DNA from: Symploca sp. SIO2E6 | GTDB taxonomy: Bacteria; Cyanobacteriota; Cyanobacteriia; Cyanobacteriales; Coleofasciculaceae | Direction of reading: 5' to 3' | Length of the DNA stretch: 35,514 bases | NCBI GenBank assembly: GCA_010672425.1 | Contig: JAAHGR010000002.1 | Location: forward strand, 1-35,514 | Shown here: positions 1 through 35,514 of the stretch, in pieces | Numbering within the stretch: position 1 is the stretch's first letter | How the letters are laid out: each line of letters begins with the position of its first letter | The notes under the pieces: model-generated | The model's input: the letters and a program-made list of their open reading frames with translations, nothing else | Database searches by the model: none | Told to the model about the DNA's origin: nothing | Made by a program: the position numbers and the translations under genes

Positions 1-170
1 GCCAAAAAGCGATCGACATTAACGGCCGTATTGAATGTGCGAGTGTGCCAGCGCTGACAGCCTTGATCGCAATCATGGTAGAAATCGAAGGTGAGCGCGC
101 CAAGCGAGTCGGGCACGGTGAACGCCCAAGACCAGTCGAAGCCAGTTGGCGTTTGTTCCGAACTTAAAAA
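1..170 (-). pseudogene. Unrecognised coding remnant running off the left edge
   Basis: The minus strand is open from about position 209 to the window edge. From about 160 leftward it reads like real protein, with aromatic and Cys-rich segments such as TPTGFDWSWAFTVPDSLGA and FYHDCDQGCQRWHTR. I see no start codon in this frame. The upstream end of the open frame runs into the palindromic dispersed repeat at 190-211, which suggests that a repeat or a rearrangement cut off the N-terminus. I do not recognise the family. It could instead be an intact gene with a frameshift near position 170. Base composition is more GC-rich than in the flanking intergenic DNA. Confidence 0.35.
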
Positions 171-189
171 TCGTGCCCCCCACCCTGTA

Positions 190-211
190 GAGACGTTGCA
201 TGCAACGTCTC
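190..211. repeat. Perfect 22-bp palindromic repeat
   Basis: The two arms, GAGACGTTGCA and TGCAACGTCTC, are exact reverse complements with no loop. From general knowledge, this GTAGAGACGTTGCATGCAAC-type palindrome is a common dispersed repeat in filamentous cyanobacterial genomes. It lies at the break between the coding-like remnant on its left and featureless DNA on its right. Confidence 0.7.
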
Positions 212-543
212 AGAGCAAGTTTCGCGATTGTCTCAAAACGGGTGTGACTAAACCGGATTTGGTATTATTTCTTCCCTCCTGCCTCCTGCCTTATTGCCAC
301 CAAAGTGTAAGTGTTCAACCGAACTTGATATTACTACCCTTTCTTAAGAGCGATCGCATAAAGTCACGATCGCAACTCTACTATAATTACATTCTTCATC
401 AGTGTTTGAAAGTGCGAAAAATTAAATTTAAATGCGATCGCCTACAACACATCAACGTTGATGCGTATCTTATCTGAGCGGAAGTCCCTCTACTGCTAAT
501 TACTCATTACTCATTTACCAATATGAGTAACCCCATACTTTCC
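212..543. other. Intergenic, no gene seen
   Basis: Non-coding stretch with two HIP1 octamers (GCGATCGC) near 350 and 433, a short CCTCCTG-type repeat near 277-292 and a short run of ATTACTC heptamers near 498-517. An open frame spanning 91-477 on the plus strand has no family resemblance and crosses the palindrome, so I do not call it a gene. Confidence 0.5.
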
Positions 544-894
544 TTATCGACCAATCCCTGTGATCCAACCTAATACACCAGAGACCAAAGACAAAATAAT
601 TGCGCCTACAAAAGCAGCCCAAAAGCTGTTAATCATAAAAGCATTGGGAACCAGGTTGGCTACCAACAAAATCATAACAGCATTAATAACCAAGAGAAAC
701 AGACCGAAGGTGACAAATGTCAGAGGTAAGGTTAAAAACTTGATCACAGGTTTAATGATCGCATTAACTAAGCCAAGAACAGCTGCTGTAACCAAAGCAT
801 CGGGAAAACTGTTAATATCAAAGCCAACTACCAGTTGAGCTGTAATTACTAGTGAAACAGCAATCAGTATCCAAGTTAAGAAAAAATTAAGCAT
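544..894 (-). CDS. Small four-helix membrane protein, phage-holin superfamily IV type
   Basis: The 116-residue product is almost wholly hydrophobic. It has four predicted membrane segments at roughly residues 3-23, 31-47, 59-80 and 91-112 and a short GIGR tail. The conserved VLGLVNAIIKPVIKFLTLPL stretch after helix 2 is typical of the small 'mycobacterial 4TM phage holin' family (PF04020), which is widespread in bacteria and rarely phage-borne. The true function is unknown; 'holin' is a family name only. The start is an ATG at 894. It stands alone, separated by 230 bp from the next minus-strand gene upstream. No lysis gene is nearby, so a phage role is unlikely. Confidence 0.8.
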   Translation of the reverse strand: MLNFFLTWILIAVSLVITAQLVVGFDINSFPDALVTAAVLGLVNAIIKPVIKFLTLPLTFVTFGLFLLVINAVMILLVANLVPNAFMINSFWAAFVGAIILSLVSGVLGWITGIGR

Positions 895-1067
895 TGTTCC
901 ATGTCATAAGGAAAGGATGAATGATGAACGATGAATGATGAATAACTCCATGTAACTCACATCTTGCACTATGCATCAAAAATACTTAATACTGTAAGCC
1001 AGAGCAATCAATACATTAGAATTTTAGATTTTAGATTTTACCTCTTCCTTCTAATCTTCTAAATAAA

Positions 1068-1086
1068 GGTGGTCTACAAGACCACC
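1068..1086 (-). terminator. Intrinsic terminator of the 1128-1658 gene
   Basis: A perfect 8-bp stem (GGTGGTCT / AGACCACC) with a 3-nt loop lies about 40 nt downstream of the stop codon on the minus strand. It is followed on that strand by a T-rich tail (TTTATTT). Confidence 0.65.
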
Positions 1087-1127
1087 CAAATTTATTACCA
1101 ACTCTTTTCTTAATTAAGAAATCTCAA

Positions 1128-1658
1128 TTAAGTACCAGCGACAACAAAGTCAACTTCATCTGTACCGTCAGTTTCCCCTTGGCCAGATGTGATTTGCTCA
1201 CCATTTACTTCGATGGCAAAAGGTGTGCTATCTAAGTTGGGTAGGTTATAGTCGGTGGCATCAGCTGTATAGCCGACACTAGCGATCATTTCCCGACCTG
1301 CATCTGTATACAAAAAGGCCAACATTTGATTCTTTTCCTTTTCGTTATCGTAGGCCCAAATAACCATGCATTGTTGGTCTTGATAATCAAATACCTTAGG
1401 AGCACGAGTAGGGACGTAACGACCTGGAGCCCCAAAGCTAGCATCAAGGAATGATTGAACGGAACTATCTTCAACATTGGCAAAAGCTACTTCTTCCGTA
1501 GATATTGCTGCGATAGCCTGATCTTCTTCCGCCTCATCTACTTCTGGGACTTCTTCTTCTTTGCCACGGTTGCGGAAATAATCTACTGCTAGTTTAGTAC
1601 CAATTCCACCAACGGCAGCGACACCGGCACCTAATAGAATGTTACGTAGTTTACCCAT
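1128..1658 (-). CDS. Unknown protein with N-terminal membrane anchor
   Basis: A 176-residue protein I do not recognise. Residues 5-25 form a Gly/Ala-rich hydrophobic segment (LLGAGVAAVGGIGTKLAVDY), followed by a basic patch and an acidic linker (about 32-47, EEEVPEVDEAEEDQ). After that comes a globular part that contains FLDASFGAPGRYVPTRAP and a core with IWAYDNEKEKNQMLAFLYTD. The layout suggests a single-pass membrane or thylakoid-anchored protein with a soluble domain. The start is supported by an AGAGG Shine-Dalgarno sequence a few bases before the ATG at 1658. It has its own terminator at 1068-1086 and looks monocistronic. Confidence 0.7.
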   Translation of the reverse strand: MGKLRNILLGAGVAAVGGIGTKLAVDYFRNRGKEEEVPEVDEAEEDQAIAAISTEEVAFANVEDSSVQSFLDASFGAPGRYVPTRAPKVFDYQDQQCMVIWAYDNEKEKNQMLAFLYTDAGREMIASVGYTADATDYNLPNLDSTPFAIEVNGEQITSGQGETDGTDEVDFVVAGT

Positions 1659-1866
1659 TTTACCTCTTAAAGTAAGTTGATGTTGCTGCTCAAAAAAGCA
1701 AACTCTTTAAGATTATAAGATTTAGATTTTGTCAAGTCAAAACTTATTAATTTTTAACTTTTTTTTAAGGTTATCTAAAGTATGGGAATTGGGAATTGGG
1801 AATAGTTCACCACAATGGGATGTAGCTCACTTTCTGCGAGAACTGCTATATTTTCCTAAAGTTGAA

Positions 1867-1896
1867 GGAGATGCTAGCAAGATCAATAGCATCTCC
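1867..1896. terminator. Hairpin downstream of the acidic-repeat lipoprotein gene
   Basis: A perfect 10-bp stem (GGAGATGCTA / TAGCATCTCC) has a 10-nt loop and lies 35 nt past the minus-strand stop at 1932. The clearer T-run (GTTTTTC) is on the plus-strand side; on the minus strand the tail is weaker (TTCAACTTT). The likely role is 3'-end formation for the lipoprotein gene. Confidence 0.55.
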
Positions 1897-1931
1897 TCTA
1901 GTTTTTCAAAATAGAGCGCGAATCAGGAAGT

Positions 1932-3011
1932 TTATTCTTCTGATGTTACAGCTGAATCTGGTGGAATGAGTTCTTCTACTGGTATTTCCTCCACTTCCTC
2001 AGGAATAACTACAGGTTCGGATAAGGGAACTTCCTCTTCTTCTAAGGTGATAGTTGTCTCTGGTGGAATCAGTTTTTCTACGGAGATGGTAGCTTCACTG
2101 GGGATAACTGAATCCTCCGATACTGGTGTTTCTCCCACTTCCTCAGGAATAACTACAGGTTCAGGTAAGGGAACTTCCTCTTCTTCTCGAGTGACAGCTG
2201 GCTCTGGTGGAATCAGTTCTTCTCCTGAGATGGTAGCGTCATCGGGGATAACTGACTCCTCCGATACTGGTATTTCCTCCACTTCCTCAGGAATAACTAC
2301 AGATTCGGTTAAGGGAACTTCCTCTTCTTCTCGAGTGACAACTGGCTCTGGTGGAATAAATTCTTCTACTGAGATGGTAGCTTCATTGAGGATAACTGAC
2401 TCCTCCGATACTGGTGTTTCTTCCACTTCCTCAGGAATAACTACAGGTTCAGGTAAGGGAACTTCCTCTTCTTCTCGAGTGACAGCTGGCTCTGGTGGAA
2501 TCAGTTCTTCTCCTGAGATGGTAGCTTCATCGGGGATAACTGAATCCTCCGATACTGGCATTTCCTCCACTTCCTCAGGAATAACTACAGATTCGGTTAA
2601 GGGAACTTCCTCTTCTTCTCGAGTGACAACTGGCTCTGGTGGAATAAATTCTTCTACTGAGATAGTAGATTCATCGGGGATAACTGAATCCTCCGATACT
2701 GGTGTTTCCTCCAATTCCTCAGGAATAACTACAGGTTCGGGTAAGGGAACTTCCTCTTCTTCTAAAGTGACAGCTGGCTCTGATGGAAGGAGTTCTTCTA
2801 CGGAGATGGTAGCTTCATCGGGGATAACCGAATCCTCCGATACTGGCATTTCCTCCAATTCCTCAGGAATAACTACAGGTTCGGGTAAGGGAACTTCCTC
2901 TTCTTCTAAAGTGACAGCTGGCTCTGGTGGAAGGAGTTCTTCTACGGAGATGGTAGCTTCATCGGAGACAACCGAATCCTCCGATACTGGTGTTTCCTCT
3001 ACTTCCTCAGG
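1932..3011. repeat. Coding tandem array, 144-bp units
   Basis: The C-terminal third of the lipoprotein consists of about six full and two partial 48-residue units with the core EEEEVPLPEPVVIPEE and the spacer PVSEDSVIPDEATIS. Units alternate between two sub-types (VEEFIPPEPVVTRE and GEELIPPEPAVTRE), which suggests that two-unit blocks were duplicated together. Confidence 0.85.
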
Positions 3012-4571
3012 AACAACAGGTGCCGCAGAGGGAATCTTACCCTTGACAAATTTTAGGAAGCGATCAAATAAACGACCAAATTTGGACTTTTCAGGTTCTA
3101 ATGCTGTGATTGCTTCCGATTCCTCTAGGAGTACTGGAGGTTCACCAAGAATTACTGATTCCTCTTCCTCCTCGGAAACAACCGATGTCTCTTCTAGTGG
3201 TTCAGGAGCAACAGCTGCTTCCTCTTCCTCCTCAGAAACAACCGATGTCTCTTCTAGTGGTTCAGGAACAACAGCTGCTTCCTCTTCCTCCTCAGAAACA
3301 ACCGATGTCTCCTCTAGTGGTTCAGGAACAACAGCTGGTTCCTCTTCCTCCTCGGAAACAACCGATGTCTCCTCTAGTGGTTCAGGAACAACAGCTGGTT
3401 CCTCTTCCTCCTCAGAAACAACCGATGTCTCCTCTAGTGGTTCAGCAGCAACAGCTGATTCCTCTTCCTCCTCGGAAACAACCGATGTCTCTTCTAGTGG
3501 TTCAGGAACAACAACTAATTCCTCTTCCTCCTCGGAAACAATAGCTGGCTCCTCTAGTGCTTCAGGAGCAACAACTGGTTCAAGGGAAGGTTCCTCAACT
3601 TCCTCTGGTTGTTCGGGTAAATCCGTGGGAGGTAACACTTCCACAGATGAAGGAATTGGTGAATTTAGTTCTACAAGGCTACGGGCGATCTCTAACTCCA
3701 GTTCACCGCGTACTAACTGAGAGAGGGTATCTTCGCCTTCAGGTTCGTAGCTAATCAACCGCACCGTGTCATTGAAAACATTTTTGACAGGGTTTCCTTG
3801 TTCATCTAGAAATTCCAAGTGCACCCAATTTTTGCCCGGTTTAAACCCTTGAAGATAAAAGGGTTGCCAGCTATCAAGAACAAAGCTTTTACCGTTTACT
3901 GTGACTCGAATTCGCCAATCAACAATCTCATCATCAGGATTTTCTGCCGCAACCAGGTGGAGTGGAGCGTTTGTTAGGTAGAAATCAAGCATAATCGGCT
4001 CGGCTCCGTAACTACCTTGAGGATGATTGTAAGTCAGTGTTGGTAAGGCTGGCTCAGGATTGTTATCAGTAGTCTTGGTAAAAAGGTGAAACGTAGTTTG
4101 GGCATAAGCACCTTCGTTTTTAAAACTCTCATGCCAAGGACGAGAAGCAAATACTCTGAGAGTGTGGGTTCCAGGGGATAAATCTTCAAAAACTAGAGGT
4201 TCGTCTAACTGATAAACTTCTCGAGCAATCTGGTTGTCTAGGAGCACATGTAAGTGGGGACCCAGACCCAAATCTGGATCTTGGAAAATTGGTAGGTCCT
4301 GAACCTGGAATTCCACCTTGACATTATTGTCTTGGAGAACTTCATCAGACTGAGGAGTGACAATTGCCACTTGAGGCTGGTAAGCTTCCAAACTTTGGTT
4401 CAGTTGTTGAATGACTGGGGGTGGTGCTACCTCCGAGAGTTGCTCTGTTCTCAGAGTAGGCAATGCCACCTCGTTACTCGGTGTTTCCGGTGTCTCAATG
4501 GGAGCTTCCCCACATCCTACTAGACCCCAAGCCAAAATTGCTGCCGCCAGCAAAGAAAAAATTACTCTCAC
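1932..4571 (-). CDS. Large lipoprotein with two arrays of acidic tandem repeats
   Basis: I choose the GTG at 4571 as the start. It has a strong GGAGG at 4578-4582, six bases upstream, and gives a textbook lipoprotein signal MRVIFSLLAAAILAWGLVGC with lipobox L17-V-G-C20. An ATG 54 bp further upstream would bury this signal behind a hydrophilic extension. The mature protein is about 860 residues. The first 290 or so form beta-rich segments resembling Ig-like or cell-surface domains (for example FEDLSPGTHTLRVFASRPWH). Then come about seven 20-residue units of the type EEPAVVPEPLEETSVVSEEE, a short basic linker (FGRLFDRFLKFVKGK), and about seven 48-residue acidic units. It is extremely rich in Glu, Pro and Val, so the tail should be extended and highly negative. 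The likely location is lipid-anchored in the cell envelope, facing the periplasm. The function is unknown; cation binding or a spacer role is only a guess. Confidence 0.75.
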   Translation of the reverse strand: MRVIFSLLAAAILAWGLVGCGEAPIETPETPSNEVALPTLRTEQLSEVAPPPVIQQLNQSLEAYQPQVAIVTPQSDEVLQDNNVKVEFQVQDLPIFQDPDLGLGPHLHVLLDNQIAREVYQLDEPLVFEDLSPGTHTLRVFASRPWHESFKNEGAYAQTTFHLFTKTTDNNPEPALPTLTYNHPQGSYGAEPIMLDFYLTNAPLHLVAAENPDDEIVDWRIRVTVNGKSFVLDSWQPFYLQGFKPGKNWVHLEFLDEQGNPVKNVFNDTVRLISYEPEGEDTLSQLVRGELELEIARSLVELNSPIPSSVEVLPPTDLPEQPEEVEEPSLEPVVAPEALEEPAIVSEEEEELVVVPEPLEETSVVSEEEEESAVAAEPLEETSVVSEEEEEPAVVPEPLEETSVVSEEEEEPAVVPEPLEETSVVSEEEEEAAVVPEPLEETSVVSEEEEEAAVAPEPLEETSVVSEEEEESVILGEPPVLLEESEAITALEPEKSKFGRLFDRFLKFVKGKIPSAAPVVPEEVEETPVSEDSVVSDEATISVEELLPPEPAVTLEEEEVPLPEPVVIPEELEEMPVSEDSVIPDEATISVEELLPSEPAVTLEEEEVPLPEPVVIPEELEETPVSEDSVIPDESTISVEEFIPPEPVVTREEEEVPLTESVVIPEEVEEMPVSEDSVIPDEATISGEELIPPEPAVTREEEEVPLPEPVVIPEEVEETPVSEESVILNEATISVEEFIPPEPVVTREEEEVPLTESVVIPEEVEEIPVSEESVIPDDATISGEELIPPEPAVTREEEEVPLPEPVVIPEEVGETPVSEDSVIPSEATISVEKLIPPETTITLEEEEVPLSEPVVIPEEVEEIPVEELIPPDSAVTSEE
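3161..3580. repeat. Coding tandem array, 60-bp units
   Basis: About seven 60-bp units run in exact register (clearest between 3181 and 3540), each encoding a 20-residue EPLEETSVVSEEEEE-type block. Neighbouring units differ by only a few bases, so this array is younger or more homogenised than the 144-bp array. Confidence 0.85.
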
Positions 4572-5017
4572 AGTTATCCTCCGGTGATTGTCGCCCAAAA
4601 CTCCACCTCCTGTTGCTACCGGCATTTTATCCTAACTGAAGCTGTTTATCGGAACTATATAGATAAGCAACATTTGAAGCATTAGAAAGATTGCCAATTA
4701 TGAGCATAGACTCTCATCTATATTGAATTTTGTAACATTTATTCGATTTACTATTGACTTTTTTTCCAGGAGTTTTCGCATTCCAAGCCAAGGCAAGACC
4801 TTGATTTGCTCAAATTTGAATTATTGTTAACTGTCACCTTAGACTGTCCAAGGCAAGACCTATCATCTACTAGAGAAGATATTCCCTTTAGTTATTCAAA
4901 CAAAATGGGTATATTCTTTCCCAAGGGAAGCATTTTCGTGGTACTTTCCTCCCTATAAAGTAAAGATTCAACTCCCCTTGGGTATTTCTCAATCCTTGTC
5001 TAGAGAGGAGATTCCTT
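4572..5017 (+). promoter_or_regulatory. Upstream region of psaA with direct repeats and a leader stem
   Basis: This non-coding region separates the divergent lipoprotein and psaA genes. A 14-bp direct repeat (ccaaggcaagacct) occurs at 4788-4801 and 4848-4861, exactly 60 bp apart. Closer to psaA, cccaaggg near 4920-4928 can pair with cccttggg near 4975-4983 to form an 8-bp stem with a loop of about 45 nt. GAGAGGAG at 5002-5009 is the psaA ribosome-binding site. I cannot assign the promoter hexamers with certainty. Roles in light regulation or mRNA stability are inference. Confidence 0.45.
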
Positions 5018-7264
5018 ATGACAATCAGCCCTCCTGAGCGAGAGGCAAAATCTAGGGTGGATAAAGATCCGGTACCAACTTCCTTCGAGAAGTGGGGTAA
5101 GCCCGGTCACTTTTCCCGTACCCTAGCCAGAGGACCAAAAACCACAACTTGGATTTGGGACCTTCATGCTGACGCTCACGATTTCGATAGTCATACCAGT
5201 GACTTACAAGATATATCTCGGAAAATATTCAGTGCTCACTTCGGTCACTTAGCCGTTGTGTTCGTCTGGTTGAGCGGTATGTATTTTCATGGCGCTCGCT
5301 TTTCCAACTACGAGGCTTGGCTGAGCGATCCGCTCAGTGTTAAACCAAGTGCTCAAGTTGTTTGGCCAGTTGTTGGTCAAGGTATTTTGAATGGCGATGT
5401 CGGTGGCGGTTTCCATGGCATCCAAATTACCTCTGGTTTATTCCAGCTTTGGCGTGCTTCTGGGATTACCAATAGTACCCAGCTCTACGCAACAGCAATT
5501 GGTGGTCTGGTGATGGCAGGTCTGATGCTATTTGCCGGTTGGTTCCACTACCACAAAAAGGCTCCAAAACTGGAATGGTTCCAGAATGTGGAGTCAATGA
5601 TGAACCACCATTTAGCAGTGTTGTTAGGTTGTGGCTGTTTGGGTTGGGCTGGTCACCAGATCCACGTTTCTCTGCCCATCAACAAGCTGTTGGATGCTGG
5701 AGTGGCACCGGGTGACATTCCCTTGCCTCATGAGTTGCTCTTCAACACCGCCAAGATGGCAGAGCTGTATCCTAGTTTTGCCGAAGGACTTACACCATTC
5801 TTCACCTTGAACTGGGGCGTCTATTCTGACTTCCTGACATTCAAAGGCGGTTTGAACCCAGTAACTGGTGGCTTGTGGTTGTCTGATACTGCTCACCATC
5901 ACTTAGCACTAGCAGTTCTGTTCATTGTTGCTGGTCACATGTACCGGAACACCTACGGTATTGGCCACAGCATGAAGGAAATCCTAGAGGCTCATAAAGG
6001 TCCCTTCACTGGTGAAGGACACAAAGGTCTCTATGAAATCCTGACCACTTCTTGGCATGCTCAACTAGCAGTTAATCTGGCTGTACTAGGTTCTATCACC
6101 ATTGTCGTGGCTCATCATATGTACGCGATGCCTCCCTATCCGTACATTGCTACCGACTATCCTACTCAGTTGTGCTTGTTTACCCACCATATGTGGATTG
6201 GAGCCTTCTGTATTGTGGGTGCTGCTGCCCACGCCGCGATCTTTATGGTGCGGGATTATGACCCGGCGCAGAATGTTAACAACCTGTTAGACAGAGTTAT
6301 CCGTCATCGGGATGCGATTATCTCTCACCTGAACTGGGTATGTATTTTCCTCGGCTTCCATAGCTTTGGTCTATACATCCACAACGACACAATGAGAGCT
6401 TTGGGGCGTCCCGAAGATATGTTCTCGGATACGGCGATTCAGCTGCAACCAATCTTCGCTCAGTGGCTACAAAATCTCCACACCCTAGCGCCGGGAGGAA
6501 CTGCTCCCAATGCATTAGCTACAGCTAGCTACGCCTTCGGTGGTGATATTGTTGCTGTGGGCGGCAAAGTGGCAATGATGCCAATCACTCTGGGTACGGC
6601 GGACTTTATGGTTCACCATGTCCATGCCTTTACCATCCATGTCACCGCTTTGATTCTGCTCAAAGGCGTGCTGTACGCTCGTAACTCTCGCTTGATTCCA
6701 GATAAGTCTCAACTAGGCTTCCGCTTCCCCTGCGATGGTCCAGGTCGTGGTGGTACCTGCCAGGTATCTGCTTGGGATCATGTGTTCCTCGGTCTGTTCT
6801 GGATGTATAACTGCATCTCGGTTGTGATTTTCCACTTCAGCTGGAAGATGCAATCTGATGTTTGGGGAGACTTTGAAGATGGTGAAGTGTACACCATTGC
6901 AGCCGGTAACTTTGCCGACAGTGCCATCACAATTAACGGTTGGTTACGTGACTTCTTGTGGGCACAAGCTTCCCAGGTAATCACATCCTATGGATCTGCT
7001 TTGTCTGCTTACGGCATAATGTTCCTAGCCGGTCACTTCATCTTTGCCTTCAGCCTGATGTTCCTCTTTAGTGGTCGCGGCTACTGGCAAGAACTGATCG
7101 AGTCAATTGTTTGGGCACACAATAAGTTGAAAGTTGCCCCAAGCATTCAACCACGCGCTCTGAGTATCACTCAGGGACGAGCAGTAGGGGTAGCCCACTA
7201 CCTCCTGGGAGGAATCGTCACGACTTGGGCGTTCTTCCATGCGCGAATTCTATTCTTTGGCTAA
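5018..7264 (+). CDS. psaA: Photosystem I P700 apoprotein A1
   Basis: The 748-residue product is close to the usual 750-755. PsaA is one half of the photosystem I reaction-centre heterodimer in the thylakoid membrane. It binds P700, antenna chlorophylls, phylloquinone and, together with PsaB, the Fx [4Fe-4S] cluster. The Fx-binding loop [12 protein letters not shown], with its two Cys ligands, is present in the C-terminal third, and the many paired His residues in membrane helices (for example [20 protein letters not shown]) are typical. The N-terminus [11 protein letters not shown] matches the family and follows a GAGAGGAG site. psaB follows after 172 bp in the usual psaA-psaB operon order. 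No defects seen. Confidence 0.99.
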
Positions 7265-7299
7265 CGGCGTTTGAAATTCGGTAGTCAAATCCCAAGTGG

Positions 7300-7358
7300 G
7301 ACACAGTAACTGTGTCTTACCTGTCGAAACCTAAAACGACCTGGAACACCTGTTCCAG
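7300..7358 (+). promoter_or_regulatory. Two perfect hairpins between psaA and psaB
   Basis: GACACAG-taa-CTGTGTC (7300-7316) and CTGGAAC-acct-GTTCCAG (7341-7358) are perfect 7-bp stems in the intercistronic spacer. Neither is followed by a T-run, so they are unlikely to be terminators. They could mark RNA processing or stabilisation between the two cistrons. Confidence 0.5.
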
Positions 7359-7436
7359 GGAGTTACTCAACAGAGAAAATGAGCAACTGTGATAGTGTAA
7401 GTCTCATATCCTCGCGAGGAGAATTTCCTAAGAAAA

Positions 7437-9638
7437 ATGGCAACAAAATTTCCCAAATTTAGCCAGGACCTCGCTCAAGATCCGACAACACGTCGAATCT
7501 GGTACGGGATTGCTACGGCTCACGACTTTGAAACTCACGATGGCATGACCGAGGAAAATCTTTACCAAAAGATTTTTGCCTCTCACTTCGGTCACCTCGC
7601 GATTATTTTCTTGTGGACCTCTGGCACCCTGTTCCACGTAGCCTGGCAAGGTAACTTTGAACAGTGGATTCAAGATCCTCTAAATGTTAGTCCCATCGCC
7701 CATGCGATTTGGGATCCTCACTTTGGCGAACCAGCAATAGAGGCATTTACTCAAGCTGATGCCTCTGGCCCGGTCAATATTGCTTACTCCGGGGTCTACC
7801 AGTGGTTCTACACCATTGGCATGAGAAGCAACAATGAACTGCACGGTGGTGCCATGTTCCTCTTGTTGTTGTCTGCCCTCTTCCTGTTTGCTGGTTGGCT
7901 CCACTTGCAGCCTAAGTTCCGTCCTAGCTTGTCTTGGTTCAAGAATGCTGAGTCTCGTTTAAACCACCACTTGGCTGGTTTATTTGGCGTCAGCTCTTTG
8001 GCATGGACTGGACACCTAGTTCACGTTGCTATCCCCGCATCTCGCGGACAGCACGTAGGCTGGGATAATTTCCTGTCCACTCCACCTCACCCAGCAGGTT
8101 TGGCACCGTTCTTCACAGGAAACTGGGGTGTTTATGCCCAGAACCCGGATACAGCTGGTCACATTTTTAGCACCTCGGAAGGCGCAGGAACAGCAATTCT
8201 GACCTTCTTAGGTGGCTTCCATCCCCAGACTGAGTCCTTGTGGTTAACGGATATTGCTCATCACCACCTAGCGATCGCGGTGATCTTCATTATTGCTGGT
8301 CACATGTACCGGACTAACTTCGGTATTGGTCACAGCATCAAGGATATCCTGAACGCTCATAAGCCACCTAGTGGCAAATTGGGCGACGGTCATAAGGGGC
8401 TGTATGATACCGTTAACAACTCTCTCCACTTCCAATTGGGATTAGCACTCGCCTGCCTAGGAGTTGTTACTTCCTTAGTAGCTCAGCACATGTATTCCAT
8501 GCCGCCTTACGCCTTCTTGGCGCAAGACCAAACTACCATGGCGGCACTGTATACTCATCATCAGTACATTGCTGGTTTCTTGATGGTGGGAGCGTTTGCC
8601 CATGGAGCAATCTTCTTTGTGCGGGATTATGATCCAGAGTCCAACAAGAATAATGTGTTGGCTCGGATGCTAGAGCACAAAGAAGCCGTAATCTCTCACC
8701 TGAGCTGGGTAAGTCTGTTCTTGGGCTTCCACACTCTGAGTCTCTATGTCCACAACGACGTAGTAGTTGCCTTTGGTACCCCTGAGAAGCAAATCCTGAT
8801 TGAGCCAGTTTTTGCTCAGTGGATTCAAGCTGCTCACGGGAAACTACTATACGGGTTTGACACTCTGCTCTCCAACTCTGATAGCCTTGCTTCTGGTAGT
8901 GGCGCTGCTTACCTACCGGGCTGGTTGGATGCGATTAACAGTGGCTCTAACTCTCTGTTCTTGACCATTGGTCCTGGAGATTTCCTAGTACACCACGCGA
9001 TCGCTCTAGGTCTGCATACCACTGCTTTGATCTTGATCAAAGGTGCATTAGATGCCCGTGGTTCCAAGCTGATGCCTGATAAGAAGGACTTCGGCTATGC
9101 CTTCCCTTGTGACGGTCCTGGCCGTGGCGGTACCTGTGATATCTCTGCTTGGGATGCCATGTACTTAGCTGTGTTCTGGATGCTCAACACCTTAGGTTGG
9201 CTTACCTTCTACTGGCATTGGAAGCATTTGGGAGTCTGGCAAGGTAACTTAGCCCAGTTTAACGAGAATTCCACTTACCTGATGGGTTGGTTCCGGGACT
9301 ACCTCTGGGCAAACTCTGCTCAGTTGATCAACGGCTACAATCCCTACGGTACAAATAACCTGTCAGTCTGGGCTTGGATGTTCCTGTTTGGACACCTAGT
9401 TTGGGCAACTGGTTTCATGTTCTTGATCTCTTGGCGAGGTTACTGGCAAGAATTGATCGAAACTTTGGTCTGGGCACATGAGCGTACTCCTCTGGCTAAC
9501 CTAGTTCGCTGGAAGGACAAGCCGGTTGCTCTGTCTATTGTTCAAGCACGTCTAGTTGGCCTAACCCACTTCACTGTTGGCTATATCCTAACCTACGCGG
9601 CATTCCTGATTGCCTCAACTTCTGGTATATATGGCTGA
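7437..9638 (+). CDS. psaB: Photosystem I P700 apoprotein A2
   Basis: The 733-residue partner of PsaA starts with the canonical [20 protein letters not shown]. It carries the second half of the Fx site ([19 protein letters not shown]) and the conserved C-terminal part [18 protein letters not shown]. It is an integral thylakoid protein of the photosystem I core. A GAGGAG motif lies about 15 bases upstream of the ATG, a rather long spacing. The gene ends at a strong bidirectional terminator (9683-9710). Co-transcription with psaA is expected from the family and from the absence of a terminator between them. Paralogous similarity to psaA is high, as in all type I reaction centres. Confidence 0.99.
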
Positions 9639-9682
9639 TAAGATCGGCTGAAAATCTAGTAGATTGTAGGTAACTAAAAATA

Positions 9683-9710
9683 ATCCCCGACCAAACGGTG
9701 GGGGATTTTT
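9683..9710. terminator. Bidirectional intrinsic terminator between psaB and psaI
   Basis: A 10-bp stem with one mismatch (ATCCCCGACC / GGTGGGGGAT) and an AAAC loop is followed by TTTTT on the plus strand. The mirrored A-rich stretch on the left gives a T-run on the minus strand too. It can serve both psaB and the convergent psaI. Confidence 0.85.
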
Positions 9711-9743
9711 AATGATTGAGAATTGTAAACTTGATCAATATCT

Positions 9744-9772
9744 TAGCGCTCAGCCAAACAGCTGAGGTGCTA
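9744..9772 (-). terminator. Hairpin just after psaI
   Basis: TAGCGCTCAGC and GCTGAGGTGCTA form a stem with one bulge and a 6-nt loop, beginning 7 nt beyond the psaI stop codon on the minus strand. It lacks a good T-run; the bidirectional terminator about 35 nt further on may do the actual termination. Confidence 0.45.
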
Positions 9773-9778
9773 ATTCAA

Positions 9779-9892
9779 TCAGGCTTCACTTTCAACATAG
9801 AGAAAGAAAAGACCCATTACCACAGCAAGCGCAATGGGCAAAAAACCTACTAGCATAGGGGTCAAGAAGGAAGCTGCGTATGTGCCGGTCAT
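9779..9892 (-). CDS. psaI: Photosystem I subunit VIII (37 residues)
   Basis: The reading frame encodes MTGTYAASFLTPMLVGFLPI followed by ALAVVMGLFFLYVESEA. The start MxGxYAASFL, the single membrane helix with AVVMGLFFLY and the acidic VESEA end match PsaI, a 36-40 residue photosystem I subunit that sits beside PsaL at the trimer interface. The ATG at 9892 has AGGA about nine bases upstream. It is transcribed divergently from psaL with 207 bp between them, and it is convergent with psaB. psaI commonly lies next to psaL in cyanobacteria, which supports the call. Its length makes it easy to miss. Confidence 0.88.
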   Translation of the reverse strand: MTGTYAASFLTPMLVGFLPIALAVVMGLFFLYVESEA

Positions 9893-10099
9893 ATCCTATT
9901 TTCCTAATTTCTAATTACAACACTAACAAGATGGATATTACTGTGAATTCTACCCCAGTTTGTCAATTATAAAGATTCTTAACAAAAAAACTGTTAAAAA
10001 CACCTACGAAGAAAGCTGAATTAGAGCACGATTTATCTTATAATTCCTTACTAAGGTTACTCAACAAGTTTGTACAATTTTAGAGGAAGACAAATTCAT

Positions 10100-10591
10100 A
10101 TGACAATTGAAGTGATTGAACATGGTGGAGATCCCCAAGTTGGGAATCTCGCCACTCCGATTAATGCCTCAGGGTTCACAAAAGCTTTCATAAATGGCTT
10201 GCCTGCCTACCGTCCAGGACTGTCAGCTCATCGTCGGGGCTTGGAAGTTGGTATGGCTCATGGTTATTTTCTGTATGGTCCCTTTGCTCTACTTGGTCCA
10301 CTGCGGCACACAGATATTGCTAGCACCGCTGGTTTGCTAGCAGCAGTTGGTTTGGTGTCGATTCTGACTATCGCTTTGTCTATTTACGGTGCAACTGGCT
10401 CTGGCAAACCGATTGCGACAGTTACTACACCCAATCCCCCTGAAGATTTAGGGTCAAAAGAAGGTTGGAGTGAATTTGCTAGTGGCTTCTTAATCGGTGG
10501 TTGTGGCGGGGCATTTTTCGCCTATTTCCTCTGCCAGACACCTCATCTAGAACCATTACAGAAGATCGCCGGTGGTGTGTGGTCATCCTAA
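10100..10591 (+). CDS. psaL: Photosystem I reaction centre subunit XI
   Basis: The 163-residue product, with AYRPGLSAHRRGLEVGMAHG, the glycine-rich LIGGCGGAFFAYFL helix and hydrophobic membrane segments, is PsaL. This thylakoid subunit connects monomers in cyanobacterial photosystem I trimers. I start at the ATG at 10100 (MTIEVIEHGGDPQVGN), which matches the family N-terminus and has AGAGGAAG at 10082-10089. An in-frame ATG 30 bp upstream would add MYNFRGRQIH, which is translated Shine-Dalgarno sequence and not expected. It sits divergently from psaI and downstream of psaA/psaB, forming a photosystem I gene block. Confidence 0.97.
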   Translation: MTIEVIEHGGDPQVGNLATPINASGFTKAFINGLPAYRPGLSAHRRGLEVGMAHGYFLYGPFALLGPLRHTDIASTAGLLAAVGLVSILTIALSIYGATGSGKPIATVTTPNPPEDLGSKEGWSEFASGFLIGGCGGAFFAYFLCQTPHLEPLQKIAGGVWSS

Positions 10592-10630
10592 CTCAGATAG
10601 TTAAGTTTTTTCACCTGAGTTCGACTAGTC

Positions 10631-10670
10631 ATTAGTCCTTTGTTATTAGTCATTAGTACAAAGGACTAAT
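10631..10670. terminator. Inverted repeat between convergent psaL and the 10704-11078 gene
   Basis: ATTAGTCCTTTGT (10631-10643) and ACAAAGGACTAAT (10658-10670) are perfect 13-bp arms around a 14-nt loop that itself contains ATTAGTCATTAGT. It lies between two convergent genes, so a shared 3'-end role is likely, although no long T-run follows. Confidence 0.5.
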
Positions 10671-10703
10671 AGCTTTAGTATTTAGATATAGCGAACATTC
10701 AGC

Positions 10704-11078
10704 TCACTCCAGGGCATCTAAATCTATGGCTTTTGAGCCACCCCGCTCTAACTGAACTAAAAGTGCTCTCAACTGAGACCAAACTAGTGAACCAATAAAT
10801 AAGGTTAAGGATATAGAGAGTCCATAAGAGAGCCAGGCAGGTAAGAAAAAAGCCTCCAAGCCACCATCAAGGAATAGACAAATTCCCACTGCCATGCCCA
10901 AAAATGGTAACGCTAAAGGAATTCCCTGGATTTCGGCTAGGTAACGAGTGGAACGATTTTTTGACCATTCCTGTACTCTTTGTCTGAGGGTTGCTTCAAA
11001 AGCTGCGCCAGATGTTAGAGCCACAAACAAACCGATAACTATCAAAAAATATGGTGGTTCTGGCAAGTAATAATACAT
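10704..11078 (-). CDS. Conserved small membrane protein of unknown function
   Basis: A 124-residue protein with three or four predicted membrane segments (about residues 9-29, 52-70 and 76-102). Between the first two is a basic amphipathic stretch, RQRVQEWSKNRSTRYLAEIQ. I recall no named family. The ATG at 11078 gives MYYYLPEPPYFLIVIGLF. It follows the ABC1-kinase gene on the same strand with only 27 bp between them, so the two are probably co-transcribed and this product may act in or beside the same membrane process. That link is inference from spacing only. Confidence 0.75.
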   Translation of the reverse strand: MYYYLPEPPYFLIVIGLFVALTSGAAFEATLRQRVQEWSKNRSTRYLAEIQGIPLALPFLGMAVGICLFLDGGLEAFFLPAWLSYGLSISLTLFIGSLVWSQLRALLVQLERGGSKAIDLDALE

Positions 11079-11105
11079 GATTGAAAATTGAAAACTATTT
11101 TCAGT

Positions 11106-12815
11106 TTACTGCAACAGCGCTACGGCACTCTCTGTGGATATTTCACTCAAAGCACTCAAGGCGACATTGAATAAACGTCCAGGCTGTAAGTCATCTTTGA
11201 CTAATTCCCACAGACGTTGGACTTCCTCTGTATGCAGTCGGTCATCTTCAGTTAAAGCCAACACCAACTGACGCCGCAATAATCCACCTTCGTTTGAGAG
11301 TAGATACTGTAAGCCTAGTTGAGCTGTCGGTAGCAAATCGAATTGCTGGTCTGACCGAGCGATCGCTATCATATTCTCTAACCGCTGCCATTGGAATTTG
11401 CCGTCTTTGAACAAGACTTCTAACAGACGTCGTCGCATCTCGGGGGATTCACCATTGAGGAGACGCCTTGCTACGTAGGGGTAAGAGACTTCAACAATTT
11501 TGAAATTAGAGTTTAAGCTAAGTGCTAAACCTTCCTGGGTTACTAGGGAACGGATAATCAGGGCAAATTTCGCTGGTACGCGGAAGGGATAGTCATACAT
11601 CAACTCCGAGAATTTATCGGTAATGGTTTTGAAGTTAAAGTTACCAACGCTTTCACCAATTGCTTCTCCTAGTACAGCCTCTAAAGCAGGAATAATTGGC
11701 CTAATATCTGTCTGAGGGCTCAAAAAACCCAATTTGACAAAGCTAGCTGCTAGGGCTTGGTAGTCTTTATTAATTAAGTAAACTACAGAACTAGCGATCG
11801 TTTCTTTGGTATATTCTTCCAGCTGATCCATCATGCCGAAGTCAATATAAGCCATACGTCCATCCGCTAGGGCAAACAAATTACCTGGATGGGGATCGGC
11901 GTGGAAAAAGCCATGTTCCAACAACTGACGCAAACCAGAAATAACACCAGTTTTAATCAAGTTGTCAACTTCTAGTCCAGCAGCGCGAATCTTGGTTGTA
12001 TCCGTCAACTTGATGCCATTAATCCATTCTAAAGTCAGGACGCAAACAGTAGTGTAGCGCCAATAAATCAATGGCACTTTGACTGTAGGGTCATTGCTAA
12101 AATTGCTGGCAAATTTTTCCGCGTTGCGTCCCTCGTTAAGGTAATCAACTTCCTCGAATAACTTGGTGCCAAATTCATCAACAATTAAAGTGAGGTCATG
12201 TCCCAGATTTAGAGGTAACCAAGCAGAAAGCCAGGTAGCTGCCCAGCGCATTAAGTATAGATCTAGGGTCAGGACTGGTAGCAAGTTGGGGCGCTGCACC
12301 TTCACTGCAACTTCTTCGCCACTGTGGAGAATCCCTCGGTACACTTGACCAAGGCTAGCAGCGGCAACGGGATGGGGGGAAATTTGGCTATATAAGGCTT
12401 CTATCGGTCTTCCCAACTCTTTTTCAATGATCGAGAAAGCGATCGCGTTATCAAAGGGAGGGAGTTGGTCTTGTAGTTTAATTAGTTCAGCTAAGAAATC
12501 CTGCCGAATTAAGTCAGGACGGGTTGATAGGGCTTGTCCTACCTTGATAAAAGTAGGACCAAGGTGAGTGAGCATCTCCCGCAACTGTGCGGCACGTTTT
12601 AACTCGTTTTCCTCTACCTGATGGAACCATTCGTCCCATTTGAGACTGAAAATGAATCCAGCAAAGAACCGGATAATTGTCAAGGCTCGCCAGATAGATT
12701 GCCAGGGTCGTTGGCGGTAGTATCGTTGGATAAATTGGGCATTGTAGCGCCTAGGTCGTTCCCTGAGCTGCTGGTCAGGATCAATATCAGAATAAACAAA
12801 TTGCTGCTGACTCAC
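11106..12815 (-). CDS. ABC1/UbiB-family atypical kinase
   Basis: The 569-residue product has the signature elements of the ABC1/AarF/UbiB family: the KxGQ motif IKVGQALSTRPDL (K91-Q94), the Ala-rich nucleotide loop AAASLGQVYR (151-160), the VAVK lysine (K172), the catalytic-loop motif HADPHPGN (305-312) and the metal-binding DFG at 325-327. In cyanobacteria and plastids, relatives influence prenylquinone and lipid metabolism in thylakoids; the substrate here cannot be read from sequence. The start is GTG (MSQQQFVYSDIDPDQQ), with GAGAGGAA about 11 bases upstream. It is the first gene of a probable two-gene unit with the membrane protein at 10704-11078. Confidence 0.93.
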   Translation of the reverse strand: MSQQQFVYSDIDPDQQLRERPRRYNAQFIQRYYRQRPWQSIWRALTIIRFFAGFIFSLKWDEWFHQVEENELKRAAQLREMLTHLGPTFIKVGQALSTRPDLIRQDFLAELIKLQDQLPPFDNAIAFSIIEKELGRPIEALYSQISPHPVAAASLGQVYRGILHSGEEVAVKVQRPNLLPVLTLDLYLMRWAATWLSAWLPLNLGHDLTLIVDEFGTKLFEEVDYLNEGRNAEKFASNFSNDPTVKVPLIYWRYTTVCVLTLEWINGIKLTDTTKIRAAGLEVDNLIKTGVISGLRQLLEHGFFHADPHPGNLFALADGRMAYIDFGMMDQLEEYTKETIASSVVYLINKDYQALAASFVKLGFLSPQTDIRPIIPALEAVLGEAIGESVGNFNFKTITDKFSELMYDYPFRVPAKFALIIRSLVTQEGLALSLNSNFKIVEVSYPYVARRLLNGESPEMRRRLLEVLFKDGKFQWQRLENMIAIARSDQQFDLLPTAQLGLQYLLSNEGGLLRRQLVLALTEDDRLHTEEVQRLWELVKDDLQPGRLFNVALSALSEISTESAVALLQ

Positions 12816-12935
12816 GCCGAGTATATTCCTCTCAAATTCGAGATTTTTTTAGTTTTTATCTTATTTATTAATAATAATATATAAAAAGATACTTTTTGTC
12901 ATTTTTGTGCTTAAATCTGGCTGATTAGGGGATTT

Positions 12936-12985
12936 TGCTCCCCCAGCTTCCCCATCTTCCCCATCTTCCCCATCTTCCCCAGCTC
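12936..12985. repeat. Short tandem repeat, CCCCATCTT units
   Basis: About four C-rich nonamer units of the type CCCCATCTT lie between the ABC1-kinase promoter region and the 3' end of the aminopeptidase gene. Similar G/C-rich AGCTCCCC runs recur near 16920-16960 and 31240-31265. Confidence 0.6.
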
Positions 12986-12997
12986 CCTCAACTCAGA

Positions 12998-15589
12998 CTA
13001 TTTAGACTTAGCTTCTAAGTTTTCTATACGGCTTTTGAGTTCCTGATTCTCCTTCTTGAGTTGGTCCAGTTCTTCCCGCAGCTGTTTTACTGCCTTATCA
13101 GAACCAATGTTCTTTTGGACTTTTTGCACTGCTTCTTCCGCTAGGCGACGAATTCGTCCATCGGTAGTTTGCTCAGCAAGCGATCGCAAAACCCCAATAG
13201 CGTTGGCTGTCTCCATTTGCCCCAAGGCGGAAATTATTGCTACTTGGGTTAAGAAAAAGGTGTCGCTGGTAAGTTCTTCTAATTGCTCTAGAATCCACTC
13301 AGTATTGTTGGGTGTCTGTCCAGTGGAAATCACTCCTAAAGCCCGAATTGCAGCTAGTCGTAAAGCTTGGGGGACACCATTGCCGGTGTAATCCCAAATT
13401 ATATCCACTGCTAGGGCTGATGACTTCATCTGGCTCAAGCCACTAATTGCACCTCCTCGGACAACTTCATTCCAACCAGACCTTTCCTTGAGTACCTGCA
13501 TCAGCAACTCCAGAACTTCCGGCTCTAAGTCATGGAGATTACCTGAGACCATTCCTCCTAATGCCTTGGCTGCTGCTGCTTCTACATAGTAGCTAGGATC
13601 ACCTACCTCCACTAACTGTTTAATTACCTCATAGCTTTCTAGGGTTTTAATTTTGCCCAAAACTTCTACTACTGACCGACGAACACGAGCATCGTTATCT
13701 TGTAGGCCATTCATTAAAGCTATTGTAGATTGATCGAGCTTTACTTTGCCTAGTTGTTTAGCTGCTTCCTTGCGGACACCCCAGAAAGCATCAAAGCCAA
13801 GAGCCTCGGTTAGAGCATGGACTGCTTCTAAACTCCCTTTCTTCGCCAACCCCTGGCCTGCATAAATGCGGGAGATGGGGTCAGGGTCATGTTTTAGCTG
13901 AGCTTTCAGTTCTGGTGTTGGGTACTCCAGAGAAACGGTTTTGAGGTGGTTATTTCCCGCATCAAAGCTGATGAAGTCGGGTTTTTTCTCTAGGGGGAAG
14001 TAGAAACTCTGTTCTTGTTCATGGACTCTGACGGTGAGAGTCTTGAACTCAGGGCTATCGCTATTTTCCTGGATATAACCAAAGGCAATGGGAATTTTCA
14101 GGTCAAATAGTTCACTTTCACTATTTTTTTTACCTGCTTTGACCTGAGTTTGGCTCACTGTCACTTTCGCCAACTGGCTGTCAGCATCCCAGGAGTAGGC
14201 AACTTTATAGTCAGGATGACCACCCCGAAAAACGTACTGATCAAATAAAAATAAGAGGTTGCGACCAGTGGCTTTTTCAATTGCCCGCAGTAGGTCTATA
14301 GTTTCTACTGTATTATGGGCGTTACCCTGGACAAAGGTTTGAATTGCCTGCCAGAACAGCTCATCCCCCAACTCTGACCGAATCATGTGGTAAACACAAG
14401 CCCCTTTTTCGTAGAGGTGTCGGTCATAGAGTTCGATCGCTTCTCGGTAGACGTGGGTCACCATCGGACGCCGGTAACGGGAAATATCTTCCGATAGATA
14501 GCTCCGTGCTTCGTTGAGTAGGTAGTAGGCGGCATCATCTTTACCATACTCCTGTTCTGTCCAAAATACTTCTGTATAGGAAGCCATGCCTTCTTTGATC
14601 CAAGCATGAGACCAGTGTTTGATGACTACTAAATCGCCAAACCACTGGTGGGCAAGTTCGTGAACTACTAGGCTTTCCGTGCGTTGATTATCAATAGATG
14701 CCCGTTCATCGAGTAAGCACCGATCCGTTAGCAGGGTAGTGGAGGTGTTTTCCATCCCACCAAAGATAAAGTCATCAACACAGACCTGAGCATATTTGGG
14801 ATAAGGGTAGGAATAGCCAAATCTCTCGCTGAGGAACTCCATCATCTGAGGGGTTTTGCCCATACTACGACAGGCATCTGCTTCTCTCCCCTTTTCGACA
14901 TAATAGGTAACTGGTAACCCTTGCCACTTATCCTGAATTACAGCAAAGTCCCCTACCGCTAGGGTCATCAGATAGGTAGGATGAACTTGCTGTTGCAACC
15001 AGTGATAAATCTTGTGATTTCCGAATTCTGTGGTAGCAATCAGTTCTCCATTGGAAATTGCCTGTAAAGATAGTGGCACTTTAACTCGGATTTCCGAAGT
15101 TGCCAACTGACCTGGATAGTCAAAGCAAGGAAACCAGAAGCGAGAGTCTTCATCCTCTCCCTGAGTCCAGACTTGGGTAGGTTTGTGGGGATAGTGTTCC
15201 TGTGGTCCAACAAAGTAAAGACCCCGTTGGGGTTGTTCTACACCATAGGCGATCGCTATTTTAATTTCTTTACCTGCCTCGGTAGGGGTTTGCAGCTGAA
15301 TGTGTAGTTGTTCTGTGTCGTAATCAAACGGTTGAGGGATACCATCAACTTCTACTGAGGTAATGTTCAGGTTAACAGCATCCAGCAAGAGGTGGTTAAT
15401 GTCATCGCGTATTGGTTCCAGGGTAATAGTACAAGTACCTTGAAAACTCTGGTGAGGAATGTCCAGAGCTAAATCCAGGAAAATATGCTTAACTTGTCCA
15501 GGACGATCCGGATTGTAGTGGGGTCTTGCTCCAGGTAACTCAAAAGACTTGTGACTATTATTTTCGGTATCAAAATACGATTGCGACAT
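12998..15589 (-). CDS. M1-family zinc aminopeptidase with HEAT-type tail
   Basis: Starting at the ATG at 15589 (MSQSYFDTENNSHKS), the product has 863 residues. The M1 catalytic elements are present: GGMEN at 277-281 (the exopeptidase motif, with G in place of the usual A of GAMEN) and the zinc site HELAHQWFGD with H310, E311, H314 and E333. It should remove N-terminal residues from peptides in the cytoplasm. From about residue 570 onward, helical repeats of PBS-lyase/HEAT character follow (for example DNDARVRRSVVEVLGKIK), where many M1 enzymes have an ERAP1-like domain. The last 40 or so residues form a charged coiled coil (LREELDQLKKENQELKSRIE). The repeat domain and coiled coil suggest docking to a partner. 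No signal peptide is seen. Confidence 0.93.
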   Translation of the reverse strand: MSQSYFDTENNSHKSFELPGARPHYNPDRPGQVKHIFLDLALDIPHQSFQGTCTITLEPIRDDINHLLLDAVNLNITSVEVDGIPQPFDYDTEQLHIQLQTPTEAGKEIKIAIAYGVEQPQRGLYFVGPQEHYPHKPTQVWTQGEDEDSRFWFPCFDYPGQLATSEIRVKVPLSLQAISNGELIATTEFGNHKIYHWLQQQVHPTYLMTLAVGDFAVIQDKWQGLPVTYYVEKGREADACRSMGKTPQMMEFLSERFGYSYPYPKYAQVCVDDFIFGGMENTSTTLLTDRCLLDERASIDNQRTESLVVHELAHQWFGDLVVIKHWSHAWIKEGMASYTEVFWTEQEYGKDDAAYYLLNEARSYLSEDISRYRRPMVTHVYREAIELYDRHLYEKGACVYHMIRSELGDELFWQAIQTFVQGNAHNTVETIDLLRAIEKATGRNLLFLFDQYVFRGGHPDYKVAYSWDADSQLAKVTVSQTQVKAGKKNSESELFDLKIPIAFGYIQENSDSPEFKTLTVRVHEQEQSFYFPLEKKPDFISFDAGNNHLKTVSLEYPTPELKAQLKHDPDPISRIYAGQGLAKKGSLEAVHALTEALGFDAFWGVRKEAAKQLGKVKLDQSTIALMNGLQDNDARVRRSVVEVLGKIKTLESYEVIKQLVEVGDPSYYVEAAAAKALGGMVSGNLHDLEPEVLELLMQVLKERSGWNEVVRGGAISGLSQMKSSALAVDIIWDYTGNGVPQALRLAAIRALGVISTGQTPNNTEWILEQLEELTSDTFFLTQVAIISALGQMETANAIGVLRSLAEQTTDGRIRRLAEEAVQKVQKNIGSDKAVKQLREELDQLKKENQELKSRIENLEAKSK

Positions 15590-15594
15590 TGTCA

Positions 15595-15626
15595 ATTTTA
15601 GATTTTAGATTTTAGATTTTAGATTT
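15595..15626. repeat. ATTTTAG heptamer array
   Basis: About four and a half ATTTTAG units lie immediately upstream of the aminopeptidase start codon. A shorter relative occurs at 1019-1040. Heptameric STRR-type repeats are common in filamentous cyanobacteria. No SD-like sequence is evident between this array and the ATG. Confidence 0.7.
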
Positions 15627-15842
15627 ACTCTCTTACTTCTACAATAGCGAGCTGAGAGAAAAAGTAGAAATAGCTCAGTAGCTAACATTTTCTCATCTCC
15701 CTTGTCCTCCTTGTCCTTCTAGCTGCACTAGTGGGGTAGTAGGAGCACCCTGTTCAATCTGAAAGAAGAATAAGCAAAATGCTTTGTCAACTGTCGTAAT
15801 TTCCAGTTGACACCAAGCCAGTACTCGAAGTGAGTTACCTAC

Positions 15843-16565
15843 TCATTGTGGCTGTCCATTTTTGCTGTCACCAGAAGACTCAAATTTGTAACCAACGCCC
15901 CTAACTGTGTGAATTAATGAGGGTTCACTAGAATTAATTTCAATCTTCTTGCGAATTTGACCGATATGGACATCGACTACCCGTTGATCTCCTACATAGT
16001 CATATTCCCAAACTTCTTGGATTAACTCTGCTCGACGCAGTACCCTACCAGGATGGGAGGCTAGGTAATGCAGTAGATCAAATTCCAGAGCTGTTAAAGG
16101 TACACTCTCGTCGTGGAGGGTGACCTCCCGTCGCTCTGGATCTATGACTAGATTATCAAAGACAAGGCGCTTTGGTTCAGTCGGATTGACAACCCGTCGT
16201 CGTTTCAAAATTGCCCCGACTCGGTTTTCTAGTTCTTGTAAATCAAAGGGTTTGGTAAGGTAGTCGTCACCACCTTGCTCAAATCCCCGAACTTTGTCAA
16301 TCTGATCCCCTCGACTAGTGAGAAAGAGTACGAAGACATCAGTACGACTCTGCATTTCCCGACACAGGTTGTAGCCAATCGCGTCAGGTAGGTTTACATC
16401 CAGAATTACTAGATCTGGGTTGAATTGCTCAAAAATTGCTAAAGCTGTCTTGCCATCATGAGCAGACTCCATTTCATAGTTCTTCTGACTTAAAAAGCGC
16501 AGAATTAAATTGCGGATTGCCGGATCATCATCCACAACAAGAATTTTGGCAGCGGCTATGGTCAT
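15843..16565 (-). CDS. OmpR/PhoB-family response regulator
   Basis: A 240-residue two-domain transcription factor. The receiver domain (about 6-122) has the acidic pocket D12-D14, the phospho-acceptor D56 in LVILDVNLPD, T83 and K105 in LTKPF. The winged-helix DNA-binding domain (about 135-230) has LTALEFDLLHYLASHPGRVL and the recognition-helix region DQRVVDVHIGQIRKKI. I start at the ATG at 16565 (MTIAAAKILVVDDDPAIRN), which gives the usual family length. Upstream TTG or ATG codons would add a 26-residue leader not expected in this family. No sensor kinase lies next to it. The receiver sequence does not match RpaA or RpaB as I know them, so I give no symbol. Confidence 0.9.
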   Translation of the reverse strand: MTIAAAKILVVDDDPAIRNLILRFLSQKNYEMESAHDGKTALAIFEQFNPDLVILDVNLPDAIGYNLCREMQSRTDVFVLFLTSRGDQIDKVRGFEQGGDDYLTKPFDLQELENRVGAILKRRRVVNPTEPKRLVFDNLVIDPERREVTLHDESVPLTALEFDLLHYLASHPGRVLRRAELIQEVWEYDYVGDQRVVDVHIGQIRKKIEINSSEPSLIHTVRGVGYKFESSGDSKNGQPQ

Positions 16566-17273
16566 AACTTTCAACGGAGAACTTGATTTGTGATCAAGAT
16601 GCAGTATTTTTTGCACCATTGGTGTATTAAGCCTTTTAGACAATTATCGTAGTAGAATTAAGGGATGCCAATAGCTGTTGATATCATACCCAAGTCACCA
16701 TGGTTGAGCAATTTTCCCGAAACCTACCTGCTGTAAGCAGTTCAAAGGCTTAAAGTGAGTGCATCTTAACTATGGTAAATGCAGCTCACCTTACTTAGGT
16801 ATATATATTGACCTACCAGGCAAATCGATAGTATTCCGGAGCCTCTTCTAGATTGTTCGCAAAACACTAGATATTGTGGCACAACTGTAATACCAAGTAC
16901 CCATTGGTGATAAGTTAGGGAGCTAGGGGAGCTGGGGGAGCTGGGGGAGTTGGGGAAGAGGAATACAATTTTTCTGACCCCTTGGCTCTTTCCATATATA
17001 GGTTTTTTTTGCGTCCAAATTCTATATATGGGGGTTGACAAAATGCACGACCCTTTAACTTGTCACCATTCTCTAATACCTAACACCTAACCAGTATTCA
17101 GCAAAGCAGGCTAAACTAGTTTATAGGGGTTTGTGCAGAATCGTTGGCTCTTAACTTAAGTTCTATCACCGAAGAGGGAGTGCGTGGTTTAGCCTTACTG
17201 ATGTCTAACATATTAACTAATGTAGAGTCGCTGCCATCAGGCGTGACAAGAAGGGAGGTCTCGGAGGTTTTGA
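16566..17273. other. Divergent intergenic region, no gene seen
   Basis: About 700 bp between the response regulator (minus) and the CPP1-like gene (plus). It contains G-rich short repeats (AGCTGGGGG units, 16920-16960), an ATATATAGG/CTATATATGG pair near 16995-17030 and a TTGACA at about 17035 that could be a -35 element. A 91-codon minus-strand frame at 16766-17041 is built partly from these repeats, and I reject it. AAGGGAGG and GGAGG precede the CPP1-like start. Confidence 0.45.
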
Positions 17274-17876
17274 ATGAGTGATCAAAATCCCTACGAAAAA
17301 CTTGGGGTTACTGAAGATGCTTCTTTTGAAGAAATCCAGGATGCGAAAGGACGCCTAATGCAGCAGCATCAAGGCAACCAGAAGCTTGTGGAGACTGTGG
17401 AGGCTGCCTATGATGCGATTATTATGGATCGTCTCAGAATGCGCCAGGAAGGAAAAATCAAGGTTCCGGAGCGTATTCGTTTTCCAGAGAGATTGTCTCA
17501 AGCACCACCAAGTTTTCCTCAATCTCAAATCTCTCGGTCTCCTGCTTGGCTAGAGGGATTTTTAGATACCCCCTCAACTGGGGACATTCTTTGGCCTGCT
17601 GTGACCTTTTTGCTCTTGAGCCTGCTGAGTATTTCTAACAATCAAGATTCAACTGGGCCATTGGCTTTGGCGTTGGGTTTTGGCTGCAATATTTACTTTC
17701 TCAATCGTAAAGAACAAAAATTTGGTCGCTCTATACTACTGACCTTAGCCGGTTTACTCGTGGGGGTGGGACTAGGCAGTTTACTGGGGACGTATGTTGC
17801 TGGAAGTGAGCCCTTGACGTTTGCTACAGTTACGGCATTTGTTGTTTTCTGGTTGATTAGTAGCTTTCTACGTTGA
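17274..17876 (+). CDS. CPP1-like membrane protein (J-like domain)
   Basis: The 200-residue product begins MSDQNPYEKLGVTEDASFEE. This helix pattern resembles a DnaJ domain, but the HPD tripeptide is missing (about residues 1-70). A Pro-rich linker follows, and then three to four membrane helices from about residue 105 to the end. This is the architecture of the CPP1-like family (DUF3353). In plastids the family member CPP1 (chaperone-like protein of protochlorophyllide oxidoreductase) stabilises that enzyme; in cyanobacteria the role is less clear. The ATG at 17274 follows GGAGG with 6 bases between. A hairpin at 17893-17934 lies just past the stop. Confidence 0.85.
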   Translation: MSDQNPYEKLGVTEDASFEEIQDAKGRLMQQHQGNQKLVETVEAAYDAIIMDRLRMRQEGKIKVPERIRFPERLSQAPPSFPQSQISRSPAWLEGFLDTPSTGDILWPAVTFLLLSLLSISNNQDSTGPLALALGFGCNIYFLNRKEQKFGRSILLTLAGLLVGVGLGSLLGTYVAGSEPLTFATVTAFVVFWLISSFLR

Positions 17877-17892
17877 TTCTTCACCTTAAATT

Positions 17893-17934
17893 AGCACTTC
17901 AGCTATCAACCAAAAAGCTGATAGCCGAAGTGCT
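17893..17934. terminator. Long hairpin after the CPP1-like gene
   Basis: AGCACTTCAGCTATCA (17893-17908) pairs with TGATAGCCGAAGTGCT (17919-17934) with a single mismatch and a 10-nt loop. It starts 17 nt after the stop codon. No T-run follows on either side, so it may stabilise the 3' end rather than terminate on its own. Confidence 0.55.
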
Positions 17935-18107
17935 CAGTAGGTAGGTGAAAATAAACAGCAACTATGTTACAAGACGTATAGCAGTGCGCTCTCGTGTATT
18001 TACAGTACAAATGCTCTAAGGTGTCCTAATCAGGCTTTCATTTATAAATGTGTAAATACACCAGCGCTCAGCGCTATAAATATGGCTCAAACCCTTACAA
18101 AGCACAA

Positions 18108-18198
18108 ATGACCAATGACCAATGACAAACAACAAATGACAAACAACAAATGACCAATGACAAACAACAAATGACAAACAACAAATGACCAATGACTA
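18108..18198 (+). repeat. Thirteen heptamers running into the polA start codon
   Basis: Thirteen consecutive 7-mers (mixtures of ATGACCA, ATGACAA and ACAACAA, the last one ATGACTA) run without interruption. The ATG of the twelfth unit (18185) is the polA start, and the thirteenth is inside the gene. No Shine-Dalgarno sequence is visible upstream, only the repeat. Confidence 0.9.
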
Positions 18199-21157
18199 TC
18201 TTCTCCTCGTTGACGGTCATTCCCTAGCATTTCGCTCTTACTTTGCCTTTGCTAAAGGCAGGGATGGGGGACTGCGCACAACTACGGGGATTCCCACTAG
18301 TGTCTGTTTTGGCTTTCTCAAATCCCTGCTAGAGGTGATGAGTTCCGAGCAACCCCAGTCGATGGCGGTGGCTTTTGATACCCAAGAACCGACATTTCGC
18401 CATGAGGTGGACGAAAATTACAAGGCAGGAAGGGATGAAACCCCGGAAGAATTTATCCCGGATTTACAAAATCTCCAGGAATTGCTGGCTGCTTTAAGAG
18501 TACCTGTAGTCACGGCTCCTGGCTATGAGGCGGATGATCTGTTGGCAACCCTAGCTTATCGTGCTAGTGATAGGGGTTATCAAGTCAAAATTTTAACAGG
18601 CGATCGCGATTTATTTCAGCTGGTTAACCCCGAAAAAGGGATTACAGTTTTGTATCTGAGTGGTGCTTTTTGGGGACGTAGTAGTACTACTGGACCAATC
18701 GAATTTCACTCCGAGGATGTGGTAGCAAAACTCGGCATTACCCCAGCACAGGTGGTAGATTATAAGGCCCTTTGTGGGGATAAATCGGATAATATTCCTG
18801 GGGTTAAGGGCATTGGGGAGAAGACGGCAGTTAAATTGCTCAAGGAATATAGTACTCTTGAGGCAATTTATGCTTCCCTGGATCAGATGAGGGATTCCGT
18901 TAGGAAGAAGTTAGAAACTGGTGCAGCGGCAGCTAAACATTCTCAGTACCTGGCTCAACTCAGATTTGATACTCCTGTGGAGATGGAGTTAGAAGACACG
19001 AAACTACAAGGGTTTGAGCTGGGAGTGATTCAACCCCTGTTAGAAAAGTTAGAGCTTAAGTCATTTTTGGTTAAAATTGACCAATTCCAGGAGCAGTTTG
19101 GTGGTATCGTTGTCGAGGAAGTTGCTCCTGAATCAGCAGAGGTAGTTTTACCAGATGCCGAAACTGAGGATTTGTGGTTCTTCAGTGCCGAGGATACCAC
19201 AGCCTATCAACAGCAACAACTAGCCAATAAACCTTTCCATGTCAGGATTATTGATACAGAAGCTAAGTTAATTGAGTTGGTGCAGCAGCTGCAAAACTGT
19301 ACTGACCCAAAATTTCCTGTAGCCTGGGATACGGAAACTAGTGCTTTGGAACCCAGGGATGCTCAGTTAGTTGGGATTGGTTGTTGTTTTCTTGAGCAGG
19401 GAATGGGGAATGGGGAATGGGGAATGGGGAATGGGGAACAGGGAACAGAGGTGCTTCTTAGGAACTCTTCAGATGTTACAGTTGCTTATTTTCCCATCGC
19501 TCATCGGCGAGGTGTTAATTTAGACCGAGATATCGTACTAGAAGCCTTGCGGCCAATTTTGGAGAGTAGTAATTATCCCAAAGCCTTGCAAAATACTAAG
19601 TTTGACCGCTTGGTATTCCGTTGTCAAGGAATTGAGTTAGCGGGAGTGGTCTTTGATACCATGCTAGCCAGTTATGTGCTCAATCCTGATGAGAGCCATA
19701 AACTCAGTGATTTATCCCTGAAATATTTGGGACTGACGGCGCAAAGTTATACGGATTTAGTCCCTAAGGGTAAAACTATTGGTGAGGTAGATATTCCCGC
19801 TGTAGCAGATTACTGCGGTATGGATGTTTACACGACATTCATGCTGGTAGCTAAATTGGGAGCAGAACTCCAAAACACTCCTCAATTGCAGCAGCTGTTG
19901 CTGGAGGTGGAACTATGCCTCGAAGCGGTGTTAGCTGAGATGGAATACCAAGGTATTCGTATTGATCAAGCATACCTCAAGGACTTTTCCCAACAACTAG
20001 AAACAGATTTACTCAACCTTGAGCAGCAAGCTTACCAAGATGCCGAGGAAGAGTTTAACCTGGGGTCTCCCAAACAGCTGAGTGAGTTGCTCTTTGTTAA
20101 ATTAGAGTTAGACCGTAAGAAATCTCGCAAAATCAAAACCGGTTACTCCACCGATGCCGCCACCCTGGAAAAGCTGCGAGGGGATCATCCGGTAGTGGAT
20201 CGGATTCTGGAATACCGGTCTCTGGCTAAATTGAAATCTACCTATGTCGATGCTTTACCTGCACTACTGCGTGCCGATAGCCAACGGGTACATACAGATT
20301 TTAACCAAGCGGTGACTACCACAGGACGTCTCTCTTCTTCTCACCCCAATTTACAGAATATTCCGATCCGCACTGCCTTTTCCCGGCAAATTCGCAAGGC
20401 TTTTATCCCAGAACCTGGTTGGTTATTAGTAGCGGCAGACTACTCCCAAATTGAATTACGCATCCTAGCCCACTTGAGTAAGGAACCAGTTTTGGTAGAA
20501 GCTTATCAGACTCAGGGAGATGTTCATACCCTCACAGCTCAAATGTTGTTTGAGAAGGAGGAAATCACCCCAGAAGAACGACGTTTGGGTAAGGTGATTA
20601 ATTTTGGTGTGATTTACGGCATGGGAGCCCAAAGATTTGCCCGGGAAGCCAAGATGCCAGCCTCCCAAGGGAAAATATTTATCGATCGCTTTAATGAGCG
20701 CTATCCCCAGATTTTTGCCTATTTAGAGCAGATGAAGCAACAAGCGATCGCCCAAGGTTATGTAGAAACTATTTTAGGACGCCGCCGCTATTTTAACTTC
20801 ACTAGTGAGAAACTGCGAAGAGAGCAAGGGAAAGATTTAGCAGAGATTGATCTAGGGAAATTCAAAGGAATAGGAGCCTACGATGCCGGTTTACTCAGAG
20901 CCGCTGCTAATTCTCCGATTCAGGGCTCTAGTGCAGATATTATCAAAGTGGCGATGGTGAAACTGCATCAAATATTACGGAATTACCAAGCGCGGTTGCT
21001 GTTGCAAGTACATGATGAATTAGTTTTTGAAGTTCCTCCAGAAGAGTGGGAGGAATTGCAGCCACAAATTCGGGAAGCGATGGAGTCAGCAGTGGAGTTA
21101 ACTGTACCGTTGGTAGTTGATGTTCATGCAGGGTTGAATTGGATGGAAGCGAAGTAG
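18185..21157 (+). CDS. polA: DNA polymerase I
   Basis: The 990-residue product carries all three Pol I domains. The 5'-3' nuclease spans about 1-290 (LLVDGHSLAFRSYFA, YEADDLLATLA, GDRDLFQLV and GDKSDNIPGVKGIGEKTA). The 3'-5' exonuclease spans about 370-590, with D382 and E384 in DTE and YCGMD later, so proofreading should be active. The polymerase spans about 600-990, with motif A DYSQIELRILAHL, motif B RRLGKVINFGVIYGMG and motif C VHDELVFE. It acts in Okazaki-fragment maturation and repair. Two oddities: the ATG at 18185 is part of a heptamer array with no visible SD, and residues 405-422 (QGMGNGEWGMGNGEQGTE) are encoded by a second heptamer repeat inside the exonuclease domain. The frame is intact. 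Confidence 0.98.
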   Translation: MTNDYLLLVDGHSLAFRSYFAFAKGRDGGLRTTTGIPTSVCFGFLKSLLEVMSSEQPQSMAVAFDTQEPTFRHEVDENYKAGRDETPEEFIPDLQNLQELLAALRVPVVTAPGYEADDLLATLAYRASDRGYQVKILTGDRDLFQLVNPEKGITVLYLSGAFWGRSSTTGPIEFHSEDVVAKLGITPAQVVDYKALCGDKSDNIPGVKGIGEKTAVKLLKEYSTLEAIYASLDQMRDSVRKKLETGAAAAKHSQYLAQLRFDTPVEMELEDTKLQGFELGVIQPLLEKLELKSFLVKIDQFQEQFGGIVVEEVAPESAEVVLPDAETEDLWFFSAEDTTAYQQQQLANKPFHVRIIDTEAKLIELVQQLQNCTDPKFPVAWDTETSALEPRDAQLVGIGCCFLEQGMGNGEWGMGNGEQGTEVLLRNSSDVTVAYFPIAHRRGVNLDRDIVLEALRPILESSNYPKALQNTKFDRLVFRCQGIELAGVVFDTMLASYVLNPDESHKLSDLSLKYLGLTAQSYTDLVPKGKTIGEVDIPAVADYCGMDVYTTFMLVAKLGAELQNTPQLQQLLLEVELCLEAVLAEMEYQGIRIDQAYLKDFSQQLETDLLNLEQQAYQDAEEEFNLGSPKQLSELLFVKLELDRKKSRKIKTGYSTDAATLEKLRGDHPVVDRILEYRSLAKLKSTYVDALPALLRADSQRVHTDFNQAVTTTGRLSSSHPNLQNIPIRTAFSRQIRKAFIPEPGWLLVAADYSQIELRILAHLSKEPVLVEAYQTQGDVHTLTAQMLFEKEEITPEERRLGKVINFGVIYGMGAQRFAREAKMPASQGKIFIDRFNERYPQIFAYLEQMKQQAIAQGYVETILGRRRYFNFTSEKLRREQGKDLAEIDLGKFKGIGAYDAGLLRAAANSPIQGSSADIIKVAMVKLHQILRNYQARLLLQVHDELVFEVPPEEWEELQPQIREAMESAVELTVPLVVDVHAGLNWMEAK
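19399..19447 (+). repeat. In-frame heptamer array inside polA
   Basis: Five GGGAATG units are followed by two GGGAACA units. They encode a Gly/Asn/Glu-rich loop between the strand LVGIGCCFLE and the later strand VTVAYFPIAH of the proofreading exonuclease domain. The unit length is 7, so gain or loss of a single copy would shift the frame; the present total leaves the gene open. Confidence 0.9.
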
Positions 21158-21191
21158 GTGTTGGTTGTTTGTTGTTTGTTGTTTGTTGTTG
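21158..21191. repeat. TTGTTTG-type heptamers after polA
   Basis: Four to five units of a TTGTTTG-like heptamer begin directly after the polA stop codon. This is the third heptamer array attached to this gene. Confidence 0.7.
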
Positions 21192-21195
21192 GGTG

Positions 21196-21217
21196 ACTGG
21201 CAAGATGCCAGTTCCAC
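21196..21217 (-). repeat. GTGGA-hairpin repeat, single copy
   Basis: Read on the minus strand it is GTGGA followed by the perfect hairpin ACTGGCA-TCT-TGCCAGT. The same element occurs as a five-fold array in front of the full-length CHAT gene. Confidence 0.75.
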
Positions 21218-21246
21218 ATTCCCTTATTTCTTGAAAGGATTTAACC

Positions 21247-21408
21247 ATGAAATATGTTCTGCTGACTTCTAACTGGTTATCTTTCCTGATGTCTTTGGTA
21301 GGAGCAATTCCTGTGGGCATCGCTTCACTAGCACAGGCTCAACCGATTACTCCGGCAGCAGATGGTACTGGTACGATTGTTATATCAATTCCGGCTATAT
21401 TGGTATAA
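21247..21408 (+). pseudogene. 5' stub of a haemagglutination-domain/CHAT gene
   Basis: The 53-codon frame starts [20 protein letters not shown] and continues through the signal peptide and [13 protein letters not shown]. It is almost identical to the first 45 residues of the large gene at 23060. The similarity, including the upstream AAAGGA ribosome-binding site and one hairpin repeat, stops abruptly at 21382 (equivalent to 23194), and the frame then closes after ISIPAILV. A stable exported product is unlikely. It is best read as the remnant of a duplicated or deleted paralogue. Confidence 0.8.
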
Positions 21409-21673
21409 TATTCATGACGTAGGGGCGCAATGCTTGCGCCCGCCAGCTCAAACAACCGATAGAAGAAGTCGGGGATCTGGGATGTTGCCCGTTGCCTCAA
21501 CCTACCCCTACTAATTCGTAATTACGGTTTGAGGGATAATTTTGGTAACCGTGAAGTTATCGACAGGGCGGGTTTTGCACAACAGTTATCGTCGAATGGG
21601 TTAAAATAACTCTAAACCCGCCCCTACAAATATGCGGAATTTTAGGCCAATTCTACATTCTAAATTCTACATT
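21409..21673. repeat. Mosaic of dispersed inverted repeats
   Basis: Three repeat fragments lie side by side. GGGCGCAA-tgc-TTGCGCCC (21423-21441) is a perfect hairpin. AGAAGAAGTCGGGGATCT (21461-21478) is one arm of the element found complete at 34182-34250. GGGCGGGTTT (21566-21575) with AAACCCGCCC (21614-21623) bounds a 58-bp element that recurs at 34951-35009. No gene is visible here. Confidence 0.65.
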
Positions 21674-21808
21674 CTAAATTCTCTGATTGGTAGCAGGATG
21701 GTAACGCACTCGCTGTTGTATCCATTCTTGCAGACTTTCTGTATCATCTGCGATCGCGGCTAATATCAAGTCCGGATAATTACTTATAATTCCCTGATAC
21801 GTGGATGC
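21674..21808 (-). pseudogene. C-terminal fragment of an unrecognised gene
   Basis: On the minus strand the frame reads ...YQGIISNYPDLILAAIADDT and then ESLQEWIQQRVRYHPATNQR before a stop at 21674. It has protein-like composition and a HIP1 site inside. There is no start codon and an in-frame stop lies just upstream of 21808. I read it as the surviving 3' end of a decayed gene and cannot name the family. Confidence 0.4.
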
Positions 21809-21854
21809 GAGGGGGATCTAACAAGATTAAGCGATTATAACTAGTAACTTGGGT

Positions 21855-22000
21855 TATTATGAAAAGCTGCTTGAGTGCCCAAAAATTCTGATTGCGCAAG
21901 AATACTCTTTGGGGGAGAATTATCAGGTGGGCATTGCGAAGCAATCATGTCGCAGCTATTGGAGATTTTTGACAATGCCCACCCTACAGCTTGCAATCGC
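21855..22000. repeat. 146-bp direct repeat, left copy
   Basis: It matches 22717-22862 over 146 bp with roughly nine differences and no length change. It contains an inner inverted pair GGTGGGCATTG (21926-21936) and CAATGCCCACC (21973-21983). The left copy sits at the 3' end of the antitoxin gene. Confidence 0.85.
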
Positions 22001-22017
22001 ATCGTAGTACATTTATG

Positions 22018-22317
22018 TCACCTTGAAACAACTTCTACCTTGACATCCATCCCTACTTTCCCTAGCAGATTAATTAACTTATCTACACTAAATCGACTAA
22101 TTTCACCGTTCATTAAATTACTAATTCTCGGTTGTGTTTCTCCCAAAAAATCTGCCGCCTCTTTTTGAGTCCACCCTCGTTCCTGGATATGGGAACGCAA
22201 ATCTAACATCAGATCAGCTCTTACCTTAAGATTTATTGCTTCTTCTACCTCGAATCCCAAATCTTTAAATACATTCTCCTCTCCTAACACGACTTTGAAC
22301 ATTTTTTCCTCAGTCAT
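22018..22317 (-). CDS. XRE-family antitoxin, HigA-like
   Basis: The 99-residue product has a helix-turn-helix around residues 48-75 (GWTQKEAADFLGETQPRISN and LMNGEISRFSVDKL), typical of the antitoxin that follows a Gp49/HigB-type toxin. It should bind and neutralise the toxin and repress the operon. Its ATG at 22317 overlaps the end of the toxin gene by 8 bp. An in-frame ATG at 22302 has GAGG five bases upstream and gives MFKVVLGEENVF, so either start is possible. Toxin-first order is usual for higBA. The end lies about 18 bp from the left 146-bp repeat. Confidence 0.85.
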   Translation of the reverse strand: MTEEKMFKVVLGEENVFKDLGFEVEEAINLKVRADLMLDLRSHIQERGWTQKEAADFLGETQPRISNLMNGEISRFSVDKLINLLGKVGMDVKVEVVSR

Positions 22318-22666
22318 TTTCCTGTTTCTCCCTTTGTCGGTACCTAAACTGAACCATATTTTGATAGCGCTTCTTTCCTAGTTCGATGTTCTGCGTTGAA
22401 GTCTTCTGTGTTTTTTTCTGGAAAGCATGGAGCACATAGACTGCCTCTTCAAATCTAGCCACATAGAAAACCCTATAGGCTTCCCCTATCTCAATACGAA
22501 TCTCTTCAACTCCCTTGCCAATGATTGTCATAGGCTTAAAATCCGTAGGTTTTTCACCCCTTTGGATCGCCCTCAATTGGAAACCAGCCTTGCGCCGTGC
22601 CTCCTGGGGAAATTTCGATAATTCTTCTCTAGAAGAACCAACCCAGTAAATCAGCTTGTCTGTCAT
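22310..22666 (-). CDS. HigB-like toxin (phage Gp49-like, RelE superfamily)
   Basis: The 118-residue product has a RelE/HigB-type fold signature: YWVGSSREELSKFPQEARRK near the start, GEAYRVFYVARFEEAVYVLH in the middle and the hallmark FQKKTQKT segment. A basic Lys/Arg/Gln tail follows. Family members are ribosome-dependent mRNA interferases. The ATG at 22666 has AAGG a few bases upstream. It is translationally coupled to the antitoxin gene through an 8-bp overlap. The pair is bracketed by the two 146-bp direct repeats, which suggests it moved or was captured as a unit. The frame is intact, so activity is plausible. Confidence 0.88.
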   Translation of the reverse strand: MTDKLIYWVGSSREELSKFPQEARRKAGFQLRAIQRGEKPTDFKPMTIIGKGVEEIRIEIGEAYRVFYVARFEEAVYVLHAFQKKTQKTSTQNIELGKKRYQNMVQFRYRQREKQEND

Positions 22667-22716
22667 GAGCTTACCTTACTAGAGAATATACCTTATTTGG
22701 CATAAAAAGACAATAC

Positions 22717-22862
22717 TATTATGAAAAGCTGCTTGAGTGCCCACTAATCCCAATTGCGCAAGAATACTCTTTGGGGGACAATTATCAGGTGGGCATTGCG
22801 AAGCAATCATGTCGCAGCTATTGGAGATTTTTGACAATGCCCACCCTACAGCTTGCGATCGC
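22717..22862. repeat. 146-bp direct repeat, right copy
   Basis: Same length and orientation as 21855-22000, 862 bp away, with the GGTGGGCATTG ... CAATGCCCACC pair preserved. It ends with an intact GCGATCGC where the left copy has GCAATCGC. It lies upstream of the toxin gene. Confidence 0.85.
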
Positions 22863-22904
22863 TTCTTTTCCTGTCTCAATCTGAATCACATCATAATCTT
22901 GGTG

Positions 22905-23034
22905 ACTGGCAAGATGCCAGTTCCACTTTTACTGGCAAGATGCTAGTTCCACTTTTACTGGCAAGATGCTAGTTCCACTTTTACTGGCAAGATGCTAGTT
23001 CCACTTTTACTGGCAAGATGCTAGTTCCACATTC
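22905..23034 (-). repeat. Five 26-bp hairpin-repeat units in front of the CHAT gene
   Basis: Five units of exactly 26 bp. Unit 1 carries the perfect hairpin ACTGGCA-AGA-TGCCAGT followed by TCCAC; units 2-5 share one change (TGCTAGT), which weakens the stem in the same way. The shared change shows that units 2-5 arose by amplification of a single mutated copy. The array ends 25 bp before the ATG of the large gene, so it lies in its promoter or leader. Confidence 0.85.
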
Positions 23035-23059
23035 CCTTGTTTCTTGAAAGGATTTAACT

Positions 23060-26000
23060 ATGAAATCTGTTCTGCTGGCTTCTAACTGGTTATCTTTCTT
23101 GATGTCTTTGGTAGCAGCAATTCCTTTGGGAATCGCTTCACTAGCCCAAGCTCAACCGATTACTCCAGCAGCAGATGGTACTGGTACAATTGTTACTCCT
23201 AATGGCGATCGCTACGATATTCATGGGGGTAGTTTATCCGGAGATGGGGCAAATCTGTTTCATAGTTTGCAGCAATTTGGCTTAAATTCAGGACAAATAG
23301 CCAATTTTCTGTCCAATCCCCAAATTCAGAATATCCTGGGACGGGTGGTTGGGGGTGATCCTTCGATAATTCATGGCTTGATTCAGGTTACTGGTGGTAA
23401 CTCTAACCTCTACTTGATGAATCCGGCAGGGATAGTTTTTAGTGAGGGTGCTAGTTTAAATGTGCCAGCTAGTTTTACGGCAACTACTGCTAATGGTATT
23501 GGCTTTAGTAATGCTCAATGGTTCAATGCTGTTGGAGATAATAATTATCAGGATTTGCTGGGTAATCCTGGTAGTTTTGCTTTCACAATGAGTCAGCCGG
23601 GGAGTATTGTCAATGCTGGTGAGTTGGCGGTAGGAGTAGGACAGCAGTTAACTCTATTGGGTGGTACAGTTATCAATACTGGTACTATCTTGGCTCCAGA
23701 AGGAGAGATTACGATTACCGCAGTACCAGGGGAGAAGGTGGTACGTATCAGCCGGGAAGGAATGGTGCTGAGTTTAGAAGTTGAGCAGGCTTCACCCATA
23801 GCTGGGGGGATTGCTCCTGTCAGTTTACCGGCATTGCTGAGTGGGGGTAATTTGGAGGATGCTACAGGGGTAAGAGTTAACCCAGATGGTACGGTGAGTT
23901 TGACTGGTTCAGGGATTAGTTTGCCAGCAGAAGGGGGAATGGCGATTGCTTCTGGTAATCTGGAGGCTTCTGGTGATACTGGTGGCAGTGTTAATGTTTT
24001 CGGCAATAAAGTTGGTTTGATTGGTGGCAATATCGATGCTTCTGGTATCAATGGCGGCGGTAATGTGCTCATTGGTGGGGATTACCGAGGTGAGGGTACT
24101 GTACCGAATGCTCAGCGCACTTTTGTTAGTAGTGACTCGGTGATTAATGCGGATGCGCTGCTCAATGGTAATGGGGGTCGTGCGATTGTTTGGGCGGATG
24201 AGACCAACCGCTTCTATGGTAAGATTACAGCACAAGGTGGATTGGTTAGTGGTAATGGTGGCTTTGCTGAAGTTTCAGGTAAGGAGTTCCTGGATTTTGC
24301 TGGTACAGCTAACTTAGGAGCTACTCAAGGTCAGGTTGGTACTTTACTCTTAGATCCGGAAAATATCACGATTATTGACGGTGCTAATGTTCCAGCTGAG
24401 TTAGGAGAGAATGATGCATTTGCTGATCCAGGTGTCAATAATACGATTAACAATGGCACGATTAACGCTGCAACAGCCAATGTAATCCTGCAAGCTAACA
24501 ATGATATTACTTTTGAGGCTCCGATTAACATTGCGGCTTTGGGAGTGGGATTGACTGCCGAAGCCAATAACGACATTATTGTTAATGCTGATATTACCAC
24601 TCTTGAGGGTAACGTCTTCCTCAATGCTAACTCTGACGGTATGAATGGTGGTGCTATCAACCTTAATGAGAACATAACTATTAATACCAATGGTGGTAAT
24701 TTCACTGGCACTGGCACAGGAAATGACCCATTCATCAGCGGCATTACTCTCAATAATAACAGCACCATTAATGCTGCTGGTGGCAATATTAACCTTACTG
24801 GTACTGGTGTCGCAGGTGGTAATGAGGGTTATGGTATTGAGGTTGGTGGCAGTATAGAGACAACAGGGACAGGGACGATCAACCTCAATGGTACAGGCGG
24901 TGCTGGAAATAATAGCAATATAGGAATATTTATGAGTGCCACTGGCAGTATTAGTGCCAATGATGGCAATATCAGCTTAACTGGTACAAGTAATGGAACG
25001 GGAGAGGGTAATCATGGTATCTTTTTGAATCAAGGTGGTGCTGTAGAAACAACTGGAATAGGTGCGATTGACTTAATAGGCATTGCCAGTGATGGGAATG
25101 GTAATGTCAATAAAGGGATACTTATTACAAATACGAGTTCTATCTTCTCAGTGGATGGAAATATTAATCTCACGGGTATCGGTGGTGATGGAAATGGCAG
25201 AAATAGTGAAGGAATCACGGTTATTAACCAAGGTTCTATCTCCTCAGTGAATGGCGATATTAACCTGAATGGCACTGGAGGAACTGGAAGCAGTGGCTTC
25301 AGCCAAGGGATTGAAATCAATCGTGGAGGAGTGGTGGAAACTACGGGAAGCGGGAATATTACTATAGAAGGTAGTATTAATGCTAGTGGTGCATTCAACG
25401 TTGGCATATTTATTGGCAACCAAGACACTCGTGTTTCTTCAGTAGATGGCAATATTAGCCTGAAGGGAACTAGTAACGGTACTCAAGATACTGAATACGG
25501 CATTGTATTGATCGATAATGGTGTGGTGGAATCAACGGGGAGTGGAACCATTACCTTGGAAGGTTCATCTGCAAGTACAGACGGTATTCGCGTGCAGAAT
25601 ACTGCAATTAACCCGACAGGAATTGGTAGTGGTACAGTCACTCTCACCTCGATGCAAGACATTACTGCGGGCAATATTACTACCCAAGGGGAGTTAATCG
25701 TTAATACCGATAGCATCTACACCCTAGATAATCCGGTAACTGCCAACGGTGGAGTTACCATCACCGCTGCTGATGTGCAACTCAATGCCTTGCTGGATGC
25801 AGGTAATAGTAATGTCACCTTCCAACCTTCAGATCCTACCTTTACTATCGGTATCGGAGATGGTAGTAACAGTAATTTCAACTTGGATACCACTGAATTG
25901 ACAACTAATCTCAACTCCGCTGGCACTGTAACGATTGGCAGTCCTGGATTTACTGGTACTGGAGAGGTACAACTAAGAAACTTAGATCTGAGTGGAGAGG

Positions 26001-28846
26001 ACTACAATTTTACAGTTAGAGGTGGCAGAATTTTATTCGTAAGCAGTAGTAATCCCATTGTCAAACTTGCCGATAATAAAACCGCTCAATTCATTTCTAC
26101 GGACAGTATTATTGAAGGTGCTAATATTGACATAGAAATTGGTGGTTTAAATGGAGCAGTTTTGTTCGATGCTGCTAATAATATCGGTGTTCCAGTAGAT
26201 CCAACCTTTGGTGGTTTAGATGTTAGGGTAAGGAATATAGCTGCTCGCACTCGGAATTCTGATGGGCTCATACTGGACTTGTCTAATGATGCTGTGATTA
26301 CTTCTGTCGGTGGAGTTGATGGAGTTAGCACTGCCAATAATGGCAGTATTTCCCTGAGAGGTAATAGTAGCTTAACGCTGAATCAACCTGTGGTAGCGGC
26401 TGGTTCAGGAGAAATTCTCATCGGTGGAACACAGACAAATGTTATCAATCTCAATAGTACGTTAACTACAGAAACTGGTAATCTGACTTTTGAGAATCCA
26501 GTCGTTCTGGGTGCAGGTATTGGCTCATTGACGACTAGCGGCGGTAACATCACCTTTAATAGCACCGTTGATGGTAACCAACTACTCAACCTCAACGCTG
26601 GCAGTGGTTTAATTCAGTTTAATGACAACATTGGGGCAATCACTCCTCTAACTGGTCTTAGCTTAACAGGAGGCGGTATCACTTTAAACGCTTCTGTGAC
26701 TACTGCTGGTGATGTCACTATTATCACCAACGATAACCTCACCACTGGGGATATCACTACTGGTGGAGGCGATATTACCCTGGAAAGCCAAATTGGAACC
26801 ATTACTACTGGCAACCTCAACTCCTCAGCAGCAACTGGAGGTGATATCTTCCTCAATGCTCTCTTGAGTATTACTAGTCAGGAAATCAACTCCAGTGGTA
26901 CGATTAATAATGGTGGTAATGTTACTCTTGACCCCATCGGTGATATTCAAGTGAGCTTAATTAACGCTCAAGGTGGTAATAATGGTATCGGTGGTACAGT
27001 AGATATTACCGCTGGTCAATTTTTCCGAGCCACAGACAGTTTTAGCAATCGCAACGGACTTCTTACCAGTATCTCCACTGCCGGAGGATTAGGTGGTGGA
27101 GATATTACTATCCGACATGGTGGAAACGGAGTAACTCCCTTTGATGTAGGAGATGCTACCACCAACGGTACAGCAGCAGCCATCAGCAGTGGGGATTTTA
27201 CTATTGCTTCCCAACAGTCTTTCCCCTTCACTCATACAGAGGGTAACATACATATTATTAGTATTGATGCACCTACCAATCCTACCAATCCCATTATTCC
27301 TCCTACCAATCCCACTATTCCTCCTACCAATCCCACTATTCCCCCCATCAATCCTCTTGATCTGATCAAGCCATACCAACTCTCTCTACCTCCAGTTTCT
27401 GAAAAAATATTTCCGGTAGCACTCTCTATTGCGACAGACGAAGGAGTGGAGACTACTATAGCAGCACTCGAAAGCAGCTTCACCACTCAATTTGAAAACC
27501 ATCTAGGCATCAGCAGCAATGATAACTCTTCCACTGCTACTCTAGAAGAAGCCCGTGATAGACTAGAAGAACTAGAAGAAGTCCGCAAAAGACTGCAAGA
27601 AATAGAAGAAGCCACTGGTTCTAAACCAGCTGTCATTTATGTCTTCTTTGTCCCCACCACTACTTCCTTACAAACTTCCCCCTCAGGGGATGAGGGAAAA
27701 AAGGAGTCAGCAGACACGGAGACACGGGACGCACCGGACGCGGGGAATGAAAATCCCACTTCATATTTCGTTCAACCCCCCTCTGGCAACAAATCTCTGC
27801 CAACAGACAAACCCCAACAACCGGAAACTATTTGGCACTTCGGTTCCCAAGGCTTATCCTCCAGCGAAGAATCACCATCTTCCCTCAGACTACAACCCCA
27901 ACCTACTGATGAGTTAGAACTAATACTAGTTACTGCCAAAGGTAAACCCATTCGACACCGAGTACGAGGAGCCAACCGGGAACAAGTCTTCAAAACCGTC
28001 AAATCCTTCCGCCGTGCTGTCACCGATATCCGTGTCTCTCGTCCCTATAAAGAAAAAGCACAACAACTCTATCAGTGGCTAATTGCACCCTTAGAAGCCG
28101 ACTTAAAAGCTCAAGAGATTAATAGTCTTGTCTTCATCCTCGATACTGGTTTGCGTTCCTTACCAATTTCGGCTCTCCATGATGGTAATGGCTTTATTGT
28201 CGAAAAATACAGCATTGGTTTAATGCCTAGCTTATACCTAACTGATACTCGTTACGTAGATGTCAGGAATACCCAAATGCTAGCCATGGGAGCAGCAGAA
28301 TTTACAGCAGAAGACCAAAATCCCTTACCCGCAGTACCAACAGAATTATCTACTCTAACCGGTCAAATATGGCAAGGTACATCCTTCCTCAACGAAGAAT
28401 TTACCTTCAACAAACTCCAATCCGCTCGTGATACCCAACCTTTTGGTATTGTACACCTAGCCACCCACGGGGAATTTCTTCCAGGTAAGCTGAGTAATTC
28501 CTATATCCAACTATGGGATAAGAAACTACAACTGGATCAAGTACGGGAGTTAGGATTTCATAATCCTCCAGTAGAACTATTAGTATTAAGTGCCTGTCGC
28601 ACCGCCTTAGGAGATACCGAAGCGGAGTTAGGATTTGCGGGATTAGCGGTACTAGCAGGAGTCAAATCAGCGATCGGTAGTTTGTGGTATGTTAGTGATG
28701 AAGGAACCTTAGGCTTTATGAGTAATTTATACCAACAATTGCAGGAATCCCCCTTCAAAGCCGAAGCCTTGCGCCAAACTCAATTAGCCATGTTGCGAGG
28801 TGAAGTGCGACTAGAAAATGGCCAACTAGTAAGTAGCGATACTTAA
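23060..28846 (+). CDS. Exported haemagglutination-domain protein with C-terminal CHAT protease domain
   Basis: A 1928-residue protein. Residues 1-31 are a signal peptide ending SLAQA. A two-partner-secretion (haemagglutination activity) domain follows to about 300, with [21 protein letters not shown] long beta-helix of INLTGTG-type repeats runs to about 1400. Then come a Pro-rich hinge near 1405-1435 (repeated NPTIPPT), a coiled coil ([20 protein letters not shown]) and a CHAT domain from about 1620. The caspase-like dyad is present: H1803 in HLATHGEF and C1846 in [10 protein letters not shown]. It should be exported through an outer-membrane TpsB pore and act as a cell-surface or secreted protease; no tpsB lies in the window. 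The start has AAAGGA six bases upstream. The CHAT domain stops early ([13 protein letters not shown]) and lacks the usual terminal HPYYWAxFxxIG-type segment, so activity is uncertain. Confidence 0.92.
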
Positions 28847-29548
28847 GTTGGCCTTTTTCAGATTCACCCGCTCTAATTGCGCTTCCGATAAATTAGCACA
28901 GCTCAAATTAGCCCCTTCCAAGTTAGCGCCACTCAATCTCGCTTTGTGGAAGTTAACTGCTTCTAAATCAAAGCCAGTAAGATCCAATCCCTTTAACCAA
29001 GCCCTACTCAAGTTGACAAAATTTAAAGAGCAGCCATCAAGCTGAGCACCGATTAGTCTCGCTTCAGATAAATTAGCCCATTTCAAATTAGCACTACTAA
29101 GATTGGCATCTCGCAGATTGCTCCTTTCTAAATGTGCTCCGCAGAGGTTGACCCCCTGCAAGTTAGCACGTCTGAGGTTAGCACCGCTCAAATCAGCACC
29201 GCTGAGTTTGGCCCCTGTTAGTTTTGACTTCACCAAAAAAGTACCGCTGAGTTTGGCTTTAGTTAACTCAGTTTCTACCAGTGTCGCTTCACTCATTTTG
29301 GTAAAATTTAGATTAGCCCAGTTCATCTGAGCTCCACTCAAGTCAGATTTGATTAAAAATGCTCTGGTAAGATCTGCTCCTCTGAGGTCCGCTCCTTTGA
29401 GGTTGACTCCTATCAAAATTGCTCCTCTCAAATCTGCTCCGCAGAGATCTGCTCCAGCAAAATTTCTATTTCCCTGCTCGTAAAGTTTGAGAAGATGCCT
29501 AACTTCCATAGTATAGGTACTCCGATTGAGAAAAGGCCAAATTTTCAT
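28826..29548 (-). CDS. Pentapeptide-repeat protein
   Basis: About 240 residues. After a 30-residue non-repeat N-terminus ([20 protein letters not shown]) nearly the whole protein is A(D/N)LxX pentapeptide repeats, for example [20 protein letters not shown], which fold into a right-handed quadrilateral beta-helix. Many cyanobacteria carry dozens of such proteins, mostly of unknown function. The ATG at 29548 is preceded in frame by GTG at 29551; GGAG lies 7 bases before the GTG and 10 before the ATG, so the start is uncertain by one codon. The 3' end overlaps the CHAT gene by 21 bp in the opposite direction and closes with ANLSIATY, outside the repeat pattern, which suggests a junction here. 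Confidence 0.9.
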
Positions 29549-29551
29549 CAC

Positions 29552-29864
29552 ACTGGTGCTCCATGAATATTTTTGCGCTTATTTTTTTACAAAACTTTAC
29601 TTAATATTTGTCTTTTTTCATAGTTCAACTTCAGTATTTATACTTGAAAAGTAAAGTGTTTTTGTTAAAAATTTACTTGTTAGTTGGACTGTCTAGCCAA
29701 GATTATACTACTACAACCCTTATTTTGTAGGTATTTTGACCAATTTTAATATGAAGATTAAATAAATCTTTATAATATTCTTCTCAGTCGTGTTAAGCTT
29801 TAAATAAAATATACAAAACTTTACATTTAAGAAAAATAGGTATATATGTTATCTTCTTCTTCTC
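29552..29864. other. AT-rich intergenic region, no gene seen
   Basis: A strongly AT-rich region between two divergent genes. It presumably holds both promoters. I see long A/T runs but no confident -35/-10 pair, and no reading frame of note. Confidence 0.4.
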
Positions 29865-29895
29865 TTCCTTTGTGTCCTTTGTGCCTTTGTGGTTC
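29865..29895 (+). repeat. 31-bp dispersed repeat that includes the methyltransferase start codon
   Basis: This sequence of TTTGTGNC-type units is identical over 31 bp to 33970-34000. The GTG at 29889 inside it is the only usable start for the downstream methyltransferase. Confidence 0.8.
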
Positions 29896-31202
29896 CTTCA
29901 ATCATCCATCCTAACCTAACCCCCAACCAACCTCGCAGACCTGTAGCAATTGATTTATTTGCCGGAGCTGGTGGATTTTCCCTAGGGATTGAGCAGGCTG
30001 GGTTTGATGTCGCAGTTGCTGTTGAACAAGACCCAATTCATGCAGCAGTGTACAGTTTCAATTTCCCCCACACCAAAGTCCTATGTCAAGACATAGTTCA
30101 GCTGTCTACTCAAGACCTTCAGGAAGCCTTGGGAAAATGGGCAACGGACAACAAACTACCAAGTAACAGCCACAACCAGATTGATTTAGTAATTGGTGGG
30201 CCTCCTTGTCAGGGATTCTCTGTGATCGGCAAGGGCCAGATTGATGATGTCCGCAATCAGTTGGTGTTCGAGTTTTGCCGCTTGGTGAAGGAACTCCAAC
30301 CTCGTTATTTTATTATGGAAAATGTATCTGGTCTAGGTCAGAAAAAATACCAGACCCTCTTCCAGGAATTGCTCGAGCAATTTCAAGCCGCAGGCTATGC
30401 CATAACTGAACCAATTCAACTATTAAATGCTGCCAGTTTTGGCGTACCCCAAAAGCGGCAGCGATTATTTATCCTCGGAACTCAGGTTGGGGTACATAAG
30501 CTAGCTTATCCTGAACCAGAACTTACCCAAGAGTCTCAATACCTAACCGTCAGAGATGCGATCGCGGATTTACCCAATCTAGATGATTTTACCGAACTTC
30601 AGAACAGCGATTCTGTGCAACTAACCCCAAAACAGAGGCGCTTGCTCAAAGCTCGAGCCATGCCCTATGCAGAAAAGCTACGGGATATAATTACTGAGCC
30701 AGACAACTTTGCCTATCCCCGTCACTGGAATCCCCAACTATTAACTAGCTCACTACAAACCCAACACAATCAGACTTCTATTGAGCGCTTTGAGAAAACC
30801 TCACCAGGAACCTTAGAACCAATCAGTCGCTTACAACGCCTAAATTGGGATCAACCTTGCCATACCCTCAGAGCCGGTACTGGTTACAACCATGGTAGTT
30901 ATACTTCTCCCCGTCCCATTCACCCCCAGTACCCAAGGGTCATCTCTGTACGGGAAGCGGCAAGGCTACACTCATTTCCTGATTGGTTCCGCTTTCACAT
31001 AACCAAGTGGCATGGATTTCGTCAGGTAGGCAATGCCGTACCACCCCTCTTCGGACGAGTATTAGGTAAGCAAATTATGGCGGCGCTGCAAATTGAACCA
31101 TTGATGCCAAGGGCTAAGGTAGCTCTTGGAAAAACTGAACTGCTCAAGTTGAATCCCTCAGAAGCATCGCAATATTGGCAGGGAATTGGTATTAGGTGTT
31201 AG
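29889..31202 (+). CDS. C5-cytosine DNA methyltransferase, apparently solitary
   Basis: The 437-residue product has the conserved m5C methyltransferase motifs: I (DLFAGAGGFSLG, 22-33, AdoMet binding), IV (GGPPCQGFS with catalytic C107), VI (MENV), VIII (QKRQRLFILG), IX/X (VISVREAARLHSFPDWF and GNAVPP). The target-recognition region lies between VIII and IX. No restriction endonuclease is adjacent, so it is probably an orphan enzyme. The start is GTG at 29889, inside a dispersed repeat and without a visible SD. The stop lies inside a TTAGGTG repeat, so the last residues GIRC are repeat-encoded. A role at HIP1 sites, as known for the Synechocystis CGATCG enzyme slr0214, is possible but cannot be read from sequence. 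Confidence 0.93.
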   Translation: MVPSIIHPNLTPNQPRRPVAIDLFAGAGGFSLGIEQAGFDVAVAVEQDPIHAAVYSFNFPHTKVLCQDIVQLSTQDLQEALGKWATDNKLPSNSHNQIDLVIGGPPCQGFSVIGKGQIDDVRNQLVFEFCRLVKELQPRYFIMENVSGLGQKKYQTLFQELLEQFQAAGYAITEPIQLLNAASFGVPQKRQRLFILGTQVGVHKLAYPEPELTQESQYLTVRDAIADLPNLDDFTELQNSDSVQLTPKQRRLLKARAMPYAEKLRDIITEPDNFAYPRHWNPQLLTSSLQTQHNQTSIERFEKTSPGTLEPISRLQRLNWDQPCHTLRAGTGYNHGSYTSPRPIHPQYPRVISVREAARLHSFPDWFRFHITKWHGFRQVGNAVPPLFGRVLGKQIMAALQIEPLMPRAKVALGKTELLKLNPSEASQYWQGIGIRC

Positions 31203-31223
31203 GTGTTAGGTGTTAGGTTGTAG
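31193..31223. repeat. TTAGGTGT repeat covering the methyltransferase stop
   Basis: Three to four units of an 8-mer TTAGGTGT. The first TAG of the array is the stop codon of the methyltransferase gene. Confidence 0.7.
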
Positions 31224-31440
31224 GTGGATTGTATTCCTCTTCCTCAGCTCCCCCGGCTCCCTATACAGTTGATTCCGCCTAGCTACTTATCTCCTAAGGG
31301 AGATTCGCAAAAAACCTTGAGTTGAGATACTAAAATTGTAGTAAAAATGCCAGTTTTTTTATTCTATCTACAAAGTAATTAAAATGAATCACCGACCATA
31401 ATAGAACTTAACATTCTTGCTATGCTATAGTAGTGACTTA

Positions 31441-31512
31441 GATCACTGAATGACAATATGTTTATCACATTATTTTTTACCCTATTATCACTATAATTGT
31501 CATTCTTTGATC
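31441..31512. promoter_or_regulatory. Long inverted repeat upstream of the 68-codon gene
   Basis: GATCACTGAATGACAAT (31441-31457) and ATTGTCATTCTTTGATC (31496-31512) pair at 15 of 17 positions, with a perfect 9-bp core AATGACAAT/ATTGTCATT and a 38-nt AT-rich loop. It lies 57 bp upstream of the small gene at 31569. It could be a pair of operator half-sites or an mRNA leader stem. Confidence 0.5.
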
Positions 31513-31568
31513 ACGGCAGATTCCCCTAATATTATTAATACTAAAAGTAAAGATTGGGTTGATGACTG

Positions 31569-31775
31569 ATGAGAATTAATCAAATTTGCTTACCTAAATT
31601 TCCAGTTGAGCATATTGCAAACCGTATTCTGAGTCTTAGGAAAATAACTCGCATTGATCAGCAGCTCTTTATGTCATCTGTACTATCGAAAAAATCCCTT
31701 TCCCCAGAGGAACAAAACTTGGTAGAACAAGTGTATCAGGGCTTGAGCAGTGGATTTATCAGAGTAGTAGAATAA
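31569..31775 (+). CDS. Small conserved-looking protein of unknown function
   Basis: The 68-residue product has a short N-terminus (MRINQICLPKFPVEHIANRI) followed by SLRKITRIDQQLFMSSVLSK and SLSPEEQNLVEQVYQGLSSG, closing with FIRVVE. The second half is a helical ITRxDQxxxMSxxLSKxSLSxEEQ pattern that I have a general memory of seeing in short cyanobacterial proteins, but I cannot attach a function or family name. The ATG at 31569 has only weak SD-like sequence upstream. It is preceded by the inverted repeat at 31441-31512 and by 200 bp of AT-rich DNA, and stands alone between the methyltransferase and ndhO. Confidence 0.65.
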   Translation: MRINQICLPKFPVEHIANRILSLRKITRIDQQLFMSSVLSKKSLSPEEQNLVEQVYQGLSSGFIRVVE

Positions 31776-31909
31776 TGTCAGTATATTAGGGTACAATCAA
31801 CCATCAGCTCCCGAACAAGATATTGAGTAACCATCTTATCCTCTATATCTCTTAATTATCCAGGGTATCAACTACCTTAACAGGTTATCAGTCTTATTTG
31901 AGGTAATAA

Positions 31910-31940
31910 TTGATTTTTTGGCGAATAATTTTGCTATAGT
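31910..31940 (+). promoter_or_regulatory. Possible ndhO promoter
   Basis: TTGATT at 31910-31915 and TATAGT at 31935-31940 (spacing 19) lie 34 bp before the ndhO ATG. The TTGCTATA context of the -10 box recurs upstream of both coiled-coil genes (34292 and 35047), which supports a shared promoter element. Confidence 0.4.
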
Positions 31941-31973
31941 GAGTATTTGGAAGCTCTAGAATAAACAGTAATT

Positions 31974-32195
31974 ATGGCAGGTACAATCAAAAAAGGTTCT
32001 ATGGTTCATGCTAACCGGGACAAGCTGGAAAATAGTCTAGAGGCTAAAGCTAGTGATCCACGGTTTCCCCCCTATATCTTTGAAACGAAGGGGGAAGTTA
32101 TGGATACCAAAGGGGACTACGCACTAGTCAAATTTGGTCAAGTACCTACCCCGAATATTTGGTTACGCATCGAGCAATTAGAGATTGCTAAGTAG
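31974..32195 (+). CDS. ndhO: NAD(P)H-quinone oxidoreductase subunit O
   Basis: The 73-residue product ([20 protein letters not shown], then [20 protein letters not shown] and [18 protein letters not shown]) matches NdhO in length and in its conserved [26 protein letters not shown] core. NdhO is a small oxygenic-photosynthesis-specific subunit of the NDH-1 complex on the cytoplasmic side of the thylakoid membrane, where the complex carries out cyclic electron flow around photosystem I and respiration. It is a free-standing gene with a short leader and a plausible TATAGT box 34 bp upstream. Confidence 0.95.
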
Positions 32196-32339
32196 ATCGG
32201 CAATATTAAAGTTAACTGGTGAAGGTCGTCATTGGTCATTTGTAAGGGTTTGAGCTGTATTAGCGTAGCGTCCCCTGGCTTCCCCCTTATTAAGGGAGAC
32301 GGAAGGGGGACTAACAAGATTAAGCTAGTAACTAGCAAC

Positions 32340-32416
32340 ACTCATTACTCATTACTCATTACTCATTACTCATTACTCATTACTCATTACTCATTACTCA
32401 TTACTCATTACTCATT
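32340..32416. repeat. Eleven perfect ACTCATT heptamers
   Basis: Eleven uninterrupted identical ACTCATT units, followed by ACT. They lie 31 bp before the start of the unknown gene at 32448. Perfect identity implies recent expansion. A few related units occur near 498-517. Confidence 0.95.
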
Positions 32417-32447
32417 ACTTCGTACCTCCTCTTGATATAGAAATTTT

Positions 32448-32909
32448 ATGCTCAGTAAATGTTTCCTGGAGACTGATGGATATCAAGTTATCTTTGAACT
32501 CACCAGTATGGAGAATAGTCAAGAACTGGTGAATTTAATCATTGAGTTGAGGCTGGACTCTGAGCTAGGAGCAATGTTAGTGCAGTCTATTCCTTCAACG
32601 ATCGCACTCCAAAATTTACAAGAATTGGTCAGTTACTTTGAGAAACATGTTTTTGCTTTACAAACAGACTCCAATCATGAATCCCCGGTTTTCCTAACCA
32701 AGAGTTTGGGTTTTCAGATGCAAGCCTTGGCAGGAGAATTTTATTCAGAAGCTGAAGGTAATTGTAATATTCGAGTTATGCTCAATGTAGGTAAATGTAC
32801 TCAAGAGTATCCTAGTACTTATATTGGTGGGGAATCAGTAGTTGAGTTTGCTAAGATTCATAATTTTACCTCAGGGATTCAGATGGCATTGAAGGAATTT
32901 GCTAAGTAG
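32448..32909 (+). CDS. Unknown protein, 153 residues
   Basis: I do not recognise this protein. It begins MLSKCFLETDGYQVIFELTS, has a helical middle (ENSQELVNLIIELRLDSELG) and a C-terminal part with NIRVMLNVGKCTQEYPSTYI. It is soluble with no signal or membrane segment and three Cys. The ATG at 32448 lacks a clear SD, and a second ATG 20 codons in (MENSQELV) is possible. It is bounded by a perfect heptamer array upstream and by GGGAATT heptamers directly after the stop. Its composition and lack of stops support a real gene, but the function is open. Confidence 0.6.
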   Translation: MLSKCFLETDGYQVIFELTSMENSQELVNLIIELRLDSELGAMLVQSIPSTIALQNLQELVSYFEKHVFALQTDSNHESPVFLTKSLGFQMQALAGEFYSEAEGNCNIRVMLNVGKCTQEYPSTYIGGESVVEFAKIHNFTSGIQMALKEFAK

Positions 32910-32947
32910 GGAATTGGGAATTGGGAATTGGGAAGGAGCAACGAACT

Positions 32948-33316
32948 CTAATCCTCATCCAATGGTAAGCCGAACCGAACCTTACCTTTACCGAAATAAC
33001 GACCGAACTGAAGTTCATAGACTTCATCTTCATCCTGGGTCTCCACTTCTAAATCTGAGCGGGGGTAACCTACACATAACAGAGCATAGCCCTGTTCGCG
33101 CAATTTAGGAGAAAGACCCATGGCTTCTGGCTGGTAAATTTTACCGGCAAGTACCCGCACAGCACAGGTAGTGCAAGCGCCATTGCGGCAAGCAAAAGGA
33201 AGATCGACTCCCTGATTCTCCACTGTATGCAGGATATAGCGGTCAGCTGGCACTTTTGCGGTATGCTTAGTACCAGTTTGGCGATCGTGAATTTTAATTG
33301 TGTGTGATTGTGTCAT
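32948..33316 (-). CDS. Plant-type [2Fe-2S] ferredoxin with C-terminal extension
   Basis: Starting at the ATG at 33316 (MTQSHTIKIHDRQTGTKHTA), the product has 122 residues. The cluster ligands are C43, C48, C51 and C81, in CRNGACTTC and ALLCVGYP, so the spacing is CX4CX2CX29C as in plant-type ferredoxins. After the core there is an extra acidic and aromatic tail (DEDEVYELQFGRYFGKGKVR) absent from PetF. That tail resembles the FdC2-like ferredoxins of chloroplasts and cyanobacteria, a subgroup assignment I hold only moderately. It is a soluble one-electron carrier. An upstream in-frame extension of 17 codons is rejected because it lacks family similarity; AAAGG abuts the chosen ATG unusually closely. 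Confidence 0.88.
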   Translation of the reverse strand: MTQSHTIKIHDRQTGTKHTAKVPADRYILHTVENQGVDLPFACRNGACTTCAVRVLAGKIYQPEAMGLSPKLREQGYALLCVGYPRSDLEVETQDEDEVYELQFGRYFGKGKVRFGLPLDED

Positions 33317-33390
33317 CCTTTCAGTGTATAATGAAAAATCGGGACACATAAATTGTTTCCCACACAAAAATTACAATTTGTAATTCACCT

Positions 33391-33477
33391 GGAGAGGTGG
33401 CCGAGTGGTTGAAGGCGCAGCACTGGAAATGCTGTTTAGGGGTAACTTTAACGAGGGTTCGAATCCCTCCCTCTCCG
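33391..33477 (+). tRNA. tRNA-Ser (anticodon GGA)
   Basis: The acceptor stem GGAGAGG pairs with CCTCTCC, discriminator G at 33477. The D-arm contains GGCCGAGTGGTTGAAGGC. The anticodon stem-loop GCACTGGAAATGC carries GGA. The long variable arm (TTTAGGGGTAACTTTAACG) is the class II feature of tRNA-Ser, and the T-arm has GGTTCGAATCC. CCA is not encoded. Confidence 0.97.
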
Positions 33478-33696
33478 TTGAAGATAACCTTCAGGAGCTG
33501 AGGAGCTCAGGAGCTGGGGGAGTAAGACAAGCCCAGAAATTGGGATGATTTATTTCTTGGAGTTCCTTTACCTCTCAACTGCTCTAAACTTAATCGACAT
33601 CGCTGCCAACTGAGCTGTATTGATCACACGAGCATTAGCATCATGGCTAAGATCCAAACTGCGATTGCTCCAAGTTCCTTAAATTAATTCACAAAT
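33478..33696. other. Intergenic with a possible coding remnant
   Basis: Begins with GAGCTG/AGGAGCT short repeats. On the minus strand, 33568-33678 can be read as SLDLSHDANARVINTAQLAA and MSIKFRAVER before a stop. It looks protein-like but is very short and has no start; it may be a decayed gene end. Confidence 0.3.
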
Positions 33697-33798
33697 GTGG
33701 AACAAGCTTCTAGCCTGTATCAGATTGATTGTGGAACAGGCTTCTAGCCTGTATCAGATTGATTGTGGAACAGGCTTCTAGCCTGTGTATCAGTGGTA
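33697..33798 (+). repeat. Three 34-bp units with GTGGA-hairpins
   Basis: Three units at 33697, 33731 and 33765. Each has GTGGA followed by the hairpin ACAGGCT-TCT-AGCCTGT (unit 1 has ACAAGCT) and an ATCAGATTGATT spacer. The design is the same as the elements at 21196 and 22905, with two base pairs of the stem swapped. Confidence 0.85.
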
Positions 33799-33851
33799 AG
33801 CGATCTCGCCTAAAAATGCAGGTTAGGTAGAGGGATAGGGAATCGCCGACA

Positions 33852-33919
33852 AGATCCCCGGCTTCTTTTTCTGGTTTGCCGAGTATAATCACCTTCTTCA
33901 ATCAAGAAGTTGGGTATCT
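33852..33919. repeat. Inverted-repeat element, copy A
   Basis: AGATCCCCGGCTTCTT (33852-33867) and AAGAAGTTGGGTATCT (33904-33919) are imperfect inverted arms (13 of 16) around 36 bp. It is preceded by GCCGACA and followed by ATTACAGT, as is copy B at 34182. A lone arm lies at 33951-33966, next to the 31-bp repeat at 33970-34000. Confidence 0.7.
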
Positions 33920-33969
33920 ATTACAGTGAAAGCAACCGCTCTCGCAAACAAGATCCCCGACTTCTCTTC

Positions 33970-34000
33970 TTCCTTTGTGTCCTTTGTGCCTTTGTGGTTC
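33970..34000 (+). repeat. 31-bp dispersed repeat, second copy
   Basis: Identical to 29865-29895 over 31 bp. Here the embedded GTG (33994) does not open a gene. Confidence 0.8.
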
Positions 34001-34045
34001 AAAGGGAACTGCTCGATTAGGCCAAAAATTCTACATTCTTGATTC

Positions 34046-34178
34046 TCAAACTAGCCCTTGGAATGTCTCCAATGAATCTACAGTAATTGCCTGTCGAAGT
34101 AAAGGGGTAAGAACTGAATCTTCTTGAATTTGATTAAGAGATGCAGCTAATTCCTCTGGCACAGAACCAAAGTCGCCG
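34046..34178 (-). pseudogene. C-terminal fragment of an unrecognised gene
   Basis: On the minus strand the frame reads GDFGSVPEELAASLNQIQED, then SVLTPLLRQAITVDSLETFQ and GLV before a stop at 34046. The composition is clearly protein-like. Upstream the frame runs into the inverted-repeat element at 34182-34250, whose minus strand also translates openly (KPEEEVGDLVGD), with no start. It looks like a gene end left after repeat insertion. Family not recognised. Confidence 0.45.
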
Positions 34179-34181
34179 ACA

Positions 34182-34250
34182 AGATCCCCGACTTCTTCTT
34201 CAGGTTTGTCGAGTGTAATCTACCTTATTCAACAGAGAAGTTGGGGATCT
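34182..34250. repeat. Inverted-repeat element, copy B
   Basis: AGATCCCCGACTTCTT (34182-34197) and AGAAGTTGGGGATCT (34236-34250) are nearly perfect arms of a 69-bp element, better conserved than copy A. It has no coding capacity for a transposase, so if mobile it would depend on an enzyme encoded elsewhere. Confidence 0.7.
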
Positions 34251-34294
34251 GTTACAGTTGCGATCGCGGACGTTATACATGACCAACTATTTGC

Positions 34295-34300
34295 TATAAT
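34295..34300 (+). promoter_or_regulatory. Possible -10 box of the first coiled-coil gene
   Basis: TATAAT at 34295-34300 in the context TTGCTATAAT, 30 bp before the ATG. The second gene copy has TTGCTATAGT at the matching place. No convincing -35 box. Confidence 0.4.
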
Positions 34301-34329
34301 AAGATAACTAAAATTAATGGGAGGACAGC

Positions 34330-34719
34330 ATGACATTTGAAGAAATGCAAAAAATAATTGAAGAAATGTTGTCTGTTCAACGAGAACTTCAAGAAAGCCA
34401 ACTTCAACATAAGGAAAGACATCTGGAATTTGAGGAAAGACAAGCCAAATTAGAGGAAAGACATCTGGAATTTGAGGAAAGACATCTGGAATTTGAAGAA
34501 AGACATCTAAAATTACTGGAAAGACAAGAAAACCAAAGGTTTGTCCTAGATGAACTAATTCACAAGTATGGAGATTTAGCTGAAAATTCCATAAGACAGC
34601 GAGAAATCCTGGATCGCTTGATTGGTTATAGTTTAACCAATGAGTCGGATCATCTGAATTTAGAGGAAAAGCTACGAGCACTAGAAGCTAGAATCAAACG
34701 TGTTGAGAATCAAACCTGA
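34330..34719 (+). CDS. Coiled-coil protein, copy 1
   Basis: A 129-residue, strongly charged, all-helical protein. It starts MTFEEMQKIIEEMLSVQREL, passes through a run of seven-residue units (RHLEFEE, RQAKLEE, RHLEFEE, RHLEFEE, RHLKLLE), then QENQRFVLDELIHKYGDLAE and a second helical part ending EEKLRALEARIKRVENQT. The heptad units predict a continuous coiled coil. I know of no assigned function. GGAGG lies about five bases before the ATG. The gene is duplicated in tandem at 35089; this copy has three more heptads. The identical 3' flank shows that the duplication is recent. Confidence 0.75.
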   Translation: MTFEEMQKIIEEMLSVQRELQESQLQHKERHLEFEERQAKLEERHLEFEERHLEFEERHLKLLERQENQRFVLDELIHKYGDLAENSIRQREILDRLIGYSLTNESDHLNLEEKLRALEARIKRVENQT

Positions 34720-34733
34720 AGCACCAACTCACT

Positions 34734-34756
34734 GTGGAACAGGCTTCGGTGCCTGT
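34734..34756 (+). repeat. GTGGA-hairpin repeat variant
   Basis: GTGGA followed by ACAGGC-ttcggt-GCCTGT, a third stem/loop version of the hairpin family, located 15 bp after the stop of coiled-coil copy 1. Confidence 0.7.
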
Positions 34757-35088
34757 ATTATATAATGTTAAGCAAGCGATCGCGAGACCTAATAGCGATC
34801 ATGAGCAAGATGCTCACACTACACATTCACCCATTCACCCATTCACCCATTCTCCAACTTGGTTCACAATCCTAATTCTTAGCGTAATTCTTCAGGAGCG
34901 ATCGCACAATTGGCAATAAATGCGGTTGTTAGTCATCACCGGTAGCGCCAGGGCGGGTTTTGAGCCCAATATTCGGGTCAAATGGGCTAGATTGTCCCTA
35001 AACCCGCCCCTACAGATGATAATTTAGAATTAAATTATCATCAATTTGCTATAGTTGGATAATCACTTAAAACAAAGGAGAGGACAAC
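34757..35088. other. Spacer between the duplicated genes
   Basis: Contains HIP1 sites near 34777 and 34898, CATTCACC short repeats (34823-34850), and an inverted-repeat element GGGCGGGTTT (34951-34960) ... AAACCCGCCC (35000-35009) related to 21566-21623. AGGAGAGG precedes the second copy. No gene seen. Confidence 0.55.
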
Positions 35089-35415
35089 ATGACTTTTGAA
35101 GAGATGCAAAAAATCATTGAAGAAATGTTGTCTGTTCAACGAGAACTTCAAGAAAGCCAACTTCAACACAAGAAAAGACATCTGGAATTTGAGGAAAAAT
35201 ATCTCAAATTACTGGAAAGCCAAGAAAATCAAAGGTTTGTCCTAGATGAATTGATTCACAAGTATGGAGATTTAGCGGAACATTCTATCAGACAGCGAGA
35301 AATTCTTGACCGCTTGATTGGTTATAGTTTAACCAATGAGTCGGATCATCTTAATTTAGAGGAAAAGCTACGAGCACTAGAAGCTAGAATCAAACGTGTT
35401 GAGAATCAAACCTGA
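35089..35415 (+). CDS. Coiled-coil protein, copy 2
   Basis: A 108-residue near-copy of the protein at 34330. The N-terminal 27 residues and the last 55 or so are almost identical; the difference is the central heptad run, which is three units (21 residues, 63 bp) shorter and reads RHLEFEEKYLKLLESQENQR. The ATG follows GGAGAGGACAAC. The 99 bp after the stop match those after copy 1 in length and nearly in sequence, including the hairpin repeat at 35430-35452. Function unknown. Confidence 0.75.
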   Translation: MTFEEMQKIIEEMLSVQRELQESQLQHKKRHLEFEEKYLKLLESQENQRFVLDELIHKYGDLAEHSIRQREILDRLIGYSLTNESDHLNLEEKLRALEARIKRVENQT

Positions 35416-35429
35416 AGCACCAACTCACT

Positions 35430-35452
35430 GTGGAACAGGCTTCGGTGCCTGT
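35430..35452 (+). repeat. GTGGA-hairpin repeat variant, duplicated copy
   Basis: Identical to 34734-34756 and carried along by the tandem duplication of the coiled-coil gene. Confidence 0.7.
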
Positions 35453-35514
35453 ATTATATAATGTTAAGCAAGCGATCACGAGACCTAATAGCGATCATTA
35501 GGAAGATGCTCACA

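Follow-up and report, generated by a model that had tools for sequence, protein, structure and literature searches.

Gene organization of the locus

The window, by which we mean the whole analysed stretch of 35,514 nucleotides from Symploca sp. SIO2E6, carries on its minus strand a long reading frame for a repeat-rich lipoprotein. On the other strand stand two genes which, from the look of their sequences, we take to be psaA and psaB (Table 1). The frame closes with the stop codon at 1932-1934 and contains three in-frame start candidates, GTG 4571, TTG 4598 and ATG 4625. Counted from GTG 4571 the product has 879 amino acids, and 860 counted from the lipobox cysteine (...AWGLVGC). No paper on this gene was found in the open-licence literature, judged by titles and the openings of abstracts.

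Table 1. Features of the lipoprotein gene and its psaA side, in window coordinates
Feature	Position	Strand	Basis or remark
Lipoprotein coding sequence	1932..4598	-	TTG 4598 most likely start, 888 codons before the stop; reading frame and start position of orthologues
Shine-Dalgarno sequence AGGAGGT for TTG 4598	4605..4611	-	6-nt spacer; direct reading
GTG 4571 with GGAGG (4582-4578), genus-specific alternative start	4569..4582	-	Direct reading and orthologues
Signal peptide with lipobox LVGC; codon of the lipidated Cys 4514-4512 (predicted)	4512..4598	-	Direct reading and orthologues
First Ig/FnIII-like beta-sandwich, predicted	4077..4379	-	Model residues 46-146; AlphaFold, VIA-align
Second Ig/FnIII-like beta-sandwich, predicted	3732..4055	-	Model residues 154-261; AlphaFold, VIA-align Z up to 5.3
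Array of seven 20-residue acidic units	3156..3575	-	TRF 3155-3581, period 60
Basic-aromatic segment KSKFGRLFDRFLKFVKGKIP between the two arrays	3030..3089	-	Single copy in the window
Array of about seven 48-residue acidic units	1977..3017	-	TRF 1977-3017, period 144, 7.2 copies
Intergenic region shared with psaA	4599..5017	.	HLR1-like site 4719-4736, 3 mismatches
psaA (presumed), divergent neighbour	5018..7264	+	Reading frame; matches beside the lipoprotein gene in relatives
psaB (presumed)	7437..9638	+	Reading frame; matches in relatives

Start codon and lipid anchor

The original prediction had favoured GTG 4571 as the likely translation start. Both GTG 4571 and TTG 4598 are preceded at 6-nt spacing by a Shine-Dalgarno sequence (GGAGG and AGGAGGT, respectively). 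The codons upstream of the lipobox cysteine were compared across orthologues, and start and cysteine were counted over 98 distinct loci, repeats of the same sequence being left out. A start codon with an open frame lies 28-29 codons before the cysteine in 54 loci, 51 of which have a Shine-Dalgarno-like stretch before it, whereas the position of GTG 4571 holds a start codon in 14 of the 98 loci and one with a Shine-Dalgarno-like stretch in just three. The other 44 loci are without the aligned start; the readable ones are largely Nostocales with insertions and other starts. Conservation of an upstream N-terminal extension in orthologues had been named beforehand as a check on the GTG start, and this n-region is kept as frame in many of them (V-L/F-G-x-N), which argues against it. 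A common form in the nearer relatives among the loci listed is GGA-GAT-GGC-GTG-TTG; in the window the GTG of this series has changed to GTT and the following TTG (4598) is kept. From this survey, translation in the window most likely begins at TTG 4598. It is the better call than GTG 4571, which is a workable secondary start: among the loci listed, two same-genus relatives share the GGAGG of the window, and in one of them (L002/L082) stops just upstream leave GTG as the sole start, so that GTG can function as a start. ATG 4625 is a weak candidate because, in at least several orthologues, stop codons interrupt the frame before it reaches the shared start. The view first put forward, a fast-evolving envelope lipoprotein starting at GTG 4571, can point to the well-spaced GGAGG and to the same-genus relative (L002/L082) that can start nowhere else; the conserved start position and upstream residues, the near lack of Shine-Dalgarno-like stretches at the GTG position and the slow evolution of the protein body described below make it very unlikely. 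The mature lipoprotein is identical with either start. For annotation, the gene is an example of start-codon drift (GTG-TTG to TTG) and of the way in which a GTG restricted to one lineage can lead astray. At L002 (7188 onward; upstream of 6001) the start region is replaced and the short tail ends in unrelated sequence; for these two reasons this gene may be rearranged or misassembled.

The signal peptide of the window protein ends in a lipobox cysteine, as expected of a signal peptidase II substrate. A cysteine at or near the aligned site was found in all 98 distinct loci, with glycine at +2 in 80 and aspartate or glutamate at +3 in 76, which supports the assignment as a lipoprotein. Through the predicted lipid on this cysteine, the protein would be tethered to a membrane and face the periplasm or the thylakoid lumen. 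Three remote homologues, in the genomes G132 (locus L116), G178 (L114) and G180 (L115), have no lipobox cysteine and carry a Sec-type, cleavable-type leader instead; the lipid anchor was therefore lost or gained among homologues.

Conserved body and predicted fold

From the cysteine on, about 286 residues form a body with a mean column identity of 73 % in an alignment of 51 sequences, in which the residues W-H-E-S-F-K-N-E-G-A-Y-A are nearly fixed. The description of the protein as fast-evolving thus holds for its tail, with arrays and length variation, but not for this slow-evolving part. The best AlphaFold model of the body (mean pLDDT 82.4, pTM 0.79) consists of two beta-sandwiches and short C-terminal helices; Foldseek returned 125 hits at E<=0.001, the other four models having pLDDT values of 55-68. 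In VIA-align the first sandwich reached a best Z of 5.6 (rmsd 2.7, 91 aligned residues). The fold of the single domains resembles the FnIII-like modules of CbhA (3pdd, 3pe9) and CelAly B1 (9kvu), with Z of 5.3-5.6 and rmsd of 2.2-2.8 over 82-91 residues, where a Z under 8 may reflect merely a common arrangement; identity is 10-15 %, and these modules differ in being part of modular enzymes. Given the structure library behind VIA-align, the absence of a family from its list does not exclude that family. The body is predicted to comprise two Ig/FnIII-like sandwiches, and the structural matches fit a fold class and imply no function.

Searches of Pfam and NCBIfam with the window protein gave no family above cut-off, and NCBIfam with the 51-member body alignment gave one chance-level hit and nothing more. 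The first sandwich has a weak profile resemblance to three Pfam families, Big_7 (PF17957), DUF6130 (PF19625) and DUF4399 (PF14347), seen at E up to 1 in 38, 36 and 5 of the 51 body members, respectively. The window body stayed under the gathering thresholds of DUF6130 (15.5 vs 23.7 bits) and Big_7 (13.1 vs 24.1 bits), and DUF4399 was unlisted for it. The second sandwich, the tail and the psaA linkage all fall outside the stretch matched by these families. A profile search against all PDB chains gave two matches up to E 10, the best at 0.43 and neither a photosystem chain; having no sequence match to solved structures, the protein is not a known subunit of photosystem I (PSI). A phage origin was also considered and rejected, as a search of the phage collection gave no match.

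Repeat-built acidic tail

Two acidic arrays with periods of 20 and 48 residues had been predicted, and TRF recovered both with seven units each (60 bp x 7.1, 93 % match, score 693; 144 bp x 7.2, 90 % match, score 1662). They are in frame and together account for 489 of the 860 mature residues (57 %), close to the roughly 60 % first estimated. Glutamate makes up 23 % of the mature protein, valine and proline 13 % each, and the tail from residue 300 has a net charge of -177. The supposed alternation of two types of long unit applies to units 3-6, four of the seven, but not to units 1 and 2, which are like each other (95 % identity), nor to the degenerate unit 7. At the DNA level, units 3 and 5 are 98 % and units 4 and 6 are 97 % identical, compared with 90-92 % across types; a 96-residue pair was therefore duplicated.

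The tail was compared over 95 distinct sequences, excluding open-ended, X-containing, under-40-residue and duplicate tails. The shortest has 63 and the longest, that of the window, 569 residues, with a median of 226; 93 tails carry a net negative charge, values running from -176 to 0, and the window has the lowest charge by composition. TRF arrays were present in 61 of these tails; all 101 arrays had a period divisible by three, and periods varied by lineage from 12 to 231 bp. In the body (290 codons) arrays were detected in none of the 95 loci, which puts the two arrays of the window well above a chance level. Rapid evolution of the repeat tail is supported by five Moorena-type genomes, in which bodies of 95-98 % identity are joined to tails of 247-418 amino acids; between the window and its relative L003 the identity is 88 % in the body and 37 % in the tail. 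The remote homologues in G031 and G180 carry other acidic repeats. On the sequence level, these data show a tail that grows and shrinks via in-frame tandem duplication, and the pattern agrees with selection acting on tail length and composition. A basic-aromatic cluster, e.g., GGFFNRFRRP, occurs in 84 of the 95 tails versus 22.5 expected from shuffles, a descriptive count, as the cluster was defined after inspection of the tails. A strict FFxRF-type pattern matched no more than 28 of the 95 tails and was dropped as too narrow. Rich in proline, glutamate, serine and threonine, the tail would be disordered and may act as a flexible spacer that in the window is strongly polyanionic; selection would bear on its length, composition, charge and the short basic-aromatic motif rather than on its exact sequence. 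The gene offers a clear natural example of a rigid, conserved body joined to a tail which in-frame repeats rebuild without altering its composition. Antisense to the arrays runs an open frame of 584 amino acids (1966-3720, plus strand), probably a by-product of the codon use of the repeats.

Linkage to psaA and distribution

The body was present in 54 of 57 relatives, the genome of the window included. The absences in G012 and G017 are probably assembly gaps, because G012 is also without psaA and the psaA of G017 is found at the edge of a contig. Of 146 genomes of the phylum, psaA was present in 64 and the body in 61; 60 carried both, so that the body occurred in 60 of 64 psaA-bearing versus 1 of 82 psaA-less genomes. 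Both genes were adjacent and divergent in 45 of the 60 genomes, over 16 families, and apart in 15, on different contigs in 4 and far apart on one contig in 11. Even in the small genomes G178 and G180, where the body is just 31-32 % identical, the pair is still adjacent. In the loci L002-L081, of which L044 and L048 are one contig, psaA lies upstream on the opposite strand in 76 of 80 (exceptions L006, L034, L036 and L064). This count is preferred to the wider one of 106 of 111, which includes the window, L001 and same-genome loci fetched twice. The downstream side varies: its most widespread family was found in 41 of 76 loci, and the two genes downstream in the window were matched in the window and L003 alone among 111 sequences, many of them with little or no downstream DNA.

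Four psaA-bearing genomes are without the lipoprotein gene (G128, G149, G155 and G176). In the order of G128 this applies to seven of eight genomes, and G191 has the adjacent pair. In G176 the gene directly beyond psaA is 48 % identical to the next gene of G178, so both flanks are kept and the lipoprotein gene between them is absent. The single psaA-less genome with a homologue, G072, encodes a tail-less lipoprotein (L111, 4686-5411); it is alone in this among the 18 genomes of its class, so the gene may stem from transfer or contamination.

Shared intergenic region

The intergenic regions were scanned with a consensus of HLR1, the RpaB element. Among 73 regions with psaA aligned from its first three residues, 52 contained an HLR1-like site with at most two mismatches, versus 2-7 in dinucleotide shuffles, which replaced the mononucleotide shuffles of the first counts. 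Most of the sites lie 225-299 nt upstream of psaA, whereas the lipoprotein start is mostly some 300 nt away from them, and they may serve psaA only. RpaB is described in PMC6331805 as binding HLR1 and stimulating PSI genes in low light, with three HLR1 motifs at psaA/B of Synechocystis 6803. The shared region of the window also holds, upstream of the lipoprotein gene, the stretch AGGTCTTGCCTTGG twice (4788-4861, minus strand).

Proposed role

The interpretation first given to this gene finds support in the lipoprotein and the fast-evolving repeat tail but not in the GTG start, and it left out both the linkage to psaA and the conserved body. The gene would encode a core exported protein of cyanobacteria, in the window a lipoprotein, and be expressed with PSI under RpaB-type control; its body would serve the biogenesis or upkeep of PSI, or the membrane holding it. 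Co-expression and service are suggested because a large part of the class keeps the gene divergently beside psaA, and the region between the two has HLR1-like sites. From the sequence comparisons the product is probably a membrane-tethered protein serving PSI or its membrane; for the complete picture, an exported two-domain lipoprotein with a constrained disordered tail, co-expressed with PSI and serving it or its membrane, we see about even chances. Several findings count against a role in PSI: the 15 genomes with the genes apart, the small genomes with psaA only, the homologue in the psaA-less G072, the absence from solved PSI structures and the three homologues without lipobox cysteine. Against co-regulation count the distance of about 300 nt between the HLR1-like sites and the lipoprotein start and the three mismatches of the best site in the window.

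Alternatively, the lipoprotein could belong to the envelope or the outer membrane, its acidic, proline-rich tail crossing the periplasm or contacting peptidoglycan, and the adjacency to psaA would be without functional meaning. Lipobox and signal peptide suit such a protein, as do the FnIII/Ig-like folds of surface and adhesion proteins among the structural hits and the tail-less homologue in one genome without psaA; the near restriction to psaA-bearing genomes and the adjacency in 45 of 60 do not, and we consider it rather unlikely. The linkage could also arise if breaks in a long psaA regulatory region were selected against and the lipoprotein, with an unrelated job, were merely carried along. 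The HLR1-like sites, at a fixed distance from psaA and not from the lipoprotein start, point in this direction. Gene exchange beyond that regulatory region should have been possible, however, and yet the gene stays; the varied downstream side shows that exchange occurs, a control that does not directly test the psaA side. This explanation, too, is doubtful in our view.

Returning to a service for PSI, Psb27, CyanoP and CyanoQ are thylakoid-lumen lipoprotein factors of photosystem II. Like the protein proposed here, they are exported lipoproteins with a task at a photosystem on its lumen side; they differ as other proteins of another photosystem, and none of the three was named in the Pfam, NCBIfam and PDB scans. 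As a conserved protein with a fixed place next to psaA in 16 of the cyanobacterial families sampled, it is a candidate for a component of PSI biogenesis that has been overlooked. The most specific version, a lumen-side lipoprotein factor of PSI that would be the counterpart of the lipoprotein factors serving photosystem II, that has stood head-to-head with psaAB since early in the class and whose disordered polyanionic tail is retuned per lineage by tandem duplication around a basic-aromatic binding motif, is speculative and more probably wrong than right by a wide measure.

Other features of the window

Further along the plus strand, a reading frame at 18185-21157, presumably polA-like, contains an in-frame array of the heptanucleotide GGGAATG (19397-19445, residues GMGNGEWGMGNGEQG), a kind of short repeat that is scattered through the window. 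A frame of 1928 residues (23060-28846, plus strand) has, judging by its sequence, the look of a filamentous haemagglutinin-type protein whose C-terminus is CHAT-like.

Follow-up and report, generated by a model that had tools for sequence, protein, structure and literature searches.

A heptamer array in the proofreading domain of DNA polymerase I of Symploca sp. SIO2E6, and other repeats at the same loop in related species

How can a tandem repeat with a unit of seven bases lie within the coding sequence of a core enzyme, and does it have a role there? This question is raised by polA in the window analysed here, a 35,514-nucleotide stretch (contig C550; GenBank JAAHGR010000002.1) of the 8.96-Mb draft genome of Symploca sp. 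SIO2E6 (G000; 1437 contigs). The relatives were compared on the base of one genome per species. The reading that we prefer, with a probability of roughly 80%, is that a permissive surface loop of PolA was neutrally colonised by a stop-free heptamer repeat that is found throughout the genome.

The array in polA and the enzyme that carries it

The array consists of five perfect GGGAATG units (19399-19433) followed by two GGGAACA units (19434-19447). An earlier note, made from the sequence of the window, had described these units as lying in frame within polA, and the sequence and the translation agree with it. The note had also assigned the array to residues 405-422; the start at 405 was correct, but the array, which starts at the third base of codon 405, ends with codon 421; it encodes the peptide (Q)GMGNGEWGMGNGEQGT. 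When the window sequence was shuffled 20 times, no perfect heptamer in four copies was found in the shuffles. In addition, a composite GGGAATG(GGGAACA)2 occurs once more elsewhere in the genome, which does not by itself identify a donor.

Table 1. Positions of polA, its domain and loop, and the repeats discussed in the text (positions of the window)
Feature	Position	Strand	Evidence
polA, encoding DNA polymerase I (990 aa) with the three domains 5'-nuclease, 3'-5' exonuclease and polymerase	18185-21157	+	
3'-5' exonuclease (proofreading) domain, residues 354-562	19244-19870	+	Pfam PF01612; alignments with Klenow and relatives
Hairpin loop, hypervariable and predicted to be disordered, about residues 404-430; hot spot of insertions in the family	19394-19474	+	
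In-frame heptamer array (GGGAATG)5(GGGAACA)2	19399-19447	+	
G-quadruplex motif, five GGGG runs with AAT between them, coding strand	19405-19438	+	G4Hunter-type score 2.56, window maximum
Upstream heptamer array ACAAATG/ACAAACA/ACCAATG, contains the polA start codon	18104-18196	+	
Downstream heptamer array TGTTTGT (complementary to ACAAACA), just 3' of the polA stop	21159-21190	+	
Intergenic GGGAATT array, 3 units	1784-1804	+	
GGGAATT array, 3.7 units, starts at the last stop-codon base of ORF 32448-32909	32909-32934	+	

Alignments with Klenow and with relatives showed that the four metal ligands of the E. coli enzyme (D355, E357, D424, and D501) have their counterparts in D382, E384, D474, and D547. 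In the Klenow alignment, the loop has 31 residues versus 5 in E. coli, and the strands on its two sides carry DTET...LVG and AY(I/F)P(V/I)AH. Furthermore, a structure model was built from 13 sequences of the family and the order (mean pLDDT 80). Klenow was the best structural match of the modelled exonuclease segment, and pLDDT fell below 50 at segment residues 76-95 (PolA 407-426), between two confident strands. The Klenow alignment and the model thus confirm that the array lies between two beta strands of the exonuclease fold. Since all four exonuclease residues are kept, the PolA with the array is probably functional and has probably retained proofreading, as judged from its sequence. The array peptide itself probably has no function.

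The effect of copy number was computed on the sequence. The gain or loss of one or two units leads to a stop after 420-450 residues, and a change of three units preserves the frame, as had been claimed; any change that is no multiple of three units therefore switches the frame and truncates PolA, a feature shared with phase-variation loci. It had further been claimed that a frameshift inactivates polymerase activity. This is borne out, because a product truncated at 420-450 residues would lose the polymerase domain. However, to say that PolA is inactivated would be too strong, because the truncated product would keep the 5'-nuclease domain.

Besides the internal array, the earlier note had reported that polA is touched by three heptamer arrays, one of them after the stop, and all three were confirmed at the positions given in Table 1. 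The polA start codon (18185) lies inside the upstream array, and both congeners have an array-free 5' end of polA and a longer N-terminus. Thus, in this species the native start appears to have given way to the upstream array. The array forms a ladder of overlapping minicistrons of 5 and 12 codons (MTNNK and MTNDKQQMTNNK), two of which end in TGA at 18186-18188 and overlap the polA ATG. The downstream TGTTTGT array is absent in both congeners. Meanwhile, a sequence related to a 26-bp repeat found at 22905-23030 lies near 21195, after polA.

The loop in relatives and the heptamer in other genes

The standard short loop is present at this site in most genomes of the order, in all four genomes of the genus Moorena, and in many other members of the family. 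In an alignment of 28 PolA sequences, insertions concentrate at the loop, where 10 sequences carry them (up to 94 residues); the linker that joins the nuclease domain to the exonuclease domain comes second. The sister species (G001; SH-aLRT 87 for the pairing in a quick PolA tree from one protein) has a loop of about 100 residues that is coded by GGCAGAA-type heptamers. The third congener (G002) has a loop of about 20 residues with neither GGGAATG nor GGCAGAA repeats, and it differs from the loop of G000 by 14 residues, that is, 42 bases or six units. In G000 and G001 the repeats start right after the same codons (GAGCAG and AAGCAG, sharing ..AGCAG), and a native loop like that of G002 is still visible 3' of the G001 insert.

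Outside this genus, genus g6 (G007) carries an insert of ~90 residues at the same loop, the whole loop being about 100 residues. This insert consists of dispersed repeats, for which the G007 genome has tens of further partial matches. In addition, loops of 20-35 residues were found in six genomes (G015, G013, G006, G009, G003, and G014). Among the matches listed, the members of the order outside the family with an unbroken match had an exonuclease segment at most 10 codons longer than the query and no comparable insert. A scan of the genome contigs gave many low-complexity matches to the repeat peptide.

The array is absent from every relative examined, which supports the claim of a recent in-frame insertion. 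If the array peptide had been kept in relatives with other codons, this would have spoken against such an origin; the loops of the relatives are entirely different. An alignment of polA had been proposed as a check of uniqueness, and its outcome is divided: the array is indeed found only in this species, but the site is refilled by other repeats elsewhere. The idea of a singular event finds no support, since different repeats occupy this loop elsewhere in the family and GGGAATG arrays also lie in frame in several further housekeeping genes. Because the same spot is filled with other repeats in the relatives, we consider it a disposable loop that is repeatedly overwritten by repeat DNA and not a lone oddity.

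Why heptamers can enter genes follows partly from arithmetic. Seven and three have no common factor, so an array of heptamers gives one cyclic peptide of seven residues, identical in all three frames, or else a stop in each of them. By computation, 69% of oriented heptamers are stop-free, and GGGAATG, GGGAATT, GGGAACA, GGCAGAA, ACAAACA, and ACAACCA are stop-free on both strands; in contrast, ACAAATG, which occurs in the upstream polA array, contains a stop when the forward strand is read. As GGGAATG is stop-free on both strands, its insertion requires only a net length divisible by three. MacGregor made an equivalent point about TAACTGA heptamers (PMC4679880).

In the G000 genome, (GGGAATG)3 has 83 forward and 83 reverse matches, overlapping ones included. 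Among the matches listed, 48 arrays of (GGGAATG)3+ were chosen without regard to gene content. Eight of the 48 lie in frame in long ORFs, seven of them well inside and one near the start (an rsmD-like ORF, C684), and the other 40 are not embedded in a long ORF. The repeat had been held to be otherwise intergenic; this does not stand for the genome as a whole, in which 7/48 sampled arrays are interior to long ORFs. These seven lie in the genes for PolA, Mfd, PEP synthase, and apolipoprotein N-acyltransferase (lnt), in an NRPS ORF (Pfam), in an ORF whose sequence identifies it as a polyketide synthase, and in one that resembles a membrane protein and matches no Pfam family. Pfam domains are present in most host ORFs. 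CobN-like, histidine kinase, and transporter ORFs were also identified with arrays. We had considered that the insert might be restricted to polA or to repair genes, and we rejected this because metabolic and secondary-metabolite genes are also hosts. One ORF of 1530 aa, CobN/magnesium chelatase (L247:1601-6190), holds several arrays of different heptamer families inside a single Pfam domain.

Two of these genes repeat the pattern of polA: one linker with different repeats in different species. In the mfd linker (at residue 120), G000 has GGGAATG, GGGAATT, and ACAACAA arrays, G001 has a palindromic repeat and ACAACCA units, and G002 has GGGAATG and other units. In PEP synthase, CATTCCC units occupy the linker of G000 and AATTCCC units that of G002; G001 has degenerate sequence there, and G009, G011, and G005 have other repeats. 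Furthermore, Mfd of G000 carries a second in-frame repeat insert at about residue 380 (L249, C645), which codes for RGDAGTRGRGDAGTRGRGDAG.

Explanations of the array

Under neutral colonisation, an array would begin where the native sequence partly matches a unit, through microhomology or as a slippage seed, and would lengthen and shorten by slippage or copying. Within genes, arrays would persist only if frame and fold were preserved. Copy changes out of frame would give a PolA of 420-450 residues, a 5'-nuclease without polymerase, and would presumably be purged. The host loop, a variable tip of a hairpin that includes none of the four catalytic motifs, would be permissive. As to the seeding step, the PEP synthase array runs into the conserved native (F/Y)PIA codons (Phe/Tyr-Pro-Ile-Ala), and the DNA of these codons in array-free relatives, e.g. 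TTTCCCCATTGC, already corresponds to a repeat unit; this junction fits arrays that were seeded by short matches in native sequence. At the polA junction only 4-5 bases match, which could be chance, so seeding at polA is a lead only. The seed argument leans mainly on this one other gene, PEP synthase.

The array could instead act through its nucleic acid. A G-quadruplex in the mRNA or DNA might slow translation or transcription and so tune the amount of PolA. The five runs of four G with three-base loops lie on the coding strand and have the highest score of the window, and closely related heptamers fold into G-quadruplexes in vitro and are reported to be under-represented on the coding strand in ORFs (Rehm et al., PMC4692102). 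It is thus possible, from the motif, that the array alters polA expression. However, the loop of G001 consists of purine-rich GGCAGAA repeats without such G tracts, and G002 has no array. In addition, the coding strand is G-rich in only two (polA and mfd) of the seven interior cases in the sample and C-rich in five. As an account of the array, tuning of PolA amount is therefore improbable.

A contingency locus, in which heptamer slippage would toggle PolA between full-length and truncated forms and so give reversible mutator or repair-deficient cells, appears somewhat less probable again. It would agree with a unit that is not a multiple of three, with the truncation after one- or two-unit changes, and with the same array in mfd, also a repair gene; every GGGAATG unit contains ATG, hence a downstream restart is conceivable. 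However, repair genes are not singled out, given that the other hosts are unrelated metabolic and secondary-metabolite genes. Only five units are perfect, and the same loop in another genus (G007) is filled by dispersed, non-tandem repeats. Rehm et al. judged phase variation unlikely for repeats of this type, as hosts belong to all functional classes (PMC4692102). A regulatory or phase-variation role of the polA array is possible but unsupported. The bolder form, a selected slippage switch made of the array and the ATG ladder at the start codon that yields PolA-truncated, repair-altered cells at a set rate, seems very doubtful; if true, it would make the mutation rate or the repeat content of the lineage self-adjusting. 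A single array of such kind should not be taken for a designed switch.

It is even harder to believe that selection maintains the loop as a functional extension (a partner-binding peptide, for example) and that its coding by repeats is incidental. Loops longer than standard do occur in several genera of the family, but loop sequences differ widely between genera, the repeat-coded parts are unrelated within the genus, and many members of the family, all four Moorena genomes among them, have the short standard loop. Finally, an assembly artefact (a wrong copy number or a mis-join) might be suspected in a repeat-rich draft of 1437 contigs, but it is hardly credible because 49 bp is less than an ordinary read, the 990-aa frame is unbroken through the array, both flanks align with the congeners, and analogous inserts arise independently in other assemblies.

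Known repeat systems and other repeats in the window

The STRR heptanucleotides of Calothrix and other cyanobacteria are known mainly as intergenic or RNA-gene repeats. The repeat described here resembles them in its tandem 7-base units, its many copies, and its occurrence in a filamentous cyanobacterium. It also shares its G-rich make-up and its dispersal with the heptamers GGGAATC and GGGGA(C/T)T of Xanthomonas and Nostoc PCC 7120, as presented by Rehm et al. 2015 (PMC4692102). Like these, the polA array has tandem 7-base units with G runs of at least three, and GGGAATG has many dispersed copies that are mostly intergenic (40/48 sampled arrays not embedded in a long ORF). However, the unit here is GGGAATG or GGGAATT and not the consensus of those heptamers, although GGGAATG, which is GGGGAAT in another register, is related. 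Rehm et al. give 68% of such repeats in Nostoc PCC 7120 as intergenic and about a third therefore as intragenic (PMC4692102), so heptamers in genes are not new; the parts of their paper considered do not treat polA inserts or the refilling of one site by different repeats across species.

The TAACTGA heptamers (MacGregor 2015, PMC4679880) are likewise found in some ORFs, in the stop-free orientation only. They have another unit, and within ORFs they lie mostly at protein ends or in hypothetical proteins, in contrast to the core enzyme domain here. Rickettsia palindromic elements are in-frame repeats in unrelated housekeeping genes whose function is apparently retained (PMC10969869, PMC6649704), and the heptamers here likewise lie in frame in unrelated genes. 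However, the Rickettsia elements are ~150-bp palindromes with a conserved coded peptide, whereas the polA insert is a 49-bp tandem heptamer without a palindrome, and tandem heptamers share the same sites here with other repeats of several classes. In the open-licence literature searched, no paper was found that dealt with repeats of Moorena or with heptamers inserted in cyanobacterial polA, and there was no published account of the refilling of polA, mfd, and PEP synthase loops by different repeat classes.

Cyanobacterial heptamers are usually described as mainly intergenic, and here the same few linkers in PolA, Mfd, and PEP synthase, all of them core enzymes, are refilled by different classes of repeat in sister species. 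The refilled linkers would be a natural map of insertion tolerance and, with repeats of several classes, a bacterial counterpart of the coding palindromes of Rickettsia. The system also lets one ask how arrays start (from seed matches) and how core genes tolerate frame-breaking repeats.

The window contains further repeats. The heptamer ACTCATT is present in 11.4 perfect copies at 32340-32419, just upstream of ORF 32448-32909. This ORF is thus bracketed by heptamers, ACTCATT before and GGGAATT after it, and is another such gene besides polA. At 1977-3581, tandem repeats of 144 bp (7.2 copies) and 60 bp (7.1 copies) lie inside the minus-strand ORF 1932-4625 and also keep a 584-aa frame open on the opposite strand. 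Between ORFs 15843-16643 and 17274-17876, there is a nine-base tandem repeat GGGAGCTGG with a G-quadruplex motif (16918-16958). Meanwhile, the 26-bp repeat at 22905-23030 (ACTGGCAAGATGCTAGTTCCACTTTT, 4.8 copies) lies just upstream of a 1928-aa ORF (23060-28846).
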